NCBI GenBank assembly: GCA_019114755.1
Contig: DXEW01000026.1
Location: 1-39,293 of the forward strand
Reading direction: 5' to 3'
Origin: Candidatus Borkfalkia faecavium
GTDB lineage: Bacteria; Bacillota; Clostridia; Christensenellales; Borkfalkiaceae
DNA length: 39,293 bases
Notes under the pieces: generated by a model
The model's database searches: none
Seen by the model: the letters and a program-made list of their open reading frames with translations, nothing else
Told to the model about the DNA's origin: nothing
Made by a program: the position numbers and the translations under genes
Shown here: positions 1 through 39,293 of the stretch, piece by piece
How positions within the stretch are numbered: position 1 is the first letter of the stretch
Layout: each line of letters starts with the position of its first letter

Positions 1-845
1 AAACGCTGAAAGAAAAGGGCAGCGTGGTCGCCGTTACCGGCGACGGCATCAACGATGCGCCCGCCCTCAAAAATGCAGACGTCGGCATCGCCATGGGCAT
101 TTCCGGCACCGAAGTCTCCAAAGAGGCGGCGGACATCGTGCTTTTAAACGATTCCTTCTCCACCATCGTCACCACGGTCAAGTGGGGCAGGGGCATTTAC
201 GAAAACTTCAAGCGGTTCATTCAGTTCCAGCTCACCGTCAACGTGGCGGCGGTGCTCATCGTCTTTTTGTGCACGGTTTTGGAGACCTTCGGCGTGGCGG
301 GGTTCGATTCTCCCTTCTCCGCCCTCGACCTGCTGTGGATCAACATCATCATGGACGGCCCGCCCGCCCTCACCCTGGGGCTGGAGCCCATCCGCGGCGA
401 CCTGATGCAGCGGCGGCCCACCCCGCGCGGGGAGAACATCCTCTCCGGCGAAATGATGCGGCGCATCGCCGTGGGCGGCGTGTACATGACCGCCGTCTGC
501 CTGCTGCAGATGGGGTTCGACTTTTTGCAGGTAGGGGAAGAGAGAATGGGCACGGTCATCTTTACCCTGTTCGTCTTCTTCCAGCTGTTCAACGCCTTCA
601 ACTGCCGCGAACTGGGCAACGGGAGCATCTTCCCCAATTTCTTCAAGAACAAGCTGATGCTCGGCTCCTTCGCCGTCTGCCTGGCGCTGCAGGTGCTCAT
701 CACCCAGTTCGGCGGGGCGGTGTTCGGCACGGTGCCGCTGGACCCGCTCACCTGGCTGAAGGTGGTGGGCATGGCGCTGTCCGTCATCGCCATCGAAGAG
801 ATCGTCAAGCTGCTTGGCAGGGCGTTTTCGCGCAGGCGTGCGTAA
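1..845 (+). CDS. Calcium-type P-type ATPase, C-terminal part (5' truncated by window edge)
   Basis: This is the C-terminal third of a cation-pumping P-type ATPase of the inner membrane; the reading frame enters at the left edge (codons start at base 3) and ends with TAA at 843-845. The first residues carry the conserved P-domain hinge [21 protein letters not shown], which holds the Mg-binding aspartates, followed by the membrane segments M5 to M10. The M6-like stretch [16 protein letters not shown] resembles the ion-site helix of bacterial PMCA/SERCA-like Ca2+ pumps rather than heavy-metal P1B pumps, so Ca2+ export is the likely role. That the upstream part carries the DKTGT phosphorylation motif is inference because it lies outside the window. 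A hairpin terminator at 1065-1096 probably ends its transcript. Confidence 0.9.
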
Positions 846-1064
846 GGCGCGGCTGCCGTAAAGCGGCAATATCGATTTGTGCGGGGGAGCGCTTTGCGCT
901 CCCCCGTTTGCGCGCCCCGCAAAGCGAGGGCGCCCCTGCTGCGTGCGCCCGTTTTGCGCTCCGCAAAGCGAGGGCGCCCCTGCTGCGTGCGCCCGTTTTG
1001 CTCCGCAAGGGGCGCGCCTTTGCCTCCGCTCTGCGCGCTTCCATGCCGCCCGTTTCAGGCGCTT
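846..1064. repeat. Intergenic GC-rich stretch with a 41-bp direct repeat
   Basis: The gap from 846 to the next gene at 1174 is 328 bases. It holds a perfect 41-bp direct repeat at 917-957 and 961-1001 (period 44), built of CGCAAAGCGAGGGCGCCC-type sequence, then a degenerate third start near 1003 (CCGCAAGGGGCGCG). I see no coding potential that would explain it: the open frames here are repeat-driven. The terminator at 1065-1096 and the hydrogenase promoter at 1107-1135 fill the rest of the gap. Confidence 0.7.
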
Positions 1065-1096
1065 CCGCCGCCCCCGTTTTGCGCGGCGGGTTTTTT
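1065..1096 (+). terminator. Intrinsic terminator after the P-type ATPase
   Basis: The 7-bp stem CCGCCGC (1065-1071) pairs with GCGGCGG (1083-1089) around an 11-nt loop, and is followed by G and six T (1091-1096). It separates the ATPase transcript from the hydrogenase operon promoter that begins 11 bases later. Confidence 0.7.
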
Positions 1097-1106
1097 GAAA
1101 AAGTCC

Positions 1107-1135
1107 TTGACGAAATGCCCTGTTTATATTATAAT
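1107..1135 (+). promoter_or_regulatory. Sigma-A type promoter of the hydrogenase operon
   Basis: TTGACG (1107-1112), 17-bp spacer, TATAAT (1130-1135). It lies just after the upstream terminator and about 38 bases before the first start codon of the four-gene hydrogenase operon. A good Shine-Dalgarno, GGAGAGG at 1159-1165, follows. Confidence 0.75.
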
Positions 1136-1173
1136 AAATCATGATGAAAATCTGATTCGGAGAGGTTATTGTT

Positions 1174-1422
1174 ATGGTCCTGAAAGTATGTGTGGGGAGC
1201 TCGTGCCATCTGCGCGGCTCGTACGACGTCATCGAAGAGATGAAGCGCCTCATCAAAAAGTACGGCGTGGAAGACAAGGTCGACCTGCAGGCGACGTTCT
1301 GTGTGGGCAACTGCACCAACGGCGTGTCTGTCCTTGCAGACGAGGTGCTGCTGCACAACGCCAACAAGGATAACTGCGAAGAGCTGTTCCTCACGCAGGT
1401 GTATCCGCTGTTGAACGCATAA
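1174..1422 (+). CDS. Thioredoxin-like [2Fe-2S] ferredoxin domain protein (NuoE/HydC-like)
   Basis: A small 82-residue cytosolic protein with the four-cysteine pattern of thioredoxin-like [2Fe-2S] proteins: C6-x4-C11 near the N-terminus (VCVGSSCHLRG) and C43-x3-C47 (TFCVGNC). That is the C-terminal domain of NuoE/HydC, which passes electrons to a partner in complex I-like and hydrogenase enzymes. It is first in an operon with two [FeFe]-hydrogenase-like proteins and a PP2C phosphatase, so it is most likely the electron-transfer subunit of that system. The ATG at 1174 has a strong ribosome site (GGAGAGG, 8-nt spacing). A comparable arrangement is known to me from the hfs-type hydrogenase clusters of clostridia such as Thermoanaerobacterium; the assignment by context is inference. 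Confidence 0.88.
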   Translation: MVLKVCVGSSCHLRGSYDVIEEMKRLIKKYGVEDKVDLQATFCVGNCTNGVSVLADEVLLHNANKDNCEELFLTQVYPLLNA

Positions 1423-1438
1423 GCGGCAGGTGCGCGCC

Positions 1439-3142
1439 ATGATCCAGTATTTAGAGTTCAAAGACGCCCGCTGTAAAGACTGCTATAAGTGCCTGCGCGA
1501 ATGCCCAGTCAAGGCGATCAAGGTGGTAGACCACCACGCCAAGATCATCGAAAGCCGCTGCATCCTCTGCGGCCACTGCACCAAAGTGTGCCCGCAGAAC
1601 GCCAAAAGCGTGCACTCCGAGCGGGCGGAGGTGGAAAAACTGCTGGCGGAGGGGAAGGTGGTCGCCTCGGTGGCGCCCTCCTTCGTGTCCAGCTTCAATT
1701 TGCAGGACTTCAACGTCATGCGGCTGGCCCTCGGCAGGCTGGGCTTTGCCGACGCGGAAGAGACGTCTGTCGGCGCGCGCGAGGTGACCGAGCAGTACAG
1801 GCGCCTGCTCGAAGGGGGTACATATAAGAACTTCATCACTTCCTGCTGCCCCGCCGTCAACACCATGATCGAATTGTACTATCCCAAGGCGCTCTCCTAC
1901 CTTGCGCCCGTCGATTCGCCCATGGTCGCCCACGCCAAAATGCTGCGCAAAAAAGACCCCGACGCCAAGGTCGTGTTCATCGGCCCCTGCATCGCCAAAA
2001 AGCGCGAGGCGCGCGAGAGCGGCGTGGTAGACGCCGTGCTCACCTTTGAAGACCTCGCCGCCATGTTCGCCGACAAGGGCATCGCGCCCGAAGAGATCGC
2101 CCGCCTTCCCTTCAAGGCAGGCGGCGGCGTCAACCGCGCCAAATATTACCCCATCAGCCGCGGCATCATCAAGTCGTTTGAAAAGTATATCGACGGCTAC
2201 GAGTTCGTGGCGGTAGACGGCGCCGAGCGCTGCAAAGAGGTGCTGGAAAACATCGAAAGCCTTTCGGGCATGTTCATTGAAATAAACAGCTGCGACGCCG
2301 CCTGCGTCAACGGACCCTGCTCGCTGTCGCTCAAGGCGGGGGCGCTGCGCGCCAACGCCGATATCCGCCGCTATGTGCAGAAGGATATGCAGGAGCACGC
2401 CGCCGCCCCGTACGAGCCGGTCACGGATATCGACTTCACCTGCGTGCACGAACGCCGCCGCACCGAAGACTTCATCCCCACCGACCGCCAGATCCGCGAG
2501 ATCCTCGCCAAAACGGGCAAGACGAAGCCGGAAGACATGCTCAACTGCGGCGCCTGCGGCTACAATACCTGTATGGAAAAGGCGTGGGCGGTCGCCAACG
2601 GCTACGCCAACATCGATATGTGCGTGCCCTTCATGCGCGAGCGCGCCGAAAGCATGAGCTACGAGATCATCCAGACCAGCCCCAACGGCATCGTGCTGCT
2701 GGACAACGACCTCAACATCCTCGAAATCAACGGCAAAGCCAAAGAGCTGCTGGGCATCCGCGATCACGACATCAAGGGCAAGGGCATCTTCCATTACTTC
2801 AACCCCACCGACTTCGTCATCGCCCAGAGCGAGAACAAGAGCATCCACAACAAAAAGGTGTTTTTGGAAAAGACGGGCAGCTACATCGAGCTGACCATCA
2901 TCGTCCTCAAAGACAACAAGGGCACCTACGCGGTGATGAAAGACATCACCCAGGAGACCAAGTCTTCCGAGCAGCTGGATAAAGTCAAGCTGGAAACGCT
3001 CGCCACCACCGACGAGGTCATCAAAAAGCAGATGCGCGTGGCGCAGGAGATCGCCTCCCTCCTCGGCGAGACCACCGCCGAGACCAAGGTGGCGCTGTTA
3101 AAGCTGAAAAAGACGCTGCAAGAGAGCGGGGAAGGCAAGTGA
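1439..3142 (+). CDS. PAS-domain sensory [FeFe]-hydrogenase (HydS / group C type)
   Basis: A 567-residue multidomain iron-sulfur protein. Order: two [4Fe-4S] ferredoxin motifs (C12-C15-C18-C22 and C41-C44-C47-C51), an H-cluster domain (about 60-350), a four-cysteine Fe-S module (C370GACGYNTC378), and a C-terminal PAS domain (about 405-520) ending in a helical tail. H-cluster loops are L1 TSCCP (134-138), L2 GPCIAKK (C184) and a divergent L3 with C285 and C289 (SCDAACVNGP instead of the catalytic MACxGGCxxGGG). All four cluster cysteines are present, but the pocket is altered, as expected for sensory rather than H2-producing enzymes. Placement before a SpoIIE/PP2C phosphatase supports an H2 or redox-sensing role. 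I chose ATG 1439 because GGCAGG lies 8 bases upstream; an in-frame GTG at 1430 would add three residues. The next gene starts one base after the stop. Confidence 0.88.
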   Translation: MIQYLEFKDARCKDCYKCLRECPVKAIKVVDHHAKIIESRCILCGHCTKVCPQNAKSVHSERAEVEKLLAEGKVVASVAPSFVSSFNLQDFNVMRLALGRLGFADAEETSVGAREVTEQYRRLLEGGTYKNFITSCCPAVNTMIELYYPKALSYLAPVDSPMVAHAKMLRKKDPDAKVVFIGPCIAKKREARESGVVDAVLTFEDLAAMFADKGIAPEEIARLPFKAGGGVNRAKYYPISRGIIKSFEKYIDGYEFVAVDGAERCKEVLENIESLSGMFIEINSCDAACVNGPCSLSLKAGALRANADIRRYVQKDMQEHAAAPYEPVTDIDFTCVHERRRTEDFIPTDRQIREILAKTGKTKPEDMLNCGACGYNTCMEKAWAVANGYANIDMCVPFMRERAESMSYEIIQTSPNGIVLLDNDLNILEINGKAKELLGIRDHDIKGKGIFHYFNPTDFVIAQSENKSIHNKKVFLEKTGSYIELTIIVLKDNKGTYAVMKDITQETKSSEQLDKVKLETLATTDEVIKKQMRVAQEIASLLGETTAETKVALLKLKKTLQESGEGK

Positions 3143-3143
3143 T

Positions 3144-4307
3144 ATGGCGGCGCTGTGCTTGGAAAGCGGCTACACGTCGCTGAATAAAAAGAACGAGGAG
3201 CTGTGCGGCGACCGCGTGGAAAGCATCGTCTCGGGCGATTATACCACCCTCGTGCTGGCGGACGGGCTGGGCAGCGGCGTCAAGGCGAACATCCTCTCCA
3301 CCCTCACTTCCAAGATCCTCTGCACCATGGTCTCCAACGACATCGCCATCGAAGACTGCGTGGAGACAATCATCCAGTCCCTCCCCGTGTGCAAGGTGCG
3401 CGGGGTGGCGTATTCCACCTTCTCGGTCATCCACATGAACAGCGCGGGCAGGGGGTACCTGTTCGAGTTCGACAACCCCGAAGCCATCCTCATCCGCGGC
3501 TGCAAGTGCCGCGACTTCGAGCGCGAAGCGCTGCACATCCTCGGCAAAACGGTGTATAAGACGGCGCTCGACCTGCAGGAAGGGGACGTGGTCGTGGTCA
3601 TGAGCGACGGCGTCATCCACGCCGGCATCGGCATGACCATGAACCTCGGCTGGCAGCGGCCGGAGGTGATGGAGTATTTAGACGACAACGTGCGCCCCGA
3701 CATGAGCGCCCGCGCCGTCGCCTGCCTGCTGGCGGGCGTGTGTAACGACCTCTACCTCGGCACCCCCGGAGACGATACCACCGTCGCCGCCGTCAAGGTG
3801 CGCAAAAAGCTGCCCGTGTCGCTGATGATCGGCCCGCCTGTCGATAAGGAGAAGGACGACTTTTACATCTCCCGCTTTCTGGCGGGGGAGGGGAAAAAGG
3901 TGGTCTGCGGCGGCACCAGCTCGCAGATCGTGGCGCGGCATCTGAAGACGACCGTGCGCGCCTCTTTCGACTTCCCCGATAAAGACGTGCCGCCCATCGG
4001 CTTCATCGACGGCATCGACCTCACCACCGAGGGGGTGCTGACCATGCGCCGCCTTCTGGAACTTTCCGAAAAGTATATCGACGTGCACGACCTGACCCCC
4101 AAGACCTTCACCAAAAAAGACGGCGCCTCGCTTCTGGCGCAGATGCTGTTTGAAGAGGCGACGGACGTACACTTTTTTGTGGGGCAGAGCATCAACGCCG
4201 CCCACCAGGGGCTGCCCATCGATATCACCATGAAGCTCAAACTGGTCGAAAGCCTCGCCGCCAATCTCAAAAAGATGGGCAAGGGCGTGGTCATCGACTA
4301 CGATTGA
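3144..4307 (+). CDS. SpoIIE/PP2C-family serine phosphatase linked to the sensory hydrogenase
   Basis: A 387-residue cytosolic protein. The first about 220 residues are a PP2C-like SpoIIE phosphatase: VLADGLGSGVKAN near residue 33 carries the first metal-binding Asp, VVMSDGVIHAG near residue 152 the second, and GDDTTVAAVKV near residue 210 the third. The last about 160 residues (from KLPVSLMIGPP) form a second domain with glycine-rich CGGTSSQIVA that I do not recognise; it may sense a ligand or bind a partner. The start lies one base after the hydrogenase stop, so the two are translationally coupled and probably work as a sensor-output pair. The phosphoprotein substrate is not visible here; no anti-sigma or anti-anti-sigma gene lies nearby. 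Confidence 0.85.
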   Translation: MAALCLESGYTSLNKKNEELCGDRVESIVSGDYTTLVLADGLGSGVKANILSTLTSKILCTMVSNDIAIEDCVETIIQSLPVCKVRGVAYSTFSVIHMNSAGRGYLFEFDNPEAILIRGCKCRDFEREALHILGKTVYKTALDLQEGDVVVVMSDGVIHAGIGMTMNLGWQRPEVMEYLDDNVRPDMSARAVACLLAGVCNDLYLGTPGDDTTVAAVKVRKKLPVSLMIGPPVDKEKDDFYISRFLAGEGKKVVCGGTSSQIVARHLKTTVRASFDFPDKDVPPIGFIDGIDLTTEGVLTMRRLLELSEKYIDVHDLTPKTFTKKDGASLLAQMLFEEATDVHFFVGQSINAAHQGLPIDITMKLKLVESLAANLKKMGKGVVIDYD

Positions 4308-4356
4308 CCGCACAATCATTTTATAAAAGATTTGTTATCGTCAAGGAGAGAAGACC

Positions 4357-5808
4357 ATGCCGGACAATAAGCGAATTTTCGACACCTCTGTACAAAAGCT
4401 CAAATACGACGTGCTCAAAGCCATCATCCGCAACGAATACGAGCACTGCTACGAAAATATCTGGACGGATATCCCCAAAGAGATCTCGCCCGGTCCCAAG
4501 GCGACCATGCGCTGCTGCATCTTCAAAGAGCGCGCCATCGTACAGGAGCGCATCAAGCTGGCGCAGGGCGGGGACAAGAACAACCCCAACGTGGTGGAAG
4601 TCATCGACATCGCCTGCGACGAATGCCCCATCGGCGGCATCTTCGTCACCCCCGCCTGCCGCGGCTGCATCGTCCACCGCTGCCAGGAGGCGTGCCCGAA
4701 AGACGCCATCCAGATCATCGACCACAAGGCGGTGGTCGATAAGTCCAAGTGCATCGAGTGCGGCAAGTGCACGCAGGCGTGCCCGTACGGGGCCATCATC
4801 CACCAAAAGCGCCCCTGCGTCACCTCCTGCAAGGTCAAGGCCATCAGCGTCGGCGAAGACAAAAAGGCGGTCATCGACAACAAAAAGTGCATCTCCTGCG
4901 GGGCGTGCGTGTACCAGTGCCCCTTTGGCGCCATCGTCGATAAGTCTTTGGTGCTGGACGCCATCAAGATCTTAAAGGAGTCGGAAAACAACACCAAATA
5001 CCACGTCTACGCGGTCATTGCCCCCTCCATCGTCAGCCAGTTCAAGTACGCCAAGATCGAACAGGTGGTCACGGGCATGCGCAAGCTCGGCTTCCACCAG
5101 ATCGTAGAGGCGGCGCTGGGCGCAGACATCACCCTCTACCACGAGGCAAAGGAATGGCAGGAACAGCGGATGCTCACCACTTCCTGCTGCCCTTCCTTCG
5201 TCATGTTTGTGGAAAAGAACTTCCCCGACCTGGTCAAATACATCTCTCATTCGGTATCGCCGATGGTGGAGGCGGCGCTGCTCATCAAGCGCACCGACCC
5301 GACCGGCAAAGTCATCTTCATCGGCCCCTGCGCCAGCAAAAAGCTGGAGTACAAGCTGCCCAAAACGCAGGGCGGCATCGACTGCGTCCTCTCCTTTGAA
5401 GAGCTGCAGGCCTTCCTCGATGCCCGCCATATCGACGTCGCTTCGCTGGAAGAGACCTCGCTCGACAACGCCTCCTTCTACGGCCGCATCTTCGCCAAGA
5501 GCGGCGGCATCACCCAGGGCGTGGCTGCGGTCGCGCAGGAGATGGGGGTGGAAGGGGTCAAGCCCCTGGCGATGAACGGCATCGACGAGTGCCGCGCCGC
5601 GCTGATGAAGCTGAAGTTCAACAAGGCGACGGAAAACTTCTTCGAGGGGATGGCGTGCGACGGCGGCTGCCTGAACGGCCCGCTCGCCCTCACCCACGGC
5701 CCCAAGAACGTGGTAGACGTCGATAAGTACGGCGCTTCCGCCAAAGAAAAGACCATCGACAATTCCGTCAAGCTGTATAAACTCAGCATGGGCGAGACGG
5801 GCGAATAA
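4357..5808 (+). CDS. [FeFe]-hydrogenase-like protein with tandem [4Fe-4S] domains
   Basis: A 483-residue iron-only hydrogenase-type protein. An N-terminal region of about 85 residues is followed by a cysteine-rich ferredoxin block: C87/C90, C101-C104-C109-C113, C132-C135-C138-C142, C154/C158 and C178-C181-C184-C188, enough for several [4Fe-4S] clusters. The H-cluster domain follows with L1 TSCCP (275-279), L2 GPCASKK (C325) and L3 GMACDGGCLNGP (C434, C438), which is closer to catalytic enzymes than the L3 of the upstream PAS hydrogenase. It probably oxidises or evolves H2 with ferredoxin-like electron carriers. The ribosome site AAGGAGAG (4343-4350) sits 6 bases before ATG. This is the last gene of the operon and is followed directly by a strong terminator. 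Maturases HydE/F/G are not in the window. Confidence 0.87.
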   Translation: MPDNKRIFDTSVQKLKYDVLKAIIRNEYEHCYENIWTDIPKEISPGPKATMRCCIFKERAIVQERIKLAQGGDKNNPNVVEVIDIACDECPIGGIFVTPACRGCIVHRCQEACPKDAIQIIDHKAVVDKSKCIECGKCTQACPYGAIIHQKRPCVTSCKVKAISVGEDKKAVIDNKKCISCGACVYQCPFGAIVDKSLVLDAIKILKESENNTKYHVYAVIAPSIVSQFKYAKIEQVVTGMRKLGFHQIVEAALGADITLYHEAKEWQEQRMLTTSCCPSFVMFVEKNFPDLVKYISHSVSPMVEAALLIKRTDPTGKVIFIGPCASKKLEYKLPKTQGGIDCVLSFEELQAFLDARHIDVASLEETSLDNASFYGRIFAKSGGITQGVAAVAQEMGVEGVKPLAMNGIDECRAALMKLKFNKATENFFEGMACDGGCLNGPLALTHGPKNVVDVDKYGASAKEKTIDNSVKLYKLSMGETGE

Positions 5809-5823
5809 ATGTGCAAAAACAAA

Positions 5824-5849
5824 AGCGCGGAGGGCTCTCCGCGCTTTTT
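5824..5849. terminator. Bidirectional terminator between hydrogenase operon and PAP2 gene
   Basis: Perfect 9-bp stem AGCGCGGAG (5824-5832) / CTCCGCGCT (5837-5845), loop GGCT, T-run 5845-5849. On the minus strand the stem is followed by TTTTGTTTTT, so it can also end the convergent PAP2 gene. Confidence 0.9.
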
Positions 5850-5907
5850 GCGTATCTTGATGCATTGTTTATATATCGGCGCTCCTATATGGCCGCTCGG
5901 CTCGCCG

Positions 5908-6504
5908 TCAGACGATGCTTGCGGAGTTCGCCCAATCGGCAAAGGCGTCCCACAGCAGCAGGCGGTGGAAGATGAACAGCCCCAGCAGCGTGCACAGCAG
6001 CCCCAGCACCATGCCCGCGAGCACGTCGGTGGCGTAGTGCACGCCGAAGTAGATGCGCGTAAAGCCCATGGCGATGGGGATGAGGAAGGCGAGCCATACC
6101 CAGCCGCCCGGCAGGCACAAAAACAGCGCCGCCGCGAATGACATCGCCGCCGTCGTATGCCCGGAAGGGAAGGAGTACCCGCCCGCCGGCAGTACGCCCG
6201 CGTCTACCCAGAACTTGTAGAACAGCGAGATGGTGGTGCGGAAGGGGCGCTTGCGCCCCACCAGCGGTTTGACGATGGCGTTGGCGATGACGGTGCCGAT
6301 GGCCATCGCCAGCAGCGAAACGAGGCCCGCCTGCCGCGTGGTGCGGAAAAACACCAGCAGCAGCGAAATGCCGATAAAGGTGATGCCGCCGTCGCCGGAA
6401 AACGTGATCACCTTGCACAGGGGAGAAAGCACCCTGCCGATAGATTGTTTGATGCGGTTGGCAAACCGCGCTACGCTAAGATCGAATGAGAGCATTTTTG
6501 CCAT
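5908..6504 (-). CDS. PAP2-family membrane phosphatase
   Basis: A 198-residue integral membrane protein of the type 2 phosphatidic acid phosphatase family. The three family motifs are present in order: K-x6-RP in VKPLVGRKRPF, PSGHT in SFPSGHTTAAM, and a third motif in RIYFGVHYATDVLAG with its catalytic His. Hydrophobic segments surround them. These enzymes dephosphorylate lipid phosphates such as undecaprenyl diphosphate or phosphatidylglycerol phosphate at the outer face of the membrane; the exact substrate cannot be told from sequence. It is a single-gene unit on the minus strand, with an extended -10 promoter at 6550-6558 and the shared terminator at 5824-5849. Confidence 0.9.
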   Translation of the reverse strand: MAKMLSFDLSVARFANRIKQSIGRVLSPLCKVITFSGDGGITFIGISLLLVFFRTTRQAGLVSLLAMAIGTVIANAIVKPLVGRKRPFRTTISLFYKFWVDAGVLPAGGYSFPSGHTTAAMSFAAALFLCLPGGWVWLAFLIPIAMGFTRIYFGVHYATDVLAGMVLGLLCTLLGLFIFHRLLLWDAFADWANSASIV

Positions 6505-6549
6505 AGCTTATCCTCTGTACGGCCATATGCGGCATATCTTCTCAGTTTA

Positions 6550-6558
6550 ATTATAACA
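6550..6558 (-). promoter_or_regulatory. Extended -10 promoter of the PAP2 gene
   Basis: On the minus strand the sequence reads TGTTATAAT, a perfect extended -10 element, about 46 bases before the ATG. No good -35 hexamer lies 17 bases upstream, consistent with dependence on the TGn extension. Confidence 0.55.
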
Positions 6559-6750
6559 CATTTTTTGCCGAAACGTATCGGTTTGCGGGCAAAATTTTTT
6601 ACTTTCTACCCTAAAATATTTACAGGGGTGTACCTTCTTCAGCCGCCGCATCGGTCGGCGCCCGTATTTGTATTTGGAAGGAAGGGGAAACGGGCGAGCG
6701 GGGCGCTTTTGCCCGCGGGCTCGGCAAGGGGCGCGTCTTTGCCCGCGGGG

Positions 6751-6779
6751 TTGACAAAGGGGCGCGGCTCTGCTATACT
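6751..6779 (+). promoter_or_regulatory. Sigma-A type promoter of the ABC transporter
   Basis: Perfect TTGACA (6751-6756), 17-bp spacer, TATACT (6774-6779). It lies 66 bases before the ATG at 6846, which is preceded by GGAAAGGGGG as ribosome site. Confidence 0.85.
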
Positions 6780-6845
6780 TATAAGGAAAAGATCGCCGCA
6801 CGGACCGCAATACGCGGCCGCTCTGCGGGCGGAAAGGGGGATCGT

Positions 6846-8783
6846 ATGCCGCACAAAGCACCGGGCGCAGCCGCGCCGCAAAATGAAAAAGCAGCAGCCG
6901 CGCCGCAAAACAACGGGGCAGAAGCCGCGCCGCAAAACGGCGGGACGGAAGCCGTGACGCAAAATCAAAGTGCGGCGGCTGCGCAGGCGCAGAGCACCGC
7001 CGCAACTGTCCGGGCGCAGCGGGCCCCGCAAAAACAGAAGGGCGCGGTGCGCGCCTTTTTCTCGTATTACAAGCCGCACAAAAAGCTGTTCGCGCTGGAT
7101 CTTTGCTGTTCGTTTATCATCGCCGTGTGCAACCTCTTCTATCCCGCCATCGCCCGCCTGATCATGAACGACTTCGTGCCGGACCGCGCCTATGCGCTCA
7201 TCGCCGCCTGGGCGGCGGCGCTCTTGGGTATCTATATCCTCAAGGCGGTGCTCACCTATGTGGTGGGGTACTGGGGGCATGTGCTGGGCGTGCGCATCCA
7301 GGCGGATATGCGGGCGCAGTTCTTTGCGCATGTAGAGCGGCTGCCCTTCCCGTACTTCGATTCCACCAAGACGGGCACCATCATGTCGCGCATCGTCAAC
7401 GACCTGTTCGAGACCAGCGAACTCGCCCACCACGGCCCGGAAGATACCTTCATGTCGTTGATCAGCATCGCGGGGGCGGTGGTCATGCTCTGCTTCGTCA
7501 ATGTTTGGCTGGCGCTGATCGTGGCGCTGTTCGTGCCCTGCATGGTGCTGTTCGCCGTCAAGATGCGCGGCCGCATGCACGGCGCCTTCAAACGCTCGCG
7601 CGAAAAGATCGCCGAAGTCAACGCCGGCATCGAATCGTCCGTGTCCGGCATCCGCGTTTCCAAGGCGTACACCGCCGAAGAGGCGGAAGAAGAAAAGTTC
7701 GCCCGCGCCAACGGCGAATTCAAGCGGGCGCGCTCCGCCGCCTACCGCTATATGGGCATCTTCCAGGGCGGCATGGGCTTTTTGGGCGACCTTTTATACC
7801 TCATCGCCCTGGTGGCGGGCGGGCTGTTTTTCTGCTTCGATAAGATCGGCGCCGGCGACTACACTGCCTTCATCCTCTACGTCACCATGCTGCTGACTCC
7901 CGTGCGCACCCTCGTCAACCTGTTCGAGCAGATCCAGGACGGCCTTGCGGGCTTCGCGCGCTTCCGCGAGGTGCTCGCCCTGCCCGCCGAGAGCGAGCCC
8001 GAACATCCCGTGCCCGTCGATCTTCTGCGCGGCGACGTCGTCTTTGACGACGTGTCCTTTTCTTACCACAATCAAGAGAGCGGCGAAACGGCCGTCCTCT
8101 CGCACCTGAGCTTTACCGTCAAAGAGGGGAGCACGGTCGCCTTCGTCGGGCCTTCGGGCGGCGGCAAGACCACCGTCTGCCACCTCATCCCCCGCTTTTA
8201 CGAGATAGACGGCGGCAGCATCTCCATCGGCGGCATCGATATCCGCAACGTCACCCGCCGCACCCTGCGCAGGAGCGTGGGCATCGTCGCGCAGGACGTG
8301 TTCCTCTACGGCGGCAGCATCCGCGAAAACATTGCCTACGGCAGGCCGGGCGCGAGCGAAGAAGAGATCGAACGGGCGGCAAAGCGCGCCGATATCCACG
8401 AATTTGCCCTGTCGCTGCCCTGCGGCTACGATACCGAGGTGGGCGAGCGGGGCGTCAAGCTCTCCGGCGGGCAAAAGCAGCGCATCTCCATCGCCCGCGC
8501 CTTCCTCAAAGACCCGCCCCTCTTGATCTTAGACGAGGCGACCAGCGCCCTCGATAACTTCACCGAACGCCAGATCCAGGCCTCGCTTGCCGAGCTTTCC
8601 AAGGGCAGGACGACCATCGTCGTCGCCCACCGCCTGACCACCGTGCAGGGCGCCGACGAGATCATCGTGCTGGAAGGGGGAAAGATCGCCGAGCGCGGCA
8701 CGCACGCGCAGCTGCTGCAAAAGGGCGGCGTGTATGCAGAGATGGTGCGGCGCGGCGAACCCGCCGAGGGGGCCGCAAAATAG
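6846..8783 (+). CDS. ABC transporter, fused permease and ATPase (exporter half-transporter)
   Basis: A 645-residue type IV ABC exporter subunit: a six-helix membrane domain (about 70-355) followed by a nucleotide-binding domain (about 395-635). Visible motifs are Walker A GPSGGGKTT, Q-loop region VAQDVFLYGGSI, signature LSGGQKQR, Walker B LLILDEATSALD and the H-loop histidine in VVAHRLTTV. It would work as a homodimer, or with an unlinked partner, to export a lipid, peptide or drug; substrate is unknown. Odd: about 65 residues before the first helix are a low-complexity Ala/Gln/Asn tract with four AAPQN-like repeats, coded by repeats of GCCGCGCCGCAAAA. It stands alone with its own promoter. 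A later start would remove the tract, but no better ribosome site is evident downstream. Confidence 0.9.
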   Translation: MPHKAPGAAAPQNEKAAAAPQNNGAEAAPQNGGTEAVTQNQSAAAAQAQSTAATVRAQRAPQKQKGAVRAFFSYYKPHKKLFALDLCCSFIIAVCNLFYPAIARLIMNDFVPDRAYALIAAWAAALLGIYILKAVLTYVVGYWGHVLGVRIQADMRAQFFAHVERLPFPYFDSTKTGTIMSRIVNDLFETSELAHHGPEDTFMSLISIAGAVVMLCFVNVWLALIVALFVPCMVLFAVKMRGRMHGAFKRSREKIAEVNAGIESSVSGIRVSKAYTAEEAEEEKFARANGEFKRARSAAYRYMGIFQGGMGFLGDLLYLIALVAGGLFFCFDKIGAGDYTAFILYVTMLLTPVRTLVNLFEQIQDGLAGFARFREVLALPAESEPEHPVPVDLLRGDVVFDDVSFSYHNQESGETAVLSHLSFTVKEGSTVAFVGPSGGGKTTVCHLIPRFYEIDGGSISIGGIDIRNVTRRTLRRSVGIVAQDVFLYGGSIRENIAYGRPGASEEEIERAAKRADIHEFALSLPCGYDTEVGERGVKLSGGQKQRISIARAFLKDPPLLILDEATSALDNFTERQIQASLAELSKGRTTIVVAHRLTTVQGADEIIVLEGGKIAERGTHAQLLQKGGVYAEMVRRGEPAEGAAK

Positions 8784-8920
8784 AAAAAGCCGCGCGCCGC
8801 CTGCGCGACGCGCCCCCGCCGAGGGGCAGAGTTTCCGCAAAAAAGAGTGCGGCGGAGAGAAGGGCGGCGAACCCGCTGAGGGCAGAACGAGCCCACCCGC
8901 CGCAGAATAAAGCCGCGCGG
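8784..8920. other. Spacer before the cobalamin riboswitch promoter
   Basis: GC-rich, no gene or clear terminator recognised. Together with the riboswitch it forms a 428-base stretch without coding sequence. Confidence 0.4.
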
Positions 8921-8949
8921 TTGACAAACCGCCGCGGGCATGGTATAAT
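8921..8949 (+). promoter_or_regulatory. Consensus sigma-A promoter of the riboswitch-lipoprotein-ECF unit
   Basis: Perfect TTGACA (8921-8926), 17-bp spacer and perfect TATAAT (8944-8949). Transcription would start near 8956, at the head of the riboswitch leader. Such a strong promoter fits a unit that is held down by attenuation. Confidence 0.9.
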
Positions 8950-8974
8950 ACCAAATACAATTATTACGCGCGAC

Positions 8975-9095
8975 GAGTTGCGCCCTCCGCTTTTGGCGGG
9001 GCGCAGAGAGCAGGGGAAGGCGGTGCAAATCCGCCGCAACGCTCATTACCGTGTGCCGCCTCGGGGCGGCGAGTCGGGTAGCCTGCCGCCGCGAA
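8975..9095 (+). ncRNA. Cobalamin riboswitch (aptamer)
   Basis: The leader between the promoter and the lipoprotein gene contains the core marks of the B12 element: GGGGAAGGCGGTGCAAATCC at about 9013-9032, followed by CGCCGC, and a B12-box-like GAGTCGGGTAGCCTGCC at 9071-9087. GC-rich complementary arms lie between them (GTGCCGCCTC / GGGGCGGCGAG). A terminator hairpin follows at 9158-9193, so the aptamer most likely turns transcription off when cobalamin binds. The central CCCGCxACTG part is divergent (ATTACCGTG), which lowers certainty. The genes downstream, a DUF4430-like lipoprotein and an ECF S component, make sense as vitamin uptake functions. Confidence 0.72.
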
Positions 9096-9157
9096 GTGAT
9101 CGCTTTGCCTTTTTCGGTCGCGGAAAAAGCGCGGGCAGCGGCGCATGGCCGCAGTCT

Positions 9158-9193
9158 GTCCTTTTCCCGCAAGGGAAAGGGACTTTTGTTTTT
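9158..9193 (+). terminator. Riboswitch-controlled attenuator terminator
   Basis: 11-bp stem GTCCTTTTCCC (9158-9168) / GGGAAAGGGAC (9173-9183) with one G-U pair, tetraloop GCAA, then TTTTGTTTTT. It sits between the aptamer and the ribosome site GGAGG at 9200-9204, the classic place for an expression platform. Confidence 0.85.
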
Positions 9194-9211
9194 ACATCGG
9201 AGGTTTTTTGT

Positions 9212-9730
9212 ATGAAAAAGATAGTTTCGGCCGCCTGCGCCGTCTGCTTTGCCGCCGCGCTGTGCCTGTTTGCGGGCTGCGCGCCCGCAGAGGGACGCGC
9301 CGTGTACGAGGGCGTGCCTTCCTCTTTGGAAGGGAAGGTGACCGTCGCCATCGACGACCCCGCCACCGCGGCATGCGACTATTATGTGCAGGCAGACGCC
9401 GCCGCCTTCGGCGACGGGGCGACGGCGCTGGAGGTCATCGACCATTTCGTCGCGGAAGGCAGCCTCGTCTACGAGGGGAGCGTGGGCGAGTTCGGCATGT
9501 ACATGACGGCGATCGGCGTCGTGGAAGAGGGAGAAGAGAAGACGGTGCTGCGCGAAGATGCCGCCGAGGGCAGGTACCTTTCCTTTTATACCAATGTAGA
9601 GGCAGACATGCAGGGCTCGGGCGGCATCGATTACGGCGGTACGGCGGTAGAGCCGTCCGTGGTCGGCGTCGGCTCCATGCGCGTCGAAGCGGGCGCCGTC
9701 ATCTATATCACCTATTATACCTATGCGTAA
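9212..9730 (+). CDS. DUF4430-like surface lipoprotein, candidate cobalamin-binding protein
   Basis: A 172-residue secreted lipoprotein. The N-terminus MKKIVSAACAVCFAAAL is a signal peptide ending in a lipobox LFAGC with the lipidated cysteine at residue 23. The mature part has the DUF4430 plan: a beta strand KVTVAIDD, then GDGATALEVIDHFVAEGSLVY, then GMYMTAIGVV, YLSFYTNVE and the final GVGSMRVEAGAVIYITY. DUF4430 is related to the C-terminal domain of the animal B12 carriers intrinsic factor and transcobalamin. Being first behind a cobalamin riboswitch and overlapping an ECF S component gene, it is probably an outside-face cobamide-capturing protein. I chose ATG 9212 because GGAGG lies 8 bases upstream and because the open frame 5' of it is riboswitch. 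The B12 ligand is inference. Confidence 0.8.
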   Translation: MKKIVSAACAVCFAAALCLFAGCAPAEGRAVYEGVPSSLEGKVTVAIDDPATAACDYYVQADAAAFGDGATALEVIDHFVAEGSLVYEGSVGEFGMYMTAIGVVEEGEEKTVLREDAAEGRYLSFYTNVEADMQGSGGIDYGGTAVEPSVVGVGSMRVEAGAVIYITYYTYA

Positions 9731-10520
9731 GGATACGCGGGCGGCGCTGTTTTCTTCCGCCAAAGACGTCGCGGGCGCGGCGGTGATGTGCGCGCTGCTC
9801 ATCGCCGCCCAGGCGGCGCTCTCCGCCGCGGCGGGCGTCGAGGTGGTCACGGCGCTGTTTTTGCCCTATTGCTATGTGTGCGGGGCGCGGCGGGGGCTGG
9901 CGGCGGCGGTCTGCTTTTCGCTGCTGCGCTGCTTCCTGTGGGGGTTCGTGCCCACGGTCATCATCTTATACCTCGTCTATTATTGCCTGTTCGCGCTCGT
10001 GTTCGGCGGGCTGGGCAGGCTCTTGCGCCCGCTTCCCATGGGGGCGCGCCTTGCCGCCGTCACCGCCGCGGCCGTGGGCATGACGGCGCTGTTTACCCTG
10101 CTCGACGACGTCATCACCCCCCTCTTTTACGGCTACGGCGCGCGGGCGGCGCTGGTGTACTTTTACAACTCCCTGCCCGTGATGGCGCTGCAGTGCGCCT
10201 GCGCCCTTGTCAGCGTGCCGCTGCTCTTCCCGCCCCTTGTAAAGGCGCTCTCTGCCGTTTGGGGGAAGGGGGAAGGGCAGGCAAAGCCCGCGGCGGCGAA
10301 AAAAGCCGCGGCGGCAAAGAAAAGGCCGCTCCCTCGGGCGGCGGACGGTATAAACGGGCGGCGGACGGTATCAACGGGCGGCGGACGGTATCAACGGGCG
10401 GTAGGAGATATAAAGGGCGGCAAACACTATAAAGAGAGGCGGCAGGCGCTGTACGAGAAAGGGGAAAAGGGCGCGGCAAAAGGGCGCATCCGAACGGATG
10501 CGCCCTCGTCTTTGCGTTGA
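9723..10520 (+). CDS. ECF transporter S component (probable cobalamin-related), with repeat-built C-terminal extension
   Basis: The first about 180 residues form a small, very hydrophobic membrane protein with five or six helices (AAVMCALLIAAQAALSAAAG, a short loop, VVTALFLPYCYVCGARRGL, and so on), the plan of ECF-type vitamin transporter S components. Its ATG lies inside the last codons of the lipoprotein gene (ATGCGTAA, 8-nt overlap), so both are made together under the riboswitch. No EcfA/EcfT genes are here, so it would share a housekeeping energising module. Odd: residues about 185-265 are a basic, low-complexity tail. It is coded partly by 20-bp tandem repeats (10336-10415) and runs through the hairpin at 10481-10506. 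The functional protein may effectively end near residue 180. Substrate cobalamin is inferred from the riboswitch and partner. Confidence 0.78.
   Translation: MRKDTRAALFSSAKDVAGAAVMCALLIAAQAALSAAAGVEVVTALFLPYCYVCGARRGLAAAVCFSLLRCFLWGFVPTVIILYLVYYCLFALVFGGLGRLLRPLPMGARLAAVTAAAVGMTALFTLLDDVITPLFYGYGARAALVYFYNSLPVMALQCACALVSVPLLFPPLVKALSAVWGKGEGQAKPAAAKKAAAAKKRPLPRAADGINGRRTVSTGGGRYQRAVGDIKGGKHYKERRQALYEKGEKGAAKGRIRTDAPSSLR
10336..10434 (+). repeat. 20-bp tandem repeat in the 3' end of the ECF S gene
   Basis: Unit GGGCGGCGGACGGTATMAAC: copies at 10336-10355, 10356-10375 and 10376-10395 are nearly identical. A fourth (10396-10415) and a partial fifth are degenerate. Because 20 is not a multiple of three, each copy is read in a different frame, so the encoded tail is not a protein repeat. 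Confidence 0.85.
10478..10506 (-). terminator. Terminator between ECF S gene and rpmB
   Basis: Perfect 11-bp stem AGGGCGCATCC (10481-10491) / GGATGCGCCCT (10496-10506) with loop GAAC. On the minus strand it is followed by TTT, making it the likely terminator of rpmB. On the plus strand the T-tract is weak (CGTCTTTG), yet it may also end the ECF transcript. It lies within the last codons of the ECF S reading frame. Confidence 0.65.
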
Positions 10521-10523
10521 TTT

Positions 10524-10712
10524 TTACGCGCGCTCTACTTTGTCGCTCTTGAGGCAACGTGCGCAGACGTAGGCGGATTCCACCTTGCCGTCTTTCACGA
10601 TCTTCACCTTCTGCACGTTCGCTTTGAAGGTCCTCTTCGTCTTGCGGTTCGAGTGGCTCACGTTATTGCCGGCAACCTGACCCTTGTTGCAGACACTGCA
10701 TACTCTCGACAT
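10524..10712 (-). CDS. rpmB: 50S ribosomal protein L28
   Basis: A 62-residue basic ribosomal protein, the usual length of the short bacterial L28. It opens [11 protein letters not shown] and continues [21 protein letters not shown], the family signature. Cys pairs C5-C8 and C50-C53 (CARC) make a zinc-binding L28 form. The ribosome site on the minus strand is GGAGGTG, 7 bases before ATG. It has its own promoter (10782-10810) and a leader with two small hairpins (about 10748-10775). It is divergent from yloU, the same arrangement as in Bacillus subtilis. Confidence 0.97.
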
Positions 10713-10781
10713 ATTTCACACCTCCACGGTCATATTCTGAAATTTTGCGCGCGAAGGCGCCTGCTCAAAACGAGCATTGTA

Positions 10782-10810
10782 ACTATACCAAAAACGCAAA
10801 AAAAAATCAA
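10782..10810 (-). promoter_or_regulatory. Promoter of rpmB
   Basis: On the minus strand: TTGATT (10810-10805), 17-bp spacer, TATAGT (10787-10782), about 70 bases before the rpmB start. Confidence 0.7.
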
Positions 10811-10879
10811 TCGATTTTGCCCTTTATTCCACAATTTTTATAAAAAACAAAAAAACCGCCCGCAATATGAAAATTTCTC

Positions 10880-10908
10880 TTGCAAATCGGCGGAAAATAG
10901 GTTAAAAT
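10880..10908 (+). promoter_or_regulatory. Promoter of yloU-yloV
   Basis: TTGCAA (10880-10885), 17-bp spacer, TAAAAT (10903-10908), about 72 bases before the chosen yloU start at 10981. Its presence argues against the longer reading frame that would begin at 10909. Confidence 0.6.
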
Positions 10909-10980
10909 ATGGTTGAACCGAGTCAAAGCGATCCGGATCCGATCGGGTCATTTTGCCTTGGTTACGGGAGTCAACGCAAT

Positions 10981-11331
10981 ATGTCTGTCAATACGAGCAA
11001 TGCCTACGGCAAAATTACAATTTCGGATATGGCGATCGCCAAGGTCGCCTCGCAGGCCGCGATGGAGTGCTACGGCATCGTGGATACCGTTTCGCGCCGT
11101 TTTACCGACAGCCTTGCGGAGCTGTTCAAAAAGGATACGCGCGGCAAGGGCGTCAAGGTGACGACGGACGGCGATAAGATCTATATCGACGTGTACGTCA
11201 TCATCAAGTTCGGCGTGTCCATCAACGCCGTGGCGCAGTCGCTCAAAGAGAGCGTCAAATACCGCGTGGAAAGGTTCACGGGCATGATCGTCGATTCGGT
11301 CAACGTCAACGTGATCGGCGTGCGGCTGTGA
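10981..11331 (+). CDS. yloU: Asp23/Gls24 family protein YloU
   Basis: A 116-residue protein of the Asp23/Gls24 (YloU) family: YGKITISDMAIAKVASQAAMECYGIVD followed by the basic KGVKVTTDGDKIYIDVYVIIKFG and a terminal SVNVNVIGVRL strand. In Bacillota it is always near yloV; the role is not well defined but is linked to envelope stress and lipid metabolism. I placed the start at ATG 10981 because the family N-terminus begins there and a promoter -10 ends at 10908. GGGAG about 10 bases upstream serves as a modest ribosome site. yloV follows after 39 bases. Confidence 0.92.
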   Translation: MSVNTSNAYGKITISDMAIAKVASQAAMECYGIVDTVSRRFTDSLAELFKKDTRGKGVKVTTDGDKIYIDVYVIIKFGVSINAVAQSLKESVKYRVERFTGMIVDSVNVNVIGVRL

Positions 11332-11370
11332 CGCGCATACCCCGTCAGTGAGAAGGAGTTCAAGATAGCC

Positions 11371-13014
11371 ATGCCAAAAACCATCGGCGGCACCGAATTC
11401 AGAAAGATGATCGTATCCGGTGCGAAAGTATTGGAAATAAACAGGGCGAAGGTCGATTCGCTCAACGTATTCCCCGTGCCGGACGGCGACACGGGCACGA
11501 ATATGTCGCTGACCATCCAGTCGGCGGTCAAAGAACTTTCGATGTGCCCGTCCAACCGCCTCTCCGAGCTGTGCGACGCCGTGTCCAAGGGCGCGCTCAA
11601 GGGCGCGCGCGGCAATTCGGGCGTCATCTTGTCGCAGCTGTTCCGCGGCATCTGCGCGGAGATCAAAAACGGCGACCAGATCACCGTCAAGGCGTTAGCC
11701 AAGGCGATGGAAAACGGCACCAAGGTCGCCTATTCCGCCGTATCCAAGCCCAAAGAGGGCACCATGCTCACCGTGGCGCGGCTGATGAGCGAATTCGCCC
11801 GCCAGCAGGCGCCCAAGTATAAAGATTTTGCCGTGTTCATGGCAGACGTCATCAAGCGCGGCGAAGAGGCGCTGGCGCAGACGCCCGAACTTCTGCCCGT
11901 GCTCAAAAAGGCGGGCGTGGTCGACTCGGGCGGCATGGGCCTTCTGTGCATCTACCGCGGCTTTTTGAGCGTTCTCAACGGCGAAGAGGTGACCGAAGAG
12001 GTCGCCCTGCCCGAAGCGCAGAAGACGGAAGAAGAGGTCTTCGGCGACAATTCCGACATCATCAACCTCGATTTGTGCGAGATCGAATTTGCCTACTGCA
12101 CCGAGTTCTTCGTCATCAACCTCAAAAAGCAGACCACCCTCGCCGATATCGACAAGCTCAAGCAAAAACTTTTGGGCATCGGCGACTGCGTCATCTGCAT
12201 CGGCGACTTGGAACTGGTCAAAGTGCACGTGCATACCAATACGCCCGGCCTTGCGCTGCAATACGCGGTGGAACTGGGCGAGCTGGACCGCGTGAAGATC
12301 GAGAACATGCTCGAACAGAACAGGGCGCTGCGCGCCAAGCGCGAGGCGGAAAAGAAGGAGATGGGCATGCTCGCCATCTGTACGGGCGAGGGCATCGCCG
12401 CCATCTTCAAAGACCTTTTGGTAGACCGCGTCATCGAAGGCGGCCAGACCATGAACCCCAGCGCCAACGACATCGCCAGCGCCGTGCAGAAGGTCAACGC
12501 CGAGCATGTGTTCGTGTTCCCCAACAATAAAAACATCATCCTGGCGGCGGAGCAGGCCAAGGCGCTGGTGGAAAACCGCGTCATCCACGTCATCCCCACC
12601 AAAAACGTGCCCCAGGGCTTTGCGGCGGCACTGGCGTTCAACCCCGAGGCGAGCGCCGAAGAGAACAAGACGGACATGATCCACGCCATCGACAACGTGC
12701 GCGCGGGCCAGGTGACCTACGCCGTGCGCTCGACCGACGTCAACGGCTTCCACCTGGAAGAGGGCGACATCATCGGCCTGGACGACAAAAAGATCCTCGC
12801 CAAGGGCAGCAGCGTAGACGAGACCATGCTCTCCCTCATCGACCGCCTGAAAGACGCCTCGCACGAGATCATCACCCTCTACTACGGGCAGGACGTATCC
12901 GAAGAAGAGGCCGCGGCGCTTGCGCAGCAGGTGGCGGAAAAATATCCGGACTGCGACGTCGATTTCCACAACGGCGGCCAGCCCATCTATTACTATATCG
13001 TATCGCTCGAATAA
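11371..13014 (+). CDS. yloV: DAK2-domain kinase YloV / FakA-like fatty acid kinase subunit
   Basis: A 547-residue protein of the FakA/YloV family. The N-terminal DhaL (DAK2) kinase domain (about 1-200) carries the metal and ATP site VFPVPDGDTGTNMSL and the helix-rich GARGNSGVILSQLFRG. The middle (about 200-330) and the C-terminal DegV-like region (from about 330, EKKEMGMLAICTGEGIAAIF) complete the family plan. FakA phosphorylates fatty acids held by FakB/DegV proteins, feeding exogenous fatty acids to phospholipid synthesis. No fakB is visible here. It is preceded by AAGGAG (11352-11357) and ends at a strong terminator. Confidence 0.92.
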   Translation: MPKTIGGTEFRKMIVSGAKVLEINRAKVDSLNVFPVPDGDTGTNMSLTIQSAVKELSMCPSNRLSELCDAVSKGALKGARGNSGVILSQLFRGICAEIKNGDQITVKALAKAMENGTKVAYSAVSKPKEGTMLTVARLMSEFARQQAPKYKDFAVFMADVIKRGEEALAQTPELLPVLKKAGVVDSGGMGLLCIYRGFLSVLNGEEVTEEVALPEAQKTEEEVFGDNSDIINLDLCEIEFAYCTEFFVINLKKQTTLADIDKLKQKLLGIGDCVICIGDLELVKVHVHTNTPGLALQYAVELGELDRVKIENMLEQNRALRAKREAEKKEMGMLAICTGEGIAAIFKDLLVDRVIEGGQTMNPSANDIASAVQKVNAEHVFVFPNNKNIILAAEQAKALVENRVIHVIPTKNVPQGFAAALAFNPEASAEENKTDMIHAIDNVRAGQVTYAVRSTDVNGFHLEEGDIIGLDDKKILAKGSSVDETMLSLIDRLKDASHEIITLYYGQDVSEEEAAALAQQVAEKYPDCDVDFHNGGQPIYYYIVSLE

Positions 13015-13026
13015 ATTTGCAGGTGT

Positions 13027-13053
13027 GCGGCGGGGGCAGCTCCGCCGCTTTTT
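13027..13053 (+). terminator. Terminator after yloV
   Basis: 9-bp stem GCGGCGGGG (13027-13035) / CTCCGCCGC (13040-13048) with one G-U pair, loop GCAG, then TTTTT. It implies recG needs its own promoter or read-through, although the two are usually neighbours in an operon. Confidence 0.85.
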
Positions 13054-13217
13054 GTTTTCCTTTCTTCCTTCTTTATTTTTTAGGAAGGGGAAGGAAATTT
13101 CCGCGTCCCTGTACCGGAAGGGGAGCGGGCCCTGTCCGGCGCCTGCGGGCGCAAAATATGTTTCTGCGCCTCATAAAAGGGGACGGCGATCCGTTCGGGC
13201 GCATGGAGGAGAGAGCT

Positions 13218-15233
13218 GTGACATCGCTGCGCGACTTGAAGGGTATTTCCGAAAAGCGGGAAAAAGAGCTCAACAAACTGAACATCTTCACGGCGGAAGA
13301 CCTGGTGCGCTATTATCCGCGCGCCTATTTAGACCTCACGCAGCAGGTCAGGCTGTCTTCCTGCTACCATAACGACACGGCGCTCATCGCCTGCCGCGTC
13401 GTCTCGCCGCCGCAGGCGGTGTACAACGGGCGGCGCTCCTTCGTCAAGGTGTGGTGCGAGCAGGAGGGCGAGCGCTTTTCCGCCGTGTGGTTCAATATGC
13501 CCTATGTGCGCAGCAACTTGCGCGCGGGGGAAGAATACCTCTTTTACGGGCGGGTGCAGAACAAGTACGGCATGGGCGCGCCCTCCATGGTCAACCCCTC
13601 CTTCGAACTGCGCGAAAAGAACTTCCGCTTAAAGGGCATCGTGCCCGTGTACGGGCTGAAGGGCTCGCTCACCCAGCGCGTTGTGCGGGACGCCGTGCAG
13701 GACGCCCTGCGCCGCTGCATGCCCGCAAGCGCCGTGCCCCCTTCCCTCATCCAAAAGTATGCCCTGCCGCCGCTGGCAAAGGCGTATAAAGACATCCACG
13801 CCCCCGCCTCCATGGCCGCCAAAGATGAGGCCGCCGAGCGCATCGCCCTGGAAGAATACTTCGTCCTCATCTCCGCCTTCCACTATATCAAAGGGGGGAA
13901 GGATGACGCCCGTTCCTTCCGCTATGCCTGTACCGCGCAGGAGGTGGCGGCGTTCGCGCGGCGCTTCCCGTTCGAGTTCACGCCGGGGCAGAAGGCCGCC
14001 GTCAACGACATCTATGAAAACTGCCGCTCGCCGCACCGCATGAACAGGCTGCTGCAGGGGGATGTGGGCAGCGGCAAGACGGCCGTGGCGCTGTGCGGCA
14101 TCTACATGGCGGCAAAAAGCGGCTATCAGGCGGCGTTTTTGGCGCCCACCGAGGTGCTCGCCGCCCAGAACTTCGCCCTCGTGCAGCGTTACCTGCCCGA
14201 ATACAAGGCGGCGTTTCTGGCGGGCTCCACCCCCGCCAAAGAAAAGCGCGAGATCAAGCGCGCCCTGGAGGCGGGAGAAATTTCTATCGTCTGCGGCACG
14301 CACGCCGTCCTGCAGGAAGACGTGCGCCCGCAAAAGCTCGCCTTCTGCGTGTGCGACGAGCAGCACCGCTTCGGCGTGGCGCAGCGCTCCGCCCTCAACG
14401 AAAAGGGCGCGGGGGCGGATATGCTGGTCATGTCGGCGACGCCCATCCCGCGCACCCTCTCGCTCATCTTTTACGGCGACCTGGATATCTCCACCATCAA
14501 AGACAAGCCCGTGTCGCGCGCGCCCGTGGTCACGGCGATCGTCCCTTCCCGCCGCTACGACGACATGCTCGAATACATCGGGCGCGAGGCTGCCAAGGGA
14601 AACCAGAGCTACTTCGTCTGCCCCAAGATCGAGGGGGACGAAGAGGGCTCGGTGATGAGCGTCACCGAATTGTACGACGAGCTGAAAAACCGCCTGCCGC
14701 GGGTGCGCTTCGCCCTTCTGCACGGCAAGATGAAGGATAAAGAGAAGGCGCAGGTGATGGAAGACTTCAAGGCGAAAAAATACGACTGTCTCGTCTCCAC
14801 CACCGTCATCGAAGTGGGGGTAGACGTGCCGGACGCCACCATCATGGTCATCTACAACGCCGAGCGGTTCGGGCTTTCGCAGCTGCACCAGCTGCGCGGC
14901 CGCGTGGGGCGGGGCAGCAGGCAGAGCTACTGTTTTCTGCTTTCGGGGGCGGAAACGGAAGAGGCGCGCGCCCGCCTTGCCGTCATCAAAAACAGCACCG
15001 ACGGCTTTGCCATCGCCGAAAAAGATCTGGAAATGCGCGGCGGGGGCGACTTTTTGGGCACCCGCCAGAGCGGCAAGATGCTCTCCGAGATCCGCAACCT
15101 GCGCTATCCTTCTTCCGTCATCTTTGAAGCGAAAAAGCTCGCCGACGAGGCGGTCGGCTGCCGGGACGCCGCCGCCCTGCGCGAACTGGCGCTCAAAAAG
15201 TACGAAAGCCTGCAAGACGTGGTGCTCAACTGA
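13218..15233 (+). CDS. recG: ATP-dependent DNA helicase RecG
   Basis: A 671-residue superfamily 2 helicase that remodels stalled replication forks and Holliday junctions. The N-terminal wedge/OB domain (about 1-230, from TSLRDLKGISEKREKELNKL) is followed by helicase lobes with Walker A LLQGDVGSGKTAVAL, DEQH box CDEQHRFGV, motif III MSATPIPRTL, and the C-terminal motifs STTVIEVGVDVP and QLHQLRGRVGRG. I prefer the GTG at 13218, since GGAGG at 13205-13209 lies 8 bases upstream and RecG proteins normally open with (M)TSLxxLKGVG. An ATG at 13203 would add five residues. The long upstream extension of the frame includes the yloV terminator and cannot be coding. No clear promoter was found at 13054-13217. 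Confidence 0.95.
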   Translation: MTSLRDLKGISEKREKELNKLNIFTAEDLVRYYPRAYLDLTQQVRLSSCYHNDTALIACRVVSPPQAVYNGRRSFVKVWCEQEGERFSAVWFNMPYVRSNLRAGEEYLFYGRVQNKYGMGAPSMVNPSFELREKNFRLKGIVPVYGLKGSLTQRVVRDAVQDALRRCMPASAVPPSLIQKYALPPLAKAYKDIHAPASMAAKDEAAERIALEEYFVLISAFHYIKGGKDDARSFRYACTAQEVAAFARRFPFEFTPGQKAAVNDIYENCRSPHRMNRLLQGDVGSGKTAVALCGIYMAAKSGYQAAFLAPTEVLAAQNFALVQRYLPEYKAAFLAGSTPAKEKREIKRALEAGEISIVCGTHAVLQEDVRPQKLAFCVCDEQHRFGVAQRSALNEKGAGADMLVMSATPIPRTLSLIFYGDLDISTIKDKPVSRAPVVTAIVPSRRYDDMLEYIGREAAKGNQSYFVCPKIEGDEEGSVMSVTELYDELKNRLPRVRFALLHGKMKDKEKAQVMEDFKAKKYDCLVSTTVIEVGVDVPDATIMVIYNAERFGLSQLHQLRGRVGRGSRQSYCFLLSGAETEEARARLAVIKNSTDGFAIAEKDLEMRGGGDFLGTRQSGKMLSEIRNLRYPSSVIFEAKKLADEAVGCRDAAALRELALKKYESLQDVVLN

Positions 15234-15396
15234 GCCCCCTCGTTGCGCCGATGCACCCCTCAAAAACGCGCAGGAAAGCAAGGCGCGGCGCTGAACCGGG
15301 CCCCTCATTCCGCGGGTGCGCCTTCAAAAAAACGTATAAACCCGCAAGGCGCGGAACAGAATTGAGCGCGGTTAACGGCAAACGGGCTCTATGTTA

Positions 15397-15426
15397 TTGA
15401 CAGAGAGCGGCAAAAAGTGATAAAAT
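15397..15426 (+). promoter_or_regulatory. Promoter of the histidine operon
   Basis: Perfect TTGACA (15397-15402), 18-bp spacer, TAAAAT (15421-15426). It shows that an ATG at 15425, inside the -10 box, cannot be the start of hisZ-hisG. No T-box or attenuator is seen in the 60-base leader. Confidence 0.8.
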
Positions 15427-15487
15427 GAAAGAAAAACGCGCATTTCCCGCATTCCCCGCGGGCGGCGCTTCGGAGAAAAAATACCGT

Positions 15488-17101
15488 ATGGCATACTTCA
15501 AACTGCCGGCGGGCGTGCGAGACGTCTTGCCGGAAGAGAGCGCCGCGCTGGACGCCGCGCAGCAAGTTTTGCGCCAAAAGTTCGCTTCCGCGGGCTTTGC
15601 CACCGTCCGCACGGCGGGGCTGGAATATTACGACACCTTCGCCTGCATCGACAGCCCCGTCGACCAGGCGCAGATGTTCAAGATGACGGATAAAGACGGC
15701 AACCTCATCGTGCTGCGGCCGGACATGACCCTCGCCTGCGCGCGCATCGCCGCCACCAAGCTGCAGGGGGCGCGGGCGCGGCTGTGCTATTTTTCGGATA
15801 TCTACGACTTTTCCGCCGGCGGCAATTCGGACAGAGAAGTGGCGCAGGCGGGCGTGGAGATCTTCGGCGAAGAGGGCGCCGAGTCGGACGCCTACGCCGT
15901 CGCCTTTGCCGCCGAGTGCCTGCGCGCCGTGGGGCTGAAGGACTTCATCATCGATATCGGCCACGTCGGCTTCTATAAGGGATTATTGGAAGGGAGCGGG
16001 CTTACCCCCGCCGCCGCCGAAGAGATCCGCGGCTACATCAACGCCAAAGACCTCGTCAACACCCAGATCGCCCTGCGCGCCGCGGGCGCGAACGCCCGCA
16101 CGCAGGCCGCCATCCTCGCCCTTCCCTCGCTGTTCGGCGGGGCGGAGGTGCTGCAAAAGGCGAAGGGGCTGACGGAGAACCCCACCGCCCTGGCGGCGCT
16201 GTCGCACCTGGAAAAGGTGTACGCCTACCTCAAACAGATGGGTGCGGAGGGCTGCGTGTCGTTTGATCTGGGCACCGTCAAAAGCCTTTCCTACTATTCG
16301 GGCATGGTGTTCACGGGGCTTGCCGAAGGGGTGGGCGCGCCCGTGCTCTCGGGCGGGCGGTACGACGGGCTGTGCGCCCAGTTCGGCCGCGACCTTTCCG
16401 CCGTCGGCTTTGCCGTGGGTATGATGCGCGTGCTGCGCGCCGGGCGGGCGCGCGGCGCCGAAAAGCCGCACGGCCCGCTCAACGTGGCGCTCGCCAAGGG
16501 GCGGCTGGCGTCGGAATGCGCAGACCTGTTCATCCGCTGCGGCATCCGCGCGGAAGTGCTCAAAGAGGACACGCGCAAGTTGGTTTTGGAAACGCCGGAC
16601 GGCAAATTCCGCTTCTTCTTCGTCAAACCTGCCGACGTGCCCACCTACGTCGAATACGGCGTGGCGGATATCGGCGTCGTCGGCAAGGATACATTGCTGG
16701 AAGCGGAGGCAGACTTATATGAGATGCTCGACCTGCGCTTCGAGCGGTGCAGGCTGTGCGTGGCGGGCTTCCCCGCCCTGAAAGACTTCGCCTCCCGCCC
16801 GCACCTGCGCGTTGCCACCAAGTACGCGCACACGGCGAAAAAGCTGTTCGCCTCGCGCGGGGCGGACGTGGAGATCATCAAGCTCAACGGCTCCATCGAG
16901 CTGGCGCCCCTCACGGGGCTTGCCGACGTCATCTTCGATATCGTCCAGTCGGGCGGCACCCTGCGCGCCAACGGGCTGGAGGTGTTGGAAGAGGTGTTCG
17001 ATATTTCCGCCCGCCTTGTCGCCAACAAGGTCAGTTTGAAGACGCGCGCGGGCGAGATACTGCCGCTCATCGCCGCCATGGCAGGCATGACGGGGGAATG
17101 A
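15488..17101 (+). CDS. hisZ-hisG: HisZ-HisG fusion: ATP phosphoribosyltransferase, regulatory plus catalytic domains
   Basis: A 537-residue fusion for the first step of histidine synthesis (ATP + PRPP to phosphoribosyl-ATP). Residues about 1-320 are HisZ, the class II aminoacyl-tRNA-synthetase-like regulatory subunit, starting FKLPAGVRDVLPEESAALD and with histidyl-tRNA-synthetase-like SGGRYDGLCAQFGRD near residue 295. Residues about 333-537 are the short-form HisG catalytic domain: LNVALAKGRLASECADLF, the substrate region YGVADIGVVGKDTLLE, and the phosphate-binding VIFDIVQSGGTLRANGLE. Short-form HisG needs HisZ for activity, so a single chain locks 1:1 stoichiometry. There is no stop or frameshift between the domains. 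I start at ATG 15488 because the promoter -10 overlaps the earlier ATG. The ribosome site (CGGAG) is weak. hisD follows after 16 bases. Confidence 0.92.
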   Translation: MAYFKLPAGVRDVLPEESAALDAAQQVLRQKFASAGFATVRTAGLEYYDTFACIDSPVDQAQMFKMTDKDGNLIVLRPDMTLACARIAATKLQGARARLCYFSDIYDFSAGGNSDREVAQAGVEIFGEEGAESDAYAVAFAAECLRAVGLKDFIIDIGHVGFYKGLLEGSGLTPAAAEEIRGYINAKDLVNTQIALRAAGANARTQAAILALPSLFGGAEVLQKAKGLTENPTALAALSHLEKVYAYLKQMGAEGCVSFDLGTVKSLSYYSGMVFTGLAEGVGAPVLSGGRYDGLCAQFGRDLSAVGFAVGMMRVLRAGRARGAEKPHGPLNVALAKGRLASECADLFIRCGIRAEVLKEDTRKLVLETPDGKFRFFFVKPADVPTYVEYGVADIGVVGKDTLLEAEADLYEMLDLRFERCRLCVAGFPALKDFASRPHLRVATKYAHTAKKLFASRGADVEIIKLNGSIELAPLTGLADVIFDIVQSGGTLRANGLEVLEEVFDISARLVANKVSLKTRAGEILPLIAAMAGMTGE

Positions 17102-17117
17102 GCGAGGGAGGAAAGGT

Positions 17118-18389
17118 ATGAAGATCTATCAAAATGCCGCAGAGGCGGCGGAAATACTGCGCCGCGGCGGCTTTGACGACGCCGAAAAGGCGCAGGCGGT
17201 GCGCGCCATCGTGGCGGACGTGCGCGAAAACGGAGACAAGGCGCTCTTTGCCTATTGTAAAAAGTTCGACGGTTCCGCGCTCATCGCGCAGACGGTGCGC
17301 GTGAGCGAAGAGGAGTTCGCCGCCGCCTACAAGGCGGTAGACAAAGAGCTGCTCTCTTCTCTGAAAAAGGCCGTCCGCAACGTATACGAGTACCACCGCC
17401 GTTCCCCCAAAGCGGAGGATATCCGCACCGAAGGGGGCAGGACGACGGGCTATACCGTCCGCCCCGTGGAACGGGCGGGCATCTATGTGCCGGGCGGCAC
17501 GGCGCCCCTTGTCAGTACGGTGCTGATGGGGGTACTGCCCGCAAAGGCGGCGGGCGTGGAGCACATCTATATGTGTACCCCCGCCAAGGAGGGGAAGGTA
17601 GACCCCGCCGTGCTGGTCGCCGCCAAAGAGTGCGGCGCCGAAGCGGTGTTCAAGGCGGGCGGCGCGCAGGCGATCGCGGCCTTGGCGTACGGCACCGAAA
17701 GCATCCCCAAGGTAGACGTCATCGCCGGTCCCGGCAATATCTATGTCACCCTCGCCAAAAAAGAGGTATACGGCGCCGTCGGCATCGATATGCTCGCCGG
17801 CCCTTCCGAGATCCTCATCATCGCCGATAAGGCGCAGGACCCCGTCTTCGTGGCGGCAGACGTATTGTCGCAGGCGGAGCACGACCGTCTCGCGCGGGCG
17901 CTCCTGCTCACCGACGATGCGGCCTTCGCCCAAAAAGTGGCGGCGGAAGTGGACAGGCAGCTGGCGCTTCTGCCCCGCAAAGACATCGCCGCCTATTCCG
18001 TCGAGCACGCGGGCGGCATCATCCTCGTCAAAGATCAGGAAGAGGCGTGCGATCTCGCCAATCAGATCGCGCCCGAGCACCTGGAGCTGGCGGCGGAAAA
18101 CTGCGAAGAGCTGCTGCCGAAGATCAAAAACGCGGGCGCGGTGTTCATGGGCAGCTATACGCCCGAACCCGTGGGCGATTACTTCGCGGGCCCCAACCAC
18201 ACCCTGCCCACCGGCGGCACGGCGCGCTTTTTTGAGGTGCTCAACCAGGATATCTTCCTGCGCAAGATGAGCGTCATCCGCTACAGCGAGCAGGCGGTGC
18301 GCGAAGACGGGCCGGACATCATCCGCCTCGCCGAAAGCGAGCACCTGCACGCGCACGCCAACGCCATCCGCGTGCGGCTGCAAAAGTAG
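17118..18389 (+). CDS. hisD: Histidinol dehydrogenase
   Basis: A 423-residue NAD-dependent zinc enzyme for the last two oxidation steps, L-histidinol to L-histidine. Typical blocks are visible: GIYVPGGTAPLVSTVLMGVLPAKAAGV, AGGAQAIAALAYGTESIPKVD, VIAGPGNIYVTLAKKEVYG, the DMLAGPSEILIIAD region, the catalytic EHDRLARALL histidine, and the C-terminal NQIAPEHLEL and GPNHTLPTGGTARF. Length is typical. Its ATG has AGGGAGGAAAGG just upstream and follows hisZ-hisG by 16 bases. The last codons (CGTGCGGCTGCAAAAG) are repeated twice more in the following gap. Confidence 0.97.
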   Translation: MKIYQNAAEAAEILRRGGFDDAEKAQAVRAIVADVRENGDKALFAYCKKFDGSALIAQTVRVSEEEFAAAYKAVDKELLSSLKKAVRNVYEYHRRSPKAEDIRTEGGRTTGYTVRPVERAGIYVPGGTAPLVSTVLMGVLPAKAAGVEHIYMCTPAKEGKVDPAVLVAAKECGAEAVFKAGGAQAIAALAYGTESIPKVDVIAGPGNIYVTLAKKEVYGAVGIDMLAGPSEILIIADKAQDPVFVAADVLSQAEHDRLARALLLTDDAAFAQKVAAEVDRQLALLPRKDIAAYSVEHAGGIILVKDQEEACDLANQIAPEHLELAAENCEELLPKIKNAGAVFMGSYTPEPVGDYFAGPNHTLPTGGTARFFEVLNQDIFLRKMSVIRYSEQAVREDGPDIIRLAESEHLHAHANAIRVRLQK

Positions 18390-18436
18390 AGACGTGCGGC
18401 TGCAAAAGCAGAAGCCGCCCCCGTGCGGCTGCAAAA
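18371..18436 (+). repeat. Three copies of a 15-bp repeat across the end of hisD
   Basis: CGTGCGGCTGCAAAA occurs at 18371-18385 (the last sense codons of hisD), 18393-18407 and 18422-18436. Each copy is followed by a TAG or CAG triplet (GTAG, GCAG, ATAG), so the hisD end appears to have been duplicated downstream. Confidence 0.8.
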
Positions 18437-18529
18437 ATAGGGCAAAAGCGGTTTTTCCGCCGAAAACAAAAACATTTTTCATTTCTATTCTGAAAAACGC
18501 CCGCGGATCGCCGCGGCAAAGGGGATCGT

Positions 18530-19105
18530 ATGCGCAGTGCAACCATCGAGCGCAAAACGCGCGAAACGGATATCTCTCTCACGCTGGAGCTGGACGGCTC
18601 CGGCAGGGCCGAAGTCGATACCGGCGTCGGCTTTCTCGACCATATGCTCGAACTGTTGGCGGTGCACGCGGGGTTCGACCTTTCCGTCTCCTGTAAGGGG
18701 GATACGCAGGTAGACTTCCACCACTCGGTGGAAGACGTGGGCATCTGCCTGGGGCAGGCGTTTTTCCGCGCCCTGGGCGACAAGCGGGGCATCGCCCGCT
18801 TTGCCGACCGCCTCGTGCCCATGGACGACGCCGCGGCGCAGATCGCCGTCGATATCTCCGGCCGCCCCTTCCTCAATTTTGCCGATAAGATGGACGGAAA
18901 GATCGGGCAGTTCGACGCAGAGCTTGTGGAAGAGTTCCTGCGCGCCTTTGCCTTCCATGCGGGCATCAACGTGTTCGTGCGCCTCCCTGCCCGCGGCAAC
19001 CGCCACCACGAGGCGGAGGCGGTGTTCAAGGCGCTCGCCAAGTGCCTGCAAGATGCCGTCAAAGTCGTCTCCGCGCGCATCCCTTCCTCCAAAGGGGTGC
19101 TGTGA
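18530..19105 (+). CDS. hisB: Imidazoleglycerol-phosphate dehydratase
   Basis: A 191-residue monofunctional IGPD, Mn-dependent, converting imidazoleglycerol phosphate to imidazole-acetol phosphate. The metal-binding motifs are clear: GFLDHMLELLAVHAGFDL (His in the first DHM motif), DFHHSVEDVGICLGQAF, and the repeat of the fold AFHAGINVFVRLPARGNRHHEAEAVFKALA. Without an N-terminal HAD domain it lacks histidinol-phosphatase activity, which must be coded elsewhere. Ribosome site AAAGGGGAT lies close before the ATG, and the gene overlaps hisH by one base (TGATG). Confidence 0.97.
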   Translation: MRSATIERKTRETDISLTLELDGSGRAEVDTGVGFLDHMLELLAVHAGFDLSVSCKGDTQVDFHHSVEDVGICLGQAFFRALGDKRGIARFADRLVPMDDAAAQIAVDISGRPFLNFADKMDGKIGQFDAELVEEFLRAFAFHAGINVFVRLPARGNRHHEAEAVFKALAKCLQDAVKVVSARIPSSKGVL

Positions 19106-19692
19106 TGATCGGCATCGTCGATTACGGCGCGGGCAACCTGCGCTCGGTGCAGAAGGCGCTGGAAAAGCTCGGCGAGCGCGCCGCCGTTTCGGGCGAGCGT
19201 TCGGTGCTGGACGGGTGCGATAAGCTCATCCTCCCCGGCGTGGGCTCGTTCGGCGCGGGCATGGCGGAGCTGCGCGCGCGGGGGCTGGACGAATATATCC
19301 TTTCCCGCGTCAAAGATACAAAGCTGCTGGGCATCTGCCTCGGCATGCAGTTTTTGTTGGAAAAGAGCTTTGAAGAGGGCGAGCACCGCGGTTTGGGCCT
19401 TGTGCCCGGGCAGGTGGTGCGCTTTGGCGAGGGCAAGATCCCGCAGATCGGCTGGAACGCCGTGTTCGGGCTGCAAACGCCCCTGTTTGCGGGGATCGAA
19501 GAGGGCACATACTTCTACTTCGTGCACAGCTACCGCGCCGACTGCGCCGATGCGTACGCCTGCGCCAAAACGGAGTACCATATCGCCTATCCTTCGGCGG
19601 TGTACGCGGGCAACGCCTACGGGGTGCAGTTCCACCCCGAAAAGAGCGGCGAGGCGGGCCTGCGCCTGCTGAAAAACTTCTGCCGCATGTAA
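19105..19692 (+). CDS. hisH: Imidazole glycerol phosphate synthase, glutamine amidotransferase subunit
   Basis: A 195-residue class I glutamine amidotransferase that gives ammonia to HisF. It opens MIGIVDYGAGNLRSVQKAL; the nucleophile cysteine lies in LGICLGMQFLLE and the catalytic His-x-Glu in GVQFHPEKSGEAG. I start at the ATG at 19105, which shares its A with the TGA of hisB; the frame extension upstream lies within hisB. hisF is two genes downstream, the usual complex partner. Confidence 0.97.
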   Translation: MIGIVDYGAGNLRSVQKALEKLGERAAVSGERSVLDGCDKLILPGVGSFGAGMAELRARGLDEYILSRVKDTKLLGICLGMQFLLEKSFEEGEHRGLGLVPGQVVRFGEGKIPQIGWNAVFGLQTPLFAGIEEGTYFYFVHSYRADCADAYACAKTEYHIAYPSAVYAGNAYGVQFHPEKSGEAGLRLLKNFCRM

Positions 19693-19867
19693 AAAGTGCC
19701 CGCGGCCGCAGATATCTTTTAGAAAGAAAAAAGCGCCGCCGATGTTTTTTTCCGAAAAAAGGATAAAACAGGCGCGAATATTTTTTGAAGAATGGCAAAA
19801 ACGCCGCAAAATTTTGTGCGGCGGGCCGCCGCAGGGCGGCAAAAAATAGACGTTAGGAGGAAAATGT
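19693..19867 (+). other. hisH-hisA spacer with palindromes
   Basis: 175 bases, no gene. A palindrome CGCCGCA / TGCGGCG around AAATTTTG lies at about 19802-19823, and runs of T and A occur at 19745-19790. A strong ribosome site TAGGAGGAAAATGT precedes hisA. I see no convincing promoter; an attenuator cannot be excluded. Confidence 0.4.
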
Positions 19868-20584
19868 ATGATCTTATTTCCGGCGATCGACGTGATGAAC
19901 GGCAGGGCGGTACGGCTGTACCAGGGCGACAAGAACAAGGCCACCGACTACGGCGACCCGCTCGCCTTTGCCGAAAAGTGGGTGGAGGCGGGTGCGGAAT
20001 GGCTGCACATCGTCGACCTTTCCGGCGCCTTCACCGGTGCGAGCGGCATCGATTCGCTCATCGGCGAGATCAAAAAGCGCTTCCCCGTGCGCGTGCAGAG
20101 CGGCGGCGGGCTGCGCCGCATCGTCGATATCCGCAGGCGGCTGGACGCGGGCGCCGACCGCGTGGTCATCGGCACCATGGCGGTCACCGACCCCGACAGC
20201 TTCGCTTTGGCGTGCTTTGAATTCCCCGAAAAGATCGTCGCCGGCATCGACGCCAAAGACGGCATGTTCGCCGTGCAGGGCTGGACGGTGCAGACGGACA
20301 TCCGCGCCGACGAATTCGCCAAAAAGTGCAAGTGCATGGGCATCCGCTGCGCCCTGTTCACCGACATCTCCAAAGACGGCGCCATGGCGGGTGCCAACGT
20401 GGAAGAGACGGTGCGCATGCAGCGCGAAACCGGCCTGAACGTCATCGCCTCGGGCGGCATCTCTTCTTTAGAAGACCTGCAAAAGCTGCACGAGGGCGGC
20501 GTGTACGGCGCGGTGCTGGGCAAGTCTATCTACACCGGCGCCGTCGACCTGCAAGAGGCGCTCGCCCTCTGCGCCCAAAACTGA
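19868..20584 (+). CDS. hisA: Phosphoribosylformimino-5-aminoimidazole carboxamide ribotide isomerase
   Basis: A 238-residue (beta/alpha)8 barrel that isomerises ProFAR to PRFAR. The N-terminal catalytic Asp is in [19 protein letters not shown], the second catalytic Asp in [17 protein letters not shown], and the two phosphate-binding motifs are VQSGGGLRR and [13 protein letters not shown]. It keeps the half-barrel duplication shared with HisF. A strong AGGAGG ribosome site precedes ATG 19868. It lies between hisH and hisF. Confidence 0.97.
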
Positions 20585-20657
20585 GCGCGGGCTTCGCGCC
20601 GTAAAGGGCATTTTACGCGCGCCGTGCGCGCGGATCGGGGCGGGCCGTATGCCCGCC
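20585..20657 (+). repeat. Series of four palindromes between hisA and hisF
   Basis: Back-to-back stems: GCGCG/CGCGC (20585-20599), GTAAA/TTTAC (20601-20616), GCGCGC/GCGCGC (20617-20631) and GGCGGGC/GCCCGCC (20639-20657). None has a T-run after it, so they are more likely mRNA-processing or stability structures than a terminator. Confidence 0.6.
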
Positions 20658-20705
20658 GCTCAAGTATTTTCTGCGCCCGCCATGCGGCGGCGCACGGGAG
20701 AGATC

Positions 20706-21479
20706 ATGCTTGCAAAACGCATCATCCCCTGCCTGGATATCGATAAGGGCAGGGTCGTGAAGGGCGTCAACTTCGTCAACCTCATCGACGCGGGCGACCC
20801 CGTCGAGATCGCCAAGGCGTACGACAAGATCGGCGCCGACGAGATCGTGTTTTTAGATATCACCGCCTCCAGCGACGGCAGGCAGACCGCCGTAGACGTC
20901 CTTGCCCGCGCCAGCGAAGAGGTGTTCATCCCCCTCACGGTGGGGGGCGGCATCCGCAGCGTGGAAGATTTCCGCCGCCTGCTGGCGGCGGGCGCGGACA
21001 AGATCGCCGTCAATTCCGCCGCCATCGAAAACCCGCACCTGATCACCGAGGCGGCGCTCCGCTTCGGCTCGCAGTGCGTGGTGCTGGCGGTAGACGCCAA
21101 GCAAAACGGGCGCGGCGGCTGGAGCGTGTACCGCAACGGCGGGCGCGTCGATACGGGGCTGGACGCCGTCGAATGGATCGCGCGGGCGGAAAAGCTGGGC
21201 GCGGGCGAGGTGCTGCTCACCAGCATGGATAAAGACGGCACCAAGTCAGGCTACGATCTGGCGCTCACCCGCGCCGCGGCGGAGGCGGTCAACATCCCCG
21301 TCATCGCCTCGGGCGGGGCGGGCAGCATGCAGCACTTTGCCGACGTGCTCACCGAGGGCGGCGCGGACGCGGCGCTGGCGGCGTCGCTGTTCCACTTTGC
21401 CGAGATCGACATGTTCCGGCTGAAAGAGTTTTTATTTGAACGGGGCATCCCCGTCAGGAGAATACCATGCAAGAGCTGA
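20706..21479 (+). CDS. hisF: Imidazole glycerol phosphate synthase, cyclase subunit
   Basis: A 257-residue (beta/alpha)8 barrel joining with HisH to make imidazole glycerol phosphate and AICAR. Signature blocks: [19 protein letters not shown] with the catalytic Asp, [50 protein letters not shown] with the second Asp, and [19 protein letters not shown] start at ATG 20706 (ribosome site CGGGAGAG) because the family begins [11 protein letters not shown]; the frame upstream runs through the palindrome region. It overlaps hisIE by 13 bases. Confidence 0.97.
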
Positions 21480-22066
21480 AGTTTGACGAAAAGGGCCTCG
21501 TCTGCGCCATCGCCCAGGACTATGAGAGCGGCGAGGTGCTGATGCAGGCGTACATGAACGCCGAGGCGTACCAAAAGACGCTGGAAACGGGCTACGCCCA
21601 TTATTGGAGCCGTTCCCGCCAAAAATTGTGGAAAAAGGGGGAGGAGAGCGGGCACCTGCAGAAGGTGCGCGGCATCTTCCTCGACTGCGACAAAGACTGC
21701 GTCCTTTTGAAGGTGGAGCAGACGGGCGCCGCCTGCCACACGGGCAATTACAGCTGCTTTTTCACCCCCGTCAAAGAATGCGGCGTTGGCGCGGAGATGC
21801 TGGGGCAGCTGCAGCGCATCGTCGAAGACAGAAAGAATGCCCCCGCCGAGGGCAGCTATACCTCGTACCTGTTTGGAAAGGGGGTAGACAAGATCGCCAA
21901 AAAGGCGGGCGAAGAGGCGGTAGAGCTGGTCATCGCCGCCAAAAACCGCGATAAAGAGGAGATCGTGGGCGAGTGCGCCGACCTTCTCTATCATACCCTG
22001 GTGCTGCTGGCGGACGCGGGCGTCAAGCTTTCGGACGTGTGCACAGAACTCAAAGACCGCCATTAG
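21467..22066 (+). CDS. hisIE: Bifunctional phosphoribosyl-AMP cyclohydrolase / phosphoribosyl-ATP pyrophosphatase
   Basis: A 199-residue two-domain enzyme for steps 2 and 3. The HisI cyclohydrolase domain (1-105) has [31 protein letters not shown] and the zinc-binding [21 protein letters not shown] cysteines. The HisE pyrophosphohydrolase domain (about 112-199) has [26 protein letters not shown] and [18 protein letters not shown], with the conserved Glu and Asp metal ligands. It overlaps hisF by 13 bases and is the last his gene in the window; hisC and a histidinol-phosphatase are missing here. Confidence 0.97.
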
Positions 22067-22147
22067 CAGAAGTTACCGCGCAAGCGCGCCCCCTTTTCTG
22101 CACATACTGGCGGTAGGGCAGGGGAGCCCCTGCCGGGGAGGGACGGC

Positions 22148-22255
22148 ATGGCGCGGTTTTGTAAAGACGACGGCGCGGCGGAGATCGCCTGGAAGCTGTT
22201 CTGTAAAACGGGCAGCCTTTCCTATTACATGTTGTATAAACAGCTGAAGAGATAG
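22148..22255 (+). CDS. yqzL: YqzL-family small protein
   Basis: A 35-residue open frame with a strong ribosome site (GGGGAGGGA just upstream). It reads EIAWKLFCKTGSLSYYMLYKQLKR at its end; the WKLFxxTGxxxxYxLYK pattern is that of YqzL, the tiny protein coded just before recO in many Bacillota. It lies 7 bases before recO, the expected place. No function is known to me. The gap from 22067 to 22147 shows nothing else. Confidence 0.8.
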   Translation: MARFCKDDGAAEIAWKLFCKTGSLSYYMLYKQLKR

Positions 22256-22262
22256 CAGGTTT

Positions 22263-22973
22263 ATGGAGATCAAGGTAGACGCCTTAGTGCTGCGCACGGC
22301 AGACTTCGGCGAAAACGACAAGATGCTCACCCTCTTTTCCCTGCAGCGGGGCAAGCTCTCCGCCGCCGCCAAGGGGGTGCGCAAGGCGGGCGCCAAACTG
22401 CGCTTTGCGGCGCAGCCCTTCTGCTTTGCCGAGTATGTGCTGGCGGAAAAGGGCGAGCGGCGCACCGTCATTTCCGCAGCCGGAACGGACGGCTTTTACG
22501 CCCTGCGCGAGGACATCGGCAAATTTTACGCCGCCGCCTGCGTGTGCGGCGTGTGCGACGCGCTCTTGTTGGACGGCATCGTCAACGAGGCGCTCTTTCT
22601 TTATGCCGTCACGGCGCTGCGCGAAATGTGTGAAGGCGACGAGGCGGAGGCGCTCATCCGCTTTTTTCTGCGCGCGCTCGACCTTTCCGGCTACCGCGTG
22701 TCTTTGCAGGCGTGCGCAGACTGCGGGGCAGAGCTTGACGGGCGCACCTTTTTCGACCTTGCGGGCGGGTGCTTCACCTGCGGCTCGTGCGCGCGGGGGG
22801 CGGGCGTGAGCGAGGCCACGCTGCACACGCTGAAAAAATGCGCGGGCTTCCCCTTTGCGGAAGAGAAGGTGAGCGCGGAGGGGAAAAAGCGCGCCGTCAA
22901 GCTGCTGTACGCCTACTTCCGCGCCCAGACGGGCGGCGAGGTGCGGGCGGTCGCCGAATATATCCGCCTGTAA
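22263..22973 (+). CDS. recO: DNA repair protein RecO
   Basis: A 236-residue recombination mediator that helps load RecA on SSB-coated DNA. The N-terminal OB fold starts EIKVDALVLRTADFGENDKMLTLFS and includes KGVRKAGAKL. The helical C-terminal part holds a zinc site with two cysteine pairs, CADC (about 154-157) and CGSC (about 175-178). Length is typical. It follows yqzL closely and probably shares its transcript. Confidence 0.93.
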   Translation: MEIKVDALVLRTADFGENDKMLTLFSLQRGKLSAAAKGVRKAGAKLRFAAQPFCFAEYVLAEKGERRTVISAAGTDGFYALREDIGKFYAAACVCGVCDALLLDGIVNEALFLYAVTALREMCEGDEAEALIRFFLRALDLSGYRVSLQACADCGAELDGRTFFDLAGGCFTCGSCARGAGVSEATLHTLKKCAGFPFAEEKVSAEGKKRAVKLLYAYFRAQTGGEVRAVAEYIRL

Positions 22974-23232
22974 AGGGGCGGCTCCCGCCGGGCTCCGTCC
23001 TCTGCCCGCGCCCGAAAACGGCGGTTTTCGCAAAGCGCTGCTTTTTGTTCCCGCCTGTAAAGGGCGGCCGGTGCGCGGCGCACGGGCTTTCCCTTCGCCG
23101 CAAAAGGGCACGGCGCTGCGGCAAAAGGGCGGCTTTTGTCCGCCGCGGCAGGGCGGCGGGGCCCGATTTTCGGCAAAATACGGGCGAGTTGCAAAATCCT
23201 TGCAAAAAGTTTGGAAAATATTTGCTTTTCAC
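22974..23232. other. recO-ppdK spacer
   Basis: The gap to ppdK is 342 bases. It contains a hairpin CGAAAAC/GTTTTCG at about 23012-23029, with a T-run at 23042-23047 further on that could act as a weak terminator, and several GGGCGG-rich palindromes to 23160. The last part is AT-rich and holds the ppdK promoter. No gene is supported. Confidence 0.4.
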
Positions 23233-23261
23233 TTGAAATTTGCGGAAATTTATATTAAAAT
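23233..23261 (+). promoter_or_regulatory. Promoter of ppdK
   Basis: TTGAAA (23233-23238), 17-bp spacer, TAAAAT (23256-23261), in an AT-rich island unlike the GC-rich sequence before it. A strong AGGAGG ribosome site follows at 23299-23304. Confidence 0.75.
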
Positions 23262-23315
23262 AGAAGCGTTGAAAAAGCTAAAAATCCGAAATCTTATCAG
23301 GAGGAAAATTTTTCT

Positions 23316-25961
23316 ATGGCAAAGAAATATTGCTACCTTTTCTCGGAAGGGAACGCAAAGATGCGCGAGCTCTTGGGCGGCAAGGGCGCAAACCTTGCAG
23401 AGATGACCAACATCGGTCTTCCCGTGCCGCAGGGCTTCACCATTTCCACCGAGGCTTGCACGCAGTATTATGAAGACGGCAGGCAGATCAACCCCGATAT
23501 CCAGGCGGAGATCATGGAGTACATCGACAAGATGGAGAGAATCTGCGGCAAAAAGTTCGGCGACAAAGAGAACCCTCTGCTCGTCTCCGTCCGTTCGGGT
23601 GCACGCGCTTCCATGCCGGGCATGATGGACACCATCCTCAACCTCGGCCTCAACGAAGAAGTGGTGGAGACCATCGCAAAGAAGTCGGGCAACCCCCGCT
23701 GGGCGTACGACTGCTACCGCCGTTTCATCCAGATGTATTCCGACGTCGTCATGGAAGTCGGCAAAAAGTACTTCGAGCAGCTCATCGATAAGATGAAGGA
23801 AGAAAAGGGCGTCACGCAGGACGTCGAACTGACGGCGGAAGACCTCAAGACCCTGGCCGAGCAGTTCAAGGCAGAATATAAGGCGAAGATCGGTTCCGAC
23901 TTCCCCTCCGACCCGAAGGAACAGCTCTTCGGCGCCATCAAAGCGGTGTTCCGCTCCTGGGACAACCCCCGCGCCAACGTCTATCGTATGGACCACGACA
24001 TCCCTTACAGCTGGGGTACCGCGGTCAACGTGCAGATGATGGCGTTCGGCAACATGGGCGACAACTGCGGCACGGGCGTTGCCTTCACCCGTAACCCCGC
24101 CACCGGCGAAAAGGGCCTGATGGGCGAATTCCTCACCAACGCCCAGGGCGAAGACGTCGTTGCCGGCGTCCGCACCCCGATGCCCATCTCTAAAATGGCA
24201 GACATCTTCCCCGAAGTGTACAAGCAGTTCCAGGAAGTTTGCAAGATCCTCGAAAATCATTACCGCGACATGCAGGATATGGAGTTCACCGTCGAGAACG
24301 AGAAGCTCTACATGCTGCAGACGCGTAACGGCAAGCGCACCGCCGCCGCCGCCATCAAGATCGCCTGCGACCTCATCGACGAAGGCATGATCACCGAGCA
24401 GGAAGCGCTCATGCAGATCGACGCCAAGTCGCTCGACATGCTGCTGCACCCGCAGTTCGACCCCAACGCGCTCAAGCAGGCGGATAAGAACAACGTCGTC
24501 GGCAAGGGCATCGCCGCTTCCCCGGGCGCTGCCGCAGGCTCCATCGTGTTCACGGCGGAAGACGCGGTCGAAAAGGGCAAGAAGGGCGAAAAGGTCGTCC
24601 TCGTCCGCCTCGAGACCTCCCCCGAAGACATCGAGGGCATGAAATATGCGCAGGGCATCCTGACCGTCCGCGGCGGCCAGACCTCCCACGCGGCAGTCGT
24701 CGCGCGCGGCATGGGCACCTGCTGCGTCTCCGGCTGCGGCGACATCAAGATGGACGAAGAGAACAAGCAGTTCACCCTCGCCGGCAAAGTGTATCATGAA
24801 GGCGACGGCATCTCGCTGGACGGCTCCACCGGCAACATCTACGACTGCCTCATCCCCACCGTTCCCGCAGACCCCAACAGCGGTTACTTCGGCCGCATCA
24901 TGGAAATGGCCGACAAATACAAGGCTCTCGGCGTGCGCACCAATGCAGACACCCCGAAGGACGCCAAGCAGGCCGCCGCGTTCGGCGCGCAGGGCATCGG
25001 CCTGTGCCGTACCGAGCACATGTTCTTCGGCGAAGGCCGTATCGACGCCTTCCGTGAAATGATCTGCTCCGAAACGGTGGAAGAGCGCGAAGCCGCGCTT
25101 GCCAAGATCGAGCCCATGCAGCAGGCAGACTTTGAAGGCCTGTTCGAGGCGCTGGGCGGCTATCCCGTCACCATCCGCTTCCTCGATCCTCCTCTGCACG
25201 AGTTCGTGCCCACGGAAGAGGCAGACATCGAAGCGCTCGCCAAGGCGCAGAACAAGACGGTCGCACAGATCAAGCAGATCATCTCCGACCTGCACGAGTT
25301 CAACCCGATGATGGGTCACCGCGGCTGCCGCCTGTGCGTCACCTATCCCGAGATCGCCGTCATGCAGACCAACGCGGTCATCAAGGCTGCCATCGCCGTC
25401 AAGGGCCGTCATCCCGAATGGAACATCGTTCCCGAGATCATGATCCCGCTCACCGGCGAAGTCAAAGAGATGAAGTTCGTCAAAGACATCGTCGTCAAGA
25501 CGGCAGACGAAGTCATCAAGGCCGCGGGCGTTGACCTCAAGTATGAAGTCGGCACCATGATCGAGATCCCTCGCGCGGCGCTCACCGCCGATCAGATCGC
25601 CAAAGAGGCGGAGTTCTTCTGCTTCGGCACCAACGACCTGACGCAGATGACCTTCGGCTTCTCGCGCGACGATGCGGGCAAGTTCCTGCCTTCTTACTAC
25701 AAGAACAAGATCTACGAATCCGATCCGTTCTCCCGCCTCGACACCGTCGGCGTGGGCAAACTGATGAAGATGGCAGTCCAGCTCGGCCGCGAGACCCGTC
25801 CCGAACTGCACTGCGGCATCTGCGGCGAACACGGCGGCGATCCTTCGTCCATCGAGTTCTGCCACGAGATCGGCCTCAACTACGTCTCCTGCTCGCCGTT
25901 CCGCGTTCCCATCGCGCGCCTCGCAGCAGCCCAGGCGAATATCAAAAATCCTCGCAAGTAA
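23316..25961 (+). CDS. ppdK: Pyruvate, phosphate dikinase
   Basis: An 881-residue cytosolic enzyme interconverting pyruvate + ATP + Pi and PEP + AMP + PPi, common in anaerobic clostridia for PPi-linked glycolysis or gluconeogenesis. The N-terminal ATP-grasp domain (from GGKGANLAEMTNIGLPVPQGF) is followed by the swivelling domain with the phosphorylated His458 in GGQTSHAAVVARGMG. The C-terminal PEP/pyruvate barrel has CRTEHMFF and the catalytic Cys836 in CGICGEHGGDP. Positions agree with the well-studied Clostridium symbiosum enzyme (His455, Cys831). Codon use is more even (CGT, GTT) than in the neighbours, as expected of a highly expressed gene. It has its own promoter and terminator. Confidence 0.98.
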   Translation: MAKKYCYLFSEGNAKMRELLGGKGANLAEMTNIGLPVPQGFTISTEACTQYYEDGRQINPDIQAEIMEYIDKMERICGKKFGDKENPLLVSVRSGARASMPGMMDTILNLGLNEEVVETIAKKSGNPRWAYDCYRRFIQMYSDVVMEVGKKYFEQLIDKMKEEKGVTQDVELTAEDLKTLAEQFKAEYKAKIGSDFPSDPKEQLFGAIKAVFRSWDNPRANVYRMDHDIPYSWGTAVNVQMMAFGNMGDNCGTGVAFTRNPATGEKGLMGEFLTNAQGEDVVAGVRTPMPISKMADIFPEVYKQFQEVCKILENHYRDMQDMEFTVENEKLYMLQTRNGKRTAAAAIKIACDLIDEGMITEQEALMQIDAKSLDMLLHPQFDPNALKQADKNNVVGKGIAASPGAAAGSIVFTAEDAVEKGKKGEKVVLVRLETSPEDIEGMKYAQGILTVRGGQTSHAAVVARGMGTCCVSGCGDIKMDEENKQFTLAGKVYHEGDGISLDGSTGNIYDCLIPTVPADPNSGYFGRIMEMADKYKALGVRTNADTPKDAKQAAAFGAQGIGLCRTEHMFFGEGRIDAFREMICSETVEEREAALAKIEPMQQADFEGLFEALGGYPVTIRFLDPPLHEFVPTEEADIEALAKAQNKTVAQIKQIISDLHEFNPMMGHRGCRLCVTYPEIAVMQTNAVIKAAIAVKGRHPEWNIVPEIMIPLTGEVKEMKFVKDIVVKTADEVIKAAGVDLKYEVGTMIEIPRAALTADQIAKEAEFFCFGTNDLTQMTFGFSRDDAGKFLPSYYKNKIYESDPFSRLDTVGVGKLMKMAVQLGRETRPELHCGICGEHGGDPSSIEFCHEIGLNYVSCSPFRVPIARLAAAQANIKNPRK

Positions 25962-26000
25962 TTTGTGAGGCAATGAATAGGATATACGCCTGAACCGACA

Positions 26001-26030
26001 GGGGTGCGCAGTATAGCGCACCCCCGTTTT
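26001..26030 (+). terminator. Terminator after ppdK
   Basis: Perfect 9-bp stem GGGGTGCGC (26001-26009) / GCGCACCCC (26016-26024), loop AGTATA, then CGTTTT. Confidence 0.88.
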
Positions 26031-26034
26031 ATAC

Positions 26035-26063
26035 TTGAATTTGGCTGCAAAATTTGGTATACT
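26035..26063 (+). promoter_or_regulatory. Promoter of the Bro-N/Fic gene
   Basis: TTGAAT (26035-26040), 17-bp spacer, TATACT (26058-26063), only 24 bases before the ATG at 26088, so the leader is very short (about 17 nt). Confidence 0.75.
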
Positions 26064-26087
26064 ATGGGCAATAACAGGGGGGCGGCC

Positions 26088-26960
26088 ATGCTGAAAACTT
26101 CCATCCGTTTTTTTGAAGATATCCCCGTGCGCGCCGTTTGGGAGGAACAAACTTCCAAATGGTGGTTTTGCGCTGCCGACATCGCCGAAGCGCTCACAAA
26201 GAGCAAAAATCCCCGTTCCTATTGGAATGCGATCAAACGCCGCAATCCGCAGTTGTCGACAATTTGTCGACAACTGAAATTAACGGCCAAGGACGGCAAA
26301 CGGTATCTGACCGACGTCGTGGACGAAGAGGGGGTAAACACCATCCTTGCCGTCATCCCGAGTAAAAAGTCGCTCGTATTCGACAAGTGGCTGAAGGGGA
26401 TGGGCACTTCCATCGACGAAAAAAGCAAGCAGAAGGCATACGAGCTGTTTGAAAGCGGGCTGATAAACGACGTTGAAGCGGGTACGGTAAAGGGCTTGCA
26501 GCAGATCCATTCCTATCTCTTCGGCGGTCTTTACGATTTTGCAGGGAAAATAAGGGGGCTGAATATCGCCAAGGGCGGGTTCGCCTTTGCGCCTGCCATG
26601 TACCTGAACGAAAACCTTGCGCGCATCGAGAAAATGCCCGAAGATGCCATCGAGCATATCGTCAAAAAGTATGTGGAGATGAACATCGCCCATCCGTTCA
26701 TGGAAGGCAACGGCAGGGCAACGCGCATCTGGCTTGATCTGATCTTGAAGAAGAACCTGCACACCTGCACCGATTGGAGCAAGATAAATAAGCGCGAATA
26801 TTTGCAGGCGATGAAGGAAAGCCCTGTGGACGCATCGCATATTTTTGCGCTCATCAAGGGCGCCCAAACGCCGCAGATCGACGACAGGGAACTCTTTATG
26901 AAGGGCATAGACTATTCGTATTATTACGAAGAGGCCGATGAAGAATATTTAAAGTGGTAA
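26088..26960 (+). CDS. Bro-N / Fic-domain protein (putative AMPylating toxin or regulator)
   Basis: A 290-residue protein. Residues about 5-100 look like a Bro-N domain ([48 protein letters not shown]), a DNA-binding module common in phage antirepressors. Residues about 110-275 are a Fic fold: [20 protein letters not shown], then the canonical catalytic loop [12 protein letters not shown] (202-213) with catalytic His202. Fic enzymes transfer AMP from ATP to protein hydroxyl groups. The C-terminal helix contains S277-YYY-E281, resembling the (S/T)xxxE inhibitory motif of class III Fic proteins, which could explain the absence of a separate antitoxin gene. I start at ATG 26088 because the promoter covers the upstream frame. 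It is likely mobile accessory DNA; its target is unknown. Confidence 0.85.
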
Positions 26961-27001
26961 AAGTAAAACCGCCCGTCTTGAGCATTGCTCCGGACGGGCG
27001 G
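26961..27001. terminator. Bidirectional terminator between Fic gene and HTH/DUF3990 unit
   Basis: Perfect 9-bp stem CCGCCCGTC (26969-26977) / GACGGGCGG (26993-27001), with an inner GAG/CTC pairing in the loop. On the minus strand it is followed by TTTTACTTTT, a good tail for the convergent HTH gene. Confidence 0.75.
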
Positions 27002-27007
27002 CGTATT

Positions 27008-27090
27008 GATTTGCGGTGATTTGACGAAGAGATTTGCGGCGATTTGGCGAAGAGATTTGCGGTGATTTGGCGAAGAGATTTGCGGTGAAT
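27008..27090. repeat. 23-bp tandem repeat at the 3' end of the HTH gene
   Basis: Unit GATTTGCGGTGATTTGGCGAAGA: copies at 27008-27030, 27031-27053 and 27054-27076 differ by one or two bases, and a partial fourth starts at 27077 and reaches the stop codon of the HTH gene. There are no spacers, so it is not a CRISPR array. Confidence 0.9.
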
Positions 27091-27701
27091 TACTTGATCA
27101 GATCTTCTATCGAGCAATGCAGTGTCTGTGCGAGTGCATACAATGTTTCGCCTTGCGCCTTGGCTATATCAACTGTGCCCTGTTCGTAAGATTTGATCGT
27201 GCGCAGCGGCACGTTGGAAAGATGGGCGAGCTGTGCTTGGCTGAGTCCGCGTTGTTGACGGATCTCTTTCAGCGGACATACGGGTTTGAGATATTTTGCG
27301 ATCAAGTCCATGCTCTGCGTAATATCCATTTCGTGATAGGGGAAATAGTGATCCAGAATTTTGCTGCAAGGTATAGCGGCTATGATCGTGGCATATGGCT
27401 TATTGAAATACCACTGCGCATACGCCAAAACCCAGCCTGTCCAATACTCAGGAGAGGCATAGCTGCTTGTTTCAATGTTCAAAGGTTCATTCCCTAAAAT
27501 CAGTGCCAGAAGTTCGTTTGCCGATTTTCCCAAAGCATAGACGGGATCGGCATTTTCAAGCGCGTGACAGACGGGAGATGATATAAATTTTCGCGCAAAG
27601 GCGTCTATATCGATAAGCTCTTCCAAAACGGCGAGTTCAAACATCGCCGCGACTTTTGGTTGAATGATGCCGATAAATTGTTCATTGTAAGCGTGGATCA
27701 T
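27090..27701 (-). CDS. HTH (XRE-type) regulator, probable antitoxin partner of the DUF3990-like protein
   Basis: A 203-residue protein. The last about 55 residues are a helix-turn-helix of the XRE/Cro type: LKEIRQQRGLSQAQLAHLSN followed by VPLRTIKSYEQG. Residues 1-145 (ELAVLEELIDIDAFARKF, EYWTGWVLAYAQWYFNKPYATI) form a helical domain that I do not recognise by name, but it is the type seen in HTH proteins beside DUF3990 genes. It overlaps the upstream DUF3990-like gene by 20 bases on the minus strand, so the two are co-translated; the likely role is neutralisation and autoregulation. GC content is well below that of the housekeeping genes, suggesting horizontal transfer. Confidence 0.75.
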   Translation of the reverse strand: MIHAYNEQFIGIIQPKVAAMFELAVLEELIDIDAFARKFISSPVCHALENADPVYALGKSANELLALILGNEPLNIETSSYASPEYWTGWVLAYAQWYFNKPYATIIAAIPCSKILDHYFPYHEMDITQSMDLIAKYLKPVCPLKEIRQQRGLSQAQLAHLSNVPLRTIKSYEQGTVDIAKAQGETLYALAQTLHCSIEDLIK

Positions 27702-28362
27702 CAGGCTCGATACCTCCGCGGATAATGTCGTTCAGATACAAGTCGTCGGGTGAGGGTGTTCCCTGTCTGTTGCTTAAAAATTCCATGCGCGCCTGTTCGT
27801 TTCGCGCTCTTCGCAGAGGGTAGTATGTGGCAGCGTCGGCAATTTCATAGCCTAAAAATTTTAATTGCGCAAATGCTTTTTGCGACATTAAAACGACCTG
27901 TTCACCCAGATTTCCCAATTTGAGTGCTTCGGAAAGCCTCTGAACGGAAATTATGTTGCTCAAAAAACTTTCGGCATAGGCAAAGTAGGAGTCATCGGCG
28001 CGGTAGCCCTTGATGACGTCGTATTCCTCTACCGGGAGAGAAAAGTGTTCAATTAGGTATTTCTTTCCTGCCTTTGTAATATCGTTTTTGAGCGTAAACA
28101 CTCTGTTTTGCAGGAGCAGCGTTATCCAATGCAGGGTAGTAAAGCCCTTTTGCGAAAGGTCTAATATCGTAAGTCCCCGCAGATCAAGTGCATACTTATT
28201 TGCGTAGCCGTCGCGTTTCTCTTCAACTGCCCATTCTTTTGCAAGGTCAAGAGATCGCGTGCAATAAAATCCCAACCCATAGTCATTGTGTCGTTTGCCT
28301 TTGCCAAATGTGGGATGCTCGATGATCGAAACGGAGCCGTGATACAATATCATTTCAGCCAT
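27682..28362 (-). CDS. DUF3990-like putative ADP-ribosyltransferase toxin
   Basis: A 226-residue protein resembling DUF3990, a family placed with ADP-ribosyltransferase-like folds. The N-terminus MAEMILYHGSVSIIEHPTFG and the segment HNDYGLGFYCTRSLDLAKEWA match the family pattern. His8, Tyr33 and Glu154 (NLGEQVVL) could form an H-Y-E type NAD site, which is my inference. It lacks a signal peptide and so would act in its own cytosol, as expected for a toxin of a toxin-antitoxin pair. It is the first gene of a minus-strand two-gene unit with an HTH protein. Its promoter is perfect consensus and carries repeated CAATGT sites. Ribosome site on the minus strand: AGGAGGG. Confidence 0.75.
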   Translation of the reverse strand: MAEMILYHGSVSIIEHPTFGKGKRHNDYGLGFYCTRSLDLAKEWAVEEKRDGYANKYALDLRGLTILDLSQKGFTTLHWITLLLQNRVFTLKNDITKAGKKYLIEHFSLPVEEYDVIKGYRADDSYFAYAESFLSNIISVQRLSEALKLGNLGEQVVLMSQKAFAQLKFLGYEIADAATYYPLRRARNEQARMEFLSNRQGTPSPDDLYLNDIIRGGIEPDDPRLQ

Positions 28363-28385
28363 ACAGTTTGCCCTCCTACATGGAT

Positions 28386-28437
28386 ATTATATCATTACAA
28401 TGTTCCAATGTCAAGAATAAAAAGATAAGTGCAATGT
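28386..28437 (-). promoter_or_regulatory. Consensus promoter with CAATGT repeats (putative operator) of the DUF3990-HTH unit
   Basis: On the minus strand: TTGACA (28414-28409), 17-bp spacer, TATAAT (28391-28386), a perfect promoter 24 bases before the toxin ATG. On the plus strand CAATGT occurs three times: 28398-28403, 28406-28411 (overlapping the -35) and 28432-28437. The first two are 8 bases apart, inside the spacer and -35, a fitting place for repression by the HTH protein. Confidence 0.8.
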
Positions 28438-28589
28438 CATGATCTGTCGAAATTAAAAAGGCGGGCCCCTTTGCCGAAAAAGGCGGGCGGGGAATAGTTC
28501 CGCCAAAGGGGCGGAAACGGAAGGGCGCGAATATCTTTTCCGCCAAGGGGGCGGGGCCGTCCATATCTTTGCTGGGGGGCGGCGGGGCG

Positions 28590-29528
28590 TCAGTACTTTT
28601 GCTGCGAAAGGCGGCGGTAGGCGGCGGGGGAGAGGCCCGCAAAGGCGCGGAATTTTTTGCTGAAATACAGCGGGTCGGCAAAGCCGAGGCGGTCGGCGAC
28701 CTCGCCCACGGGCAGCAGGGTCGAACGCAGCAGGCGGCAGGCCTCTTCCATGCGGGCGCGGTTGTGGTATTCTCCCATCGGGATGCCCTTCTCCTCTTTG
28801 AACAGGGCGGCGAGGCGGCTGTAGCTCATCAAAAAGTTGGCGGCGGTGCGCTCTTTGTTGAACGGCTCGCGGGCGTGTTCCGTCAGATAGGCGCACACGG
28901 CGTCGATGGGGCGCGGCTCCTCCGGCTGTCCTTCGCCGATGCGCAGCAGCAGCTCGTAAAACAGTGCCCCCGCGCGCAGCCGGTGCAGCGGAGAACTTCC
29001 GCGCAGCAGCGCGCACAGCCGTTCCATCTGCTCCGTCGCGCCCGCGGGGAAAGCGCACTGTTTGGGCAGCATCAGCGCCGGCGTCATATCCTCTGCGGGC
29101 GAAGCTGCCCGCAGAAAGGCGCCGTCGGGCGTTTGCGTCGGCTCCGTTCCGCCGGCGTCCGCGTCGTTCGCGCCCGTACCCGTTTCGGCCGCCGCTTCCG
29201 CAAAGGGGCCGTGCGGCGGTCCGGGCAGGCGGAAGTGGGCGTAAAACCAGCGCGTACCCCGCGGCGTTTCGCGCCTGCCGTAGTGGCGCAGGCCGCTGCG
29301 CAAAAACAGCAGCCCGCCTGCGGGGATCTCGTAGTCGCGGCCGTCTTCCGTCACATACATGGCGCCGTCCGTCACGCAGATGAGCACGTTGAAGTCCGCC
29401 GTCCTGTCCATGTGGAAAAAGTTTTCGGAGGCGGTGAGGATGTCGCAGTCGAGAAGATCCGGCAGGTGCAGCCCGTCCAGCAGAATGTTTGCAGTAGAAT
29501 TTTCCATATTATCGCGAAAAATATCCAT
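28590..29528 (-). CDS. AraC-family transcription regulator
   Basis: A 312-residue sugar-type regulator. The N-terminal cupin domain (about 30-110) has FNVLICVTDGAMYVTEDGRDYEIPAGGLLFL. A disordered acidic insert follows (about 115-145, with TGTGANDADAGG). The C-terminal about 100 residues are the double HTH: NFLMSYSRLAALFKEEKG, then LPVGEVADRLGFADPLYFSKKFRAFAGLSPAAYR. It is divergent from the GH127 gene and probably controls it in response to arabinose oligosaccharides or similar. Its ATG at 29528 coincides with the first base of the -35 box of the divergent promoter; a second Met at residue 8 (29507) is an alternative start. Confidence 0.9.
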   Translation of the reverse strand: MDIFRDNMENSTANILLDGLHLPDLLDCDILTASENFFHMDRTADFNVLICVTDGAMYVTEDGRDYEIPAGGLLFLRSGLRHYGRRETPRGTRWFYAHFRLPGPPHGPFAEAAAETGTGANDADAGGTEPTQTPDGAFLRAASPAEDMTPALMLPKQCAFPAGATEQMERLCALLRGSSPLHRLRAGALFYELLLRIGEGQPEEPRPIDAVCAYLTEHAREPFNKERTAANFLMSYSRLAALFKEEKGIPMGEYHNRARMEEACRLLRSTLLPVGEVADRLGFADPLYFSKKFRAFAGLSPAAYRRLSQQKY

Positions 29529-29556
29529 TGATTTTCCAAGATAAAAGTATTATAAT
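29528..29556 (+). promoter_or_regulatory. Promoter of the GH127 gene
   Basis: TTGATT (29528-29533), 17-bp spacer, perfect TATAAT (29551-29556). The -35 overlaps the start codon of the divergent AraC gene, so regulator binding here could affect both. Confidence 0.75.
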
Positions 29557-29620
29557 GCATATAAAGAAATTTGTAACCCCGCGGGCGGAGGCGTGCGCGG
29601 GAGAGGAAAGGAGCGAGAGG

Positions 29621-31525
29621 ATGAAAGTACAGTCGCAGATCCCCGTCAAGGCGTATACGGCGGCGGGATTCATGCAAAAGTATCAGAAGCGGGTGCGGGA
29701 AACCGTCATCCCGTACCAATACAGCGTGCTGTGGGACAGGGCGCCGGATACCGAAAAGAGCCACGTCGCCGCCAACTTTATCAACGCCGCCAAGGCGCTG
29801 CGCGGCGAAGACGTAGGCGACGGTTTTTACGGCATGGTGTTCCAGGACAGCGACGCGGCGAAATGGCTGGAAGCGGCGGCATACGCCCTCATGGCCGAGC
29901 GTGACGAAAAGCTGGAGGCGGAGGCGGACGAACTGATCGCCCTCGTCGCCGCCGCGCAGGATACAGACGGGTACCTCGATACCTACTTCACCATCAAAGA
30001 TAAAGACAAGCGCTGGACCAACCTGCTGGAAGCGCACGAGCTGTACTGCGCCGGGCACATGATCGAGGCGGCGTGCGCCTATTTTGAAGCCACGGGCAAG
30101 CGCAAACTGCTGGATGCGGCGATCAAAAACGCCGAATGCATTTACCGCCGCTTCGTCACGGAGGGCGCGCCCGGCTGCCCCGGCCATCCCGAGGTCGAGC
30201 TCGCCCTGCTCAAGCTGTACCGCCTGACGGGCGACGAAAGATTTTTGCGCCTTTCCGAGCGCTTTATCGACGAGCGCGGCGTCGATCCCGCCTTCTACGA
30301 AAAGGAAGCAAAAAAGCGCAGCTGGTCGGTTTGGAACAGTGACCCGTGGGACAACGACTACCGCCAAAGCTCCAAACCCGTCCGGCAGCAGTCGGAGGCG
30401 GTGGGCCACGCCGTGCGCGCCGTCTACCTGTATACGGCGATGGCAGACCTCGCCTCGGAGACGGGCGATAAGGCCCTGCTTGCCGCCTGCCGCCGCCTGT
30501 GGGAAGACATCGTGCAGAAAAAGATGTATATCACCGGCGGCATCGGCTCCACCGTGCAGGGGGAAGCGTTCACCGTCGCCTACGATCTGCCGCCCGACAC
30601 CGCCTATTCGGAGACGTGTGCCGCCATCGGCCTCTTGTTTTTCGGCAGCAGGATGCTGGAAAACGAGGTGAAGGGCGAGTATGCCGACGTGATGGAGCTC
30701 GCCTTCTACAATACCGTGCTCGCGGGCATGCAGCTGGACGGCAAGCGCTTCTTCTACGTCAACCCGCTGGAGGCGGACCCCGGCATTTCGGGCGTGGCAT
30801 GCACCCATCGGCACGACCTGCCCGTGCGCCCCAAATGGTACGCCTGCGCCTGCTGCCCGCCCAACGCGGCGCGGCTGATCGGCTCCATCGGGCAGTACGC
30901 CTACGGCGAAAATGAAGATACCGCCTATTGCCACCTGTTCGCGGCAGGGAAGGTGCAATTCGGCAACGGCATGCAGCTGGAATGCCGTACGCAGTATCCC
31001 TATGGCATGGAGGTAGAATATTCCATAAAGGGAAAGGGCAGGCTGGCTGTGCGCATCCCCGGCTGGAGTGAACAGTATTCGCTGCGCGTGAACGGGCAAG
31101 ACTATGCACAGCCCCCCCAGAGCGGGTATGTGTATATCGATGTCTGCGGGCAGGCGCAGGTGCGGCTGGTACTGGACGGCACCCCCGCCTTCGTGCGGGC
31201 GAGCAGCCGTGTGCCCCGCCTGGCGGGGATGACGGCGCTGATGCGCGGCCCGCTGGTATATTGCTTTGAAGAAAAAGACAACGGCTGCGTGCGCGCACTG
31301 CGCATAGACCGCAGCGTGCCGCCCGATGTGGGCGAGTTCGACGCCTCTCTCCTCGGCGGCATCGTGCCCATCCGCGTGCAGGCGGTGCGGATGCAGGACT
31401 GCGAGTCTCTGTACGCGCGCGGGGAAGAAACATGCGAGCCCTGCACTGCCACGGCCGTCCCGTACTATACCTGGGCCAACCGCGGCGAAAACGAGATGCG
31501 CGTGTGGATGAACGTGTACAGGTGA
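29621..31525 (+). CDS. GH127 beta-L-arabinofuranosidase
   Basis: A 634-residue glycoside hydrolase family 127 protein, without signal peptide and hence cytosolic. The (alpha/alpha)6 barrel runs to about residue 430, followed by beta domains. Key residues of the Bifidobacterium HypBA1 enzyme can be placed: Glu315 in GEAFT (acid/base), Glu331-Thr-Cys333 in AYSETCAAIG, and Cys411-Cys412 in CACCPPN, giving the Cys3-Glu zinc site with Cys411 as nucleophile; the spacing of 16 between the two Glu is the same. It would release L-arabinofuranose from plant hydroxyproline-rich glycoproteins or arabinans. I start at ATG 29621 (AAGGAG, 7-nt spacing), because the earlier frame start lies in the promoter. 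No transporter is adjacent. Confidence 0.93.
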   Translation: MKVQSQIPVKAYTAAGFMQKYQKRVRETVIPYQYSVLWDRAPDTEKSHVAANFINAAKALRGEDVGDGFYGMVFQDSDAAKWLEAAAYALMAERDEKLEAEADELIALVAAAQDTDGYLDTYFTIKDKDKRWTNLLEAHELYCAGHMIEAACAYFEATGKRKLLDAAIKNAECIYRRFVTEGAPGCPGHPEVELALLKLYRLTGDERFLRLSERFIDERGVDPAFYEKEAKKRSWSVWNSDPWDNDYRQSSKPVRQQSEAVGHAVRAVYLYTAMADLASETGDKALLAACRRLWEDIVQKKMYITGGIGSTVQGEAFTVAYDLPPDTAYSETCAAIGLLFFGSRMLENEVKGEYADVMELAFYNTVLAGMQLDGKRFFYVNPLEADPGISGVACTHRHDLPVRPKWYACACCPPNAARLIGSIGQYAYGENEDTAYCHLFAAGKVQFGNGMQLECRTQYPYGMEVEYSIKGKGRLAVRIPGWSEQYSLRVNGQDYAQPPQSGYVYIDVCGQAQVRLVLDGTPAFVRASSRVPRLAGMTALMRGPLVYCFEEKDNGCVRALRIDRSVPPDVGEFDASLLGGIVPIRVQAVRMQDCESLYARGEETCEPCTATAVPYYTWANRGENEMRVWMNVYR

Positions 31526-31566
31526 GCATGCGTGACGCGCACCGAAGGCTTTCTTTTTGAATGGTA

Positions 31567-31653
31567 AATGTAGAATGTAGAATTTCGGAAGGGAAAATAT
31601 TTTTATTGCATCCTTAATTTTACATTTTACATTTTACACTTTACATTTTACAT
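31567..31653. mobile_element. Hairpin of AATGTAG / TTTACAT repeats (MITE-like or repeat element)
   Basis: AATGTAGAATGTAGAATT (31567-31584) can pair with AATTTTACATTTTACATT (31616-31633): 18 bp with two G-U pairs. The right side is a tandem array of five 7-mers TTTACAT (31619-31653, the third TTTACAC). The left side has two AATGTAG units. No gene is inside. It has the look of a small non-autonomous element or a slipped repeat. Confidence 0.5.
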
Positions 31654-31661
31654 TTTCAGGG

Positions 31662-31740
31662 CCTCGTTCGACTTCGCGGCTCGTGTCCCGCTCGCCGCTC
31701 CGCTCAGGGTGACAGGTGGCGCCGCTTGCGGCGGCCTTGC
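31662..31740. repeat. Dispersed-repeat-like sequence ending in CTCAGGGTGACA
   Basis: The segment CTCGTTCGACTTCGCGGCTC through CGCTCCGCTCAGGGTGACAG is of the TTCGACT...GCTCAGGGTGACA type that I know as a common dispersed intergenic repeat in clostridial and Bacteroidota genomes. No second copy exists in this window, so repetitiveness is not shown here. Confidence 0.4.
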
Positions 31741-31758
31741 GGCGGGCCTTCAAAATCG

Positions 31759-31787
31759 GTTGACAAATGCGGCGGCGCATGCTATAC
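31759..31787 (+). promoter_or_regulatory. Promoter of the T-box-trpBA unit
   Basis: Perfect TTGACA (31759-31764), 17-bp spacer, TATACT (31782-31787), directly before the T-box leader. Confidence 0.88.
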
Positions 31788-31809
31788 TGTTTTCCGATAT
31801 ATATAAACC

Positions 31810-32098
31810 GTTGATGCGGAGATAACGGCGATCATGCCTTTACAGAGAGCCCGCGCTGCTGAGAGTCGGGTAAGAGACAAGTCGTCAAATGGACCGCGGA
31901 GGGTGCAGTCAAATGCGCGGCGGGTGCAGCAAATGCGCCGCCCGGCGCAGAGTATTCTGCAACGTGCCGGCATACGTCAGTTGCCGCAGGGGTTTCCCCG
32001 CAGAGCGCACGGCATCGCCGTGAACACAAGGTGGCACCGCGGATAATTTCGTATTATTCGTCCTTGGCAGAGCTTTCCGCCTGCCGAGGGCTTTTTTT
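31810..32098 (+). ncRNA. Tryptophan T-box leader with terminator
   Basis: The leader between the promoter and trpB has the T-box plan. Stem I has the conserved ACAGAGAGCCCGC...GAGAGTCGGGTAAGAGAC region (31842-31879), and the specifier TGG (31890-31892) is followed by ACC as usual, indicating tRNA-Trp. The T-box bulge sequence AACACAAGGTGGCACCGCGG lies at 32023-32042, followed by CGTCC. The competing terminator is CCTTGGCAG (32062-32070) / CTGCCGAGG (32081-32089), then C and seven T. Uncharged tRNA-Trp should favour antitermination and expression of trpB-trpA. Confidence 0.92.
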
Positions 32099-32163
32099 GT
32101 GCCCTTGCGGGCAAGGCGCGGAGGCGCAGGTAAAAAGCGGAGAAAAGCAAAAGGAGAGAGCAA

Positions 32164-33354
32164 ATGACGAATCCGAACGGGCGCTTCGGCATCCACGGCG
32201 GGCAGTATGTGCCCGAGGGGCTGATGAACGCCGTCAACGAACTGGAACGGGCGTACGATTTTTACAAGCAGGACGCCGCCTTCAACGCGGAGCTTTCCGC
32301 GCTTTTGAACGACTACGCGGGCAGGCCTTCGCGCCTGTACTATGCCGCCAAGATGACGCAGGACCTCGGCGGGGCGAAGATCTATTTGAAGCGCGAAGAC
32401 CTCAACCACACGGGCGCGCACAAGATCAACAACGTGCTGGGGCAGGCGCTACTCGCCAAGCGCATGGGCAAGACCCGCCTCATCGCCGAAACGGGCGCGG
32501 GGCAGCACGGCGTGGCCACTGCCACGGCCGCGGCGCTGATGGGCATGGAGTGCGTCGTGTTCATGGGGGAAGAAGACACCAAGCGCCAGGCGCTCAACGT
32601 CTACCGCATGCGCCTTTTGGGCGCGGAGGTGGTCGCCGTCAAGTCGGGCACAGCTACCCTCAAAGACGCCGTCTCTGCGGCGATGCGCGAATGGGCATCC
32701 CGCCTGTCGGATACCCATTACTGCCTCGGTTCGGTGATGGGCCCGCATCCCTTCCCCACCATCGTGCGCGATTTTCAGGCGGTCATCTCCAAAGAGATCA
32801 AGCAGCAGATGCTGCAAAAGGAAGGCCGCCTGCCCGATGCCGTCGTCGCCTGCGTGGGCGGCGGTTCCAACGCCATCGGCAGCTTCTATCATTTTATCAA
32901 AGACAAGGGCGTGCGCCTCATCGGCTGCGAGGCGGCGGGCCGCGGGGTAGACACCTTTGAAACGGCCGCCACCATCGCCACGGGCAAGCTCGGCATCTTC
33001 CACGGCATGAAGTCCTACTTCTGCCAGGACGACCAGGGGCAGATCGCGCCCGTGTACTCCATTTCTGCCGGGCTCGACTACCCCGGCGTCGGCCCCGAGC
33101 ACGCCTGGCTGCACGATACGGGCAGGGCGGAATACGTCCCCGTCACCGACGGCGAGGCGGTAGACGCCTTCGAATACCTGGCGCGCACCGAGGGCATCAT
33201 TCCCGCCATCGAATCGGCGCACGCCGTCGCCTACGCCAAAAAGCTCGCCCCGCAGCTGGGGAAGGACAAAATTATCGTCATCACCGTCTCGGGCAGGGGA
33301 GATAAAGACTGCGCCGCCATCGCGCGGTACAGGGGGGAGGAGATCTATGAATAA
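32164..33354 (+). CDS. trpB: Tryptophan synthase beta chain
   Basis: A 396-residue PLP enzyme joining indole and L-serine to L-tryptophan. The PLP Lys87 is in HTGAHKINN, the catalytic ETGAGQHG motif follows (with the Glu that interacts with indole), and the phosphate-binding loop [11 protein letters not shown] is near residue 234. It is of the canonical TrpB1 type (residues such as [13 protein letters not shown] at the N-terminus), not the TrpB2 type. AAAGGAGAGAG precedes the ATG. It overlaps trpA by 8 bases and is under the Trp T-box. No trpE, D, C or F genes lie nearby, so the cell may depend on imported indole or make the precursor elsewhere. Confidence 0.97.
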
Positions 33355-34096
33355 TTTGGCAGCCGCCTTTGCGGGCGGCAAGGCGTTCATCGCCTTCATC
33401 ATCTGCGGCGACCCCGACCTGGAAACGAGTGCCGCCTGCGTCCGCGCAGCGGCGGAAAACGGGGCGGACATCATCGAACTGGGCGTCCCCTTTTCCGACC
33501 CCACCTCGGAAGGGCCGGAAGTGCAGAGCGCCAACGTACGCGCCCTGCGCGGCGGCGTCACGGTGGATCAAATTTTTGCCATGTTGAAGAACTTACGGGC
33601 GGAAGTTGCGGCGCCCTTCGTGCTGCGCGCCTATGCCAACGTCGTCTTTTCTTACGGCATCGAGCGCTTTGCCGCCGCCTGCGCCGAGGCGGGCGTTTTG
33701 GGGCTTGTGCTCACCGACGTTCCCTTTGAAGAGAAGGAAGAGTTCGCCGCGCCCTGCCGCGCCTGCGGCGTCAGCCTCATTTCCGTGGTCACGCCCGCAT
33801 CCCGCGGCCGCATCGGCAGGATCGCGCGCGAGGCGGAAGGTTTTTTGTACGCCGCTGCGGGCAGGGGAGAAGAGGGCGGCCTCTCGTCCGTCATCGAAGA
33901 GGCGAAAAAGGTCTGCCCCGTGCCCTGCGTCGTGTGGGCAGACATCGCCGCGCCCGCGGGGGCGAAGGCGCTGTGCGGGGCGGAAGACGGCATCGCCGCC
34001 GATACGCAGCCGGTGCGCATCGCCGCCAAATACGGCAAACAGGCGCCCGCGCACATCGGCGCCTTTGTAAAAGAGATCAAAGCAGCCCTGCGCTGA
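33347..34096 (+). CDS. trpA: Tryptophan synthase alpha chain homologue with degenerate phosphate site
   Basis: A 249-residue TrpA-family (beta/alpha)8 protein, translationally coupled to trpB. Well conserved: N-terminal half, catalytic Glu44 in [15 protein letters not shown] with Glu55 in place of the Asp60 of E. coli (common in clostridial TrpA), Tyr96 in AYANVVF, and Tyr168. Degenerate: loop 6, normally GVTG followed by an acidic or basic stretch, is replaced by [10 protein letters not shown] (169-178). The first phosphate motif GFGIS is WADIA (Asp199 for Gly213), and the second GSA is DTQ (Asp219 for Gly234, Thr220 for Ser235). There is no stop or frameshift. Indoleglycerol-phosphate cleavage is therefore doubtful; a role as structural or allosteric partner of TrpB is more likely. 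Confidence 0.9.
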
Positions 34097-34108
34097 GGCG
34101 GGGCGCTC

Positions 34109-34137
34109 CGCCGCGGCAATTTTGCCGCGGCGTTTTT
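34109..34137 (+). terminator. Terminator after trpBA
   Basis: Stem CGCCGCGGCAA (34109-34119) / TTGCCGCGGCG (34122-34132), effectively a 9-10 bp stem with a small loop, then TTTTT (34133-34137). Confidence 0.9.
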
Positions 34138-34162
34138 GCGCTCTGCGCGGCGGGAGGCTTTT

Positions 34163-34281
34163 GCGTTTACGGCATATCCTTTCGTTGAACAGGGGGTGCC
34201 GTCTTGCGAAGTTGAAAGGTATCGGCGCGTTTACGGCGTTTCTTTCGTTATAGACGGGTGTATTCTTGCGAATTGTAAAAG
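34163..34281. repeat. Imperfect 55-bp direct repeat in the trpA-activase gap
   Basis: The units at 34163-34218 and 34227-34281 share GCGTTTACGGC, TTTCGTT, GGGGTGxxxTCTTGCGAA-like and a final A-rich AAAG, and start and end at matching points. The trpA-activase gap (34097-34658) is 562 bases in all and codes for no supported protein. Confidence 0.6.
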
Positions 34282-34393
34282 CCTTGCCGCCTTTTTCCGC
34301 CGAAGGCGCGCAAAAGGCGCCTTTCAGGGCGGGCCCGGATTACTTTGATTTGGTTAAGCACAAAGAACAGATCTGATTTTTATGGCAGATCGG

Positions 34394-34422
34394 CAGCCGC
34401 CCCCTTGCGGGGCGGCTGTTTT
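34394..34422 (+). terminator. Orphan hairpin terminator in the trpA-activase gap
   Basis: Perfect 10-bp stem CAGCCGCCCC (34394-34403) / GGGGCGGCTG (34409-34418), loop CTTGC, then TTTT. The trpBA terminator lies 260 bases before it and no gene lies between, so it may end a small RNA starting in this gap, though I cannot find a clear promoter for one. Confidence 0.6.
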
Positions 34423-34572
34423 CGCGCCCTCTTCTTTTTTTATAGGGAAGGGGCGGTTTGCCCACATTTTGCTTTCCATACACCGCGGCGCGCCAATGTG
34501 CGGCGAATGTGAAGTTTTCGCGAAAAATTTGCAAAGGGGCGGCGTTTGCCGCAATTTACCCGCCCGCGCTCC

Positions 34573-34601
34573 TTGTCAATTTTCGCGTTTTGTGTTATAA
34601 T
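34573..34601 (+). promoter_or_regulatory. Promoter of the dehydratase-activase operon
   Basis: TTGTCA (34573-34578), 17-bp spacer, perfect TATAAT (34596-34601), 57 bases before the ATG. It rules out the much longer reading frame that would begin upstream. Confidence 0.85.
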
Positions 34602-34658
34602 ACACAAAAAAGGAACCGGTCGGTTTTTTTCGTTCTACCATTCAGAAAGGTGCGTTCA

Positions 34659-37586
34659 ATGGCAAAGTTCATGGGCATCGACGTCGGCTCTACGACGGTC
34701 AAAGTCTGCGTCCTCTCCGAGGCGCTTGAAATTTTATACACCAGCTACGAGCGGCACTTCGCGCGCGTTAAAGAGTGCGTGCTGGGGCAGCTTTCTGTCG
34801 TCGCCGAAAAGTTCGGCGGCAGCTTCCATGTCTGCATCACGGGTTCGGCGGGCCTGGGCCTTGCCGAGCGCAGCGGCATCCCCTTCGTGCAGGAAGTGCA
34901 GGCGGCGTTCACCGCCATCCGCAAATATTACCCCGACGCCGACGCCGCCGTCGAGCTGGGCGGCGAAGACGCCAAGATCATCTTCATCACCGGCGGCACC
35001 GAGCAGCGCATGAACGGCAGCTGCGCGGGCGGCACGGGCGCCTTCATCGACCAGATGGCGACCCTTTTGAACATCACCGCGGGGGAGATGGACGAACTCT
35101 CGCTCAAGGCGGAAAAGGTGTACCCCATCGCCTCCCGCTGCGGCGTGTTCGCCAAGTCGGATATCCAGCCGCTGCTCAACCAGGGCGCGAAGAAGGAAGA
35201 CATCTCTGCCAGCATCTTTCAGGCGGTGGTGGATCAGACGGTGGCGGGGCTGGCGCAGGGCAGGCGCATCAAGGGCAAGGTGCTGTTTTTGGGCGGCCCG
35301 CTGTACTTTCTGCAGGGCCTGCGCAAGGCGTTCAAAGATACGCTGCATTTAGACGACGCCCACGCCGTCTTCCCCGAGAACGCCCCCTCCTTCATGGCCA
35401 TCGGCGCGGCGCTGTACGCGCAGAATACCGACGAAATGCCCTTGGAAGAGATCGTATCCCGCATCCGAAGCGCCAAGGGCAGCGACGACATCGTCACCGG
35501 CGAACCGCTGTTCAAGGACAGGGAAGAATACGACGCCTTCGTCGCCCGCCACAAGGCCAGCGACCTCGCCTTTGAAGACATCAAGACGTATGCGGGCGAC
35601 GCTTACCTCGGCATCGACAGCGGTTCTACCACCACCAAGCTGGTGCTCATCACGCCCGACTGCAAATTATTGTATCAGCACTACCAGTCCAACAACGGCC
35701 AGCCGCTCGACATCGTGCTCGAGCGCCTGCGCGAGATCTATGCCCTGGCGGGCGGCCGCATCCGCATCGCGGGGGCGGCGGCCACGGGCTACGGCGAAGA
35801 CCTCATCAAGGCGGCGCTGCGGGCAGACTTCGGCATCGTAGAGACGGTGGCGCACTTCAAGGCTGCGGTGTACTTCAACCCCAAGGTCGATTTCATCATC
35901 GATATCGGCGGGCAGGACATCAAGTGCTTCAAGATCAAAAACGGCGCCATCGACAATATCATGCTCAACGAGGCCTGCTCTTCCGGCTGCGGCTCCTTCA
36001 TCCAGACCTTCGCCAGGGCGATGGGCATGGAGATAGACGAATTTTCCAAGCTCGGCCTGTTCGCCAAGCATCCCGTAGAGCTGGGCAGCCGCTGCACCGT
36101 GTTCATGAATAGCTCTGTTAAGCAGGCGCAGAAGGAGGGCGCGGGCGTGGAGGATATCTCCGCCGGCCTCTCCGCTTCCATCGTCAAAAACGCCATCTAT
36201 AAGGTCATCCGCGCCAAAACGCCGGATGAACTGGGCGAAAACATCCTCGTGCAGGGGGGCACCTTTCTGAACGACGCCGTGCTGCGCTCCTTCGAGATCG
36301 AAACGGGCAAGCAGGTCGTCCGCCCCGGCATCGCGGGGCTGATGGGCGCCTTCGGCGCGGCGCTGTACGCCAAAGAGAATATCCGCGGCGAAAGCACCGT
36401 CCTCACCGAAGCGGAGCTCAAATACTTTACATACACTTCCAAAAGCCGCATCTGCGGCGGGTGCACGTCGCACTGCAACGTCAACGTTATCGGCTTTTCG
36501 GACGGGCGGAAGTTCATCTCCGGCAACAAGTGCGAGCGCGGCGCGGGGCTGAAGCCCCATTCGCAGGCGCTGGACATCTATCACTATAAATATGAACGGC
36601 TGCTGCAAAGTGTGGAAGGCGGCGAAGGCAGGCGGGGCAGGGTAGGCCTGCCGCTGGCGCTCGGCTTTTACGAGCAGCTGCCCTTATGGGCGGGTTTCTT
36701 CGAGGCCTGCGGGTTCACGGTGGTGCTCAGCGAACAGTCTTCGCGGCAGCTGTACTTTCAGGGCCAGCACACCGTCGCCAGCGACACCGTCTGCTACCCC
36801 GCCAAGCTCACCCACGGCCACATCGAAAGTTTGCTGGATAAGGGGGTAGACTTCATCTTCTTCCCCTGCGAAAGCTATAATTTGGACGAGCACGACTCGG
36901 TCAACCACTACAACTGCCCCGTGGTGGCGTATTATCCGGAACTCTTGAAGGCCAACAACGAGCGGCTGGACGAGAAAAACTTCGTCATGCCCTATCTCGA
37001 TCTCAACGACGAAAAGAGCACCATGCGCGCCCTGCATAAGGCCTTAGCGCGCTTCGGCGTATCCCCGTCGCTCATCAGAAAGGGGCTTGCCGCGGGCTTT
37101 TCCCGCCTCAACGCCTATTATGCCGATATCGAGCGCAAGGGCGACGAGATCCGCGCCGAGGCACAGCGGGAGGGCAAACATATCGTGGTGCTGGCGGGGC
37201 GGCCGTACCACATCGACCCCGAGATCAACCACGGCATCGGCAAGCTGCTCACCTCGCTGGGCGTCGCCGTCCTCTCGGAAGACAGCGTCTTCCAAAAGGG
37301 GAAGCAGGTGTGCGTCAACGTGCTCAACCAGTGGACGTACCACGCCCGCCTCTACCGCGCGGCGGAATACGTCTCCGAGCATGCCGATATGGACCTGGTG
37401 CAGCTGGTCTCCTTCGGCTGCGGCATCGACGCCATCACCACCGACGAGGTGCGCGCCATTTTAGAGAGCCGCGGCAAATTATATACCCAGATCAAGATCG
37501 ATGAGATCAACAACCTCGGCGTGGTCAAGATCCGCCTGCGCAGCATGCTCGCCGCCGTCGAGGAACAAAAGAGGCGCGCCCAATGA
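34659..37586 (+). CDS. Acyl-CoA dehydratase activase (BadF/BcrA-type ATPase) with two activase domains and DUF2229-like region
   Basis: A 975-residue protein of the 2-hydroxyacyl-CoA dehydratase activase family (HgdC-like, ASKHA fold). Domain 1 (about 1-250) opens MGIDVGSTTVKVCVLSE and has the [4Fe-4S] cysteines in NGSCAGGTGAF and ASRCGVFAKSD. Domain 2 (about 315-570) repeats this: LGIDSGSTTTKLVLIT, NEACSSGCGSF, GSRCTVFMNSS. The rest (about 580-975) has cysteines CGGCTSHCNVN and a DUF2229-like region. Such proteins use ATP to drive an electron to a dehydratase, but the giant form has no assigned substrate that I know of. I start at ATG 34659 because the promoter lies upstream. In relatives the sequence coded by the next gene is usually part of the same chain; here the stop overlaps the next ATG (ATGA). 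Confidence 0.88.
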   Translation: MAKFMGIDVGSTTVKVCVLSEALEILYTSYERHFARVKECVLGQLSVVAEKFGGSFHVCITGSAGLGLAERSGIPFVQEVQAAFTAIRKYYPDADAAVELGGEDAKIIFITGGTEQRMNGSCAGGTGAFIDQMATLLNITAGEMDELSLKAEKVYPIASRCGVFAKSDIQPLLNQGAKKEDISASIFQAVVDQTVAGLAQGRRIKGKVLFLGGPLYFLQGLRKAFKDTLHLDDAHAVFPENAPSFMAIGAALYAQNTDEMPLEEIVSRIRSAKGSDDIVTGEPLFKDREEYDAFVARHKASDLAFEDIKTYAGDAYLGIDSGSTTTKLVLITPDCKLLYQHYQSNNGQPLDIVLERLREIYALAGGRIRIAGAAATGYGEDLIKAALRADFGIVETVAHFKAAVYFNPKVDFIIDIGGQDIKCFKIKNGAIDNIMLNEACSSGCGSFIQTFARAMGMEIDEFSKLGLFAKHPVELGSRCTVFMNSSVKQAQKEGAGVEDISAGLSASIVKNAIYKVIRAKTPDELGENILVQGGTFLNDAVLRSFEIETGKQVVRPGIAGLMGAFGAALYAKENIRGESTVLTEAELKYFTYTSKSRICGGCTSHCNVNVIGFSDGRKFISGNKCERGAGLKPHSQALDIYHYKYERLLQSVEGGEGRRGRVGLPLALGFYEQLPLWAGFFEACGFTVVLSEQSSRQLYFQGQHTVASDTVCYPAKLTHGHIESLLDKGVDFIFFPCESYNLDEHDSVNHYNCPVVAYYPELLKANNERLDEKNFVMPYLDLNDEKSTMRALHKALARFGVSPSLIRKGLAAGFSRLNAYYADIERKGDEIRAEAQREGKHIVVLAGRPYHIDPEINHGIGKLLTSLGVAVLSEDSVFQKGKQVCVNVLNQWTYHARLYRAAEYVSEHADMDLVQLVSFGCGIDAITTDEVRAILESRGKLYTQIKIDEINNLGVVKIRLRSMLAAVEEQKRRAQ

Positions 37587-38878
37587 ACAGGAAAGACACA
37601 CAGAAAGAGTGTGAAGTCGCAGACTTCCGCGACGACTATCCCCGCTTCACCCCCGAGATGAAGCACACGCATAAAATTTTGGTTCCGGACATGCTGCCCG
37701 TGCACTTCGGCATCATCGTCGATTTTCTGCGCCGCGACGGCTGGGACATCGAGCTGCTGCGCAACGATTCGCGCGCCGTCATCGATGAGGGCTTGAAACA
37801 CGTCCACAACGACACCTGCTTCCCCGCCCTGTGCGTGACGGGGCAGTTTATCGACGCCCTCAAAAGCGGCAAGTACGACGTGGAGCACACAGCCGTTCTC
37901 ATCACCCAGTCGGGCGGCGGCTGCCGCGCTTCCAACTATATCCCCCTCATCCGCAAGGCGCTCAAAAGCGAGTTCCCGCACGTGCCCGTCATCTCCCTCA
38001 ATTTTGCGGGATTGGAAAAGGACAGCGGCTTCCCGCTGGATATAAAGACGGTGTTAAAGCTCGCCTATGCCGTGTTCTACGGAGACACGCTGATGTCGCT
38101 GTACAACCAGTGCAAGCCGTACGAGCTGGAAGCGGGCGCCGCCGACGCCGCCCGCGCCGACTGCGTGCGGCTGGTCAACAAATTGTTCGCCGAAGGCGGC
38201 TATATGCGCTACCGCAAGGTCACAAAGCGGCTTTTGCAGCGCTTTTCCGAGGTCAAGCGCTCGGCAGAGCCCAAGGTGAAGGTGGGCATCGTCGGCGAGA
38301 TCTACGTCAAATATTCCCCCCTCGGCAATTCGCATTTAGAGGAATTTCTGCTCTCCGAAGGGTGCGAGCCGGTGGTGCCGGCGCTGATGGACTTCGTCAT
38401 GTACTGCGCCGTCAACAACGTCAACGACGCCAAGCTGTACAACAAGCGCACGTTCGCCACGCCCCTGTTTTCGCTGGCATATCGATATCTGCACCATATG
38501 CAGAAGGTCATCATCCGCCTGACGCAAAAGTACGGCTTCGAGCCGCTGCACGACTTCGAGCACCTGCGCCGCTGTGCGGATAAGGTCATCAACCAGGGGG
38601 TGAAGATGGGCGAAGGCTGGCTGATCCCCGCCGAAATGGCGGCGCTCGCCGAAACGGGCACCGACAACATCGTCTGCGCCCAGCCCTTCGGCTGCCTGCC
38701 CAACCACATCGCCGGCAAGGGCACCATCCGCACCTTAAAGCGCATGTACGAGCACGAGAATATCGTCGCCGTCGACTACGACCCCTCCGCCACCAAGGTC
38801 AATCAGGAAAACCGCATCAAGCTCATGCTCGCCACCGCGAGGGAAAATTATGGACGAATAAAAAATCAAGAAAAATAA
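37583..38878 (+). CDS. C-terminal partner of the giant dehydratase activase (2-hydroxyacyl-CoA dehydratase-like)
   Basis: A 431-residue protein matching the C-terminal third of the about 1400-residue activase-related proteins of other Bacillota, and similar to the 2-hydroxyglutaryl-CoA dehydratase D-component fold. Seen: KILVPDMLPVHFGIIVDFLR, HNDTCFPALCVTGQ with possible Fe-S cysteines, TQSGGGCRASNYIPLIRKAL, VKVGIVGEIYVKYSPLGNSHLEEFL, and the C-terminal CAQPFGCLPNHIAGKG. It overlaps the activase by ATGA, so the two chains are made together and probably form one complex. It was either split from a fused ancestor or represents the unfused state. A strong terminator follows at 38938. Confidence 0.85.
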   Translation: MNRKDTQKECEVADFRDDYPRFTPEMKHTHKILVPDMLPVHFGIIVDFLRRDGWDIELLRNDSRAVIDEGLKHVHNDTCFPALCVTGQFIDALKSGKYDVEHTAVLITQSGGGCRASNYIPLIRKALKSEFPHVPVISLNFAGLEKDSGFPLDIKTVLKLAYAVFYGDTLMSLYNQCKPYELEAGAADAARADCVRLVNKLFAEGGYMRYRKVTKRLLQRFSEVKRSAEPKVKVGIVGEIYVKYSPLGNSHLEEFLLSEGCEPVVPALMDFVMYCAVNNVNDAKLYNKRTFATPLFSLAYRYLHHMQKVIIRLTQKYGFEPLHDFEHLRRCADKVINQGVKMGEGWLIPAEMAALAETGTDNIVCAQPFGCLPNHIAGKGTIRTLKRMYEHENIVAVDYDPSATKVNQENRIKLMLATARENYGRIKNQEK

Positions 38879-38937
38879 CGATCGCATATCCCTGATTTGG
38901 TAAAAAACATTACAAATTTCTTTGAATTATACAAAAA

Positions 38938-38972
38938 AACTGCGGCATGCGTTGTGCATGCCGCAGTTTTTT
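38938..38972. terminator. Strong bidirectional terminator after the activase operon
   Basis: Perfect 13-bp stem AACTGCGGCATGC (38938-38950) / GCATGCCGCAGTT (38956-38968), loop GTTGT, then TTTT (38969-38972); an A-run before it gives a T-run on the minus strand. Confidence 0.95.
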
Positions 38973-39293
38973 GTTGGCGAAAAATGCTCGATAATGAACG
39001 TTTGGACGAGAGAATACATTCTAACCTTTATTTTAGAGGCAAAACATAAGAGAAACACCCGTTTAATATTGCTTTGTTTTTGTAAGAATTGTATTATTAT
39101 AACCAAGCCAAAGCTGAGGGGCTCTTTCATGGCGGGCTCGTTTTGCTTTGGCTTAATTAAGAAAATCAAGACCTGCAAATAAAAGTCAAGGGAAAATAAG
39201 CAAAAGAGGGAAATATTTTTTACGGGAAAAAAAGCGCATGGGAAAAAGCCGTTCGCGCGAACGGCAGCAGTAATAAGTAGGGTCAAGCGGCTT
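38973..39293. other. AT-rich intergenic end of window with an inverted repeat
   Basis: No supported gene. A 10-bp inverted repeat AAGCCAAAGC (39105-39114) / GCTTTGGCTT (39145-39154) encloses about 30 bases that can pair weakly. GC content is clearly below the preceding operon. Open frames on both strands (to 39182 and 39286) have no family signature. Confidence 0.4.

Follow-up and report, generated by a model that had tools for sequence, protein, structure and literature searches.

A Trp T-box-trpBA unit with a degenerate TrpA in Candidatus Borkfalkia faecavium: a probable indole-salvage tryptophan synthase with counterparts across Clostridia

Described systems and the place of this locus among them

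Tryptophan synthase is a textbook allosteric two-enzyme complex, and the described variant most relevant here is TrpBA of Chlamydia trachomatis, whose structure we take to be PDB 6V82 and whose four-fold activation is reportedly the work of Michalska et al. 2021. Passages of PMC4042155 ascribe to C. trachomatis TrpA a structural rather than enzymatic function, together with sequence changes in loop 6, and, according to an excerpt of PMC9378776, this catalytically impaired TrpA raises TrpB activity four-fold. Passages of PMC9026213 describe 14 strains (variant A1) from the human gut whose genomes, as seemingly here, encode TrpA and TrpB as the sole pathway enzymes, and list indole precursors as a need of these bacteria, with no discussion there of whether the TrpA active site is intact. 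Gut bacteria turning exogenous indole into tryptophan via TrpB are also portrayed in parts of PMC11085991, the difference being that TrpB of these Bifidobacterium is fused to TrpC and that TrpA inactivity is not claimed in those parts. A dead tryptophan synthase subunit kept as its partner's activator is presented in passages of PMC12727527 on a eudicot TSB-like pseudoenzyme, albeit as the mirror image, i.e., a dead beta paralog activating alpha, which releases indole. Finally, the stand-alone TrpB of Pelodictyon luteolum, as described in part of PMC11917138, is a natural TrpB managing with little TrpA activation; it carries special residues, whereas in the window considered below TrpB shows hardly any change at conserved positions and TrpA is retained.

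The DNA analyzed here (hereafter “the window”, meaning the whole stretch of 39,293 nucleotides) is one contig, DXEW01000026.1, of a 1.73 Mb draft assembly (GCA_019114755.1; 38 contigs, 89.9% complete) of Candidatus Borkfalkia faecavium. Its trp unit resembles the C. trachomatis one in that IGPS, PRAI and TrpE appear to be absent and in that TrpA has lost most of its phosphate site while the TrpB site is intact at its conserved positions. The two differ in that C. trachomatis is a single intracellular lineage of another phylum, relying on TrpR/YtgR repression, whereas the unit in the window has a T-box, and in that the Clostridia appear to show repeated origins of the degenerate state, often with acidic residues at the phosphate ligands. 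As no report of a degenerate TrpA in Clostridia was found among the literature matches listed, which covered few subscription papers, and as the salvage type of TrpBA is known from C. trachomatis, it is the recurrence of this type in Clostridia under a Trp T-box that appears to be new.

The T-box-trpBA unit of the window

The features of the unit are as follows:

31760..31788, + strand: sigma-70-like promoter, TTGACA (31760-31765), 17-base spacer, TATACT (31783-31788), read from the sequence
31802..32068, + strand: T-box leader (RF00230), 78.1 bits, E 4e-17, full model 1-219
31890..31892, + strand: T-box specifier codon TGG (Trp), within CAAATGGACCGCGG, position 88 of the leader
about 32063..32098, + strand: T-box terminator hairpin followed by T7, read from the sequence
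32164..33354, + strand: trpB, tryptophan synthase beta, 396 aa, TIGR00263 641.7 bits (cut-off 392.45)
33347..34096, + strand: trpA, degenerate alpha subunit, 249 aa, TIGR00262 173.6 bits (cut-off 102.35), degeneracy from the residue table
33488..33502, + strand: alpha loop 2 motif PFSDP, residues 48-52 (E. coli 53-57), TrpB contact, present in 15/15 degenerate TrpAs
33860..33880, + strand: remnant GRGEEGG of the loop 6/GVTG phosphate loop, residues 172-178, from the alignment and the model
33941..33943, + strand: Asp199 replacing phosphate ligand Gly213, from the alignment to E. coli
34001..34003, + strand: Asp219 replacing phosphate ligand Gly234, from the alignment to E. coli

The unit thus consists of a Trp T-box leader and trpB-trpA, both open frames with an 8-base overlap, and the TGG-specifying leader that the original prediction had recognized is matched by RF00230 over the full length of the model and contains the T-box motif GGTGGCACCGCG (read from the sequence). 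The match came from a scan covering 801 bases, and its 78.1 bits fall below the Rfam gathering score of 93, which is why the leader is unlisted in the whole-window gathering scan.

TrpB had been said to look fully active, and its intact catalytic and PLP positions are consistent with that: at 22 key positions, which we take to be catalytic, PLP and neighbouring sites, it shows the commonest pattern among intact relatives (39 of 54), and the sole departure at these positions among the loci with a degenerate TrpA that were checked is E350K in G953. Of the alignment cells at positions with 95% or higher conservation among the intact proteins, the degenerate loci kept 2539 of 2565 in TrpB and 493 of 720 in TrpA.

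TrpA, over the NCBIfam trpA equivalog cut-off and also over that of Pfam PF00290 (178.9 vs. 27 bits), has the intact yet altered frame that had been claimed for it, since alignment confirms that Glu49, Tyr102 and Tyr175 (E. coli numbering first) are kept as E44, Y96 and Y168, as is F22, and that Asp199 and Asp219 replace Gly213 and Gly234. Further changes are Gly211 to W197, Phe212 to A198, Thr183 to E176 and Ser235 to T220, so that most residues of the phosphate site are indeed lost, G184 (aligned with G177 of the window protein) being the only one retained from the set of T183, G184, G211, G213, G234 and S235. E49, Y175, T183, G184, G211, F212, G213, G234 and S235 are common to all 54 intact comparison TrpAs, and their substrate and phosphate-ligand roles are, we assume, those known from Salmonella structures. 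The window TrpA has the catalytic Glu49 and an acid at position 60 (E44 and E55); counting E55 as a lost Asp60 was ruled out, as most intact relatives carry Glu there. Of the GVTG loop, said to be gone, a remnant (GRGEEGG) is left, and the loop 6 region is shortened, with the stretch corresponding to E. coli 177-195 being 12 residues long vs. 19 in 54/54 intact TrpAs. In passages of PMC6608616, loop-6 deletions and point mutations cut alpha activity sharply, Asp56/Pro57 changes in loop 2 matter chiefly within the complex, and the main chain of loop-6 Gly181 hydrogen-bonds beta-Ser178 in the Salmonella enzyme.

A predicted model of TrpA alone is a confident TIM barrel (mean pLDDT 91.6, pTM 0.90), poor (pLDDT <50) only at residues 174-176 in the loop-6 remainder. 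It aligns to 6ouy with a TM of 0.92 and an rmsd of 1.9, and to solved TrpA chains with a TM of up to 0.93, figures to be read with the model's underlying alignment in mind, as 42 of its 43 relatives, taken from named records, are canonical and may pull the model toward their fold.

Gene content of the genome and recurrence in Clostridia

The gene content of the source organism is in line with a TrpA that no longer makes indole, as had been proposed: a genome-wide search of the 89.9% complete assembly found exactly one TrpA (hence no second, normal trpA) and found neither IGPS/TrpC nor PRAI/TrpF nor the chorismate-binding TrpE. That trpC is missing merely through an assembly gap is unlikely for the window, because the contig carries the T-box right beside trpB and because not only TrpC but also TrpF and TrpE are absent. 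TrpA was found in two of the 40 genomes of the genus, the other being G171 (83% complete), whose TrpA is degenerate too, with E49Q, and close strains of the window's species for DNA rate tests were not found among these 40.

In the order, the sample consisted of 59 TrpA-bearing genomes, pooled from searches of the family (10 of 201 genomes with TrpA) and of the order (52 of 396). IGPS was over the cut-off in 47 of them, all 47 having an intact primary TrpA, and under it in 12, of which nine (G000, G022, G171, G264, G324, G435, G447, G552 and G557) have a degenerate TrpA (Fisher test 1.8e-8, kinship uncorrected). Sub-cut-off IGPS matches of 20-21 bits were seen in G264, G324 and G447, and TrpF and TrpE, searched for in 23 of the 59 genomes, were found in none of the nine. 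The three genomes with an intact TrpA and no IGPS over the cut-off are G276, G333 and G283, the last probably owing to an assembly gap, since TrpE and TrpF are present and its trpBA sits on a 3.4 kb contig.

In the class, 198 of 393 genomes had a TrpA match, 181 of them strong and outside the order (11 with only weak matches, worse than 1e-6, and six already in the order sample having been dropped). IGPS was over the cut-off in 174 of the 181, and TrpA sites were aligned for the seven without it: three (G680, G718 and G760) have a degenerate TrpA beside TrpB, G652 has an intact TrpB-TrpA fusion with trpD adjoining, and G612 has a C-terminal TrpA fragment at a contig end, with its sites intact. 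The remaining two, G852 and G863, carry a distant TrpA-like protein with no TrpB in 4.5 and 6.5 kb, and were rejected as TrpBA cases and left out of the counts. A canonical peptide-pattern scan of named genomes gave, among the best 80 of 578, 79 canonical TrpAs and one degenerate, canonical status being judged at eight site positions; the exception, L086 (a Faecalicatena metagenome record), has a T-box-trpBA with G184D, G211N and G213D in TrpA, and a trpC match was absent from 8.8 kb around its trpBA.

The genus of G333, with TrpA over the cut-off in eight of 14 genomes, offers a natural series. Full or near-full operons are seen in G949 and G950 (consecutive trpE, trpD, trpC/F, trpB and trpA matches, with a T-box before trpE) and in G946 (trpC/F upstream, the contig beginning inside the operon), all three with an intact TrpA; G333 has a T-box, a trpF relic (a 95-codon frame just upstream of trpB that matches the end of TrpF alone) and trpBA with an intact TrpA; and a degenerate TrpA is found in G435, G557 and G948 (T-box and trpBA) and in G953 (T-box, trpD and trpBA, with E49V). 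A likely path would be a deletion from the leader to trpB first, followed by erosion of the IGP site. Degenerate extra copies are seen in G230, which has IGPS, PRAI, TrpE and an intact TrpA plus a second T-box-trpBA with a degenerate TrpA, and in G870, with a second, degenerate TrpA next to a trpB broken by the contig start. Loss of the phosphate site is seen in pathway-less members and a few second or unlinked copies, and a clade-specific mode of phosphate binding was ruled out, as the primary TrpA of the pathway-bearing relatives has the canonical site, i.e., this clade uses the positions no differently.

The degenerate set considered below comprises 15 TrpAs, namely those of the nine order genomes, of G680, G718 and G760, and of G944, G948 and G953; trpC absence is genome-wide for 12 of them and taken from a 5.4-6.5 kb locus for G944, G948 and G953. 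The final TrpA alignment does not include G276b, G462b, G265b, G852, G863 and G787b, and G612, L086, G230b and G870b belong to neither the 54 intact nor the 15 degenerate rows. All 15 TrpAs are open to the stop codon and adjoin trpB. Fourteen of the 15 loci have a T-box upstream (the match in G435 being weak, 44.8 bits, and broken at the locus end), the exception being G171, whose roughly 1.3 kb of upstream sequence contains an RNase P gene and showed no T-box. TGG is present in the specifier region (85-92) of all 19 leaders examined, G435 not among them. The G230b leader has several TGGs, making its specifier register less sure.

Origins, constraint and competing readings

The TrpB tree has 66 rows, 17 of them degenerate (L086 and G230b included), and was built without E. 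coli, G204, G243, G285, G220, G652 and G870b. The degenerate state requires 10 changes (gains or losses) on it, six of them forced by supported branches (10 and six also in a preliminary tree containing 14 degenerate rows), and several relatives have, as far as these sequences tell, independently reduced the tryptophan pathway to its last enzyme pair. Most degenerate rows are scattered amid intact ones, while two clades are degenerate only (G435, G953, G324, G552 and G944; G760, G557, G447 and G948), and their spanning different families hints at lineages that have long been degenerate or at transfer among these. Across six independent pairs on supported branches, degeneracy accompanies trpC loss in 5.7 of six on average and never the reverse (median p 0.031, range 0.031-0.063), with “trpC absent” coded from the genome search where made and by locus for G944, G948, G953, L086 and G230b (the genome of the last having TrpC elsewhere), and with G283 omitted.

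Taken together, the TrpA of the window is quite probably a dead IGP lyase kept as TrpB's partner in the salvage of indole. At low levels of charged tRNA-Trp, the T-box would allow read-through, TrpB would join serine to indole diffusing in from indole-making neighbours, and TrpA, without cleaving IGP, would hold TrpB in its active form; its retention would presumably reflect a structural or allosteric dependence of TrpB on it. The pattern of retention points in this direction: P53, F54, S55, D56, P57, N104, D130, P132, E134 and E135, which we take to be TrpB contacts (Asp56 and Pro57 of loop 2 following PMC6608616), are unchanged in 15/15 degenerate TrpAs, positions 107, 108 and 131 of the 13 considered being uncounted as they are unconserved in intact TrpAs. 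Retention at the six phosphate positions is 1, 2, 5, 5, 6 and 7 of the 15 (Mann-Whitney vs. contacts 2e-4), low values that follow from “degenerate” being defined by loss there, so that only the retention elsewhere is evidence. Non-contact, near-invariant positions, e.g., G26, D27, G44, G110, F114, R161 and G172, are also kept in 15/15, and part of the constraint is therefore on the fold. Loop-6 Gly181, however, is kept in four of the 15 only, which weighs against this reading, since loop-6 switching is probably gone, leaving only the loop 2/3 contacts; the intact TrpAs of G276, G333, G283, G652 and G612, where IGPS is not over the cut-off, and the retention of Glu49 and Tyr102 weigh against it as well.

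A further reading, which we entertain tentatively and consider doubtful, is that TrpA has been remodelled convergently into a permanently open indole funnel and an always-on TrpB activator, the six forced changes on the TrpB tree being the basis for convergence. With the loop-6 lid gone, indole from outside could enter the tunnel at its alpha end, and acids at the phosphate-ligand positions might mimic or exclude the sugar phosphate, so that TrpB would be active ligand-free. In 12 of the 15, the 177-195 stretch has fewer than 19 residues, G171 and G557 lacking just one, and of the 43 replacements at G184/G211/G213/G234/S235 in the degenerate set 17 are acidic, compared with 32 of 203 at the control positions (P 0.0012); an 18-protein set gives 21 of 51 vs. 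36 of 231. This test is post hoc, counts relatives as independent and leans on the alignment near gaps.

It is unlikely that trpA is a pseudogene in the making, i.e., that trpB alone is useful and trpA persists since the pathway loss is recent, even if the mostly scattered distribution of degenerate rows on the tree, the trpF relic of G333 (recent loss in some) and the faster C-terminal part of TrpA would fit such a course. In the nine degenerate-clade pairs, the part following residue 170 shows a dN/dS of 0.33-0.81 (7/9 where defined), and its pN/pS interval reaches 1 in two of the nine, the six intact pairs having, where defined, 0.08-0.17 for residues 1-170 and 0.07-0.22 for the rest. Residues 1-170 of the degenerate-clade pairs, however, have a dN/dS of 0.17-0.35 (5/9 where defined; all dN/dS figures rest on nearly saturated dS) and a pN/pS of 0.35-0.53 with upper bounds <0.7 in 9/9, so that this part is constrained, if less tightly than its intact counterparts, and relaxation is stronger in the remainder. 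Purifying selection, though weakened, thus persists, as measured in degenerate sisters, in the part of TrpA that bears the interface within the two degenerate-only clades, one of five and one of four members, all 15 frames are open, and neutral decay would not spare one face with its ten contact positions, all of which supports the original prediction of selection rather than decay.

That TrpBA serves mainly as a serine deaminase, TrpB turning serine into pyruvate and ammonia by beta-elimination once TrpA no longer binds G3P, is very improbable. Passages of PMC4042155 discuss for C. trachomatis how an altered loop 6 and no IGP binding might lift the curb on beta-elimination, and loop 6 is shortened in most of the degenerate TrpAs as well, but a Trp-specific T-box ties expression to tryptophan need, not to serine supply. 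A new catalytic role on a phosphate-free substrate is least credible of all, as the retention of Glu49 (12/15), Tyr102 (14/15), F22 (14/15) and the barrel, which for Glu49 and Tyr102 is, on the alignment, more than pure loss of catalysis predicts, is countered by pocket replacements that vary by lineage with a shared new motif not seen, by the replacement of E49 with Q in G171, L in G552 and V in G953, and by all 15 adjoining trpB.

If the window TrpA is, as we consider probable, a TrpB partner that has lost IGP cleavage, then TrpAs of this kind, without the substrate site and with the partner-facing loops, separate two functions of the subunit and would make the contacts that activate TrpB testable. 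They also serve as a warning that annotated trpA and trpB genes do not by themselves imply cleavage of indoleglycerol phosphate, and a degenerate trpBA may be used as a genome signature of bacteria depending on the indole of other microbes.

Further TrpBA copies and TrpA-like proteins in relatives

In one genome that encodes IGPS (TrpC), PRAI and TrpE (G230), the pathway and an intact TrpA are present alongside a second T-box-trpBA unit, whose TrpA is degenerate, meaning deprived of the substrate-phosphate site:

L054 (G230, contig 1), 35671-39878: second T-box-trpBA with degenerate TrpA

At locus L162 of the class-sample genome G652, for which the genome search found no IGPS, TrpB and TrpA are fused in one 675-codon frame, which trpD adjoins. 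The order-sample genome G276, without IGPS over the cut-off in the genome search, holds a second, distant TrpA-like protein (L044, 6925 onward) with canonical site residues, approximately 3.7 kb from its T-box-trpBA. Distant TrpA-like proteins of two genomes, L167 (G863) and L169 (G787), retain Glu49 along with some of the phosphate site, with another weak match close by; no TrpB was found within the 6.5 kb examined.

Repeats and other features of the window

A/T-rich repeats of the TTTTACA / TGTAGAATG type (31560-31660), read from the sequence, stand in the gap that separates the GH127 gene from the T-box promoter and are perhaps an intergenic repeat element. Away from the trp unit, the window carries:

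8957-9104, + strand: cobalamin riboswitch (score 32.1, barely above the gathering score of 31.5)
26004-26960, + strand: open frame with a Bro-N domain, then a Fic domain

Histidine genes

In this genome, which has lost tryptophan synthesis, histidine synthesis genes are present (15425-18389):

15425-17101, + strand: HisZ-type histidyl-tRNA-synthetase-like domain, then HisG, in a single open frame
17118-18389: histidinol dehydrogenase, next after the HisZ-HisG frame
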